Origin: Argyresthia goedartella
Taxonomy: Eukaryota; Arthropoda; Insecta; Lepidoptera; Argyresthiidae
Direction: 5' to 3'
Assembly: GCA_949825045.1 (NCBI GenBank)
Contig: OX463829.1
Coordinates: forward strand, 3,038,001 to 3,102,000
DNA length: 64,000 bases
Below the pieces are notes generated by a model. That model searched no databases. It saw only the letters and a list, made by a program, of their open reading frames with translations, and had not been told where the DNA came from. This document shows, piece after piece, positions 1 to 64,000 of this stretch. Within the stretch, counting starts at the first letter, position 1. Each line of letters begins with the position of its first letter. A program made the translations under genes and the position numbers.

Positions 1-464
1 ATAAAAGCGAGATGAACTGAGACCGCATGTATACTAAAGTGAGAACCCAATGGACCTATATGTACCAATCGGGAATACTCAAAACTCTACATATTCACCA
101 CAAGCTCTGCTGTCAGATTGAACCAAGGAAAATCTCCATACATTACTAGCTAAAGCTGTATCTGTCATTGAAATAGCACTTTCAATGGTTGAGCATCCTC
201 TTTAAATATATTTTTTTACTAACTTCAACCATTTTAGTTGTTGAAAATAGTCAAGTTTCCGTCGAGGAAAACAATTTTTACTATAATTTTAGTCAAAACC
301 TATAATAAGATGCACCGTGAACTGAAAGAAGAATTGTTGTCGCAAAAGTTTTTGCCTCTGACCCAGGATGGCTGGTGAAATTGCAGACATAAAGGCATAA
401 TATATTAAATATCAAAGCCAGCTTTTGTAAAAAATAACTAATTTGTGGTTCATTTTTAGGTTTC
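1..464. other. No gene recognised
   Basis: AT-rich sequence with no coding-like frame or repeat that I can name. Confidence 0.4.
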
Positions 465-670
465 TGTACCCAAAGGGTTAAAACATGACCCTATTACTAA
501 GACTCTGCTGTCCGTCTCTCTGCCTGTCACTAGGCTGTATCACATGAACCGTGATAGTTAGACAGTTTAAATTTTTACAGATGATGTAATTCTGTTGCCG
601 CTAGAACAAAAAATACTAAAAACCGGAATAAAATAAATATTTAATTGGGCTCCCATACAACAATTCTTTC
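465..670 (+). repeat. Dispersed lepidopteran repeat
   Basis: The stretch resembles a repeat I know from many lepidopteran genomes: a poly-pyrimidine 'gtccgtctctctgcctgtc' part, then a block on 'ctgtatcacatgaaccgtga', then an ataaaataaatatt block. Its usual 3' end, the palindrome-like 'gagtcagactcgcatttggc' type, recurs near 820-850, 1200-1230, 21490-21520 and 33865-33895. The class is uncertain; it carries no coding sequence here. Confidence 0.55.
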
Positions 671-688
671 AATACCATATACAAACTT

Positions 689-1416
689 ATGAATGCACCT
701 GATTACGTACATGGAGTATGAAATTAGCCGCACCAATAATTTTGTAAATAACATTTTGCTATGTAAAATCCAAACTATTCACTCCACGCCATCCCTACCA
801 TTGTAAGGTGGTACAGAACCCTTCGTCCGACTCGCATTTAGCCGGTTTTTTTATTATTTCAACCCACAAAAATGGACAGAAATCCATTTCTGGCCGATTT
901 AAATCGTTTGGACAGTAAAGGCAGGAAACCATCGCCTATCTCTTGATATCTCTAGTTATTTTGAACGTCCAATATTGACTGATTCTGACTCATGTTACGC
1001 TGACGTTTTTCGTTTCAAACTGTCCTGGGAAAAATATAAAGCAAACTTCTATTGATTATTTAATTATGAATGCACCTGGTTACGTACATGGAGTGTGAAA
1101 TTAGTCGCACCAATAATTTTGTAAATAACATTTTTCTATGTAAAATCCAAACTATTCTCTCCACACCATCCCTACCATTATAAGGTGGTACGGAACCCTT
1201 CGTGCGCGAGTCAGACTCGCATTTGGCCGGTTTTTTATTATTTCAACCCACGAAAATGTAAAGGCAGAAAACCATCGCCTATCTATAGATATCTCTAGTG
1301 TCTGTAATATTTTGAACGTCCAATATTTACTGATTTTGACTCAAGTTATGCTGACGTCTTCGTTTCAAAACGTCCTGGGAAAAATATAAAGCAAAATACT
1401 ATTGATTATTTAATTA
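689..1416 (+). repeat. Two-unit tandem duplication of a dispersed repeat
   Basis: Unit 1 runs from 689 to about 1065 and unit 2 from 1066 to 1416. Both open with 'atgaatgcacct' and close with 'attgatta tttaatta'. They are clearly alike through most of their length. Unit 1 carries a roughly 40-bp segment near 875-920 that unit 2 lacks, and unit 2 has extra bases around 1203-1215. Related sequence recurs at 21600-21660 and 26870-26990. Confidence 0.75.
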
Positions 1417-2097
1417 TTTTGTACAAGTTCTAGAAAACAAAAAGAGACGCAGTAATATATAAAATATTATAATATAAAACTTGCATAAACTCTTTATTAC
1501 GGCATCCTATGGTTACAATGATGATGGCTTCTTATAAACAAGTGTTAAACGTGAAATTATCTTCAAAATTGTAATTTATACATTTTACTTACGCAAGTGG
1601 TTTTTGATTTTCTTTTAAACTTAAATACTCCATTCAGACCTTAATCCGGATCTGTCTCTTAAGCCCATATTAGCTTTTTGGACGACAACGAACTGAATCC
1701 CGTACGCCATGCAGGGACCTCCATAAAACGCTTAGATTCTAGCTCCACCAGTTTATGATGTGCATTGTCTGTCTAAATATTGCTGATTATTAAAGAAAAT
1801 AGATGGTTTAGTGATTACATACCCTGCCAAGTCGAAATGTATGATTTTAGGGTCCAGAAATCAAATCGAGACTTTAACTAACCTAGATCTACAAGTCTCT
1901 ATTTCAGGCAGCTTGATTGTCTGCTAGGCACGTAATCTTGGCTTTATAATGGATCAGGAATTACGTTTTGAAAAGCATGTCCTATATTTGGTAGAAATGC
2001 TTCTATCGTCTTATTATTTTATATGGAGTCACATGCTTTGTAAGCGAACAAATTCGCATATCGCTGTGCGAATCATTGGTTTTGTCTAAGGTAAACT
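1417..2097. other. No gene recognised
   Basis: Non-coding, AT-rich, with no clear repeat signature. Confidence 0.4.
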
Positions 2098-2477
2098 ATG
2101 GAATTTCGGTATACGGGCCCTGTCTGCGCAAACGCACTTACCGACTGATGCAGAGAGTCCAGAATGCATGTGTAAGGTTTTGTTTTAACATTGCTCCTCG
2201 TGGCCACCTTATATGAAACAGGCCAGTTTACTCAGATTGGACGCTAGACAGAAATAACATCTAGCCACGGTCTTGTTTGGTGTGATCAAATGTCAAATAC
2301 CCGAGTATTTGTACGAAAAACTCACCTGGCGAGTTTCACGTCACCACTCAAAGAGGGCCACAACGAGCATTGTGTCCATACCCCATCATGGATCAGCTGA
2401 TTTTCGGCGCAGCTTCAGATATCTGTCCACGAAGTGTTGGAACAACTTGCCGCCGCCAATTCGGGATCAAAATTAAA
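2098..2477 (+). pseudogene. Degenerate non-LTR retrotransposon, C-terminal end of reverse transcriptase ORF
   Basis: The last 67 codons (2273-2476) are open and end in the pattern FRYLSTKCWNNLPPPIRDQ. This matches the C-terminal tail typical of Jockey/CR1-type LINE proteins (aromatic, then cWNxLPxxIR). The upstream part 2140-2270 translates in pieces in shifted frames, with fragments such as LMQRVQNACVRF, so frameshifts have broken it. It has no promoter or intact start and is an old 5'-truncated LINE tail. The exact clade is not resolved. Confidence 0.6.
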
Positions 2478-3289
2478 ATTTGGCTTCGATGACGTTGTTC
2501 ATTAATTTTTTCACCGCAAGCCATTACAAAGACGTAGCTGGTTTATATTCCGCAATATAATGATTACAGATCCGATTTTTTGTTGCAGCTAATTTAAGAA
2601 CTCCGTTGGATAGTTGACAACATCATCTTGGTTAGTAACGGAATCAATCGATTTGTATATCATTAATTCGCAAGCTATCTTATTTTAAATCTGAAAATTC
2701 ATCAACGTTTTTTTCAGCCAATATAAATCTTTCGTTCAACCATACATGATTTTGTAATTTTGAGCAATTTTGGAAAAACGTAATGAGTTTGGTCTTTGTT
2801 TCAGTAAAGTGACAAAAATTGGTAGGAAATGTGATGTATCCAGACGATGAGTCAACAGGTATTTTGCCATTACCAATATCGAGCAATTTATAAGTATCAA
2901 CATATTCAGATCTAGGAGTTGGTGTTTAAATAATTTACAATGTTAAATATACAATTAAGATCCCACTCATTGAACTCGAAAATTGGCCAGCGATTTGCGA
3001 CCTTATGAGAGTGCTCAATTGAATTATTAAATTATTGAAATAAATAAATAAATTGTTGTATGATGTCATTTATTATTATCATTTATCCGCTATATTATTA
3101 AATTCGTTAACATGAAATTCATTCAGTTCAGAACCATGTAATTCAAATGTACCTATATCTAAAGTGCTTGTCACTTCATAATTTCATCTGTTTACTTCAT
3201 TTTTGTTTCCAGTTCTGTAGGTCTGTTGTCTTTGTCGAGTGCAAGAACGGTGTGGTGAGTGGACGACCATGGATTCATAATCTTCTCTA
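2478..3289. other. No gene recognised
   Basis: Minus-strand 2680-2886 is open for 68 codons, but its composition is AT-driven and nothing supports it as a gene. Confidence 0.4.
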
Positions 3290-3420
3290 TGCCACTAAGT
3301 ATTACTTGGTAAAAAATCTCGCGAGCCCCCGCAGAGCTGCGCTTTCTGCTAGTTTTCGCTATTGTTATTTATCCAACTAATCATGGGGATGATTAACGAT
3401 ATTTTTATCAATAAAAGGCA
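3290..3420 (+). repeat. Dispersed repeat, partner of 37170-37300
   Basis: The blocks 'gagctgcgctttctgctag', 'caactaatcatggggat' and 'atcaataaaaggcagcact' recur in the same order at 37170-37300 with scattered substitutions. This is a two-copy family in the window, of unknown class. Confidence 0.6.
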
Positions 3421-3876
3421 GCACTGTTTATAAAAATACCAATATTTACCCTATACCTATTAAAAACATATTTCAAACAAGTCCGTCAAACTGACTACGT
3501 AAATCATGCAGCTCAGTATCATTCTGTATCTCTTGACATATTCTGATTCCATTCAAATTCAACTGAATTTAAAGCAACTGCTTTAAACGACACAGCTCGT
3601 TTCATATAATCGCTTTCTGATTGGTCAAGGTGTCAAGATGGGGAACAGCTTTCAAAACATTATTTTGAAAGCTATCGACTTTAATTTCACGTGTACAGAA
3701 TGATGAAGAGAGCTGGTCCTGTTTTTAAAAACTTTTATTTAACTTTTAGTGTATGTATGTACGTGTGTTAGCGTTAAAACTGTCGGCTTGAATTTGACCC
3801 ACTTCTCGTTATCCGATTGCGCTAAAATTTTGCATACTTATGTAAGTTGGATGACAATGCAATATTTTTCTGAGTT

Positions 3877-4170
3877 GGAGCTGATCTGATGATGGAGATG
3901 GAAGGTTAGCAGGGGAACTCTATAATAAAACGACGCAACCCCATCAAGTTTGTGCTCGTTCGATTCGTCCTGACAAATACTTTGATCCTACATTTTTTAT
4001 GACATGGAGCAGATCTGAAGCTATAGCTAGGCCAGGAGAACTCTGTAGTAAAACGACGCAATCCCATCAAGTTTAGGCTCATTTGATTCGTCTTGACAAG
4101 TACTTTGGTCCGTGAATATTTTTAATGGCATGGAGCTGATCTGATGCTGAAGCCGGAAGGAAACTCAATT
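3877..4170 (+). repeat. Degenerate tandem repeat, period about 126-129 bp
   Basis: Three units begin at 3877, 4006 and 4132 with 'ggagctgatctga' or a close variant. Each contains 'aaaacgacgcaaccccatca' and 'gattcgtcctgacaa'. The third unit is cut short. The unit resembles a common lepidopteran dispersed repeat. Confidence 0.7.
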
Positions 4171-4562
4171 CCCCGCATGAAATTACATCATTGTACCATC
4201 ACAAAACTCTGAAATTAAAAATGTTGTATTTTCCAAGTTTATCTAGCCCCTAACAGTTTTGTGGTAGCACAGAAAAACAACTTTGTTAATTCTGATCGGA
4301 TTTCCTTATGTTATATGTTTAAAAATTGTTCTTCATAGCCCCTTTGCAAATAATAATCCCCTTAATTTTCTGCTTCTCCTGTAAATTGTAGTAAAAAGTA
4401 ATAAATAACTTAAAAATAGAAAATTAATTAAAAGTGAAAGTTATTTAAAAAAAAGCTTTTATTTAAATGCTCTAAAAAGAAGAGAATAAAATTTTAGTGA
4501 CATTTTATCATAAAGACGGTTTTCTTTCCAACAGGGACTCTGAAATATATACACACTTTTTT
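4171..4562. other. No gene recognised
   Basis: AT-rich spacer with no supportable feature. Confidence 0.4.
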
Positions 4563-4635
4563 ATCATGGTAATGTACACACCTTTATTTGTTGAACCAAC
4601 CGTAACCAACATTCAAACCCATATTTTTTTACATT

Positions 4636-4777
4636 ACACAATTTAAATGATATAAAAGCTTGTTGCGGGATTTACTTGTGTAGATTCGATTAGGTTGGTA
4701 GTTAGATGTACATACATATTTTACACAATCTACACAAATAAATCCCGCAACAAGCTTTTGTATCAATTAAATTGTGT
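4636..4777. repeat. Inner inverted repeat of the MITE
   Basis: 'acacaatttaaatgatataa' plus 'aagcttgttgcgggattta' at 4636-4674 pairs with 4734-4777. The loop is about 60 bp. The SINE begins about 11 bp beyond it. Confidence 0.75.
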
Positions 4778-4787
4778 AGGTGGGCAT

Positions 4788-5040
4788 TGACGACCCGCAT
4801 GGCCGGTGACCCTGCCTACGAAGCCAAGGATCCCGGGTTCGAGTCCCGGTGGGGGCAAATATTTGTTTGATGAGAACGGATGTTTGTACCCTAATCATGG
4901 TTGTTTATCTTTCTGAGTATAATATTTATCTATATAAGTATATGTAGTATATGTATGTAAGTATTGTCTAGTACCCAAGATACAGGGAATCCTAGTTTGG
5001 GGCTAGACCAATGTGTGTAAATAGTGTCCAAGGTGTTATG
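4788..5040 (+). mobile_element. tRNA-derived SINE, family 1
   Basis: The head (about 4788-4857) is tRNA-like, with an A-box region and a clear B box 'gggttcgagtccc'. In the other copies the A-box region reads 'atggccgagtcgg', which points to a class II (Leu/Ser-type) tRNA ancestor. This copy has lost part of it. The body ends 'gtccaaggtgttatg'. Other copies lie at 7117, 33378, 49341 (minus) and a fragment at 56718. Confidence 0.85.
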
Positions 5041-5181
5041 TAAAACATACGGGTTTAATTTTTAGATACGGTTGGTTCGACAATGAAAGGTGTGTACATT
5101 GCCATTGAATTTTTTTACCATGGCATGAGTTTCAAAATCGCTATACCTAAAAAAAATACCGTGGTCTTTGTATTGACTATA

Positions 5182-5591
5182 TCTATATATATAAAAATGA
5201 ATCGCTGTTCGTTAGTCTCGCTAAAACTCGAGAACGGCTGGGCCGATTTAGCTGATTTTGGTTTTGAAATGTTTGTTGTAGACCAGGGAAGGTTTAAAAG
5301 TAGGGTAGGATAGGATATGGGTAGGGTAGGGTAGGAGTAGGGTAGGGGTAGGGTAGGGGTAGGGTAGGGGTAGGGTAGGGGTAGGGTAAGGGTAGGGTAG
5401 GGTAGGGTAGGGCAGGGGTAGGGTAGGGGTAGGGTAGGGTAGGGGAAGGGTAGGGTAGTGGTTGGGTAGGGGTAGGGTAGGGTAGGGGTTGGGTAGGGGT
5501 TGGTTAGGGGTAGGGGTAGGTTAGGGTAGGGATAGGTAAGGGTAAAGTAGGGGTAGAGCTACCCGCAGCGAAGCGAGAGCGGGTCAGCTAG
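5182..5591 (+). mobile_element. Non-autonomous Helitron
   Basis: The element starts TCTATATATATAAAAATG after an A and ends CTAG before a T, as expected for Helitron insertion between A and T. A short hairpin (acccgc / gcgggt) with an AGCGAAGCGAGA loop sits just upstream of the 3' CTAG. The first 100 bp match the 5' end of a common lepidopteran Helitron ('tcgctgttcgttagtctcgc'). It carries no Rep/helicase coding sequence; the interior is a G-rich minisatellite. Confidence 0.85.
5289..5560 (+). repeat. G-rich GGGTA/GGGGTA minisatellite inside the Helitron
   Basis: About 270 bp made of GGGTA, GGGGTA and variant units (GGTTGGGTAG and similar), with runs of three or four G on the plus strand throughout. 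The order mixes 5-, 6- and 11-bp units. The strand asymmetry makes G-quadruplex formation possible. Confidence 0.95.
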
Positions 5592-5704
5592 TTCACTATA
5601 ATGATATAGCCTGTTACTCTCATGGTCTCTACAAATCCAACTATACCGAATTTGTAAAAAATTGTCAAGCAGTTTGAACTGTAGCGGTTTTTTTAAATAT
5701 TAAA

Positions 5705-5892
5705 ACCCGTTATTGAGCTCTGTGGTCTATTGAGTTTCACGCTTGCTCCTCACAAAGGAGATGCAGGTTCGATTCCTGCTATGAGATATAGTAGATTGTT
5801 AACCGAGGGCTGAAAGGCACCCATTCCTGACGAGATGTTTTGGCGCTCGAACGAAGTGAGAGCGCCAATAGTTCGAGGCAGCAATGGGTGCT
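5705..5892 (+). mobile_element. SINE family 3 head with a nested hairpin
   Basis: 5712-5790 looks like a tRNA-derived head ('gatgcaggttcgattcctgc' as B box). It is followed by a nested inverted repeat: outer arms GCACCCATT / AATGGGTGC (5817-5892) enclosing inner arms TGGCGCTC / GAGAGCGCCA around a CGAAGTGAG loop. Confidence 0.5.
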
Positions 5893-6289
5893 ATCACCCG
5901 AGTAAAACACTCTACTTTTCATTACGATTACGAGGAAAGTAAACACAAGCCAGTTAAAATCAAAATTATTTTATTAAAAAACAAAGTCACTTGAAATCAA
6001 AATTATTTTATTAAAAAACAAAGTCACTTGAAATTAATATTAACGTTTGTACAGTTATTGGGCGTTAGAGAAATATTTTTTAATTTATTTCGCAAATCAC
6101 ATCTCGCCTTGAAAGTGACTAATAAATACATAAAGTACATTATATTAATTATAAACATCAAAAAGAATTTAAATGTCAACAAAACTAATAAATGAAGAAT
6201 TAATCGTTTTATGGCTGTATAGGTTACTACCATTGCGTTGTTCAATATAAAACGATTCATATATAATTTTTTTAATACTTTTCTGCTTT
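5893..6289. other. No gene recognised
   Basis: Contains a short direct repeat of 'atcaaaattattttattaaaaaac' type at about 5957-6022 (two copies), otherwise AT-rich. The open minus frame 6024-6260 looks fortuitous. Confidence 0.4.
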
Positions 6290-6560
6290 AGAGCAGGCAT
6301 GTACCACTTTCAGCACGGTGCCTGGATGAACAATGACCCCCTTTCGGAGTATAAGTAATGAAAATTAATTTACCTTAAGTACATTATACGGACGTTCTAA
6401 CGGTGATGGAAAACATTGTAAGGAAACCTTCATTACTCCATAGCTAAGGCGATTGGCTATCCCACTGTCACGAAAAATGGAGAATTGAATAACTGGCTCA
6501 AAGTGGGCACAATTGTGCCTCTGCCACACTGTATAAGAAAAGCGTGACACTATGTTAATG
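6290..6560 (+). mobile_element. SINE family 3 copy
   Basis: The body matches the other family 3 copies, with blocks 'ggacgttctaacggtgatgg', 'attgaataactggctcaaag' and 'gtgcctctgccacactgta' in order. Related copies lie at 7830-8012, 43260-43530 (minus), 10745-10815 and 16530-16640 (minus, tail only). Confidence 0.6.
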
Positions 6561-6567
6561 TTAAAAT

Positions 6568-6776
6568 TCCCACATCTCCGCCATTTTGAAAAAAAAATCC
6601 AAAAACTGGATCGACAAAAAAAAACTATTTAATTTTAGGACCTGCTCACAAAAATTCACGAGACTCAGTTGAGAAATTCGGCCTTTAGAGGATAACATCC
6701 GAACACACATCCGGACATACGAAATAATTTTTGCCCAATCCTGAAACGGAGACGCATCGTCGCTTTCAATAAATAA
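6568..6776 (+). repeat. Dispersed repeat family B
   Basis: Shares ordered blocks with 21746-21946 and 27059-27250: 'ccgccattttgaaaaaaa', 'agaggataacatccgaacac', 'cacatccggacatacga' and 'cccaatcctgaaacggagac'. All three copies are on the same strand. I cannot assign a class; no coding frame is shared. Confidence 0.7.
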
Positions 6777-7116
6777 CAATGCTCAAAATTAAAGGCACTA
6801 ATGATTACTTCACCTACGTATTTCCTGTTTTCCTGACACGGCCTGTACCCACCATCTTAACTGCACAGAGGTTCCACGAAGCAGGTCTAATGGGCCTGTT
6901 CGTTTTTATTTTTTCCGCAGAACCCTAAAAGCAAACTATGATGGGGTAGTTTTCCTCAATTACGGCGTAAAATCTACGTTAATAATATGAGGAAAAGGAC
7001 TGTTTTTTGTGGAAAACATGAAAGAAGGCAAGCCGGTGGATTGATTGTGAATTGGTTTCGGCCATGAGTAAGGATGCTTGGTTTGTTACTTATTTATTTG
7101 ATGACGTATTTGATTT

Positions 7117-7375
7117 TGACGACCCGAATGGCCGAGTCGGCAGTGACCCCGCCTACGAAGCCAAGGGTCCCGGGTTCGAGTCCCGGCGGGGGCAAATATT
7201 TGTTTGATGAGAACGGACGTTTGTATCCTAGTCATGGTTGTTTATCTATCTAAGTATAATATTTATCTATATAAGTATGTGTATCGTTGTCTAGTACCCA
7301 AGATACAGGGAATCCTAGTTTGGGGCTAGATCAATGTGTGTAAATAGTGTCCAAGGTATTATTATGTATTATTAT
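7117..7375 (+). mobile_element. tRNA-derived SINE, family 1 (best copy)
   Basis: The tRNA-like head has a class II A box 'tggccgagtcgg' and the B box 'gggttcgagtccc'. It is followed by the common body and a 'ccaaggtattattatgta' tail. This copy and the one at 33378 are the most complete. Confidence 0.88.
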
Positions 7376-7829
7376 TTACTGTTTTTTACTTCCGATAAAA
7401 AAGACGTAAAGGTCCGGCGTTTGCATCTGTGTACCTGTCTGTGGCATCTTAGCGTCCATATAATTCATATCCATATCTGAGATGTGATGAATTTAATAAT
7501 GATCATTAAATTATTCAAAGATAATTTATCTTATACTTAAACCGCTACCCATAGAACAAGAGTATTAGTAGTCTACCATGTAAATTTTATTGATTCACAT
7601 CTTCCATGATTTAGTTGGTCAGCTTATTGCTAAGACAAATATCCCTTTGCAAAGCTCTTATATTGAACGCAAGTAATTGCACCTTTAAGGTTACGTTGCC
7701 AAATATACCACTAACTTGCAGTGTACCAAAACATTAGTATCCAGCTGGTAAAAAGGAAAATGATATTGTATTTTTCAAAAGTCATGGTTTTCATGCTTAC
7801 TACATACGAGTACCACTTTATTAAGCGTG

Positions 7830-8012
7830 CGAGGTCTGGTGGTAAAGCTCTTGCCTATCACGCAGGGGAAGCAGCTTTTAGTCTCGGTGCAACCACAAAC
7901 GAGATATGCAATTTATCCTAAGTACGTTTTCTGGGAATCTTAACGATGATGGAAAAAAGCTTTATGAATATTCTCCATAGCTGTCACGCAACACGAGTGA
8001 TGAGAGATTGAA
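7830..8012 (+). mobile_element. SINE family 3 copy, diverged
   Basis: The head 'gaggtctggtggtaaagctc' is followed by the family 3 body ('aacgatgatggaaaa', 'attgaataactgggc'). Confidence 0.5.
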
Positions 8013-8039
8013 TAACTGGGCAAACTTTACTTTACTTTA

Positions 8040-8160
8040 CTTTATTCTTTATTGCATAGATAGTATAAAGTTACAGACAATTAAAAGTAATGTAATAAGC
8101 AAAGGCGAGCTTATCTCTAAAAAGAGATTTCTTCCAGCAAACCTAGCAAACTTGTCTGGA
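8040..8160 (-). mobile_element. LINE 3' tail fragment
   Basis: 'ttctttattgcata', 'gcgagcttatctctaaa' and 'ccagcaaacc' recur in order at 42715-42812. The complement recurs at 21130-21215. It reads as the 3' untranslated end of a LINE lying on the minus strand, with ttctttatt the complement of the AATAAAGAA end. Confidence 0.5.
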
Positions 8161-8265
8161 TCAAATATAGTAATTAATGGATAGTAAATACTAGCCATTA
8201 AATAGCGATTGAATAATCGCACATTAAAAATACTGATTTTCACAGCAAAAAAGGATCAGAAAAAC

Positions 8266-8400
8266 ACTTTTTATGTTTTAAGTATTTTGTTGATCTTACA
8301 TGTTCAACCTCATACGAAGGGTAAAGGGGGCTTCGCTTCGCTCACGCTCTTTACCCTTCACCTAAGCTACCGCATTATTTTGCTGTAAAAATCTGCATAT
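8266..8400 (+). mobile_element. MITE module with conserved hairpin
   Basis: The hairpin at 8316-8359 has GAAGGGTAAAG / CTTTACCCTTC arms and a loop containing CTTCGCTTCGCTC. Conserved flanks surround it: 'acatgttcaacct' to the left and 'acctaagctaccgca' to the right. The same module occurs at 24495, 26713, 35088 and 47219. Confidence 0.75.
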
Positions 8401-11400
8401 TTGTTGTGCAAATCAGTACTTTTGATGTGCAGTTTAATATTTCCCGTAATTAATTATGTAATAAAAGTAATTTTCAAAATGTTACCTCTAATCGAGTCAC
8501 GGATTGTCAACCTAGGTTGATATCGCAACGTAGCCAGCTCTGTCCCTAACCACTTCTAAATTCCTTAATGGATTGCGGTGCCTTGCTTGTTAACGTCCCG
8601 GGCACGCGAGTACTACTTGACTGATATTCAGAACTACTATGTGCATAGTAGAGAAACACCCAAAGTAGTCAACGTAGAGAAGACGCAAAGAAATATGTCC
8701 CCTACGCATTTAAGTAACTACAGTAATAAAGAACTTTTGACTTTGACTTTGAGGGAAACTCGCACTGAAAATCTCTGAATGCAGTCTCTGGCATTAACGA
8801 GTTCTGAAAAGTGTGCACATTAGCCGCGAACTAACTGAGCGAGCAGCCTCGCGCGGCAGGCTCGGGCGTTTGCCTCAGAGTGATACCTCCATCACTGTTA
8901 GAACGTCCTTATAATGTGTTTAATATAAATTAATTATCTCATTGGAATCGAATCTGCATCTCCTGTGTGAGAAGCAAGTTAAACTTCGCCGTCAAACTGG
9001 TAGCAATGAAATCAGTGTTGCTAGCTTTTGAAAAATTTGTTTCGGGAGAAAGGGAGAAAATGTAATAACTAACTAATTCTATAAATATTCATATTCGTTG
9101 CTGATTTTCACAAGTATCATATGTATTCAATTTACGTTTCGTATGGTGACGAATTTCTGATTTTTTGAAAGCGGGGATTTGTGACCCGAGTCACGCAATG
9201 GATATTGCTTTCCCCATTTTTTACAGTTTTGCACTAAAGCCAACTTAACGGCGAAGGGAAAAGTTCTATAGAATTCACGTTACTGACCGACCGAGCATTC
9301 GCGAGGCATGCTTCGCGCGAGGCGAAACGCATTCCGGTATTTTATACACTACATAAGAGGTATGTTTTTATGGTATAACTTTATGAACGTGGTTATTACT
9401 ATACCTCTGCCTCATAGTATGGGACATGGGTCACTCTGTATGAAAGAATTCACCAAAAACTTAAAAAAACGACTTCAAGTTCAAGTTCAAGGATGCGAAT
9501 GAAGTATTGTGTACATGCAAATTCCTCATCAACGCTTATGCTGCATGGAACCAAAAACTAAAACGTCATCTAAATCTAAATATACATATATTTTGTATTT
9601 GTTGATTTGTTCAAAAGGCGCTTAATCAATTTAAATAAAAAATATGGGAATTGAAACAAGAATCATCAAAATCGGTTGATAATTGACGGAGTAATCGCGT
9701 AACAAACATACACACAAATAAACCTCCTCTTTTAAGTTGGTTGAAAAGCGTCACGCGCCATGCTTCTTCCGTTTGGAATTATCTAGTTACGAGTGTGAAT
9801 TTCCCGCGAAACAAAACTCAGCACAATCCAAATTAAAACATCGAATGCCCATTATCACGGGTATAAAATTCGGCGCTGTGTGACTGGCGAGAAAACGTCG
9901 CCATTTTAAAAATGCAAACTGCAATTTGCATACCCGATGAGTTTGTATTCAGCGCTGACTCTGTATTTTTTGCAGCAGCTAATTGCCTGCTTAACTTATT
10001 CAAACTGCGGTAATCTGGTTGGCTGAATTGTTATAATGAAAACATTTTGTCTCAAGGTTTTAATTTGAGAAAGTTTCGCGCCGTTTTGTGATGGTGGCTT
10101 GATGAGCGTTTTGTTGGATCTCACCTGGGACCGTGGTTTGGCCACGTGATTTCGCATGTCAAACGACTTTATAAGAAATATCTACAGGAGATTTAGATAC
10201 TTTCTCTTATTGTTTGAAGTCCTGAAATACACATATGTGTATCGTACAAACTTTAGAGGAATAACGAACCATTGTTGTATCTAAATACAACTTAAATAGG
10301 TAGATTGTCCGTGACATCACCGACCGGCTCTGACGGAAGACCAGCGTTTGTTGTAAACCAGCCAGCATTATGCTGAGTCGGGGTCCGTTTTGCGACACCC
10401 AAGCTTCACACAGAAATTTAGTATCGAAAATTTAGTTATTATATATTTTTTTAAGTGCTTGTTTCGCATATAAATAATTATTGAGTCTTTTCATTCATTC
10501 AATATACCTTTACTACTACCGTGGCCAATCCCAGCACGTCGATTTCAACTCTTCACAACAATTGGCTGTAGTCTTTAAATTATATTTCACGCATCAGCAA
10601 AATGGTGGTTGATAAACCTTTTAAAGGGCAGACCTTCGAAAAATAGCCGGCGATTTTCTACCTTATTGATTGGTAATGAATTCCGAAACCAATGAAATTA
10701 TGGTGTCCAAAATATGGACAGAACCCTCTAAAGGGCTCGCTGGTTAAATATGGGTGCAACTGTGCCTCTGCCATGCTGTACGAGAAAAGGAGTGACGCTA
10801 TTTTAGTATCCCTAAAACTGTAAAAATCTAACGAGAATAAATATATGGCAATTCGTAAGAGAAAGTGACGCTAAACTACAACTAGAATTCGTTACTAAAA
10901 TGGCTGTATGTATTCTTCTGCTGCAAAAATAGTGCAACAATTTAGATAAGCGATGCAGCGCTCGTTCGGTTTGTCTGATAAATGTACACAAGGTAGAAGG
11001 AAACATTAGGAAAACACACCTCGCCGTTTGAATAACACTACTGTGATGAAGATGATAGCAACATTGTCCCAAAAAGGCTATAACAATGTTCAAGACTACT
11101 TAAATGATAAAACTGTATGGGGTTAATTTAAGTCAACACAGAAGAGACTGTTAAAAATGTTTTAATTATTTATACCTGCTTATTATTTATAGTAAATAAT
11201 ATGGTATTATTTGTTTTAGTTTAACACTATGGGAGTTCCTTTGCCCTGCTTCTCCCAGTGGTCCAATGTCGAAAAGAGACAAAAAATGACATTTGCTAAG
11301 TGTATGAAAATATCGACAGTAATAATGAAATTTTGACATGACTTGGCGGCTAAAGAAAAGACTTACATCAAGACGTAGTAGCGTGTCAAGCTAAGTTAAC

Positions 11401-11837
11401 TTTTTCCTAGCAGACTAGTTAAAATTTTATAAATTCAATAATTTAACGGTATTTGTTTAATAGATGTATTTTTCTCCGATTTCATTGCACAATTTTATTT
11501 AAATTTTCTTTTGTATGGAGCACGCATGTACCCTCGCACTTGTAACTTGTCAATTGATTTGATTGGCCGATTCACGGGGATTGTCAAATGGCGCGCTCTG
11601 ATTGGCTTGGAGAATTATACGAAAATGGAACATAAGTAACTATAAAACTCTGTGTAATCAACTGATGGAACTTGTGTGGAGATTGATGCCGTAGTGAACG
11701 TTATTCGGAATGATGTCCCTAACAATCCCATCAAATATGACTACTATTTTCTGTATTTGAAGTGGTTTTAATCAGACTTTAAGGGAAAATATTCGAACAT
11801 GATTTGATAGCGTAATGCATTCGCTATGCCTTGACGA
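8401..11837. other. Gene-poor stretch with SINE scraps
   Basis: No supported gene in 3.4 kb. Two fragments stand out: a family 3 SINE head on the minus strand at about 8885-9000, and a family 3 tail at 10745-10815 ('gtgcctctgccatgctgta'). The open frames at 8578, 9308, 10207 and 10812 have no recognisable domain and no splice context. Confidence 0.45.
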
Positions 11838-12015
11838 CTTCTGTGGCATTACGATCCGAGATTCTTCTTCCCAAACGAGATGTCCCGGGTTCGAATACTG
11901 GCTGGCGAGGAAGAAAATAAAATCCCAGGTTTTGGATGAGTGACGGCGCTTCTTCTGGTTCCCATGATACAGGATGTCCTGGTGTGTTCCTGTATATAAA
12001 TGTATTTAAATGTAA
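11838..12015 (+). mobile_element. tRNA-derived SINE, family 2
   Basis: The head has the B box 'gggttcgaatactggctggc'. The body contains 'ttctggttcccatgatacag' and the tail 'tgtatataaatgtatttaaa'. Related copies lie at 16425 (minus), 31427, 34520 (body only) and 58330 (minus). Confidence 0.7.
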
Positions 12016-12435
12016 CTTAGTTACTCAACAGAATCTATCACATGGTTGCCCTGGGTAAACCTATAAGTCTTATTCAAAATTAGCTCATATTACACAATAA
12101 TATGGCATTTTACACAAAAATAAATACACACATAGACAATATACAAATAGCTTGAATTAATATTATTCTGACCTTAGCGCAGCTTCGTATACAAGGGAAC
12201 TGGCAAATTTGAATTTAATAGGAAAAAGCAAAATTCAAATTTAGAATTTGATCCGGGCCCCCCCAACGTCCGCCGCCCCGCCTTGAATTCTCATAGAAAA
12301 TGCCCATACCAAATGATTTTTCACCTCAGCAGCTCGAACAAGAGGCTTTTGGCTGCGAGTAAACAGCATGAAAAGCTTCATTTTGCTCACTGTGTGAGAC
12401 AAAGTAGCCTTTTAATTTTGAATGCAGCGGACATT

Positions 12436-12505
12436 GGCGCAATCGCAAACAGCCAACGGGCATCGAGTTATAATTCGATGTTCTTTGGCTGTTTGCGATT
12501 TCGCC
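12436..12505. repeat. Nested inverted repeat
   Basis: GGCGCAATCGCAAACAGCCAA (12436-12456) pairs with 12485-12505 with one mismatch. Inside it CATCGA/TCGATG form a second stem. Confidence 0.85.
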
Positions 12506-12581
12506 ATGTAACAGATACTGCTATCGATTTTTAACTCGATTGCAGAATCTCCGATATTAAATTCAAATAATCGAGCTTATT

Positions 12582-13003
12582 TTATTTTATCTACACACGT
12601 ATCATAAACCCTCTTTACTGCGTCCAAAAACCGCACGTTACATTCAGCATAATGTTGAACTACTTTGTAAAAACTCATTTCTTATCTGAATATTGAACAT
12701 TACGACCATAATGTGTAAATTTTCTACATATTATGACATTCAAATTTCGAACGCCGCCGACGCCCGCCTGCGTGCCGCCCCTACTTTCTTGTGAAGTTGG
12801 TACTACAGAACAAGCTAAATAACTCAATGCCGGTCACACATGCGGTCCTGAACACATCAAGAGAACTTATGACTTGTGTGTAGATAAACTAGTGTATGTA
12901 AGTGTACATAATTAGGCATTAAAACTCTCGAGTGATATTATTATGAACGAAACTCTCGAGTTTTAATGCCCTCCGTTATGTATAAGTCACATACATAAAC
13001 TAC
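12582..13003. mobile_element. MITE family A, copy 1
   Basis: The left arm 'tttatctacacacgtatcat' (12582 on) is inverted at about 12870-12895 ('gtgtgtagataaac'). The interior includes 'gaacgccgccgacgcccgcc'. A hairpin follows at 12915-12972 ('aggcattaaaactctcgagt' and its complement). Copy 2 is at 45319-45665; copy 3, reversed and partial, is at 16960-17190. Confidence 0.75.
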
Positions 13004-14239
13004 TATTATTTCCTAGCCATTCTAATTGATAAATAATACAATTAGAGAAATTTCCCAGTGTAAATAAGTCGAAATTTACCATGAAAAATTACAATAAATG
13101 TTATTTAATTTTTCATTGTATTGTATTTTTCAAACTCTTATATGGTATGTTCTCATTGCTGAGATGAAAAGTTGTATGTTCAATACGAGACCAAAATTAT
13201 TTGAATATCGTGCCTTCGAGTCCATCACTCACTCAGAATTCTAACGTAGAATCACTACGCTCATGATTCAAATATTGAATCCTTCGCTTACTCGGGACTC
13301 AAACAAGCACTCGCAGCAAAAATTAGCTTTGCTCTCTAGTTGCACAAACAACTATTTCAGGATTTTTGTATTCTCTGAGTGTTTTTCGAATTTTGTCTCC
13401 GTAAGAACCTTCCCAAGACTTCAACGAACAGTTGATCTAAATCGGTCCAGCCGCTTGCAAGATTTGCAACATATTTTAGGATTAATTTTTATGTACAAAA
13501 TATAGTCTTATTATTTTAGTACACAACTCTAAATACATCTTACAAACATAAACATTGGATTAATGTCCGCCCGAGGGGTGAAATAAACTTGCCCGGAACT
13601 TAATTAGTTACTTTTTAATGAAGGCAAATGCTATGCGCTTGCGTTGTCATAAAAATATTTCCAAGTATAATTAACTATTTGAACGGCGGGAGGTACAGTA
13701 AAATCATTATTTTGCATTTGTCCATGCGTCATTATTTTGCTGATGATACTTCGAATGATTTGCTGATCTGACTGGTGTTCAAAATTTAAAGACAAATAGA
13801 AGATTTTGGTGATTTTAATGATGTATTTTCTCTAACCTTTAATTGGTTCACAGTTAATAATTTGTTTTTAAACGCTGACAAAACCAAGTGTAGGCTACAG
13901 CTAGACTAATCTATTTTAGTTACCTACATAGTGTCATGTCTTATATCTTGTTGTGTGGGGAAATCAGCGAATACAGCGAAAAGAGTTACTCAAACAATAA
14001 TTGTAATTTAAAATGCACAGACTCCCTATGAGAACTGTTTTACAGAAATTGATGTACTTGATGATGATTATGAGGTAGGACGCCCGAAGAACCACAAGCG
14101 GGCGATCGGTCCTCTATCGTAACTATTTCACCCAATTCCCAGAATTTGGGCACTGGTTAGTGCTGGTTCAACAGGTGTCCCTCCCCAAATCTTCTTGTTC
14201 ACTTAAACAACACTAGGATGTCGCTAAGCTTTAAGTTTG
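13004..14239. other. No gene recognised
   Basis: AT-rich. The plus frame 13263-13505 is open for 80 codons but has no recognisable feature. Confidence 0.4.
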
Positions 14240-15720
14240 ACAAATCATCTGCTTTAATGTTATCTATCCATAGTGTTCGCCATCTTATGTTTGAATACAT
14301 TACGCATTCTCCCAAGAAGTGCTGGCTTCTTTCCTCCAAGCCACAGTGAGGGCATGATGGGTCCTGTACGAGCCTTAATAATGATAGGTCTATTTAGTTT
14401 GCAGTGACCTGGCACCACACTTACCAGTATTGCAAAGTTTTCCCTACTAAGATTAAGTAAGTACTTAGCCTTTTTGGGGTCTTTCCTTAAGATAATAATC
14501 TTAGTCTGCCTACAGTGTTTGGTGTTCTTCCACTCCTGGTTTGCATCTCTCATAGCTATCATGTTTTAGATGTTCTTTGTGACAGTCGCTGATATAAGTT
14601 CTATTGGTTCTGGTCCAATAAAACGCTCATCAGCGCCGTTTCTTACCAGCTCATCTGCTTTTTCCTTACACTCTTTGACTAGTGCAGACTTATTCATTGG
14701 TTGTCTAAGCGCTTTTGAAACTGCCTGACCCACATAATAAATTACCACCGTCTTGTTTTTGATTTCTACTGTTTCCCCTAGTGCTACAGCGCATTCCATT
14801 ATGGCGTAGATTTCCGCTTGGAACACGTTGGTGTATAGCCCCAAGGCAATTGATTTGTCTTGTTTATTTTTGTCCATGATGCAAAAACCAGCTCCTGCTT
14901 TGTTTTGTTTGCTTTGTACTCAATCTTCTTAAGCCATCCGTGAAGCAAGTTACAACCGGTTCGTCTGTTTCTTTTTTCTAATTTCCTCTTGTTCGTATTT
15001 GGATTCGGTATTTCTTAAAGAATTGTTTTTCTTTCTTTATCAGATCGTTGTTTGCTAATAGCACTGCCATCTTTCCAGATGACGTTTCTACAATGGAGGC
15101 ATGACCTAGCTCTATAGAGTTAAATTTACATTCTTTGTTCATTTTCATTCTATACCATTGTTCAGTTGCTGTCCTTTTTACTTCTAAATGTAATAGGTTA
15201 AGATTGAGCATTGTTAGTAAGGATGCCGTTGGTGTAGATTTCATGGCTCCTGTGATCATATAACATGCCAATCTTTGAACCTTGCGAAGCTCTTTTTTCG
15301 TAGTTGCCAGTTCTGTTATTATCCACCATACAATTGATCTGTATAGAATCCTTGGTACAATGATTGCCGTGTAGATCCAATGGATGATCTCTGGCTTCAT
15401 TCCCTAACTGTTTCCTACAGCTCTCTTGCATTATATAAGACTCTAATGGCGTTAGCTCACTGTGACTTAACATGAGTGTCAAACTTAATTCTTCAAAGAA
15501 TCACTCCTAGCTATTTAATCTCATGAACTACTTCTAGTCTTGTGCCGTGCAACGTTATGGTTAGCATTTCAATATTTTTCCGTTTATCCGTGAAGAGTAG
15601 CTTTGTTTTCTCTGGGTTTAGGTCAAGATCTTTTTCTTGACACGACCTTTCCTATTACGTTTTTCATTAAATCTTGTATCGTATTTAGCACTTTTCTGAG
15701 TCACCACACGCTATCTAACC
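14240..15720 (-). pseudogene. Decayed non-LTR retrotransposon with reverse transcriptase end and RNase H
   Basis: Read on the minus strand, the pieces occur in LINE order. First comes an RT thumb fragment with NPEKTK and LFTDKRKN around 15570-15630. Next is a connection segment (14978-15400) with IIHWIYTAIIVPRILYRSIVW. Then an RNase H-like segment (14566-14877) contains VFQAEIYAIMECA, where the Glu is the family's catalytic-type residue. Last is a tail (14260-14562) with CRQTK and VPGHCKLNRPI, as in the C-terminus of RNase H-bearing LINEs of the R1/LOA/I group. Stops and frame changes between the pieces show it is dead. No 5' part was found. Confidence 0.8.
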
Positions 15721-15784
15721 AACGTCGGGAGCCGCGGGCTTGACAAGCAAATGTGTGCGTATAACTAGGCAGGAGTTCAGTGTC

Positions 15785-15872
15785 TATGTCACCGTAGGGT
15801 AGTAAAAAAAAAACGTTGGTTGATAAAATAACGTTTTAGTTGGTCAACTATCGATAGATAGTAAACTATTCA
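15785..15872 (+). mobile_element. MITE family K fragment
   Basis: 'atgtcaccgta' followed by 'gttggttgataaaataacg' and 'gttggtcaactatcgataga' matches one end of the K elements at 24019 and 26573. Confidence 0.65.
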
Positions 15873-16424
15873 TGACCACGTCTGCTCGGCGCAAGTACTC
15901 AGCAACTGCGAGTAAAAAAAGTTCCCTACTATAATGAGTAATGACGATTCCACTTCTTCAGAATCAATTATTGCAGTAATTTCGCTTAGAAATTAAGGAC
16001 TTAAATTAATTAAATGTGCCGGTCGACTATGTTAGTCATATTTTCACGTAATGTTAAGATAAGTTGACGACCGTCACAGATAAGGTATATTTATATTCAT
16101 CACGCACTATGTCTTATGCACGTCATTAATAACATGTACCAACCTAGTATATAAGCTAGGATTCCCTATAATAATGTAGTCTAGTTTAGTCTAGTACTTG
16201 CGCGCAGCTCAAGCCTTTTACTTTACTCCCGAAGATGTCGCTCTCCTTATAATTGACTCTGGCAAATTAAACGTAATAAAAAAATACACTTATTGTTATC
16301 AACCGGCATATTCACGAAAAAAAAATACATGGACCAGTTACAATGCACTTACTTTATAGCGACTATACTATTACTGATATAACCAATACTGTTTGGAAAG
16401 CGCTTTTCCTTCACAGCAAGGCTT
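15873..16424. other. No gene recognised
   Basis: A short frame from 15931 begins MSNDDSTSSESII but stops after 20 codons. No partner exon or domain was found. Confidence 0.35.
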
Positions 16425-16512
16425 TTATTTTATTTATTCCCAGCCGTGGACCGAACCCGGGACCTCTCTTATGGTAGGCAGGAGCCACAACTGCAACGCC
16501 ACAGAGGTCGTC
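16425..16512 (-). mobile_element. SINE family 2 head
   Basis: The complement shows 'cctctgtggcg' and the B box 'gggttcggtccacggctggg'. The body is missing. A family 3 tail fragment follows at 16530-16640, on the same (minus) strand. Confidence 0.65.
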
Positions 16513-16959
16513 GAAACATAATTATGATGTGGATGATATCTAGTGTCACGTCTATTTACAAACGGGGCGACAAAGCACAGCTGTGCCCACCTTTAGCCAG
16601 ATATTCAATAGTCCATTATAAAAAGACAACGATACAAATTGTAACACAAATAACGAAATAGATCAGAAAGTATTTTGGAAGCTGTACCTTTTCTATTCCA
16701 CGTAAATGGACACTTCGTTCAGGAGTGAAGGCGAAGTGTTATAAAATATAGAGGTAATGAAGTAAAAATACGGAGTAGCTGCACAACTGCGAGAAACTTA
16801 CATAATGTGCAAGCACCACCCTCTAGATTTTTATTATTTCCACCTCCTGGCTGTTTTTGTGAAAGCTTGTTCGGCACGCTCGCTGCACTAAAACGTATCG
16901 TATGCTTGTCACGGCTAATTATACACTATTCATTGCTTTACTTAACTTTTTATCTAGCT

Positions 16960-17190
16960 TGTTCAGTAGTACCAACTTGACAGACAAACTAGGGGCGGCA
17001 CGCAGCTGGGCGTCGGCGTTCGAAATTTGAATGTCATAATTAGTAGCAAAATTACACATTATTGGTCATAATGTGTAATTTTTCAGACAAGAAATGAGTT
17101 TTTACCAAGTATTTTAACATTTTGCTGATCGTAACGTGCGGTTTTTGTACGCAGTAAAGAGGGTTTATGATACGTGTGTACATAAACTAC
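16960..17190 (-). mobile_element. MITE family A, copy 3 (reversed, partial)
   Basis: Contains the complement of copy 1 blocks: 'gggcgtcggcgttcgaaatt', 'gtcataattag' and 'gagggtttatgatacgtgtg' at the end. Confidence 0.7.
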
Positions 17191-18218
17191 TATAAAGTTT
17201 CCTTATTGCGTACATTATAAACAATGTTTTTGAAGTAAAACTTCTTTACCCACGCTTGACTTGGGGAGTAAGCTGGCGAATGCGTGACGAGAGCGTTACG
17301 AAAAGTGTGACGACGTGAACGAGAGGTGCGCGCGCATATTTTCTTTCTCTCTTCCTCTCATAGCCAGACACAGTGCAGGAGATGTATTTTTGAAGCATTA
17401 GAGCTAACTCTTTTTTTATTGCTCTTGTCAAAATATGTGCTGAATAGACTGTAACTAAGGTAGGGATTTTTTGGGAAACTGATTTCAAATGTTGTCCTGT
17501 TGTGATGACGTCAAATGACAGCCAAGTCTAGTCAAATCTAAATTTCTTTATTATTGTAGATATTATCATTTAGTTACTAAACGTAATTTTTTGCTTCTTC
17601 TTTACATTGCACCACTGTGGAGCTAAAACTCCCACAGATTATTTTTAGATCCCTTTTAAATTTGGTTGTGTTTAAGTAATACATATATTACAATATTAAT
17701 AAATAAATGTAGCCCATGATTTTCCCTACCGAGAGGCACGGGCCTATACCAGGACACGAGTGAGATTGAGCCATACTCCATCACGCTCTGGCTCAGTGCG
17801 GGTTGGCTAGTGGCTTACCCAAACGTCATAAGTTGTCAAGCTGCCTCTGACACAGCTTCACGACTACCACCAACGAGAAGCGATAGTAGCCAAAACCTGC
17901 AGCTTAAGGGATTAAATGTGGCCAGAAATGCATCTTTAGCTTCAATTCTAGGCTAAACTAGACAACATAAAAATGTAGGATAAATATATGTTACAAAAGG
18001 TCTATTAGAAATAAGAATGGACTTTTAAAATTATCGGATATCTGTTATATTTAATACTTAAAAATATTTTTCGCAATGCATTATTATTCAACTAAATGAA
18101 CAAGCGCTCGGAGACGAAATCAGTTTCCTATATGAAACTTACACGCAAAAATAGGTAAAAAAAAAAGAGAAATTTTTTGGTTGTTTTATTTTATTTTTAA
18201 TGTTATTATTGCAGGAGT
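17191..18218. other. No gene recognised
   Basis: 17715-17900 is more GC-rich. It contains 'ctctggctcagtgcgggttg', which resembles a dispersed lepidopteran repeat. Nothing else is supportable. Confidence 0.4.
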
Positions 18219-18470
18219 TTAGTAATATTTTCTATAATTTTCTTGGTCTCGGAGCTCGGGCTGCCCCGCGGGGCTCTGCGCGGGAGCATGCGTCAGTCTG
18301 CTTCGACGCGATGCGACGGGTATTTGTTTTCTTTGTCTAATTCTCAATGCCATTGGCCTTTGTTCAGCCCTTAACTTAACACAGAGAAACGGACTCCCAT
18401 CCAGTACCCGTCTCGGCCAGATGCGAATCCCGCTGGCCAACTGACGACTCTAGTAATAATTAATAAGTAA
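18219..18470 (-). other. GC-rich coding-like stretch, unidentified
   Basis: An open minus frame of 73 codons (18219-18440) is rich in Arg and Pro and much more GC-rich than its surroundings. No domain is recognised. No clear splice sites bound it, and it could be a transposon remnant or a host exon. It ends shortly before a poly-T/A-rich stretch. Confidence 0.2.
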
Positions 18471-18702
18471 AATTAAGCACTGCGAATTTTCTGTGTTGAG
18501 TTGGGAGACATCCGATTCTTTGCGGGAACTGTTTTTGTAACGTAATTAACGGTAACAGTATTTCAATGCATGCGTTCACACAATCATACGGTTGCAGGAT
18601 CCGGCTAGAACCGATGTATTAAAATGTGTTATCCGATTTCGCGTCTACAAATAGTTTCGATCGTTCGATTATTTATTTTATTTATTTATTTATGATTCCA
18701 TC

Positions 18703-18857
18703 TTACGGCTGATCCCAATAACCTGTCTTCTATCCATAATCTGCAGATTTGAGACTGCTAGTGTCAAATTTGACAAAAATCCCTTATCGTAACTGTAACT
18801 GTAACGCGTAATCTACAGATCACTGATAGAGATAGGTTATTGGGATCGGCCGTTAGT
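18703..18857. mobile_element. MITE with short inverted ends
   Basis: 'tacggctgatcccaataacc' (18703 on) is inverted at 18835-18857 ('ggttattgggatcggccgtt'). The interior 'ctgtaactgtaacgcgtaat' is unpaired. Confidence 0.75.
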
Positions 18858-19065
18858 GTATAACCGTACAGATTTAAAAAAAAACGAAGCGTCATACACA
18901 CACAGCACACATAAAATATAAAATCCGAACAAAAAAACAATTGGGATACCAGCAAACATTATGTCAATAAAATTAAATTAAATCAATGTCAATAAAGTTA
19001 AATAAGATCAATGTCAGATAAAACTTAATTGGAATCAGTTTCAATTACAACATCACACAAACCTT

Positions 19066-19345
19066 TCACACATTCTCCTCGTAGAACCTGCCACAGTCTC
19101 GCACAATATGCTTCCATGCACCACCAAACAGGTCAGTCAATGGTGCTGCAGCCAACAGAGCGTTGAGGCTATACCTCGCCCTCACCAGCGGAGACTGCTG
19201 GCGCGCCAACATGCGGTGCGTGCTGCCCGCTAACAGCTGATGCCTGCACGCGCGTAAATATCTATCTGGCACGTATAGCGCACATACCGTACCGACAAAC
19301 GACTGTCCATAAAATGCCGGATGTGAATTAGTGCTACTAGTATTT
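19066..19345 (-). other. Putative C-terminal exon of an unidentified protein
   Basis: From about 19345 down to a TGA-free run ending at the stop at 19066, the minus strand is open for about 90 codons with balanced, coding-like composition: FVGTVCALYVPDRYLRAC early, then RMLARQQSPLVRARYSLNAL, then WKHIVRDCGRFYEENV at the end. GC content is well above that of the neighbours. The upstream end abuts the palindrome at 19354, so the exon may have been cut by that insertion. I recognise no family. It could be a host exon or part of an old captured gene. Confidence 0.35.
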
Positions 19346-19353
19346 TAATACTA

Positions 19354-19481
19354 AGTGCCACTAGCTATAAAGCGGATTAGCACTATTCTCCGATTAACTT
19401 TGACAACTCCATACAAATGTGTACGGAGTTGTCAAAGTTAATCGGAGAATAGTGCTAATCTGCTTTATAGCTAGTGGCACT
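19354..19481. mobile_element. Near-perfect 128-bp palindromic MITE
   Basis: The arms are about 61 bp each (AGTGCCACTAGCTATAAAGC outward, ACTTTGACAACTCC inward). I count two mismatches and a loop of about six bases (aaatgt). Nothing but the stem is present. Confidence 0.9.
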
Positions 19482-20486
19482 AAGTCTTATTCCGCCTTCT
19501 AGCCAGTTGCCCTAAGAATTTATTCTTAGCAAACCTTCTTTCGTCAAATCATGTCCATTACTAAAACGAATTAAGACACTTCTTGGTAATCTATGTTCAG
19601 ATTTTCGTCGCAAGTATAATTTTGGAGAATAATGTTATTTATAAGCAGAATTTAGACCATTTTTTGTGAATTCTAGTGTATTTGTGTTTTAAATTGTCTT
19701 ACACCTGAATGTGGTAACCAACATCGAGTGATTCCTTTGGAATATCGAGTTTTCTGATCACATGATATTTATTTACATTGTGGGCCAATTAAGAATGCCC
19801 ATACTTTACGGCCTTGAATGTTGTAATATTTTATTATTAAAAATAGGTGCTAATTAAACAGACTTATTTTTAATAGAATTATTAACACACAATAAACGAG
19901 CGTCTGAATGATACTATTTTAGCCACTAGTTATATTCTATGTAAGCTACTCTAAATACAACTCAGCATCGTGGTTATTTTTTAGCATCTATATTTGTTAC
20001 ATGCATTCAAGCAGTAAACTTCTAAAATATTAATATATGACATCAAATAAGATTTAATATTAGCTTCTAATTTTTTGACTCATTACATTTAAAATGTAAC
20101 TCATCCCACATTAATTGATTTGTCAAAATTTTACCAAAATTGCCATCAAATAGTAAATTATGACCACTAATATTACCTAGAAACTATTGAGGGGAGATAA
20201 AATAAAAGACTTTATTTTTGAAAAATCTAACTGCGTATTAAATTACCATCTTTAAATGCTTGCACATACATGTACTTGCGATAAAAATCTGGACAATCAC
20301 AACAACCAGTAATCTAGACAATTCAACTCAACTGCACCGCATCTACCCAAAGAAAAAACTAACGCTCCGGTTTTGCTTCTTTCTAAGTTCTAACATAAAC
20401 TATAACCCAATGGAAATTTAGCCACAATAATCTACTGTAGCCAATGAGCATGTAATCTTATTGACATACTTTATTTTAATTACAGA
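19482..20486. other. No gene recognised
   Basis: AT-rich, non-coding as far as I can see. Confidence 0.4.
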
Positions 20487-20577
20487 TGAAACAATTGCCC
20501 TACGAACGCTCTAACGTCAATAAACAAATGAAGAAGAATGAAGGTGCTGCGCACAATCCCACGAGGATTATGTAGTA
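20487..20577 (+). other. Possible terminal exon with poly(A) signals
   Basis: A good 3' splice site ('ttattttaattacag') ends at 20486. It is followed by 29 codons beginning MKQLPYERSNVNKQMKKNE and a TAG. Several AATAAA signals follow at 20620-20645. No upstream exon was found, so this is a suggestion only. Confidence 0.25.
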
Positions 20578-20888
20578 TCTTATAGATTGTGAATGTGTTA
20601 TGTATTTATTACCTATATTCAATAAATAAATAAATAATAAATAAATACACCTGACTAACTCGTCGGTACATGAATCGAATGACGTGCTCTGATTGGTGCC
20701 AAATGGCTGGTCGCTGTCGTCTCGCAGTGGCTATTTTCATATTTTACATGCTAAGTTATAATATAATTCATGATACTTTATATAGAAGCTTGAATGATAT
20801 TTTTTTGAGGACCTTGTGTTGAAGCTATGAAATGTAAAATGTTGATAAGACTTAAAATTCGTGGCTGAGTTAGTAAATTAGGTACAAT

Positions 20889-20936
20889 GTATAAATAAAG
20901 TCTCACTTTTAGCTAAAAGTGAGACCTTATTTATAC
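20889..20936. repeat. Hairpin, 22-bp stem
   Basis: GTATAAATAAAGTCTCACTT and its complement flank AGCT, with one mismatch. Confidence 0.9.
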
Positions 20937-21469
20937 ACTCCGCGGCATAACAACGCTGCGTACAAACATTCTTATTTTTTATTTCTAAAATTTATTTCGG
21001 TAATTATTTTTTATTTCCTATCTGTATTATATTTATAGGTATTTAATTTATTCCTAGGCATTTTAGTTATAGTATTTATTGTGCACTGTCTACCATTTTC
21101 TGATACCAATTCCTGTAATGCCTTGGTTTTCTGAAAGAAATCTCTTTTAGAGATAAGCTCGCCTTTGTACGTGCATTTTTTTTTGAATATTTGTTTGCAA
21201 TAAAGAACTTTGAATAACGAATTAAAATAAGACAAGTGAAAATAATCGTTGATCTTTACTTGACGCTTTCTATAGAATATTTAGATTGGCGTTGTAAAAA
21301 AGATGAATTAGTTTATTAGAGGCTATCTTATTTTCCCGTTGCTTAGTTAAAAATGAGAAGTTAGTTCACGTGGCAAATAAAAAAGTCTGTGGCTTGACTT
21401 ATAATTTCCATCAAAAATTATAAGTATTCTCCTACAAAAGACTGTCGTTTTACGTTTTCCCGTATACAT
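20937..21469. other. No gene; LINE 3' tail scrap
   Basis: 21130-21215 carries 'agagataagctcgccttt' and 'caataaagaactttga' on the plus strand, the complement of the 8040 and 42715 fragments. The rest is unremarkable. Confidence 0.45.
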
Positions 21470-21950
21470 TGGCATGCAACCCTTCGTGTGCGGGTCCGAC
21501 GTCCTATTCGCACTTGACCAGTTTTATATATTACTATTTTTCATCCCCTCGCATCACACCCCTTGAAGTTTTTATTCAGACAACATTTTCTTTAAATACC
21601 ACATACAAACTTATATAAATGCACCTGATTACGCAAATGGAGCATGAAAGTGTAGTTTACATAGTTATTGGTGTGGATACTCACGGTCTCCACGAATCCT
21701 AATTTGCACCTCATTTGTAAAAATCTATAGAGTCGTTTGGGCACAACTCCATATCTCCGCTATTTTGAAAAAAATCCATAAAGTGAATCGACAAAAATTA
21801 TTTTTGATTATCGAACCTGCTGACAAAAATCCACGAGAATAAATTGAGAAATGCGGCCTATAGAGGATAACATCTGGACACACATCCGGACATACGAAAG
21901 CATTTTTGCCCAATCCTGAAACGGAGACGCTTTGGTCGCTTCACTAGCTC
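21470..21950 (+). repeat. Dispersed repeat family B, longer copy
   Basis: Starts with the 'gcgggtccgacg' and 'attcgcacttgacc' end piece and 'aatgcacctgattacgca'. It continues into the block shared with 6568 and 27059, ending 'ctgaaacggagacgctttgg'. Confidence 0.65.
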
Positions 21951-22009
21951 GGTCAACCATTGGAGGTTGGTTTGCCCTCCATACTCCCTGTTGATCAAAA
22001 TATCCCTTA

Positions 22010-22135
22010 CTTTTTTACGCAAAAAGTCCCTTTTGCAAAATGTCCCTTTCGTAATACATCGCTTCTTTCTTGCGCAAATTGCCCGTTTCGCGAACTGCCC
22101 CTTTTGCAGAATGTCCCTTAGCAAAATGTCCGATG
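22010..22135 (+). repeat. Degenerate short tandem repeat
   Basis: Repeated 'gtcccttttgcaaaatgtcc' motifs and variants ('ttgcccgtttcgcgaactg'). Long chance frames on both strands come from this. Confidence 0.7.
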
Positions 22136-22202
22136 GGATACAGAGGGCTGCTCAGTAGTAATATGGCTTTTCGCAATACAGGGTTACGTTTAATTGATTT
22201 TT

Positions 22203-23290
22203 ATTAACCCCCGAAGACAAAGAGGGGTGTTATAAGTTTGAAGTGTCTGTCTGTGGCACTCTAGAGCTCAAACGGTTGGACGGATTTTAATGCGGTTTTT
22301 GTTAACACTTCCCTGCAATGGTTCTTGGCTATGATTTAACAAAATCGGTTCAGTAGTTCGAAACTTTTTAACTTTACAAGGACACAAGTCAACCAAATTT
22401 TGGACTTTTTAACCCCAGACCACGAAAAATTGTTGTTATAGGTTTGAGGCGTCTATCTGTGTGTGAGTGTGTGTGTGAGTGTGAGTGTGTGTGTGTGTGT
22501 GTGTATGTATGAGGGTGTGTGTGTGTATCTGAGTGTGTGAGAGTGTGTGTGTGTGTGTATGTGTGTGTGTATGTGAGGGGTTGTGTGTGTATGAGGGTGT
22601 GTCTCTGTGTGTGTCTATCTGTGGCACCCTAGCGCTCAAACGGGTGGACGAATATTGGTGATATGGTACAGAGACGACGAAAAAGAGGGTTGTCATAAGT
22701 TTGAAGTTTACGTCTGTGTGTTTGTGTGAGTGTCTGTCTATATATGCATGTGTATGTGTGTGAGGATGTGTCCATGAGGATGGTGATGTGGTTCAAGTCA
22801 GAGACGACGTAAAAGAGGGGTATGTGGCATAGGCCCTCAAACAGGTGGATGGATTTTGGTGATGCTGCACACAAGTGTGAAAGAATGTATTACTGAGACA
22901 CAGATTGACTTCACATTTTTAACCCCCAACGAGCAGGTGAGGTGTTATTAAAGTTTGAAGCCTCTGTAGGTCGGTGTGTCTGTATATCTGTGCGTGGAGC
23001 CCTAGCGGTCAAACAGGTGGTAATATTTTGATGCGGTTTTCAGTAAACGACGGTAGTAGACTTCCCTTTAAAAAATCTTAGATATGTTTTATTCAAATAG
23101 GTTCCGTAGTTCAGATGTTCTTAGATTAAGCGGTCTAACGTGGACTGATTTTAATGTAATTTTTATAGTTGGTACTTCACTGCGATGGTTCGTCGATATA
23201 TTTCATTAGACTCACTTCAGAGGTTCAAAAGTTATCAACCTAAATAGGAAACAAGTCAACCAAATTTTAGCCATAAGGTTCCATTAATGT
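22203..23290 (+). repeat. Cluster of a dispersed lepidopteran repeat with TG tract
   Basis: Several degenerate copies of a unit with 'gaggggtgttataagtttga', 'gtctgtctgtggcac' and 'ctcaaacggttggacggatt' begin at about 22203, 22412, 22675 and 22921. I recognise the unit as widespread in Lepidoptera. A TG-rich microsatellite expansion lies at 22459-22620. Confidence 0.75.
22459..22620 (+). repeat. (TG)n microsatellite, interrupted
   Basis: Long GTGTGTGT runs with GAG, TAT and CTC interruptions. The long His/Thr minus-strand frame over it is an artefact. Confidence 0.95.
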
Positions 23291-24018
23291 TTCGGGGGTG
23301 TTTTTATTTATTTACAATCATTAAAAACTTTTATTAAATTTGCAATGTCAATCTATGTTAGTATGCAGTTTTTTTGTTCGGTTCAAATCATGGAAGTTAA
23401 GTATGAGTACGCACGAATTCAATTAAAAGTTTATTTTCGTCTTTTCGTCGTGAAAAACTTCCCACAGAATCCTATGGTCGCAAACGAAACAATTTTTAGG
23501 GCCCCATAAAAACGTGTATGTGTATCAGGCTGTAATCGATATGTTAAATAATAATTTGTGAATATTGTTCATGTTCTTTTGGGAATGTCATCGATAATTA
23601 TAGGTACAGTAATAATTCAAAATACGGTTAGTTAATAACAATTACGATACCCTTGCTGTATGAGTACACCTTTCTTTAACAACCTGTGTGGCACCGGTAA
23701 GCTGTGGGATATGTAGGACGGAGTCGGATAGGGACCAAGCCCATCATTTGTAGCCCACGTAATGAAATTGCGTGTTTGCAATAGCCCATTTTAACCGACT
23801 ACAGCGAAGCCGAAAGGAGGGTTATGTATGTAAACTTTAGAAATGACGTATCATTACAAGCGTATTGATTGTACGCTACTTATAGGTTTAGTATTGTCAC
23901 ACCAAGTTGAATATAGTGCCCTCTAGAGAACTTAAAATACTGTTTTTTTTTTCAATTTTATGAACCAGACCATGGTGGTCAACAAATCAAAAGGCTTACA
24001 TAGCACATTCCAGAATGT
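23291..24018. other. No gene recognised
   Basis: Non-coding. 'accgactacagcgaagccga' near 23795 resembles another dispersed lepidopteran repeat. Confidence 0.4.
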
Positions 24019-24676
24019 ATATGTCACCGTAAGATTGTCAAAACCGTTAGTTGATAAACTAACGTTTCTTTTCTCGTTAGTTGGTCAACTATCGACAGAT
24101 AGTAAACTGTAGTGTACTGCTTAGTAAATGACGCGTTAGTTGATAAACTAACGGTAAAACCATTAGAAAAACAAAAGAAAAGAAATTTATTGGGACCAAC
24201 AACTCAACAGCACCAAAATCATACAGAGCAAAAAAAAATAAAAACAAACAAACTTAAACAAAAAAATTAAAAACTTGCAAAAAATGAAAAAAAAATATAA
24301 CGAAAAAAACTTAAGTCTAACAATGGTTTGATACAATATTTTAATAACGATTCGAAAAAATATTTTACAATAAATGGTGCTGTCATTTCAGCCCACAAAA
24401 GGACACAACTCATACATACATACGTTACATAGTAAACTGGTTTAAACTTGAATTGCAAACGAAATACCAGGGCAAACACTGCGGCAGATTGGGTGAAGAC
24501 TAGAGGGGCCGAGCGCAGCGAAGCCCCCGAATAGTCTTCGAGTTAGGTTGACATGTAAGAACAAAACAAACGTAAATTCTAAACCCTGTCGGTCTGGTTT
24601 ACTATTTGTCGATAGTTGATTAACTAACGCGTTAGTTTATCAACTAACGGTTTTGTCTATCTTACGGTGACATATA
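24019..24676. mobile_element. MITE family K, full-length, with hairpin module
   Basis: The terminal inverted repeats are about 85-90 bp. They begin TGTCACCGTAAG at 24019 and end CTTACGGTGACA at 24676. Both contain 'accgttagttgataaactaacg'-type and 'tcgacagatagtaaac'-type blocks. The insertion site is TATA-rich. The hairpin module occupies 24470-24560 (hairpin 24495-24539). Confidence 0.8.
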
Positions 24677-25166
24677 TATTACTAGCTCTTGCTCGCTGCT
24701 TTGCTTGCTTTTAGTCGTTAGAAGGTTATTGACTGCCCGGTGGCTACAGGATTCAAACTCTCTAGAACGCGATGTTTGAGAAGTCGGGTTCTAGTTTATC
24801 GAACTTATTGTCTTCTTGTATTTAACTCAAACTTATTCTCAACGTCTCATTGCCTGAGTTTGAACTTACGGATATCTCAGAGAGGTTGGAGTCTACAGAA
24901 CCCGCATATACTATCCTCTTCAGTGAAATAGTCTCCACTGTTTACTGAGAAAACCTTCGGCGTCGTCCCATATGTAAATTGGGTATTATTGGTATGGTAC
25001 GCTGCTGCCATTTTTATATAAAAAAAAATACTGCTTTCGATTCAATTTTCAAGTTAGTATGATTACTTAACTGGGATAGACTACATAATAGACCTGCACA
25101 CATAGGGTCACCCCTAGTCCCGTACGGGGCAGCAGAGGTACAGATGTGACCATAATGTGTTGAGCT
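24677..25166. other. No gene recognised
   Basis: The open plus frame 24740-24931 has no recognisable domain. Confidence 0.35.
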
Positions 25167-25676
25167 AGAGATGGGCCGAATGTGGTTATAACCGAATACG
25201 AACTTCGGCCGAACATTCGGTTAAAATAAAAAAATCGAACTTTGGTTTAATTTCGCCGCGATTTCTTGAGAACGACACGTCATGACTTGTGTACGCACTT
25301 ACATGAATCGTCGAAATGAATAGATGCACCCCGCCGAACTTGAAGTTTATAGTTACGCATTTAAATTACGCAGTAGTTAGGCATTTAAAAATACCAAGTT
25401 TATTTTGTTAAGTCTGGGCAAAAATGTACTGTGTGTAATACAAATTTAATTTCAAAATAAATGACAATGAATAAATGCCTAATTTTATTTAACAATTATT
25501 ATGATACGTATGATTTCTATTCTATTGATTTCAGTCAAAATTCAAGTGAGTATTTTACTATTTTTTTTGCACCGAATGTTCGGCATTTAAACCGAATTTC
25601 AGCCGATGCCGAAGTTCTGTTCAAGTTGCCGAAATTCAGTTTAACCGAATGTATAACGAATTTTGGCCCATCCTTA
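25167..25676. mobile_element. hAT-like MITE
   Basis: Ends AGAGATGGGCC / GGCCCATCCTTA flank an interior with inverted GAACATTCGGTT-type blocks at both ends. Flanking octamers gttgagct (25159-25166) and gttgagaa (25677-25684) match at 6 of 8 positions, consistent with an old 8-bp target duplication. The TAGAGATGGGC terminus is typical of hAT elements. Confidence 0.7.
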
Positions 25677-26572
25677 GTTGAGAAAGTTATTTAATTATCC
25701 ATTTTACAGGGCTAGCCTATTGCCGCGGGCACGGAGATGTGACGTTGGGTAAACTTATTGGATTTTTGTACAGTTAAATATTTCGATCTTCCTCGGTTCC
25801 GACAAGCATGTTATTTGCGCCGCCTGTAGAACGTTCAATATTTCGAAATATATTTTTCTCTCTTAAATGGTCACATTTTATTAATCTTATCATCTGTGTG
25901 CATCAGTACTACGCCGGGTTTGAGGTATCTCGACAAACTATCGGATCGAGGCCTTCTTCCGCTAGAGGGTATAAATCATGGATTTTGTTGGAACATAATC
26001 GTAGAAAATATCATAACGTACGAGAGTTTCAATAACAAACTGTATAAGTATAAGCTAAGACATCGAAAAAGAAAACATCGTGAGTATCATATCTTGTGGC
26101 GATGAGGGCTGGCTCATTGCCACAAGATGATTTGTGATATGTCGTGTAAAATGGAGTATTTAGTTTGTCTATGTACATGTGATTTTGTATGTATAATGTG
26201 TTTATTAAATAAAGAAACAGTACCAATTATGTTGTCTTTGATTGTCGTTTTATCATAAAATAACGTTCGATCTGAATAAAGACATAATTCAACAACAAAG
26301 CTACCTGTCGTCATTTCCTACCAATTGTAATTTCGAGTATAATGGCGTCGTCCCGCCGTGAATCTAAACTTTATTGTTTCGCAGAAGACCGTTTGATGTT
26401 TTACAACTCAGCCGGTCGTAAATTTAACAATTGCCCATCGATAACAATTCTGATGTTTCAGGCGCGCGTGCGCAAACATCCACGCCAAGTTCTGTGGCTC
26501 GCTCTCTCGGGATAGTATTTAATGACTGCGTAACGTCAAATTCGGTGAAACGCCCATCTTTGAAGCGTCCTC
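25677..26572. other. No confirmed gene; possible 3' transcript end
   Basis: Overlapping plus-strand frames (25808-26035, 25896-26105) with no domain, followed by AATAAAG at about 26208, hint at a transcribed end. I cannot support a gene. Confidence 0.25.
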
Positions 26573-26790
26573 TTATATATGTCACCGGAAGATAGTCAAA
26601 ACCGTTAGTTGATAAACCAACGCGGTAGTTGATCAACTGTCGACAGATAGTAAACCAGACCTAAAGCGTTTAGAATTTAAGTTTCTTTTGTTCTTACATG
26701 TCAACCTAACATGAAGACTAGAGGTCCCTCTAGTCTTCACCTAAGCTACCGCAGTATTTGCCCTGGTATTTCGTTCGCTTTTAGATTTTA
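26573..26790. mobile_element. MITE family K, half element with perfect hairpin
   Basis: Starts TGTCACCGGAAGATAGTC after TATATA and shares the 'accgttagttgataaac' block with 24019. It contains the hairpin module at 26698-26755 (hairpin 26713-26738). The opposite terminal repeat is missing. Confidence 0.75.
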
Positions 26791-26859
26791 AATATTCACC
26801 ATGGCATAGGCTTCGAAATCGTGATCCGTTGCTACTACCCTCGGTGTTTGAGTAGTTAA

Positions 26860-27250
26860 TAGCACATACAAACTTATGCATTCACCCTGGTTACGGAGTT
26901 TTGGAGGTTACATGGATCAATAACTTTGTAAACTATATTTTGCGGTCTTAAATCCAACCTATTGATTTTCAATAAAAGTTACGAAGCTGTCTCATGGTCT
27001 CTACAAATCGAATGATACCTGTTTGGATCGTAGCGGTTTTTTGCAATTTTAAAAACCCCACATCGCCACCATTTCGAAAAAATCCAAAAACTGAATCGAA
27101 TAAAATAACTATTTAATTATTGAACCTGTTCGCAAAAAATCCCGAGAATCAGTTGAGAAATGCGACCTGTAGAGGATCACATCCGAACACACATCGGGAC
27201 ATTCGACAGCATTTTTACCCAATTCTGAAACGGGGACGCTTCGATCGCTT
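26860..27250 (+). repeat. Dispersed repeat family B
   Basis: Same block order as 21600-21950, ending 'ctgaaacggggacgcttcga'. Confidence 0.65.
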
Positions 27251-27774
27251 GAAAAAAAAAAATAAACTAAATAGATGTTTTTCACCTAAAACATGTAAAA
27301 ACTTGATATTTCCTGGGATCTAAAAATAATACAGATATGTTACTTAGGTTCAAAAAAATCTTCAAAAAATATGTTATTCAAAATATCTTAAAACGTTATG
27401 TTTAAAATAAAAAAATACTCAGTGGATTTGAGGAAATAAATAAAATCACAATTTTGCAATGATCTGTCGCAGCGACTGACGTTACACTCATGTTGCAGTA
27501 TGAGGTGTTTTTAACTTTATTTTAATATGGCTGTGTTCAAAATATCAACAATCAATGTGTTGACAAATGGCGTTTCTAATTTCATCAATTCGTTATCTTT
27601 TGACAGAACCATTAAAACGTTTTTTTTCTCCAAAAGCTGCTATTTTGTTTGTTACTTACTGAATCTTGAATAGGTACCAATTTAAGAATAAATAATACTT
27701 ACCGCACCTCTGATTTTTAAAGCAACAGTGAAGTGCAATTTAAATGGTATTATGAAGATGCTTTCAACACTATT
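27251..27774. other. No gene recognised
   Basis: AT-rich sequence downstream (minus strand) of the coding-like exon at 27775. Confidence 0.35.
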
Positions 27775-27939
27775 TTAATTCACACATTCTACAACTTCGG
27801 TTCTATTCGATCTATTGCGGTTTTCCGCCGCATCCTCTTTCTCTTCAGAAGGCAAATCCAGCAATGCATGCTTTAAAGCCATAAAGTCATTCGCAACGTC
27901 TCTGTGAATATTATCCCGAGTTTTTAAGTCAGCAGGCGG
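27775..27939 (-). other. Coding-like terminal exon, unidentified
   Basis: On the minus strand a possible acceptor (...gcggatag) ends at 27940. It opens a 54-codon frame ending in TAA at 27775. The peptide is acidic and coding-like: it contains NIHRDVANDFMALKHALLDL, then PSEEKEDAAENRNRSN, and ends EVVECVN. Codons use a mix of third bases, and the frame is broken upstream by TAG. It may be the last exon of a host gene or of a captured transposon gene. Only 165 bp, so chance cannot be excluded, but the amino-acid composition argues against it. Confidence 0.4.
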
Positions 27940-28256
27940 CTATCCGCACAATAAACTCAGTGAAATCGCATTCAGAAATCTGGCAAAGCATAAGTGGTCG
28001 CCAAAAAATAGACATACCAAACGGTTGATTAACCGGCTACAATGTTAATAAAATGTTTATACCTAAATTTATTGCAATTTAGAAATTCAAGACACGGTTG
28101 TGAAATAAACAGAAATGTTGTTTTCATTGCCATTTTATGCTACAAAATTTTCAACTTATTTCGTTAAAATATGGAGACTTGAATTTGTATTATAGGTTTA
28201 ATAGCTGAAGACATAATCTATATGATTACTGAAGATATAATCTATTCAACGTTGAA

Positions 28257-28300
28257 AATTAATTTCTACAAGTTCAGTCAACAACTTGTAGAAATTAATT
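28257..28300. repeat. Perfect hairpin, 18-bp stem
   Basis: AATTAATTTCTACAAGTT and its complement flank an 8-base loop. Confidence 0.9.
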
Positions 28301-29412
28301 GGCTGACAACTGACGCCGTAAAACAAAAAGAAAAATAATAACGGCCTAAGGCGCTCGGCCTATAATATAGTGTTTTTATTTATTTATTTGATATTTCCTG
28401 AATATTTTATGAGCTTCTTCACAATGCTTTGTTTTTCCTTCAAAAATATATCAAAGCTAAGTTCAGAATGATGTTATGATGACACCTAAATATTCCTAAG
28501 CGGTTATTATTTCATTTTCTTTTTTTTTAAGTTTTGAAATATAGATAGCTTTATAACTGGATCAAATAAATTCTATATTTGCATGAAAATAAGGAAATAA
28601 ATAAACATTAAATAAACTTTATATTGGGTGCTTACCTATGAAATTGGCGAATTTTTCTTCCAGATTCAGGAGTTCATAATTCGAGTAATTCAATAGCTAT
28701 TTCCAGTTTTTTTTTATTGTTTTAAAATTAATTTCAATATTTTACATGTACTTATTAAATTTTCTTTTAATTTTCAGTTTAATAACTAAAATGTTATCTT
28801 CAAAATCAGTGCCCCCTAAATGTCATCCATTTTCATGATAATATTCGTAATATTTTTTTACAGCTGACACTTTTCAAAAATTATATAAAATTTTCTGTTA
28901 GCTAAATGTTGTCTCATTCATACACACAAAGTTTATAAAATTAGGATCTGTTATTCCTAAGCAAAATACAAAAATGTTTGTACTGAAAATTGAGTTAACT
29001 TCAATTTCTCCGTACAAAACGCCAATTTCATATATAAGGACCTAATATATAATCGAAGCGTCCGTGGCCTAGCGCTATTCGCTCATCGGAAACGATCATG
29101 CGGGTAGCAACATCCGGCCGAGACGAGCACTGGATGGGTGTCCGTTCCATGTGGCATTTGTTTCGGACGCTTCCGTGTTTTGGATGACACCTTAAGATGT
29201 AGGTCTCGGCTAATAGTGCTATTCAGCGGTAGTAGTCGTAAAGCTGAGACCCTAAAAAGGCAGCTTGATAACTTCTGACAGCCAGGTTGGCCACAAGCCC
29301 CATTCCCCTCTATCAGCCCGCACTGAGCCAGCATGGTAGACTTTGCTTTAATCTTACTCATTGGGACACTAATGTGCTTTATTTATTCCTATTTTATTTT
29401 ATTAACTATATA
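28301..29412. other. No gene; GC-rich repeat-like patch at 29050-29360
   Basis: 28301-29049 is AT-rich and empty. 29050-29360 is GC-richer, with 'tccgtggcctagcg' near its start and 'gccaggttggccacaagccc' near its end. These recall fragments of dispersed lepidopteran repeats, but I cannot classify it. Confidence 0.35.
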
Positions 29413-29674
29413 AGGTGACATTTAATTAGCTGACCATATTTTGGGAAATGATAGTACCCATAATTATGACCAACTTTCCCTAAGAAACATCTGGTCGCAA
29501 ACGAAAAAATTTTTTGAGTCCCCCATACAAACTTGTAATCAGCTGATCGGTTCAATGTACTGAGGGCCAATAATTATTTTTCCATTTGCGACCATATGTT
29601 TCTTGGGGAAAGTTGTTCATAGTGATGAGTACTATCGTTCCCCAAAATATGGTGAGCTTATTAAATGTCACCTT
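29413..29674. mobile_element. Palindromic MITE family P, copy 1
   Basis: A whole-length foldback of about 260 bp: AAGGTGACATTTAATTAGCT at the left end is the complement of the right end, and 'tttgcgaccatatgtttctt' pairs with the left half. It lies between TATA-type flanks. Copy 2 is at 39167-39431. Confidence 0.9.
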
Positions 29675-30285
29675 GTATATTATACACACTTGTCTCCAAG
29701 AGTCAAGCCACCGCTAGGCATAAATCTCTCCACCTGAGGCTCACCGCGATCCTATTCGACAATGCGCTTTTCTTCGCACAAAGACTACTTGGAGCGCCAT
29801 TTCTGCAGAAAATGGTTCAATTCAGAGACGTTCCATTGATAAAAATTATTGTTCTCTTGCACTCCGGCTTCAGTACAATGGGGGCTTGGCGCTATTAAAA
29901 TATCAGACCCTGGAGGCTATAGCGGAGGGCACTTACGTGCATTGCTCGCTGGAGTCTTACTCAAAAATGAGGGGTTCATTGTTTGGTTGGATTAAGTTAG
30001 GAGAATACGTTTTATTATTATATCATTAAAGTTAAAGAAATTTTTATGATTTGACGGAGGTTTATTTTATTTTTATTTAGTGGATAATACCATGCCATAC
30101 TTAGGGTGAAACTAAAAATGAAGATTACACTATTGGGCCAATTAAAATTAGCGACAGTGAAAATTCAGTGTGCAGTGGTGTGTGAGTATTTCTATGGATG
30201 GCAGTTACGGGTAAAAATTTGTATTTCGCATTAACTTGTTTCTACAGGCCTTTGATTCATTCTATTCTTAAGCAGAAGAGGAGGT
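29675..30285. other. No gene recognised
   Basis: The plus frame 29665-29898 starts inside the MITE end and has no domain. Confidence 0.4.
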
Positions 30286-30636
30286 ACAGATCAGTTCACT
30301 AAAGCTGGCGCGTGCACAGTACTCACAATTATGCAATTTCACTATATAGTATCTTTAAAATGAATGATTTTATTCTAACCTGAAAAACGGTAAACAATCA
30401 CAGTAACGCGCGTCGATTGACACGTGACAGGAAAGCAAAAAGATCCCTCTATAACGAGCAAATCGAGCAAATCGAGCAAAACAATAACTGTCTTCATACT
30501 CATAAGTTTGACCGCGCGCGAGAGAGACATGCATTGCAACTTCTCGCCTCGCCCATATTCACAGACACAACACTAGCGCAACGTGTCAATGTGTTGAACG
30601 TGCCAGCTTTAGTTACCCGATCTGTACAGCCCCCTT
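30286..30636. mobile_element. MITE with about 35-bp inverted ends
   Basis: 'gaggaggtacagatcagtt' plus 'actaaagctggcgcgt' (30286-30321) is inverted at 30597-30636 with a few mismatches. The interior is not coding. Confidence 0.75.
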
Positions 30637-30675
30637 ATTTATTAATTAATTTATTAAATCCAAGGTAGTTAGGGT

Positions 30676-30723
30676 CAAATTTATGTTTAGTGTATGGGAA
30701 AACATACACTAAACATAAATTTG
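30676..30723. repeat. Perfect hairpin, 21-bp stem
   Basis: CAAATTTATGTTTAGTGTAT... pairs exactly with 30703-30723 around the loop 'ggaaaa'. Confidence 0.92.
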
Positions 30724-31426
30724 TATTGAGTGGGCACTACACTATCAGTTACTCAAGTCTCAAGACCTACAAACATTTGCTGATTTCTCTGAGAAACGTC
30801 ATGCATCACAATCTCCTTAGACCTACCAACACTCGAGGAACACCTTCGTCGAAAACAGCAAGTGTTCGAAATAAATCAAAATTAAGACCAATTTGTCAAC
30901 AGCTATTAGTAATAGTTGTGATTAAACCAACTATTTGTTGGGCGCAAACTTGCGGAATGTTATCTTCATTAGCATTCCTCCCCACGCAACTTGGAGCCGT
31001 CCCTAGAGTGACCCGCGACATGCGAGGTGATACAGAAGTGGGGTTGGTTCACGCTGACCTCCTGAGCCTATTTCACCCCGTTTGGGAAAAGCCAACAATC
31101 ATTTTTTGGGGTTGATTTCCGGTTGAGTAAAAGTATCAGCTAATTCAAAGGCAGTTATCGAAGATAGATTGCGTAATCTTGTTTTAAATATGTCTTAAGG
31201 CAACTTGTTTGCTTATTGTTGGTTGGTAATAAAGTTCAAAAAATAATCAATCATCTGTTGATGGTCCCACTGGTTTTGTAAATCTTATAGAAAATGGGCC
31301 TATCACTGCAGCTGTTTCTTAATATTAGCTTGTTGATCAGAGTAACTTCATGCATTCTCTAACGTGTATTATTTCATAATTATTGCTTGATTTATTTGGA
31401 TTTGAATTTATGTACTTATTGTGTAC
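30724..31426. other. Unexplained open stretch
   Basis: The plus frame 30690-31115 is open for 141 codons but begins inside the hairpin. No domain, signal peptide or splice context is seen. It is probably fortuitous, though its second half is less AT-rich than the surroundings. Confidence 0.3.
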
Positions 31427-31560
31427 AACCTCTGTGGCGCTGCCTACCATGCAAGAGGTCACCGGGTTCGATCCCCAGCTGGGGGGCAAATAAAAACCTG
31501 TTTCTGGTTCCCACGACACGTATGTGCGTGTATGTAAATGTTTATGTTTATGATTTAATC
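31427..31560 (+). mobile_element. tRNA-derived SINE, family 2
   Basis: The head 'cctctgtggcgctgcctacc' is followed by the B box 'gggttcgatccccagctggg', then 'tttctggttcccacgacacg' and a 'gtatgtaaatgtttatgttt' tail. Confidence 0.75.
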
Positions 31561-31772
31561 GTGATGAAAAATATAAAATTAAGTTACTCTAGTAGTCCTT
31601 CATACATCGCCTAAGAGACATTTTTAGTATTTGTATTCCTGATACCCTAAAAGTAAGCTTAAGTTGAAATTCTATGTTCTGCTGACAGTGTACCCAGCCT
31701 TTAGAGGAATAGGAATTAAAATCTTAAAAAACGCTTTCATTGGAAGTATGGAGGACTAGCAGTGGAGTATAT

Positions 31773-31966
31773 ATGTCACGAAAATAACACGATCCGCAAG
31801 TTTATAAATTTCCTAGGAAATTTATAAACTTCCTTCTAGATTATATTAGGCTAGGTTAGGTTCGGTTAGGTTAGGTTAGGTTAGGTTAGGTTAGTATATT
31901 TATAAACATGCGGAAAAATTTTTAGGAAATTTATAAACTTGCAGATCTTGTTATTTTCCGGTGACA
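31773..31966. mobile_element. MITE carrying TTAGG repeats
   Basis: The terminal inverted repeats are about 45 bp: TGTCACGAAAATAACACGAT at 31773, and the complement ending TTCCGGTGACA at 31966. They continue through 'gcaagtttataaatttcct'. TATATA flanks both ends. The interior contains a 49-bp TTAGG tract. Confidence 0.85.
31846..31894 (+). repeat. Interstitial insect telomere-type (TTAGG)n tract
   Basis: About ten TTAGG-type units, two of them altered (GCTAGG, TTCGG). The sequence matches the canonical insect telomeric repeat, but it lies inside a transposable element rather than at a chromosome end. Confidence 0.95.
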
Positions 31967-33377
31967 TATATATATATATTTTTTAAACAATTAATTGAAA
32001 AATAACTGGCCCGGTGACATGGCACTAACCCATCGCCGCAAGTATTTCCTTAATGCAGTAACGCAACTCATCAGACAACACCTCTCCGCCAGAGTTACAA
32101 AGATTTATCCCATGTTATTGTGGGAGTGTCTCTACCGGCTAATGGGACCAAGTATGGAATCTGGATTTAGTTTTGGAAGTTCGTCGCTGGGTTGAATAGT
32201 TTAGCAGATAATGAGTAAATATCACTCGGGAATAGGGGATATTGGTACTGAAAATTGTGTCAAGTAGCAGAAAAACACAGTACATAAATGATCATTCATT
32301 TAGGTGCTGTGTTTTTCTGTCGTCATATTCTTTTGTTTGTATATTCTGATGTCGTATAGGAGAAGCCTACACGGTAAACTAGATGAAATCGTGATGATTC
32401 ATCATTCTACATAATGCTTCGCTTTGTCCGAACTTCGTATTTGTATGAAGTGGGAAATTAGTGACGCTTAATTCACCTTTTTTTTTATTTTTTATTTTTG
32501 ATTTTATAACCTAGGGCCTTGCGTCTTTATAATGTAAGGTTTGTTTTCGTTTTGGTTTTGCTTGGCCTAAGGCCTCTCACTTTTCTTACATATTTTACTG
32601 CATTTGATACATATATTGAAGAATTTAAAAAACACATGACATCCGCCATTTTATGATGGCGGCCATCTTGGATTTGTATTTTTTTCATGGTATACTGTGT
32701 TTTACTAGTAAAGCCCTTTCATTTGATACTCGCGCAGAAGGATTACGGATGATTTTATAGGCTGTGTGTGTTCATCAGTTAAAGTAGTCTATTTATTTAT
32801 TATATATAGGTTGAATGATCAAAAATCTGGGATATCGGCTAACACAAAATATGCCAAAAATATATTAAATCTTACTTTTTTGTAGCAATGAAGTTGATGG
32901 GACGTTGTACCCAGCTGTATACGAACTCTGTAGAGATAAACTTTTTGCTGTGATTAAAAACGTGATATTAGAGCGGCAACTTGTTGTGTCGAAATTGTTG
33001 TTTTTTATATTGGACTAAAATATATACTGAACGTTACCCTTAAAACTGGACTTTACAGTTATAGTAAGCATTAATGGTGCTATCCAAGGATAGGTTTGTT
33101 ATATATTTGGCTTCGTTCCAAAGCAAACCATTCCCATTCCTTTAACTCCAAAACAATCATTTTAAAATAAATAAAAAACACGCATCAAAGGTCTTTCTTA
33201 AATATTACAGGAAAAATAATGTGAAATGTATACATCTATCTATCTATTCAGCCTTCCGCACCCACTGATGAGTATAGGCCTCCTCTTCAGCAGGCCACTT
33301 GACGCGGTCCTGCGCCAGCCCCATCCATCAGAAATGTATACCTATAATACATTTAAATTGGGATTGTGCCCGATTGT
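31967..33377. other. No gene recognised
   Basis: Contains an imperfect inverted repeat around 32268-32320 (CAGAAAAACACAG / CTGTGTTTTTCTG). 32625-32760 ('atccgccattttatgatggc') is of a kind common in lepidopteran dispersed repeats. Confidence 0.4.
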
Positions 33378-33643
33378 TGACGACCCGAATGGCCGAGTCG
33401 GCAGTGACGCTGCCTACGAAACCAAGGGTCCCGGGTTCGAGTCCCGGTGGGGGCAAATATTTGGTTGATGAGAACGAATGTTTGTACACTAGTCATGGTT
33501 GTTTATCTATGTATGTATAATATTTATCTATATAAGTATGTGTATCGTTGCCTAGTACCCAAGATACAGGGAATCCTAGTTTGGGGCTAGATCAATGTGT
33601 GTAAATGGTGTCCAAGGTATTATTGTTATTATTATTATTTATT
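33378..33643 (+). mobile_element. tRNA-derived SINE, family 1
   Basis: A and B boxes are intact, and the body runs to 'gtccaaggtattattg' with a TTA-rich tail. 33644-33715 adds a separate LINE-like 3' end with 'caataaagaaattatgaa'. Confidence 0.88.
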
Positions 33644-33715
33644 GTGAGGCAATTGTTATGTAACTCTTGTTTTTTGTATTATTTGTGCGCAATAAAGAAA
33701 TTATGAATTTTGAAA

Positions 33716-34519
33716 TACAAATAATAAGATTTCAAACTGTATCCTGTGCCTGGTCTAATAAAAGGGCTTGTGGCGAGCTTTACTTTTTTCATAAACCTGA
33801 AATGCTCAGGTTTAAAAATGAAAATAGATAACTTTATACTCATGTTTTTGTTTACGTTGCTACGTAATCCTTCGTGTGCGCGTCCGACTCGCAGTTGTAG
33901 TTTTTTTTAAATGGCTATAGGTTGATTCATACTTTATGTACCTATAGATCCCGCTAATATGAAATAGTGTTGTGAGTAAAGTCCAGAAGGCGAGACTGAG
34001 AAATGCGTTTGTGTGAGTGCTTTCATCTGTAATGGCTTCGACGAAGTATGAGATGTGACCACGTAAGTTTCATCCGTGTAGTGTACTCTTCTCAAGTAGC
34101 CCATTGGCCGGCCCTGCACACATACAATTTTAGTTCTCAGGGCTAACCTTTTGTCTGTATTATGTTTGCTCCCAAAAATTCTGACACCACAACTCTGTCT
34201 GGTTGATGGATTAGCGGAGTGCCGAGTCGTAGAGTCGCTTTGTGCAAAGGACCTGCCGTTTGAATACTCCATTTCAAAAGGTGGATCTGCAAAGTGGCCC
34301 CTTATAAATATTTAGTTTAATGCAAACCCGAAGAGCACTTTCAGCCTTACAGTTAAAGCTACAGGTGAAACTTGGTGGATGGGAGGGCGCCTGAGTGGTT
34401 TTTGAGGAAAGTGGGTCTGATACGGCTTTGATCAGCAGCTGTAAAATCATTTGCTACAACACATTTAAAAATAAGACATAAATGCCAGGAAAGGATGGAG
34501 ACAGAACTTAGATGTTTAT
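33716..34519. other. No gene recognised
   Basis: 33845-33900 carries the repeat end piece 'gcgcgtccgactcgcagttg'. The minus frame 33934-34272 (112 codons) has no recognisable domain. Confidence 0.35.
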
Positions 34520-34620
34520 ATGTGTAACGACGCTGTTTCTGGTTTCCACGACACAGGGTAACTGGCGTGGGACCAAAAGTAATGTATGTGCCTGTATATA
34601 AATTTGTATTTTTAATTTTA
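34520..34620 (+). mobile_element. SINE family 2 body fragment
   Basis: 'ctgtttctggtttccacgac' and 'gcctgtatataaatttgta' match the family 2 body. The tRNA-like head is absent. Confidence 0.5.
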
Positions 34621-34984
34621 TAATCATGTTGCCAAATATTGCTTTACTGATAATCATAGATTTTGCATCACTCAAGAAATTCCTTCGACATGGTTTTAAT
34701 GGTACTGGGAGTAACTGGATAGGAACTAAACCGGTTGGCAACTCAGGTTGCTGAAACATACGTACTGACTGAATGACACAGACAGACTAGTCCTCAACGC
34801 ACTCTCAAAGGAAACTAGTTAGGCATTCGAGTCTCTGACATAAGTTGCTTTTCAGTAGATCCGTGTGCTACGGACATAACAAAAATAAATGATGAGTGTA
34901 GTAACTTATTCGACAACTCAAAATGCACAAATCTTGCTACAACTTGAACAGTGCTGAACATATCGATGGCCAATAAATAATGGA

Positions 34985-35290
34985 AACAAATATAATGATC
35001 ACCAAAATATTTTTTTCCTACCCAAAATGGATAAATGAACACCAAAAGTTGCAAAAAATATCAAGGAAAAATACTGCGGTAGTAGGTGAAGGGTAAAGGG
35101 GGTGAGCGAAGCGAAGCCCCCTTTATCCTTCGCGTTAGGTTGAACATGTAAGAACAACAAAAAATACTTAAAACATAAACTTAAGCACACAAAACATAAA
35201 AAGAAGTTTGGTGATCATTTATCCAAACACAATTTGGTGGACGTTCATCCATTCTGGCAGTTATTTTGAATTTATTGATAGTAAAATAGG
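34985..35290. mobile_element. MITE family G, copy 1, with hairpin module
   Basis: Inverted blocks 'aatgatcaccaaa' and 'ggataaatgaacaccaaaa' occur left and right of the hairpin module (hairpin 35088-35131). Copy 2 at 47115-47440 is colinear over about 300 bp with a few dozen differences. Confidence 0.75.
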
Positions 35291-37712
35291 TGCGTTTTTG
35301 GTAATCGTTTAAACATAAGCCATAAATAATCCGATTATATGCAAACCTCAAAGACTTTGCACAAGTGGATGATGACTCATTATGACTAGATTACTGCTCT
35401 AACAAATGAAATCATAAAATTGTAAAAAGTACACGCCATTGTCATAGCTTGTCGGACAACAAAGACATCCTCAACTAAAAGCGTTTCGTTTATCTGAGAC
35501 TAAATCATACATCTGTACTGTCAAAAAAGATGTAAACAAGACGATTCATAATATCCGTATATTGTCTTTAGGAAAATATTATCCTAAATTTTAAAGTGCC
35601 ACATAAAATCATATACAATCGTGGGGTCAAAAATGAATCTTTGTTGTGACTTATTTTGAAAAACGAATCTCGCAGGATATGAAGAAAAAGTGCTCAGAAG
35701 CCAGCATTCCTTACACATACTACTTATGCTTACACAAAACATACTTACTTAGGGAATGCTGGCTTACGATATAATTTGAGTATAAGTTCATGTTTCGTTC
35801 TCGGTGTGTCAAGAACCCCAAATTGACTGACAGTGATATTATCAAGCAGTTCGAAAAACCCAATAAAACCATGGACATAATAAATATAGGAAGGTGTAGC
35901 ATAAATTGTCGTTTAGTTTTATTCATCCTGATGATTACCTACAGCACTATTCATCGTAAACCATTAAAATATGTTGTCCTACTATTATAGGTTTATTTTA
36001 CATTTACATTTAGACATAAGTTATTGTTCTAATAAAATCAAGTTGTTTATTTTCTATAAAATATGTGTACAATATATCCTAAATAAGCCAATTGGTATGC
36101 ATAGGAATCAACATCTTAACCACGGCGATTTTCAACCTCAAGGATTGAAAACCTAGGAACAATTGGTAGTATGGGGAGACTGCTTTTGAGAATGAGAGGG
36201 CTTAATTATTTTTTTCAATTATTGATATCAGTTCATTAGTTGATAGTATATTTTTACTCTTTATTATAATTTGTCAATTAAACAAGTTTCGAGTTGAACA
36301 AAGTGAAAATTAAGGAAGTATTGTAATTGAGAAAAAAATTAAGGTTGAGATTTTGATGGAGATAGGTTCTCTATCGTTAACTTAGTCTGAAAACTGTAAA
36401 AAAATCAAAAATGTATGTATTTGTGTGCTTGTGTATGTATGTATCTATGGATGGTTGTTTTCCGTTGTCAGCTCTAGAGCCTAAACCACTGAACCCAATC
36501 GGATGAAATTTTGTATTGGGGGATATTTGGTAAATATCTAGGCCGTTTTTTTTTTGTTTTTGCATAACTTGATTATCTAAGGTACCTGTCATAGAAATCA
36601 AACACATTTATTGAGTTTATTCAAAAACGGGACTAACGATTTTTTTCACACTTCTCGTCATTACCGCAAAACTCTAAAAATGGTAGCTCCCATACAATAT
36701 GCACACAGTGCCATATATATCGTACATTAGGCGGCGGGCGGAATAAGCTCATAGTGCGGGGCATGGTTCAAGTAGAAAGGAGTTGTTTTGTATGGTGGAG
36801 TGGTTGTTAGCGACATCATTCTCAACAACTTTTAGTATGGGTCCGACTTGATGAGAGCAACTTTATTTTCAACTCCACCATATAAATCAGTTGAGCGCTA
36901 GGCCCGAAATGAACTGAAATAAGAAATATAAAGTTGCCCTGGTCACGTCGGTTCCATGGTAAAAGTTGTTCAGAATTATATCCCTAAGAACCACCTTTCG
37001 GCTTGTAACTCCCTTTCTGTTATATCCTGTACACTTTATCTCAGAACTTCTTAAAACATCTCCTGAAGTCCTGCACACGAATATCCACAAACCATTATTT
37101 AACCAACAACGCCGAAAGCATGATGCGAGAGGGTTAGTTCAGGGTGGCTTGCACAATTTATTTTAATTGTGCAAAGCTGCGCTTTCTAATTGTTTTCGGT
37201 AATTTCTATTTATCCAACAAATCATGGGGATAATTGTCAATATATTTATCAATAAAAAGCAGCACTACACATAAAAATATCAATATCTAATCCATCACAT
37301 TTTTTTTTAATTGATAAGGTATAAGTAAGGCAATGTACCTTCCATCGTGATATCATTCAATCTTTCAATCAAGTCCATTGAATAATTTAGCAGACCATAG
37401 TCTTATAAGGGTCAAGGGATTTGTTTCACGGTGTTGTTTTTTTTATGGGAGAAGATGGAAGGTGATCTAAAGCGGTATCAAAATAACTATCCAAAACCCC
37501 AAGACGTCCAGTATTCAGACCACCAGCCAGATGGACAGATCATCGCAATAGCAGGTAGGAAAGTTGAAGATCCAGTAAATGACGCGGGAAAAAAGAGGTC
37601 TTTACCCAACAGTAGGTGCATCTGGGCTGATCGATGATGATGATTGATCATTGATGAATAGTTTTATCCGAAATCAAACTACATATCTCACATATCGTAG
37701 TTATATTTTCAT
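35291..37712. other. Gene-poor stretch
   Basis: Contains an inverted repeat AGCCAGCATTCC / GGAATGCTGGCT (about 35700-35764), a dispersed-repeat patch at 36410-36620 and the second copy of the 3290 repeat at 37170-37300. The plus frame 35790-35990 is followed by AATAAAA but has no domain. Confidence 0.4.
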
Positions 37713-40744
<3,032 letters not shown>

Positions 40745-40796
40745 CTTCCCTTTGAAGGTTCACCGACTTAATAAGCGTTAATCACAACCACACTGA

Positions 40797-40804
40797 CTTT
40801 TATA
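40797..40804 (-). promoter_or_regulatory. TATA box of the protease gene
   Basis: TATAAAAG on the minus strand lies about 53-60 nt upstream of the protease ATG. With the usual 25-30 nt spacing, transcription would start near 40770-40776, giving a very short leader. This is inferred; no other core element was assigned. Confidence 0.6.
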
Positions 40805-41444
40805 ATAAATTATCAAAATAATCTCAAATCAAAACCCGTTGAGCCTTGAATTACTGTAATTCTTAGAGAAGCGGTAATTTAGTTTTCGCTGAGATCAAGG
40901 TACGTTGGTTTTGTGTATTATCAAAGTGATTTAAAAAAATGAATAATCTATACAAAAGTACGGACTTTGATAAGGTCGATCTTATATAAATGAGTTATTT
41001 GCGTACGCAAACTTTAACCTGATGACGTTTTAGTGTGATTGTGCCTTGTGTTTGGTACTTATCTGTTCATTGAAATGTTAACTCTGATTGTATTGTTAAA
41101 GCCTCTTATCCGAAGATAATGATAAACATACGATTATGTTTAGTTGGGTATCACACACTATCGTCACACAGGAGTAGAAAACCTTATTTAAGAGGAGGCG
41201 TCTCGAAAAACATAGGTTTTCCTGCTACAGCATTTGCTTTCAGAATAATATTACCGTAAGTTTACATAAATTTTAATACATAGTGTCGATTTGATCTAAA
41301 ATAAACTACATATACAAACCTTGTACACTAAAAAGTAAGTTACCGAATTACTCCTCAAATTACGTCGATATCTCAATCGTGACATGCTTTTATTGCGATT
41401 CTCTTCCTAATTCTCAAGTTCAATCTGTTCTATTTTTGGAGGAT
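40805..41444. other. Upstream region of the protease gene
   Basis: No coding sequence. It separates the protease promoter from the 3' end of the next minus-strand gene. Enhancer elements could lie here, but none can be named by eye. Confidence 0.4.
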
Positions 41445-41506
41445 CGGTTTGGAGGATTTTGAAGAGGACGACAAACATGTCGTCCTCTTCAGAATCCTCC
41501 AAACCG
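41445..41506. repeat. Long hairpin, 28-bp stem
   Basis: CGGTTTGGAGGATTTTGAAG... pairs with 41479-41506 with one mismatch and a 6-base loop (aaacat). It lies just downstream of the stop codon of the minus-strand gene, as its possible 3' region. Confidence 0.9.
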
Positions 41507-41538
41507 TGTTCTCCAGTGACCCTTTTCTCAAATTCATC

Positions 41539-42645
41539 TTACTCTTGTAACTGTTGAGCTAGTTCACCATTTGATTTTTCGGCTCTTTCATTTATATCAC
41601 TTTTTCCTTCCGATATATTTTCGTTTTCTTGTTCAACTGCGTTAGATATCTTAGCGATTTTATTAGCAATGGGATCGGTTACTTTCTTGGGCTCTGTTAT
41701 TCGTTTCAAGTAATATTGTCTGCAGTTGTGCATGATGTTCAAAAATCGTTTGTCTCTCATATTTGTATTTTCTTCGCGTACAAATAACCTTTGGCACATA
41801 GGACATAACTGTTCCGTGTAAGATCGCTTGTTTACTTTTAAGGGATTAATCATTGCCTCAGTTGTGTAGAAACCAGGAGGAGAATGTTGATCGATTTTGG
41901 CCGAATTTCGGTGGATAGTGAATAAGTCCGATTTCTTATTCTTCCCTTTTATTTTGGAAGTGTAAGAAGCGTTATGGAAAAAAAAAGGAAAATTCTTCAG
42001 TCTGGTCATGATGCTGTAATAAAATGTTGATGTCATGCTGGATACAAATAAAACATATATTAAGTATCTTTACCCCTTTTCCTATACGTGGTGGTAGGGA
42101 CACGTTTCCATCCACGTTTGACCAAAATAATCTTCTAAGTCCGTGCAAGGGGCTAAATCTTTTACTGCAGCTCTGACGATATGAAGGTGTTCTCACCATC
42201 TTTACAAATAAACATTGTCAAAGTTATATATTATCAGTGATCTTACCTTTTCTTTTTAATGGATCCTTTAGTGTTAGGGAAATCATCATTAGGAGTCTTG
42301 ATGCCCAGGTTAGCAAATCTAGCAAGATTTTTATGCTTTGTTTTCGAGCCATGTTTGTTTCTTTTTTGTTTCCAATCAATAATTCCCTGGTCCATTGGAT
42401 TAAAGTTTTGGTATGTAGCCCAGTCGAAGTTTTTGGATCCTTTACGGTCAGGGACATAATGATTATGAGTCTTGATGCCCAGGTTAGTAAATCTATCAAT
42501 ATTAGTGTCTTTAGGTTTCAAAATATGTTTGCTACTTCTTTGTTTCCGTTCAATAATTTCATGGTCCATTATATTATAATCAGGCATGTTGTCTTGTATT
42601 GGGTTTTGGTACGACGCCCAGTTAAAGTTTTTGGATAGTTGGAGC
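41539..42645 (-). CDS. Unrecognised gene encoding a tandem-repeat protein; model unresolved
   Basis: Exon a (42645-42247) has an acceptor ...ttcttccag and a donor AG|GTAAGA. It encodes two related tandem repeats: both start GSKNFNWASYQN/SKNFDWATYQN, carry a basic KQ(K/R) run, and share RFTNLGIKTHN/RFANLGIKTPN. A likely exon b (42172-42088) continues in phase (AAVKDLAPCTDLEDYFGQTW). The frame 42036-41539 (165 codons) is coding-like and includes CPMCQRLF and the acidic, Glu-rich end AVEQENENISEGKSDINERA. Joining b to it leaves only a 50-nt intron and the wrong frame, so exon c is uncertain. Basic N-terminal and acidic C-terminal parts, no signal peptide, no known domain. Further 5' exons are probably missing. 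It may be decaying. Confidence 0.5.
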
Positions 42646-43259
42646 CTGGAAGAAATGAAGTAGATTGAGTGATTCTATCAGAATAACAGAAAATATTTGT
42701 ATAACTGTTTCTTCTTTATTGCACACAAATATTTAAGCAGTTACATTAAAAGAAAAATGTATGTACGAAGACGAGCTTATCTCTAAAAATATATATTTTC
42801 CAGCAAACCAAGGCATGATAGGAAAAAGAACCATAAAAGGGAAGGAGCATAACAAGTGTCAATAAAATGACTAGGAATATAATTATCACGTAAAAATTCG
42901 GAGAAAAGGCAAAACATTTATCATAATTATTTTCTTTCGCCTGCATCATCAAATTGTTTATAATGAAGACTTTATTTTTTTGCACTACATTCATCATTAG
43001 GTTCAACTAAAATTTAGTTATTTCAGTGAATTCAATAATTAGTTATTCTGAAGGGCCATAACCGTTGGGCTGTTACTGAGTTTAGGAAACGAACGTATGT
43101 GTGCGTGTTGATGAATACACCACTATTATGGTGATTAATGTGGGAGTTGGAACTTTTGGGTCCCTGAAAGTTGTAGTCGTGCCACCTGGCACTATTACCT
43201 GACCGTACTCGGAAATGGAAATTAATGAATCGTGCACTTATTTCTAATATTTCAATAAA
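42646..43259. other. LINE 3' tail scrap; otherwise no gene
   Basis: 42715-42812 matches the LINE-tail fragment at 8040-8160. The open minus frame 42746-43006 overlaps it and is not supported. Confidence 0.45.
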
Positions 43260-43530
43260 ACATAAACATAGAGAGTTATGCCTTTTTGTAGCAGAGGCAT
43301 AGTTGTGGCCACATTTAGCCAGTTATTCAATATAGCATTTAACGTGACAGGGGGCTTGCCCATAATCGCAGCTATGGAGAATAAAGGTTTCACTATCATC
43401 ATTAGAACGTCCGTTTGAGACATGAAAATAATTACTTATCTCGTTGGTATAGTATCTCGGAGTCAGCACCGGCTTCAAAGCCGCATTTCCTACGTGAGAA
43501 GGAAGAGTGAAACCGCTTGACCACGGAGTT
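43260..43530 (-). mobile_element. SINE family 3 copy
   Basis: The complement begins with a tRNA-like head (near 43530, 'ccgtggtcaagcggtttcac') and continues with 'cgttctaatgatgatagtg' and 'ttgaataactggctaaatg'. This copy shows head and body together. Confidence 0.7.
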
Positions 43531-43843
43531 CAATAATTAATTGAATGGGATACTTTTCGAGCAGGCTATTTTCAAAATCCTGTGTTGTAGACGGCCCTAC
43601 AATTTTTTTCATTTAACGCATGTAGAATGTGGTAAATATGAGTATAGGACACCTAAACAAACAAAAATATACTTTTGAAGTAAATGGCCTAATACTGTGG
43701 TATTTAACAACATAGGAAAGTAAGGGGGAAAAATAATAAATTTCCCCTTCGGCTTTTTACGAAACCGGAGGTTCGTAAACAGTTACGAAAGAAGAAAAAA
43801 AATATCTTTATACAAAACTACCTTACACGAAACTGAAATCAAA

Positions 43844-44701
43844 ATCAAATCAAAATCAAAAATCATTTATTTCCATAGGATGTTGTTACATCACTTAGAT
43901 CCGTCATTACATTTTTTTGGGTGAGTTCACTAACCCAATGGCGGAATCTGTGGAGAAGAGCTCACCGAAGAAACTCCACAGTCGTCGCATCTTTTGCGTT
44001 TCCTTTTTTAAATAAAATATTGTCAAATTACAAAATGAATGCTAATTATATATCGAAACAGCCTGTTACTCAAACAATCTATTCCCATGGACATCTGTCC
44101 TCTAAGTAATCAGATATCCTGTAGTAACCTTTTTTATACAATTTCTGTTTTATTATTATTTTAAACTTGTCTAAAGGTAAGTTTTTAATATCAGTAGGGA
44201 CCTTATTGTAATAGCGTATACAATTGCCTTTAAAAGAATTACTAATTTTATGTAGTCGGCTTACATAAGCAACCAACTTGTCTTTATTTCTAGTATTAAA
44301 ATTGTGTATATCACTGTACTTCTGAAAATTAGTTATATTTCTTTTTACATACACAAGATTGTCATAGATATATTGAGACACAAATGTCAGAATATTGATT
44401 TCTTTAAACTTTTCCCTCAGTGACACTCTAGGCCCTAATCTATAAATTGCACGAACAGCCCGTTTCTGCAGAATAAATATACTATTAGCATTCGCAGCGT
44501 GACCCCACAATAAAATACCATAGGTCATTAGACTATGAAAGTAACTAAAGTAGACTAGTCTAGCGGTGTCTACGTCGGTAAGAGCTCTAATTTTTTTAAC
44601 TGCGAACGCTGCCGAACTCAGTCTGTTCGACAATTTATTTATATGAGGATCCCATTGTAGTTTGGCGTCTAAAGTAATGCTGAGTTTCAACGAAGGAAAA
44701 T
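43844..44701 (-). mobile_element. 5'-truncated Jockey/CR1-type LINE
   Basis: An open minus frame of 203 codons (44079-44690) covers the last part of a reverse-transcriptase protein: LDAKLQWDPHI, then YFSYFHSLMTYGILLWG, then LQKRAVRAIYRL, then the C-terminal tail with IRYYNKVP. This is the standard C-terminal pattern of Jockey-type LINEs. The 3' end carries a repeated GATTTTGATTT-type tail at about 43844-43864 (complement), typical of such elements. The frame is intact, so insertion was fairly recent. The 5' truncation at about 44700 removes the catalytic RT core. Confidence 0.85.
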
Positions 44702-45318
44702 TTCCTTATTGCGATGAGATGAATTACGAGAAAATACTTTCTATTCTTCCTACATAACTAACTTTTAGATTAACGAAACTCATTGCTTACTTATTTTATG
44801 ACTAATGATGTCTTTGTTCACGCTAAGAGTCATTGTCACTTGTTGTCACTGACAACACAATTTGTCAGTTATTTCCATGTATTTTAATTTTCACAAGTAA
44901 ATGAATAAAAATTGCATAGAAAATGTGCCTAGGAATTACTGATATCGACTTCATTACCACCAAAAGGGATGGGAGAAAGAAAGAAAGAAATAAATATAAA
45001 TAAATAATTTTTGTTGATGTAATAAAATAAAATAAAAATAAAGATAGATTTATTCACAAACACACAGGACAAACATATTAAAAAATAAAATAAACAAAAA
45101 ACAGATAAAATATGAAACAAGTGTGTCTCTGCGGCAGTGAACCGGACAGTGGCTCAGCATTATGTTGAGATGTCAGACACCTACAGCACTGATTTTCAGC
45201 CAGCACGGAAACGTATAGCAGAAGTTAATAACACAGTTTCAGATCTAAACCTCAATAAAATAACAGTTGGCCATTGTTTGGAAATAATATCTCCCTATAT
45301 TTTTAGGTTTTAATATTT

Positions 45319-45665
45319 TTTATCTACACACGTATCATAAACCCTCTTTATTGCGTCCAAAAACCACACGTTATAATCAGCATAATGTTAAACTACTTGG
45401 TAAAAACTCATTTCTTATCTAAACCATAATGTGTAATTTTTCTACATATTATGACATTCAAATTTCGAACGCCGACGCCCGCCTGCGTGCCGCCCCTAGT
45501 TTGTGTGTGAAGTTGGTACCAGAACAAGCTAAACAACTGCAGAGCCACAATGCCGGTCAAATATGCGGTTCCTGAACACATCAAAGAGAGCTTATGATAT
45601 GTGTGTAGATAAACTAGTGTATGTGACTGTACATAATTAGGCATTAAAACTCTCGAGTGATAATG
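45319..45665. mobile_element. MITE family A, copy 2
   Basis: Colinear with 12582-13003 ('tatctacacacgtatcataa', 'gccgacgcccgcctgcgtgc', 'aggcattaaaactctcgagt'), with the final hairpin collapsed to one arm. Confidence 0.8.
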
Positions 45666-46103
45666 CCCTCCATTATGTAGCAGTCACATAAACTATTATT
45701 CTTCTTTTTGGGTTGAAATGAAACATTCGTTTTAGTTAGCCACTATTAAAGGTAGTTAGTTGGCAAGTTATTTTTTCTTTATAGAAAACTCCTTAGGTAA
45801 CGAAAAAACAGATTACTTTTCATTGGATCAAGTATCGCATAAAGATATTTTTTTCTTCCACCGTAACTGGTTACGAATAAAAAAGTCAGTTTCCTGTAAG
45901 GAAAATGATTATTGGAAACTAGTATCATATAAAGATATTTTTTTCTTATTTCGTAACTGCTTACGAACCTCCGGTTACGTACACAGCCGAAGGGATAATT
46001 TCTACGCGGATTATTTTTTTTCGGCAAGGTCATATATATATATTTGATATGACTTCATATACCTAGTATGTTTTTTTAAGAGATTTAATATTATAAAATA
46101 TAT

Positions 46104-46470
46104 TTAAACGCTCAAGTCGACTTGCTTTATTGTCGTGGTTTGAAAAGGGTTTGTACCTATTATCGTGAAAGTCGTATCCTTAAACCGTGTGTGAGAAATT
46201 GAACATGTTTCCGTACAGTAAATAATATTCTGCGCATATAAGTAATTCCCTGTTTTAATTACTTTGTGATGTCTAATTGATGAAAGCGCTTTAGCCCCCT
46301 GACCATCAGAATAAAACTTGCCTCTTTGTTTCTCCATATTGTCTGCAAATTTCTGAATAAACCTCGATTAAGATCATTATGATCAATCAATTTCTTAATA
46401 AATGGTGGTATAACAGCTAGGTTAATTTCGCCGATATCACGTGTTTTTATAGATTTCACTGTATTTGGAC
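46104..46470 (-). pseudogene. Frameshifted coding remnant, unidentified
   Basis: The minus frame 46459-46259 starts MKSIKTRDIGEINLAVIPPF. A second frame, 46337-46104, carries MEKQRGKFYSDGQGAKAL and ends at TAA. Coding character passes from the first to the second frame around 46355-46366, which a one-base frameshift (or, less likely, a tiny intron ending 'tttattcag') would explain. An acceptor-like 'caaatacag' lies just before the first segment. I recognise no family. It lies on the same strand as the 41.5-kb gene, but no relation is shown. Confidence 0.4.
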
Positions 46471-47114
46471 AGGTTCTCTTTCGTGGAAATCTGGAAACCT
46501 GGAAACTTTAGTGTTGATTTGTTGCTCCTTGCACTACCCGGGAGGACGTGAAGGGCTGTAGGTTCCAAGTATCTCCTTCGCGCGTGAGCAACTGCCTCCC
46601 AAATCATTATGATGAAACCCTAAAACTTGGGGCTTGACAGACAGACAGACAAGGAAGAGATCCTTTAGTACGGAAACTTAAAACGAAATACGGCCAAGTT
46701 CGTGCCAATTAGGCTTTGCTAAAACTTATAGCAGGATGAGTGGGCACTTTACTTAAAAAATGGTACCATAGTACCTATCACTTATTGTTTACATATTTTT
46801 GTTTACCCATATGTACTACATGCATCATGCGCCTAAGGAGAACGTGGTAAGGCTAACTCTGAAGGTATCCCTATAAATAATTACATAAAATCAAATCAGC
46901 CCGCAAATTTCGTTATGTACTCAGAACAATTCCAAAGGCGGCACAACTACATTATTATTGAAAAAACAAGTTTTAAAATAACACCCATGGGAACTGGGCA
47001 AGAACTGTCGATATCAAGCTGTTAATTTTGTCCGTAAATTGCGTAGTATTGAACTCCATCGACTCTAATAATTAAATCAAATAAACAGCAGCAACTATGC
47101 AGTTTCCAACGGCA
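46471..47114. other. No gene recognised
   Basis: Only short frames; contains a small 'gacagacagacagac' run near 46636. Confidence 0.4.
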
Positions 47115-47440
47115 ACAAATATAATGACCACCAAAATATATTTTTCCTACCCAAAATGGCTAAATTACCATCAAAAGTTGCAGAAAATATCAGGGCAAAA
47201 TACTGCGGTAGCTTAGGTGAAGGGTAAAGGGGGTGAGCGAAGCGAAGCCCCCTCTATCCTTCGTGTTAGGTTGAACATGTAAGAACAACAAAAAATACTT
47301 AAAACATAAACTTAAGTACACAAATTATAAAAAGAAGTTTGGTGATCATTTATCCAAACACAATTTGGACAATGTGGACATCCATCCATTTCGGCAGTCA
47401 TTGCGTATTTATTCGTAGTAAATTTTCGAATTTTTTGATA
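47115..47440. mobile_element. MITE family G, copy 2, with hairpin module
   Basis: Colinear with 34985-35290; hairpin at 47219-47252 with conserved 'aatactgcggtagcttaggt' and 'gttaggttgaacatgtaaga' flanks. Confidence 0.8.
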
Positions 47441-47954
47441 ATCGTTTAAGCCGTTTCCAACTAATGTATGAGACTACTGTCATATTTCATCAATATTCGG
47501 AAGATTTAGGTTAGCCAATAAGAGTGGCGTATTCTCATGAAAGACAACAAATTTCAGCATTGAAACCTGGATTGAAACAAATGTCTGCAAAAGATTAATT
47601 TAAATTCGCAGTTAGATATAAATGAGACAATTCAAGATGTTCGATTCACAGGATAATCCATTAGAGGGATCCAATAAGAAATGGTCGGCAGCTTCAATGG
47701 CTTGCAGTAGCATACTGTCTTGACAATGATCCATTATAGATTCGACGGTAGTTCAATCTATTTCCTTTAAGCTTTGTAACATGTTTTTGCGTTGGTACGA
47801 CTTTGCACATTTGGATCCCGACTGAGAATCTTGTGCCAGAATCAAATCTTAGATAGGGACAAAACATTCCCCAAAATGTCACAGCAACATGTCGCTGCAA
47901 TGTTGCGCAGTGTCTCGAAACACGGTTCGCGACATTTTACTATGGTATGTGTGG
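47441..47954. other. No gene recognised
   Basis: Non-coding approach to the minisatellite; its last 70 bp already show weak 'gcaacatgtcgctgcaatgt'-type similarity. Confidence 0.4.
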
Positions 47955-48440
47955 CCGAGTCATGAAGCAACATGGCCGCGTCATGTTGCAACGTGGCCGC
48001 ATCTTGTTGCAACGTTGCAGCGTCATGTTGCAACGTTGCAGCGTTATGTTGCAACGTTGCAGCGTTATGTTGCAACGTGGCCGCGTTATTGCAGCGTCAT
48101 GTTGCAACGTTGCAGCGTCATATTGCACCGTAGCCGCGTCATGTTGCAACGTTGCAGCGTCATATTGCAATGTAGCCGCGTCATGTTGCAACGTGGCCGC
48201 GTTATGTTGCAACGTTGCAGCATCATGTTGCAACGTGGCTACGTCATGTTGCAACGTTGCAGCATTATGTTGCACCGTAGCCGCGTCATGTTACAACGTA
48301 GCCGCGTCATGTTGCAACGTGGCTACGTCATTTTGCAACGTTGCAGCATTATGTTGCACCGTGGCCGCGTCATATTACAACGTAGCCGCGTCATGTTACA
48401 ACGTAGCCGCGTCATGTTACAACGTAGCCGCGTCATGTTA
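47955..48440 (+). repeat. 21-bp minisatellite, left block
   Basis: About 23 units of consensus TGTTGCAACGTGGCCGCGTCA, with GGCCGC alternating with TGCAGC and TAGCCGC variants. Most units contain the self-complementary octamer GTTGCAAC. The period is a multiple of three and the unit has few stop codons. Frames therefore stay open on both strands for 110-199 codons; these are not genes. Confidence 0.97.
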
Positions 48441-49340
48441 CAACACTCTCACAAAAATATTGCCATTGCAACAAAAAAACTTTGATGCTGGACAGCCGTC
48501 AAAGTTGCATAGTTATGAGGGCAACTTTTTTATTGTTACCAAGTAAATTTACCAATTTTGATATAATAGCAATAAAACATTGTTGAAATTACAATGCTAA
48601 AATTTTTCGTGTCACTATATGATTTCTTGTGCTTTTGTTCCCATGACAAATGCCTTTAGCTATCTATCATATCAAAGATATATTGTCCCGATGACAAGGG
48701 GTTTTGCTAAAAAGACAAAGGTTTACTGTCCGTGGATCTAACTTTGTTTTGTTGAATTAGCTATCTTCCTTTGTGCTTTTATCAATTCACCGTTGCTTTT
48801 CCGACAAAGTTACTTTTCTCGTATATATTTTGCTGCTCTAGCAAAGTAACATGGCTGATCTTATCCCTGCACTTTGTTAATGGTAAACCATGAAAAAATA
48901 TTATATACTCCCCGAAGCTTCTGACTATTATTGCAGGAGTATGGGTACCCTGAACTATATTTAATGTACACCATACATCTGTATGGTGCATACACAGAGC
49001 ACTCCGGTCAAGGTACGTATACCCGTAACAATATATAGGCAGAAGCTTCGAGGAATATAGATTTTTTTCAGTGTACCATTTACAAAGTGAAGGGATTGTA
49101 ATCTACAATGTAGAACATTGCTTGAGTAGCACAAGATACGATAAGAGGATAGAGGTATTTGAAAATCCTAAAAGAAAATATTTATATCAAAAGTATGTAA
49201 TAATCTCTACTTTACTTATTTATTCCTATGGCATTAGTAAACAGTTCATACCAAATTACAAGTTAATATTAAGGGATTTAAGCCACTCGGTGGCTTCGTC
49301 AGTAAGCTTGATCAGGTCCTCGGGAGGTCCCCCGGTATAT

Positions 49341-49597
49341 AATAATAATAATAATAATAATACCTTGGACACCTTTTACACACATTGATCTAGCCCCAAA
49401 CTAGGATTCCCTGTATCTTGGGTACTAGACAACGATATATATACTTATATAGAGAAATATTATACTTAGATAGATAAACAACCATGACTAGGGTACAAAC
49501 ATTCGTTCTCATCAAACAAACATTTGCCCCCACCGGGACTCGAACCCGGGACCCTTGGTTTCGTAGGCAGCGTCACTACCGACTCGGCCATTCGGTC
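49341..49597 (-). mobile_element. tRNA-derived SINE, family 1
   Basis: The complement of the family 1 head ends near 49597, the body follows, and the tail is an (AAT)n run at 49341-49361. Confidence 0.88.
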
Positions 49598-49930
49598 ATA
49601 TCGCGTTTCTGGGCATTCAGAAATAATATGTTGGATGTCTTGTACTTCAATTCCGCAGGTACAAGCAGGGGAGTCTATCAAGCCGCAGCGATGTTTATAT
49701 TGGGCACAGCGTCCATGCGTAGTCCCGTGCGTAGTCTGTTGAAGTTACACCAGTCGCGCCTCGGCAGCTGGGACCCCTTTATTTTGGAGCCTGGAACAAG
49801 ATCTGAGCCTAATTTGCCGGCCATTGTTGAGTTCAATTGTTGCGACCATTGTTGCATGAGGTTGGAGTCTTCTTTCAGCAGATTTATCGCGATTTTGTTT
49901 GGTGGGTTTCTGGATTCAAGACGGTGAACG
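49598..49930 (-). pseudogene. LINE C-terminal fragment
   Basis: The minus-strand translation contains LPRRDWCNFNRLRT, then HGRCAQYKHRCG, then SPACTCGIEVQDIQHIISEC. This is the Cys/His end pattern found at the C-terminus of many arthropod LINE proteins (CxCG...HIxxECP). The SINE abuts its 3' side. Confidence 0.65.
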
Positions 49931-50235
49931 ACAACGACAACGGGTCAACGACATGAACCTCATAATTGTATTAAGGCACTGTTACTTACCAAGCATAGAC
50001 TGCAGCAGATGCCGCAGTTTATTTTCTGTTAAAAAAGTCTCCAATGCCATATTTCATATCACTCTTGAGCATAAACACTACGTTTCTGCACGACATCCAC
50101 GTTGAAACTGGCACAATAGGAGAAACAGTTTGCGCTTGCGAGAACAAGTATAAGACGTCACTTTGTAATTTTAGCTAAGAATACTTTGTCAATACATCTA
50201 CTTCGTATTTTGTTAGTATATAACTTTGCCGTATC

Positions 50236-50408
50236 AACAACATCATTTAGCCGTAGTAGTAAATGTTATTTTGATAGATTAAACTTTGCTGTAACATCAC
50301 TTCATAACGTTGCCGTGTCAACAACACCATTTAGCCATAGTAACAACGCCTATTTTGATAGATTAAACTTTGCTACAATATCACTTCATAACGTTGATAA
50401 GTTGACAA
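50236..50408 (+). repeat. Two-copy tandem repeat, about 86 bp
   Basis: 'caacaacatcatttagccgt' ... 'ttttgatagattaaactttg' ... 'atcacttcataacgttg' occurs twice in succession with minor differences. Confidence 0.85.
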
Positions 50409-50618
50409 CGTGCCGTTGTTATCCCATTTAAACATGTTTAACATAGTTACCGTATCTACGTGTCTTTAGCTAAAATAACAAAAATAATTTCAACAATAAA
50501 AAAGTTGCCAAAGCAACTATGGGCCTATAGCTGCAGCGACGATGCACTTACGTGCGGTAACAATAAAATTCTAACAAAGCTTTTATTGTCGCTTTGTTAG
50601 CCGATTTTTCTCTGAGTG

Positions 50619-50679
50619 AACGTAGCCGCGTCATGTTACACCGTAGCCGCGTCATGTTACAACGTTGCAGCGTCATGTT
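50619..50679 (+). repeat. 21-bp minisatellite, right block
   Basis: Three units (GTAGCCGCGTCATGTTACA type), identical in kind to the last units before 48440. They are the far side of the array interrupted by the 2.2-kb element. Confidence 0.95.
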
Positions 50680-50887
50680 GATTGATTGCTGTGCGAAATG
50701 TTAAGGGCCAATTGACCCCTACTGTATTTGAGCCTAAAGGTTAGCCTTGGCCTTTTTATGTATGCTTGACAAGCTTTGCCAAATTCTCTTAAGCACAAAC
50801 TTGTAATCAGTGTATCTGTGTTAGCTTGCGTGAGTTAGTTGTGCTGTGCTCCTCGCCGTGCAATTGACGTTGGCCGGGACATGTGGG

Positions 50888-50896
50888 TCACGTAAG
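50888..50896. repeat. Target site duplication, left
   Basis: TCACGTAAG, matching TCACGTAAA at 60555-60563 in 8 of 9 bases. Confidence 0.8.
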
Positions 50897-51240
50897 GTGT
50901 TAGTGAACTTAGCAGATCATTGTCCAGCAGTTTATTTTGAATAAGAGTTCTGCTCGCATGCAGCATAGTTCTGGAGTTCCTGATACTTTTCATAATAGTT
51001 CTGGCGTAGTTACCCAAAAAATTCATATGTCAAAATGATCTGCCAAATTCCGGTAGCAGATAATTTTGCACCAAATCAAATAAAAAGTGAGTTCTGCTCG
51101 CATGCAGCATAGTTATATAGTTCCTGGTGCTTTTCAATAATAGTTCTGGCGTTTTTGCCTAAAAAAAGTATAATCAAAAAATTATATGCCAACAGCCAAT
51201 GGCATATAACCTAAAATAACATTTTCATCGTTTTAAATCA
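50897..51240 (+). repeat. Left terminal inverted repeat, non-tandem part
   Basis: Pairs with 60205-60554, with differences mostly in short indels. It holds two internal copies of 'gagttctgctcgcatgcagc' (about 50946 and 51090), so the TIR itself has a roughly 144-bp internal duplication. Confidence 0.9.
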
Positions 51241-52843
51241 ACTTGAAGGCTAGAACTCTTTTGTTTCTCACAAATCTTTATCAGACCTATAATCTAAAGA
51301 TTTATTCGAGCCTAGAACTCACATAACAGTACCAGCAGATCAAGTAAGAAAGAAAAAAAAACCGAAAAAATAGGAAAGTAAAAATTTTAAAAATATTTAT
51401 TATATATTTCTTTTAATTTATTATTGACTTGAAGGCCAGAACTCCTTGGTTTGTTAGTAAATTTTATTCGAGACCAGCACTCACGTAAAGGCGCCAGCAG
51501 ATCAAGTCAGAATGTTTTTTATTTATTTTTTATTTTCTATTTAGCTTCAAGGCTAGAACTCCTTAGTTTCTTACAAATCTGTATCAGACCTATAATATTA
51601 AATTTAATTCGAGCCCAAAAACTCACGTAAAAGTGCCAGAAGATCAAATCAGAAAGGAAAAATTAAAATAATATTAAACAAAATATTTTAAATTTTTTAA
51701 TTTGCTTGAAGGCCAGAACTCCTTGGTTTATTACAGATCTGTATCAGACCTATAATAGTAAATTTTAAGTTTAGTTTTAAGTTATTGACGAAGTTTCCTG
51801 TAGATTAATCGAATTGTAAACTATATTTTGAACATAGTAAATTTTATTCAAGACCAGAACTCACGTAAAAGTGCCAGCAGATCAAATCAGAAAGTAAAAA
51901 TTTAAAAAAATATTAATTTGATATTTTTTAATTTTTTAATTGGCTTGAAAGCTAGAACTCCTTGGTTTCTTGCAGAACTATATCAGACCTATAATACTTG
52001 ATTTGATTCGAGCCCAGAACTCACGGAAAACTGCCAGCAGATCAAGTCAGAATGTAATTATTATTTTTCCACCTGCCTTGAAGGCCAGATCTCCTTGGTT
52101 TCTTGCAGATATGAATCAGACCTATAATATTTTATTTGATTCAAGCTCAGAACTTGCGTAAAAGTGCCAGAATGTAAAATGTAAAAAAAAAAAGTTTGGC
52201 TTGAAAGCTAAAACTCGTTGGTTTCTCGCAGATCTGTATCAGGCCTATAATATTTCATTTGATTCGAGCTCAAAACTCATGTAAAAAAGCTAGCAGATCA
52301 AGTCAGTCTGTAAAAATAAAATAAAAAATAAAATAAATATTTTTAAAATTTCTCATTGATTTGACGGCTAACTCCTTTTTTTCTGGCAGATCTATATCAT
52401 ACCTATAATATTTAATTTTATTCGAGCCCATAACTCTCGTAAAACTGCCAGTAGATCAAGTCATAAAGTAAAAATTTAAAAAATATTAATTTAATATTTT
52501 TTTATTTTTGTAATATAATTAGCTTGAAAGCTATAACTCGTTGGTTTTTCGCAGATCTGTATCAGAACTTTAATACTATTTTTGGTTCGAGCCCAGAACT
52601 CACGGAAAACTGCCAGCAGATCAAGTCAGAATGTAAATTTTTTATTTTTTTTTTATTTTTCCACATATAATAAAGGCCAGAACTACTTGGTATCTTACAG
52701 ATATGTATCAGACCTATAATATTTTATTTTATTCAAGCCCAAAACTCTCGTAAAACTGCCAGCAGATCAAGTCAGAAAGTAAAAAAAAAAAAAAATCTAA
52801 TTAGCTTGAAGGCCAGAACTCCTAAGTATCTTGCAGATTAGTA

Positions 52844-53330
52844 GTATCGGGGGGTATGGATTGCCCAGAGGGAGGCGTTATTTGATATCCGTGTCATAGA
52901 CACCGACGCTCCCTCCCGAGCATCACGCCCCGTAGCGGCTGTCCTTCGTTCAGCTGAAGAAGAAAAGAAAAGGAAGTACTGCGAGACGCGCCACACCACC
53001 TTCACCCCTTTAGTAACCTCTGTCGATGGAGTTTTTGCTCAACAAATGATATCATTCACTAAACACCTCGCCGAAACGCTGGCGGACCGCTGGAACCGGA
53101 CCCCTGCCACAATAATGGGCTGGCTAAGAGCAAGTACTCAAACCGCCATCATCAGGGCCAGCAGCATGTGCATCCACGGCACCCGCCATAGGTGGAATCG
53201 CACAGGCCTATATGAGGATGGAGCGGCAGTCCCACACGTCTTGAACTAGAATGAATATCTTATTTAAATTCTGTGTACTTATTTTCATGAATCTTTTGCT
53301 TAATAAATTTCTTTCTGTACCAACAAGATA
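52844..53330 (+). mobile_element. 5'-truncated RT-element 3' end inserted in the array
   Basis: Flanked by ATCTTGCAGATTAGTA (52828-52843) and ATCTTGCAGATAAGTA (53331-53346), a 16-bp duplication of array sequence with one mismatch. The insert has no poly(A) tail. It ends in AATAAATTTC and about 20 further bases. Its reading frame is described separately. Confidence 0.85.
52845..53249 (+). pseudogene. C-terminal fragment of a reverse-transcriptase polyprotein
   Basis: 135 codons open to TAG, with no start of its own. Visible motifs: GVWIAQREALFDIRVIDTDA, a Lys/Glu run EEEKKRKY, then FTPLVTSVDGVFAQQM, WNRTPATIMGWLRAST and IIRASSMCIHGTR. I recognise this tail as that of a family of RT proteins with an N-terminal zinc finger. 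The FDIRV-(D)-EKKRK spacing suggests a PD-(D/E)XK-like nuclease, as in restriction-like-endonuclease LINEs; that is inference. The frame is intact, so insertion is younger than most of the array. The RT at 61879 is probably the same family. Confidence 0.75.
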
Positions 53331-55850
53331 ATCTTGCAGATAAGTATCAGACTTATGATATACAATTTTATTCGATCCCAGAACTCGCGTGAAAGTGCCA
53401 GCAGATCAAGACAGAATGCCAAAAAAAAAAAAAAAAACTGATTAGCTTGAAGGCTAAAACTAGTTGGTTTCTTTCAGATCTGTATGAGACCTATAATATT
53501 AAATTTTATTCGAGCCCAGAACTCACTTAAAATAGCCAGCAGATCTGTAAAAAAAAAAAAAAAGATATATTTTTAAAATTTCTAAATATCTTGAAGTCTA
53601 GAACTCCTTGGTTTCTTATAGATCTATATCATACCTATAATACTTAATTATATTTAAGCCCAGAACTCACGTTAAACTGCCAGCAGATTAAGTCAGAAAG
53701 TAAAAAGAAAAATAAAAAAAAAGAAAACACTACCTGGCTTGAAGGCCAGAATTCCTTGGTATCTTGCCGATTTGTATCAGAACTATAATATTAAATTTGA
53801 TTTAAGGCCAGAACTTACGTAAAAATGCCAGCAGATCAAGTCGGAAAGAAAAAATAGATAAAATATGAATTAAATATTTTTTTAATATCCTAATTGGCTT
53901 GAAGGCCAGAAATCTTTAGTTTCTTGAAGATGTGTTTCAGACCTATGATATTAAATTTAATTCGATCCCAGAACTCGCATATAAATGCCAGCAGATCAAT
54001 CAGAATGTAAAAAATAAAATAAAAAATAAAAAAATCTGTTTGCTTGAAGTCCTTGGTTTCTTGCATATTTGTACCAAACATATAATAATAAATTTGATTT
54101 GAGCCCAGAACCCTCGTAAAACTGCCACCAGATCAATTCAGAAAGTAAAAATTAATATAATATTAAAAGGAAATATTTTTAAATTTCTAATTGGCTTGAA
54201 GGCTAGAACTTCTTGGTTTCTGGTAGATCTATATCAGACCTATAATACTAAATTTCAATCGAGCCGAGAACTTACGGAAAACTGCCAGCAGATCAAGTCA
54301 GAATGAAAAAAATTAAAATAATATTGAAATATATATATTTTTATTTTTCCACCGGGCTTGAAGACGAGAACTCCTTGGATTCTTGCAGATATATATCAGA
54401 CCAATAATATTTCATTTGATTCAAGTCAAGAACTCGCGTAAAAGTGCCAGCAGATTAAGTCAGAATGTAAAAAACAACAAAAAAAAAAAAAAAAAACGAT
54501 TGGCTTGAAGGCTAAAACTCGTTGGTTTCTCGCAAATATGAATAAGACCTATAATATTTCATTTTATTTGAGCTCAGAACTCACTAAAAAAGCTAGCAGA
54601 TCAAGTCAGTCTGTAAAAATTAAAAAATATTAAAAATAAATAATTTTAAAATTTCTAATTGGCTTGAAGGCTACAAATCCTTTGTTTCTGCCAGATCTTT
54701 ATCATATTTATAAAAATGAATTTAATTCGAGCCTATAACTCTCGTAAAACTGCCAGAAGATCAAGCCAGAAAGTAAAAATTTAAAAAATATTAATTTAAT
54801 ATTTTTTTAATTTTATAATCAGCTTGAAGGCTAAAACTCGTTGGTTTCTGTTAGTTCTGTGCGAAACCTATAATACTAACTTTGATTTGATCCCAGAACT
54901 CGCATATAAATGCCAGCAGATCAAGTCAGAATGTAAAAAATAACAAAATATTTTTTATTTTTCTGATTGGCTTGAAGACTAGAACTCCTTGGTTTCTTGC
55001 TATCTGTACCAAACCTATAATAATAAATTTGATTTGAGCCCAGAACTCTCGTAAAACTGTCAGCAGATCAAGTCAGAAAGTAAACATTTTAATAATATAA
55101 AAAAAATAAAAAATTGCTAATTGGCTTGAAGGCTAGAACTCCTTCATTTCATATTAGACATATAATACAAAATTTTATTCGAGCGCAGAACTCACGGAAC
55201 ACTGCCAGCAGATCAGGTCAGAATGTAAAAAAAAACTGATTGCTTGAAGACTAGAGCTCCTTGGTTTCTTGCATATCTGTAACAAACCTTTAATAATAAA
55301 TTTGATTTTAGCCAAGAACTCTCGTAAAACTGCCAGCAGATCAAGTCAGAAAGTAAAAAGTAAAATCATATTAAAAAGAAATATTTTTAAAATTTCTAAT
55401 TGGCTTGAAGGCTGGAACTCCTTCATATCATATCAAACCTATAAAACAATATTTGATTCGAGCCCAGAACTCACGGAAAACTGCCAGCAAATCAAGTCAG
55501 AATGTAAAAATTTCAATAATATTAAAATATATATTTTTTATTTTTCCACCTGGCTTGAAGGCCAGAACTTCTTGGTTTCTTGCAGATATGTATCAGACCA
55601 ATAATATTTATTTTAATTTAAGCCAAGAACTTGCATAAAAGTGCCAGCAGATCAAGTCAGAATGTAAAAAACCAAAAATATTTTTATATTTTCTGATCGG
55701 CTTGAAGGCTAAAACTCGTTGGTTTCTCGTAGATCTGCATCAGGCCTATAATATTAAATTTTATTCGAGCCCAGAAATTACGTAAAAAAGCTAGCAGATC
55801 AAGTCAGAAAGTAAATATTAAAATAATATTAAATAAATAGTTTTTTATTT

Positions 55851-56640
55851 TTACTTTCTGACTTGATCTTCTGGCAGTTTTACAAGAATTCTGGGCTTGA
55901 ATCAAATTAAATATTATAGTTCTGATACATATCTGCAAGAAACTAAGGAGATCAAGCGAGGTGAAAAAAAAAAAAAATCTGACTTGATCTTCTGGCAGTT
56001 TTACAAGAATTCTGGGCTTGAATCAAATTAAATATTATAGTTCTGATACATATCTGCAAGAAACTAAGGAGATCAAGCGAGGTGAAAAAAAAAAAAATCT
56101 GACTTTATCTGCTGGCAGTTTTCCGTGAGTTCTGGGCTCGAATCAAATTTAGTATTGTAGGTCTAATATAGATCTGCCAGAAACAAAGTAGTTCTAGCCT
56201 TCAAGCCAATAAAAAAATAAAAAAATAAAATATTTTTAATATTATTTAAATTTTTAATTTCTGACTTGATTTGCTGGCAGTTTTTCGAGAGATCTTGACT
56301 CAAATCAAATATGTATGGTACAGATATGCAATAAACCAAGGAGTTCTAGTCTTTAAGCCAATCAGAAAATTTAAGAATATATTTTTTTTTACATTGTGAC
56401 TTGATCTGCTGTCATTTATATGCGAGTTCTGGGAACGAATCCAATAGTGCTAAAACATGTCTGTAAGAAACTAAGGAGTTCTGGCCTTCAAACCAATTAG
56501 AAAAATAAAAAAATAAAAACATATTTTTTCTATTTTTTTTTTTCCGACTTGATCTGCTGGCATTTTTACGTAAGTTGTGGGCTTAAATCAAATTTAATAT
56601 TATAGTTCTGATACTCAAGCAAGAAATCAAGGAGTTCAAA
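55851..56640 (-). repeat. Right-arm inverted array, inner part (about 6 units)
   Basis: The orientation of the unit flips at about 55850 ('tttctgacttgatcttctgg' instead of its complement). Units begin near 55857, 55978, 56098, 56260, 56396 and 56545. The block is cut at 56640 by the Harbinger element. Confidence 0.9.
55857..56098 (-). repeat. Exact 121-bp tandem duplication
   Basis: 55857-55977 and 55978-56098 appear identical by eye, whereas other neighbouring units differ at many positions. Confidence 0.93.
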
Positions 56641-56717
56641 GGGCCGATCGCGCTATTTTGTATAGTTAACGAATGTCAAAGGTTTGGTTCTGGTTCAGTT
56701 CCAGTTGTAATTCAACT

Positions 56718-56787
56718 AACCCAAGATACAGAGAATCCTAGTTTGGGGCTAGATCAATGTGTGTAAATAGTGTCCAAGGTATTATTA
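56718..56787 (+). mobile_element. SINE family 1 3' fragment
   Basis: 'acccaagatacagagaatcc' to 'gtgtccaaggtattattata'; only the 3' end is present. It is nested in the Harbinger element. Confidence 0.85.
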
Positions 56788-57149
56788 TAACTTTGGTTCG
56801 GTTCAATGAAATTCGGTATCGCGCTAAAGTTTAAGTGGTGACCGAAGCTGAACCATAACCGAACCATTGTCGTAATCAAAACATTAGAGGTGTAGCATCG
56901 ATTGTGTATAATCGACCATCGATTTCGCGTTTTTGTTGTTAACAACTCTAGTTTTGACTACACCATATCCCCTATATAGTCTGTGGACCAGACTTGGGAC
57001 CAGACAGAATTCGTGGAAATTGATTTGATGTGTTTACGAGCTGAACGAAAAATTACAGATAAAAGATTCAAGTGGATAGAAATTTAGCTTTATAAATAAG
57101 TGTCCTTTCAACATTACCTACGGGTGTGAATACTTTTGGTTTGAAATGC

Positions 57150-57690
57150 AGCAACAGCGCCGCAGCGTCACAACCTGTTCGCCAACTTGAGATGATGATG
57201 GAGTTTCTGGAAGTTCATCGAGATCTAGCCCTAGGTTGAATACAATAGAAAGAGTTCCGTGCGACAGCAGACTGTCTGTGGAGGGAGTGCGCAGACATCC
57301 TCAACCCCTTTAGAGCAGTTAGGACTGCAAAGGGGATCAGGTATGTAGTTTTCTTTATCTTAAAATTTTCCCTATCAGAATAGAATGCTTTTGTAAGATG
57401 CTGTCCGAAGTTTAGATAAATAAGTATAACAACGTTTATTGCTTTCATATCCTAAAGGAAAATGTACAAATTCTAATGAAATAGGCACATATGGAAGCAA
57501 ATTGTTTTATTAATGTTCCAGTCAGCAGAAGCATGTTGGACGAATCAAGGCTGATGAGATTGAAAGTTGAACATCTGAGGGCAAAGGCTGCACAGACTTC
57601 CCAGGCTGCTCTGTAAAATGCTCAGGCTCTTAGCTTAATACCATAGCGGAGTCCTTCAAATGAATTTGTGAAATCATAGATTGATGAAGC
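57150..57690 (+). pseudogene. Degenerate Myb/SANT-like protein of the Harbinger element
   Basis: Exon 1 (to 57340, donor CAG|GTATGT) translates as NLRMMMEFLEVHRDLALG, then LWRECADILNPF, with stops. This matches the N-terminal helix pattern of the Myb-like DNA-binding domain carried by insect Harbinger elements. Exon 2 (from 57522, after ...ttccag) has RLMRLKVEHLRAKAAQT. At least three stop codons show it is dead. Confidence 0.6.
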
Positions 57691-58179
57691 AGGTAATTTT
57701 CTACTTTACTATCAGTTTGGGTAGGACATAGTTATATAGGAAATGTGCCCTAAACTTAATATAAATTTTAATTTTAAAAGTGCCCTTAGTATAATTTTAA
57801 TGACATTTTCCCCATAAGTTTTTTAAAGCATGTTTACTTTTCCTGTAAATGTGCTGTAGAAAATATTAGCTATAATTTATTAATTCATGCTATCATTTAA
57901 ATATAATATACTATATACACTTTAACTAACTTGAACATTATTTCTTTTTTCAGTTATGTACCCAACAAAGAGAAGATACGTGTGAAAAATATTTAATTAT
58001 TATTACTAGCCTATAATATCCCATTGCTGGGCAAAGGACTCTAATGTGAGAATAATTAAAGTGAGATAACTTAAGTAACAAGACATGAATAAAACAAATT
58101 TACCTAGTTAAATATCATTTATTTTAGTCCTTAATCTATCAAAAATTGCGCTCCCAGCAATAGACTTACTATCATAACA

Positions 58180-58300
58180 TTCATAGAATGTCACCCTTTT
58201 TTGTTAAAGTATCTCTCCTCATGTTCATTAGGGGTAACTATAGACATGAGTACCATCTTCACAACCCAGAACCCCTTGCAATCTGAACTTTTTGAAAAAT
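58180..58300 (-). pseudogene. Harbinger transposase remnant
   Basis: One frame gives GVLGCEDGTHVYSYP, the conserved C(x)DGTHV block of the Harbinger nuclease with one of its acidic residues. A shifted frame then gives ERYFNKKG and HSMNVM, which match the following block. The frameshift and stops make it non-functional. Confidence 0.7.
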
Positions 58301-58329
58301 CTGAAAATAATAAACATTTATAAATAAAC

Positions 58330-58515
58330 ATTTCCATACAGGTACAAACATTGCTTCTGGCCCCACACTAGGGTACCCTGGGTTGTGGGAACCAGAAACA
58401 ACGATGACAAAACTGGGTTTTCTTTTCTTTATCCTCAGCCGGGGATTGAACCCGGGACCTCTCTCTTTTAGGCAGAGCAAATACCGCACATGGTAGCAGC
58501 ACCACAGAGAGTTCT
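58330..58515 (-). mobile_element. tRNA-derived SINE, family 2
   Basis: The complement has the head 'ctctgtggtgctgctaccat', the B box 'gggttcaatccccggctgag', then 'tgtttctggttcccacaacc' and a 'ggaaatgtttatttataaat' tail. Inserted into the Harbinger remnant. Confidence 0.8.
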
Positions 58516-59193
58516 GGCTTGTTGAATGCTAAGTGACTTGTTTTACAATTTTGAAGACACTTGACTGGTAAAAACAGTGTTTCCGGCTATTTCATCCAAT
58601 CGTCTGGTAGGAGCCTGTGGCAAAATGCTAAACAACCCTCACCTGAAACAAAATGTAAGCACTGTTACTAAGCTCACTTAGTTCTGTTTTTGGGAAACAG
58701 GGAATAAAAATTGATCATGTCCAAGGAAAAGTAAATGTGCTGTGATAAACTTTAGTACTTTGTATAGTGTTACTAACCTTCGTGTCCACATCCAAAGCAC
58801 TGGTTGGTGGCAAATTAAGGGTCAATTGAGTAATTAACGTGTCCACAAGCTAACTCCTTCGACCGTCAATATTGCTTGATAAAATCCGATTCTCTGTTTT
58901 AGATTGGGCTATACCTATATCACACTCGTATGCCATTTCCAAAGTCCAGACACATCAATTTCACGATTTTCACCTACTTTTCATCTCAACAATTCTAAAC
59001 CAGTCCTGAAAAAGTAGCTCCGCAATAACTTTAACACAACCGTTCATTTGACAGCGGTTACGGTCCAATTCCAATCGAACTTCGGTTCAACCATCTGTCA
59101 AAACATTAGCGCGATACGAAAAGTCCTTAAAGTTGTGTTTCGGTTATGGTTCAGCTATGGTTCGGTCGATATCTTTTACCGCGATCGCCCCCC

Positions 59194-60204
59194 TGGCCTT
59201 CAAGCCAGGTAGTATTTTTACTTTCTGACCTGATCTGCTGGCAGTTTAACATAAGTTCTGGGCTCGAATAAATTTAAGTATTATAGGTATGATATAGGTC
59301 TGCAGGAAACCAAGGAGTTCTAGACTTCAAGCCAATTAGAATTATTATTTTTTAATTTTTTTTTACAGACTGACTTGATTTGTTAGCTTTTTTACGTGAG
59401 TTATGGGCTCGAATAAATTTTAATATTATAGGTCTGATACAGATTTGCAAGAAACCAATGAGTTTTAGTCTTCCAGCCAATCATAAAATTAAAATTTTTA
59501 TTTTTTATTTTTTACATTCTGACTTGATTTGCTGGCACTTTTACGCTAGTTTTGGGATCGAATCAAATTTTATATCATAGGTCTGATACATATCTGCAAG
59601 AAACTTAGGAGTTCTGGCCTTCAATCCAATTAGGAAATTAAAAAAATATTTAATCCATATTTTTAAATTTTTACTTTCTGACTTGATCTGCTGACACTTT
59701 TACGTGAGTTCTGGGCTGAAATCAAAATCAAAATTATAGTTCTAATACTGATCTGCAAGAAACCAAGGAATTCTAGCCTTCAAGTCAATAAAAAAAAAAT
59801 GTTTAATATTATTTTAATTTTTGATTTCTGACTTGATCCGCTGGCACTTTTACGTGAGTTTTGGGCTCGAATCAAATTTAATACTGTAGGTCTGATACAG
59901 ATCTGTAAGAAACTGAGGAGTTCTAGCCTTGAAGCTAAATAGAAAATAATAAAAAAAAACATTCTGACTTGATCTGCTGGCACTTTTACGTCAGTTCTGG
60001 TCTCAAATCAAATTTACTATTATAGGTCTGATAGGATCTGCAATAAACCAAGGAGTTTTGGCCTTCAAGCCAATTAGAAAATAAAATAAATATTTTTTAA
60101 TTTTTACTTTCGTATTTTTTTCGTTTTGTGAGTTCTAGGCTCGAATAGATTTTTAGATTATAGGTCTGATAAATATTTGTGAGAAACAAAAGAGTTCTAG
60201 CCTT
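59194..60204 (-). repeat. Right-arm inverted array, outer part (about 7 units)
   Basis: Same unit in reverse orientation, units near 59217, 59365, 59517, 59685, 59825, 59960 and 60110. It continues into the terminal repeat. Confidence 0.92.
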
Positions 60205-60554
60205 CAAGTTGATTTAAAACGATGAAAATGTTATTTTAGGTAATATGCCATTGGCTGTTGGCATATAATTTTTTGATTATACTTTTTTTAGGCAAAAACG
60301 CCAGAACTATTATTGAAAAGCACCAGGAACTATATAACTATGCTGCATGCGAGCAGAACTCACTTTTTATTTGATTTGGTGCAAAATTATCTGCTACCGG
60401 AATTTGGCAGATCATTTTGACATATGAATTTTTTGGGTAACTACGCCAGAACTATTATGAAAAGTATCAGGAACTCTAGAACTAAGCTGCATGCTAGCAG
60501 AACTCTTATTTAATTTTGATCTGCTGGACAATGATCTGCTAAGTTCACTAACAC
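60205..60554 (-). repeat. Right terminal inverted repeat, non-tandem part
   Basis: Complement of 50897-51240; ends GTTCACTAACAC. Confidence 0.9.
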
Positions 60555-60563
60555 TCACGTAAA
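60555..60563. repeat. Target site duplication, right
   Basis: TCACGTAAA; partner of 50888-50896. Confidence 0.8.
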
Positions 60564-60901
60564 GCTATCCTTGGTAAAGATCGCGCCAAATATTTTTGAT
60601 TCTGAATGAAATGCGACCTCTCCCTCTCCCTCACCACCATTTTTTTGACATTGAACCCTCACATTTACACCATTAGTTTAGAGATAAAGATATGTGGCGT
60701 GTTCTGTAAGCATGTAAATCAAGCGTTGCATTGCAAGCATCTAATGAGGAAAGAAAGGAAGATATCAAAATGTGCAATCACATGAGAATAAATGTGGTGT
60801 ATTGTGCCTCTTCTGAGGGGCATTCGGTTATACATTATCTCATAATATCACATGATGATCAACTATGTACATTAACTTGAGAATGTAGTTTTAGTCTGGT
60901 T
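60564..60901. other. No gene recognised
   Basis: Flank of the foldback element, downstream (minus strand) of the small secreted protein gene. Confidence 0.4.
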
Positions 60902-61204
60902 TTAAGATCCTGTGTTCGTGATAAATTCATATACTTGCCTCCCCTGTCTAATGTTCGGCTTCTGAATAAATTCTGCCACATTTATCTGAACAACAGGTTT
61001 TTTGTCATCAAAAGTACTGTAGCCCAGATATCGGCTTTTGTCATATCGACTCGTTTCTTCCCGTTTTTCATTGTGACGGTGCAGTTTTTTAGTTTTGCTT
61101 TCTTGGAATTGCCCAGGCCTGAGCTGTTTCGCATCAAATTTGTAAGCGTAACACAAACTAAACTGAATAAATATCCAGAGGAATATACAAAATTGACGCA
61201 GCAT
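60902..61204 (-). CDS. Small secreted protein, or first coding exon of one
   Basis: 100 codons from ATG to TAA. Residues 1-20 (MLRQFCIFLWIFIQFSLCYA) form a clear signal peptide with an AYA-type cleavage site. The rest is basic and hydrophilic (QESKTKKLHRHNEKREETS) and then carries KKPVVQINVAEFIQKPN. No Cys after the signal region, so it is not a typical disulfide-rich toxin or defensin. A possible splice donor (CAA|GTATAT) lies near residue 91, so the open frame may be the first exon of a longer gene. No family recognised. It lies 350 bp from the end of the foldback element. Confidence 0.5.
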   Translation of the reverse strand: MLRQFCIFLWIFIQFSLCYAYKFDAKQLRPGQFQESKTKKLHRHNEKREETSRYDKSRYLGYSTFDDKKPVVQINVAEFIQKPNIRQGRQVYEFITNTGS

Positions 61205-61878
61205 TATTTTGGTTTATACACGACAATGGCAGTTTTGACGTATAGTTCAAATAGGTAATCTTCTTTGGTGGGATGATTTAACTCTTTCCGTTAATCCGCT
61301 GGCCGGAAAAGGAAAATTTTGACACTAAAATCATGTTTTCTTCTCGACAATAGAATTTTCAGTACAATGCTATAAAATTATATACTCTTTGTACAGTGCC
61401 ACCATCTATCTGTAGAATGGCTACAGTGGAAACTACTGACGCCATTTTGAAAATGTCACTTCGCTGTCAGTTGTTGTAGTGTGTGCTGTTCAGTTGAGTG
61501 TTCATTCGTTTTTCCAATATTTACAAGTCTTGTTTAAAAATCATGCCGAAATCAATCAAAAGTGGTGTACGAGAAAATGTGTGTTTAGAATGTACCTAAT
61601 CTATAAGGTACCTTCTAAACACATTTACACTATAAAAAACATCAATTTATCAATCATCATCAATATATAAACATCAAAATATATGTAAAATCAAGATATG
61701 GTCAGCTGTCACGTCAAATAGACATATTTTTCACAAAAATACTTAATTTTAATATTATTTCCTTTAGACCCATTTATTTATCAACAAAATCCCTTGTTTT
61801 TATTAATCTTACCCTTATCCGAGAGCTAAACAACAAAATTATAGTGCAAATAGATCAAGTAAGTAAATACCCACCCAT
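61205..61878. other. Upstream region of the RT element
   Basis: No supported gene. Contains a short direct/inverted 'gtgtttagaatgtacc' / 'ggtaccttctaaacac' hairpin at about 61578-61622. The 5' end of the RT element must lie somewhere here but is not marked. Confidence 0.35.
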
Positions 61879-64000
61879 ATGTCACAAGCTGACACCGAAT
61901 GCCCGCTATGCCCCAGGAAATTCAAGAAAAATGGGCTCCAGCGTCACATGAGATCAGCACACAACGATGTACTAAACCAATCAGCATCCGCTACTCTTAA
62001 AACTACCACCGATGGGCAAACACCAATGTCACCTTTGGAAGAAGCCTTCGGATCCCCATTCCTGAATGCCATCCAACCCAAGTCTGGCACCTGGCAAAGG
62101 CATTGGGACAACGTCTGTAACCTTCATGGCAAGCTATACGACCTCCCATGCGGTACTGCCAGTAGAAAATTCGTGCACACTCTGGCCGACAAAATTGAGC
62201 ATCTAACCAAATCAACCTACCCCTCTGAACGCGTATTAACCTTTGCTGCGGTCATACTGCAAAGAGACAAAAACGTTAGAAAAATGAAAGATATACTGAG
62301 ACTACTCGATCGGCGCCTAAAACTCTGGGCAGACAAACGTTTCGAGGAACTCATCACGGAATCCACCAAAGCAGATAAATCTATATGAAATACAAGAAAC
62401 CGGAAACAAAACAACAATGACCAAGAAACAAAATTATTCACACGACTGATACTACACGGAAAAACGCGGGAAGCGCTCAACTGGCTCCTCACAAAAGACA
62501 CGAGCAAAGTTTTAAACCCAGACACTGAAGTTGATCCATCCGGTAAAACCGTCAGTGATGTGCTGAGAGAAAAGCACCCCCCGCCTAATACTCCAGATCC
62601 CGCTTTATTCACTCTCCCCAAAGACGTCACAAAACTCCCACCACTCCTTGAAATCGAAATAACTTGTGACCATGTCGAAACAGTTGCGAGAAAACTACAC
62701 GGCGGCGGAGGCCCCACTGGATGCACAGCCGAAAACTGGAGAGATTTCCTACTCCGCTTCGGCCAAGCAAGCGCCCATTTAAGAGAAGCCGTAGCGCAGC
62801 TCACAACGAAACTTAGCAACGAAACCATACCCTGGACCCAAATACAAGCATTAATGTCAAGCCGACTTGTTGCTTTAGACAAATGCCCAGGCGTAAGACC
62901 TATCGGCATCGGCGAATGCCTACGAAGAATATTATCCAAATGCATGATCTTAGCAACAGGCTCTGAAGTCACTGAAGCATGCGGCCAGTCACAGCTCTGC
63001 AGTGGACTGGGCAGTGGCATCGAAGGCGCCATTCATGCCATGACCGATGTCTTCCAAAGAGATTGCCAACCTGGTTCAAACTGGGGAATGCTCCTCGTTG
63101 ACGCGAACAATGCTTTTAACGCCGTGAATAGACAACTAGCCCTCTGGCAAGCAAGAATATACTGGCCACACTGCGCCCGCTTTCTTTATAATACTTACAA
63201 TGGCCACGCTGAATTGGTATTTCGCGATTCTGATACAAGACTATATAGCAGAGAAGGCGTAACCCAAGGAGACCCACTCGCAATGCCACTGTACGCGCTT
63301 GCAACACTACCAATAATTAACAAACTTAAAACCGAAAACACAGTCACACAATGCTGGTACGCCGATGACTCCTCCGCGCAAGGCACTTTCCAAAGCCTAC
63401 GACAATGGTGGGACAACTTAAACAAAACAGGCCCAGCATACGGATACTTACCACAAGGTAAAAAATCATTTCTAATAGTGTCAGAAACTGACAAGTCTAC
63501 CGCAGAAAAGACGTTCTCCGGTACCAACGTCTCCATAGTTACCGGCTCCCGCTTCCTAGGAGGCTACATAGGGACAGGAGGGGACGACTTCGTAAAAAAG
63601 AATATAACCGAATGGATATCTATCATCGAGAAACTCACAACAATCTGCAAAAACTCACCTCAAGCCGCTTACACTGCCCTAACTAAAGCAGCTCAGTTTA
63701 AATGGTCCTTCCTACTACGTGTCTTAAAAAATTCAGAAGAACTTTTTGAACCCTTAACTAACACATTACACGACAAATTCATACCAACACTAATCGGAGG
63801 CGAAATCACAAAACTTGAAACCCAGCTATTTACCCTCCCAGTCCACAAAGGCGGACTTGCCCTTTCTGACCCCTTCAACACACCAAACCGTGCATACCAA
63901 ATCTCAAAACAGGGATCTACAATACTTTCAACAGCCCTAACCGAGATAAAAGACATAAACCTTGCTGAAAACTACAATTCTTTGCGTGACGCAAGAAAGG
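61879..64000 (+). pseudogene. Zinc-finger reverse-transcriptase retroelement ORF, interrupted by one TGA, runs off the window
   Basis: Starts at ATG 61879 (TAA upstream in frame at 61864). A C2H2 finger (CPLCPRKFKKNGLQRHMRSAH) sits at residues 9-29. The frame meets TGA at 62386-62388 (codon 170), then stays open to the window end (over 535 codons). RT motifs: LVALDKCPGVRPIGIGE, LLVDANNAFNAVN, GVTQGDPLAMPLYAL and the catalytic CWYADDSS (YADD at 63358-63369). The N-terminal finger plus RT resembles the R2/CRE-type layout of non-LTR elements with a C-terminal nuclease; exact clade not assigned. The stop is what a single C-to-T change of CGA would give, so a dying copy is likeliest. An alternative is a two-ORF design or readthrough. 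Confidence 0.85.

Follow-up and report, generated by a model that had tools for sequence, protein, structure and literature searches.

A gene-less, long-armed foldback element in Argyresthia goedartella, probably of the Mutator superfamily and closest in anatomy to insect Rehavkus

The 9,658-bp element located at positions 50897-60554 of the window, the 64,000-bp stretch of Argyresthia goedartella DNA analyzed here (C23:3038001-3102000), is very probably a foldback DNA transposon that moves by cut and paste, is non-autonomous, and belongs to the Mutator superfamily broadly defined, with an anatomy closest to that of the insect Rehavkus elements. The copy is a dead, gene-less, long-armed, and well-preserved member of an already known kind. 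That it is a foldback transposon had been proposed in an earlier note made from the letters of the window, and this was borne out by other copies in the genome that share its ends and lie between exact 9-bp duplications.

Anatomy of the window element

The features of the element are listed below by their positions in the window.

50888-50896, no strand: left target-site duplication, TCACGTAAG, matching the right one at 8 of 9 bp
50897-51241, plus strand: left terminal inverted repeat, about 345 bp, from its alignment with the right copy
50911-50919, plus strand: tip word AGCAGATCA, candidate transposase site, with 23 same-strand occurrences in the arms
51242-55816, plus strand: left arm, 27 tandem units (profile of 119 positions plus an A/T-rich linker)
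51768-51833, no strand: insert of 66 bp that interrupts a unit (profile positions 2-65 followed by 53-118)
52844-53330, no strand: nested insert INS1, 487 bp, splitting a unit (unit profile and flanking duplication)
55817-55847, no strand: flip point of unit orientation, without a remaining core (unit profile)
55848-60208, minus strand: right arm, 13 tandem units, into which INS2 is inserted (profile search)
about 56638-59194, no strand: nested insert INS2, about 2,557 bp, splitting a unit (GATCGCG-type ends, read by eye, with no clear target duplication)
60210-60554, minus strand: right terminal inverted repeat, with 97% identity to its left counterpart
60555-60563, no strand: right target-site duplication, TCACGTAAA, matching the left one at 8 of 9 bp

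The two target-site duplications differ by a single mismatch. The first bases of the element are GTGTTAGTG and the last are CACTAACAC, such that the junctions read TCACGTAAG/GTGTTAGTG and CACTAACAC/TCACGTAAA. The identity of the terminal inverted repeats extends over 345 bp (0.974 by local alignment). Within the left repeat there is an internal duplication of ~150 bp (query positions 23-174 versus 167-320), mostly of 73-79% identity in other copies.

The iterated profile gave 42 matches (29 plus and 13 minus), two units being cut in two by inserts, and hence 40 tandem units, 27 in the plus orientation followed by 13 in the minus. In the rest of the window, the profile yielded a single non-significant match with an E-value of 0.14. 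The periods reported within the element by Tandem Repeats Finder are mostly 147-160 bp, with shorter ones of 121-136 bp and multiples of about 297-309 and 466 bp. A search for a higher-order unit in the left arm gave none, the lag identities being flat at 0.795-0.811. The length of ~9.66 kb with defined ends, the 9-bp flanking duplication, the 345-bp terminal repeats, the roughly 40 inverted units, and the orientation flip at about 55850 had all been described in the earlier note, and each of these stands. Its view of the element as almost entirely repeat units does not, given that INS1 and INS2 constitute 31% of the length; without them, the element measures about 6.6 kb. A 16-bp duplication borders INS1 on both sides (at 52828-52843 and at 53331-53346, 15 of 16 positions being identical) and suggests a retroelement end. 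The 134-aa stop-to-stop frame of INS1 showed no clear match to Pfam.

In the arms, exact copies of the words CCAGCAGATC and CCAGAACTC number 18 each, with none on the opposite strand. That such words also lie near the tips, as had been claimed, holds in part: CCAGCAGATC is present in the right tip, and AGCAGATCA is found in the left terminal repeat, which contains neither CCAGCAGATC nor CCAGAACTC in exact form. The units and the terminal repeat share eleven 9-mers against a shuffle mean of 3.0, and six of 500 shuffles reached as high a count, which provides mild support. According to the available text on the Drosophila element Galileo, tandem repeats within its long terminal repeats hold extra transposase sites (PMC3688188, PMC3573991). 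By analogy, a role for the arm words as candidate transposase-binding sites is plausible.

The mean identity of units between the two arms is 0.797, as compared to 0.803 and 0.790 within them. When units were ranked by similarity, with three of the 42 stretches left out as short, the best matches of right-arm units 1-3, counted from the tip, proved to be left-arm units 1-3, and right-arm units 5, 7, 8, and 9 were best matched by left-arm units 10, 12, 13, and 14, an offset of five. The remaining six right-arm units fit neither offset. In random draws, a simple control that takes no account of how the units are related, seven of 13 right-arm units fell on two offsets with a frequency of 0.00225. 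Because the pairing of units between the arms is not random, the arms would most simply be inverted copies of one array that differ by the insertion or loss of about five units. The two units adjoining the flip point are identical to one another and, judged from their sequence, are a recent local duplication.

Several other features of the window were observed. Directly to the right of the element, at 61867-63032, lies a frame whose start resembles a C2H2 finger (Pfam zf-C2H2, E-value of 4.2e-4, below the cut-off). The same frame was also read by the analyst as reverse-transcriptase-like, and similar frames lie inside the loci L021 and L022. A 21-bp minisatellite of the GCGTCATGTTGCAACGTAGCC type is located at 47951-48444, and a second short array with a similar unit is positioned at 50619-50679, about 220 bp to the left of the element. 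About ten copies of TTAGG, the insect telomere repeat, are found at 31846-31894 inside the long contig. A GTAGG-type simple array at 5300-5552 is open within a 147-aa minus-strand frame. A repeat of ~255 bp is present in four copies, in both orientations and with 81-95% identity, at 4764-5039, 7112-7382, 33372-33645, and 49341-49595. Neither a tRNA nor an Rfam family was detected in the window at the thresholds of the tools.

Dispersed copies and transposase remains

The assembly searched comprises 1,108,636,262 bases in 89 contigs. With the terminal repeat of the window as the query, at least 47 matches were found in the 1.1-Gb genome. Repeats restricted to this site, coupled with the absence of an empty site in related strains, had been named in the earlier note as telling against its reading. 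The DNA surrounding 34 of the 47 matches was read (20 stretches and the window), the other 13 being mostly short or weak. A tip scan revealed eight further copies with both tips (L009-L014, L026, and L027), and these are the copies with the same ends that had been called for: all eight are flanked by exact 9-bp duplications, different in sequence in each. For L009, the duplication is exact once one missing base of the right tip is allowed for; in the other seven it lies at the expected place. A single tip was observed within the DNA read for L015-L020, L023, L024, and L028, and none for L021, L022, L025, L038, L039, and L040. In the case of L015, with its left tip, a second copy of the 9-bp flank was not found within about 970 bp. 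The 23-bp tip had no exact match in viral contigs.

The number of units per two-tip copy ranges from none in L026 to 35 in L010, with the window at 40, and units are present in the remaining seven of the eight. The division of units between the arms, and with it the flip point, varies from copy to copy, with arms of 0 to 27 units. The two ends of a copy are 0.947-0.974 identical in six copies, and between copies the identity of the terminal repeats is 0.921-0.976, with a mean of 0.949 in 114 comparisons. L014 (0.805) and L026 (0.790) were measured but do not enter the between-copy comparisons, and L027 is in neither set. Strong homogenization of the two ends of one copy was rejected, the identity within copies being little different from that between them.

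Two further sets of loci deserve description. L021 (C5) and L022 (C31) are 98.6% identical across 9.4 kb including their flanks, and the flank was read by the analyst as reverse-transcriptase code. The pair reads as a putative foldback copy nested in a retroelement, with recent duplication or movement of the whole composite. At L025 (C31:3877000-3886900), two copies of a 100-bp stretch of the terminal repeat, with similar neighbors, lie 4,670 bp from each other, and this locus is apparently a tandemly duplicated segment with a terminal-repeat relic.

The statement that the element encodes nothing is correct for the window copy, which lacks a gene. Sister loci, however, carry broken remains of a transposase of ~1,000 aa. 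At L023 and L024, broken frames adjoin the arms. An 84-aa core piece gave nine matches at seven places in the genome, six of which belong to the family. In five of these six, on C5, C6, and C15, unit or terminal-repeat sequence lies within 1 kb of the core. According to the tip scan, only L023 and L024 among the core loci also have a tip, with none at L038 and L040, and L034, which is outside the tip-scan set, shows a partial terminal-repeat match. L033 and L034 share a chromosome at a distance of 13 kb and are perhaps not independent loci. The seventh place, L036/L039, harbors a 33% relative with longer frames; in the 7 kb of L039, there are no arms, inverted repeats, or arrays of the 150-bp type. 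On the basis of their adjacency to arms, we infer that the core remains belong to the foldback family. Of the longer, transposase-bearing copy that the earlier note had suggested seeking, broken remains were found at sister loci, and among the loci read there was no copy with both tips and a core.

Alternatively, the arms could have been moved by a different Mutator-type transposase, for example one of the Phantom type, with the core fragments representing a separate transposon inserted beside them by chance. In keeping with this, no copy with both tips and a core was seen, no arm accompanies the core of L030 in the 3.25 kb read there, and the Tm1 foldback elements, which have 9-bp duplications, are described in the available text as having a Phantom-type transposase (PMC3169594). 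Chance nesting, however, would hardly place unit or terminal-repeat sequence less than 1 kb from five of six cores on three chromosomes, and this explanation is considered unlikely.

Domains of the transposase relatives

If the core remains belong to the foldback family, its protein can be approached through relatives. The joined L036/L039 frames retrieved 16 related proteins, and a search with P0012 retrieved 14, itself included, of which four were new. P0013, the one relative named to species, is a Spodoptera exigua protein. The core pieces of the family align in order to this related protein family, two of them strongly and one weakly (probability 9.9). No relatives were found among 67 candidate stretches of viral contigs.

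The models of the relatives comprise a WRKY-like finger, an RNase-H/DDE fold whose closest counterpart among the matches listed is ISCth4, and a USP-fold cysteine-protease domain in which the Cys, His, and Asp are kept in 15 of 15 long members. The relatives also display a C-x2-C..C..H pattern in the N-terminal part and pairs of cysteines in the C-terminal part. Of 19 relatives scanned against Pfam, one matched MULE, with 19.2 bits versus a curated cut-off of 27.6, and there was no match to PHD, FLYWCH, or SWIM. Likewise, FLYWCH and PHD folds are absent among the best 50 fold matches listed, and transposase-family A1 had no sequence match in the PDB. Note that the published table, in the part available, allows Phantom members that lack a FLYWCH or SWIM finger (PMC6446971). 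As judged from the models, the autonomous partner is most likely a protein of ~1,000 aa with a WRKY-type zinc finger, a DDE/RNase-H domain, and a C-terminal USP-fold domain.

The USP-fold domain may be new, and its apparent fusion to a transposase was the least expected result. Helitrons are known to carry deubiquitinase domains of other folds, VTD and OTU, according to the passages available (PMC9741609). The open-licence literature searched yielded no Mutator-type transposase that carries a protease for ubiquitin or SUMO; Rehavkus itself is described in Repbase. We tentatively suggest that the transposase family that powers these foldback elements contains a cysteine isopeptidase of the USP fold, akin to a deubiquitinase or deSUMOylase. 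This domain might shield the transposase, or remove ubiquitin or SUMO from host factors while transposition takes place, and would be a Mutator-type counterpart of the Helitron domains. If active, it would provide a transposase of the cut-and-paste kind with a ubiquitin or SUMO protease of its own.

Placement among foldback elements and proposed history

The target duplications of about 9 bp agree with those of the Mutator superfamily (MULE / IS256), and the long inverted arms of tandem repeats are those of the foldback structural class. The repeat-library label MULE-NOF covers Rehavkus. The comparisons that follow draw on the portions available of the papers cited. Rehavkus elements, known from insects and annelids, have 9-bp duplications, terminal repeats of 26-400 bp, a minisatellite, and a PHD finger, and the few known are in Repbase only (PMC6446971), where they formed a superfamily by 2006 (PMC1634758). 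In a 2026 survey of arthropod MULEs, they served as the outgroup (PMC13359780). The family described here resembles them in its 9-bp duplications, exact in the eight other two-tip copies and with 8 of 9 bp in the window, in its terminal repeats of about 345 bp, which fall inside the published range, and in the minisatellite units that adjoin the terminal repeats in the window and in seven of the eight other copies (PMC6446971). Particularly close is Rehavkus-1_TC of Tribolium, 9.5 kb in length with 164-bp units in inverted termini, similar to the tandem units of about 160 bp seen here; its units number mostly five and eight, whereas the window arms contain 27 and 13 (PMC10218199). The window copy differs further in having no gene in its roughly 6.6 kb exclusive of the nested inserts. 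In addition, by description, the relatives here model with a USP-fold domain, and the PHD finger published for Rehavkus was not seen among the 19 scanned (PMC6446971).

Three other systems, also compared by description, share parts of this anatomy. FB4, the Drosophila Foldback element, is non-autonomous and more likely a MULE, with 9-10-bp duplications and long terminal repeats, although these are about 700 bp versus about 345 bp in the window (PMC8277862). Tetris of Drosophila virilis, for which Mutator affinity was suggested, has 8-10-bp duplications, tandem arm repeats of about 220 bp, and complete copies without a conserved ORF; it differs in that, in the text available, its autonomous partner is not known (PMC4079207). 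In the root-knot nematodes, Tm1 shows mostly 9-bp duplications, composite foldback ends, and a MULE transposase in some copies, but its motif repeats are about 14 bp and its 496-aa Phantom-type transposase has a FLYWCH domain (PMC3169594). In the available text of a monarch survey, the word foldback appears once, in the reference list (PMC8848866). With FB4, Tetris, Tm1, and Rehavkus all published as foldback elements with 8-10-bp duplications, the proposal that neither Foldback nor Mutator fits, and that the family may be undescribed, does not hold.

Assignment to a Galileo-like foldback of the P superfamily, or to the hAT elements with their 8-bp target duplications, is highly improbable. 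The duplications are exact at 9 bp in all eight other two-tip copies, as opposed to 7 bp for Galileo according to the text available (PMC3573991), a difference on which the P superfamily was rejected, and ISCth4 is the best fold match among those listed. Scarcely credible is a local satellite array that followed an inverted duplication: tandem units do dominate the element, and foldback repeats can seed satellites according to the text available (PMC4079207), but the element has defined ends, and its profile detected no significant unit in the rest of the window. A simple inverted satellite was rejected on the dispersed copies, which share these ends and have exact duplications that differ from one another.

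For a Mutator-type foldback transposon, the following history is proposed. A transposase supplied by a core-bearing copy would have bound the terminal repeats, perhaps together with the words repeated along the arms, made its cuts at the tips, and inserted the element in trans with a 9-bp stagger. The arms would have begun as two inverted copies of one array, with units later gained or lost by unequal exchange or slippage. Loss of the core would have left an arm-to-arm hairpin, which the later insertions of INS1 and INS2 would have disrupted further.

The window element adds a long-armed member to a group that a 2019 paper, in the part available, called little known and present in Repbase only (PMC6446971). 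Its copies, with arms of 0-27 units and different flip points, form a natural series for the study of foldback arm growth.
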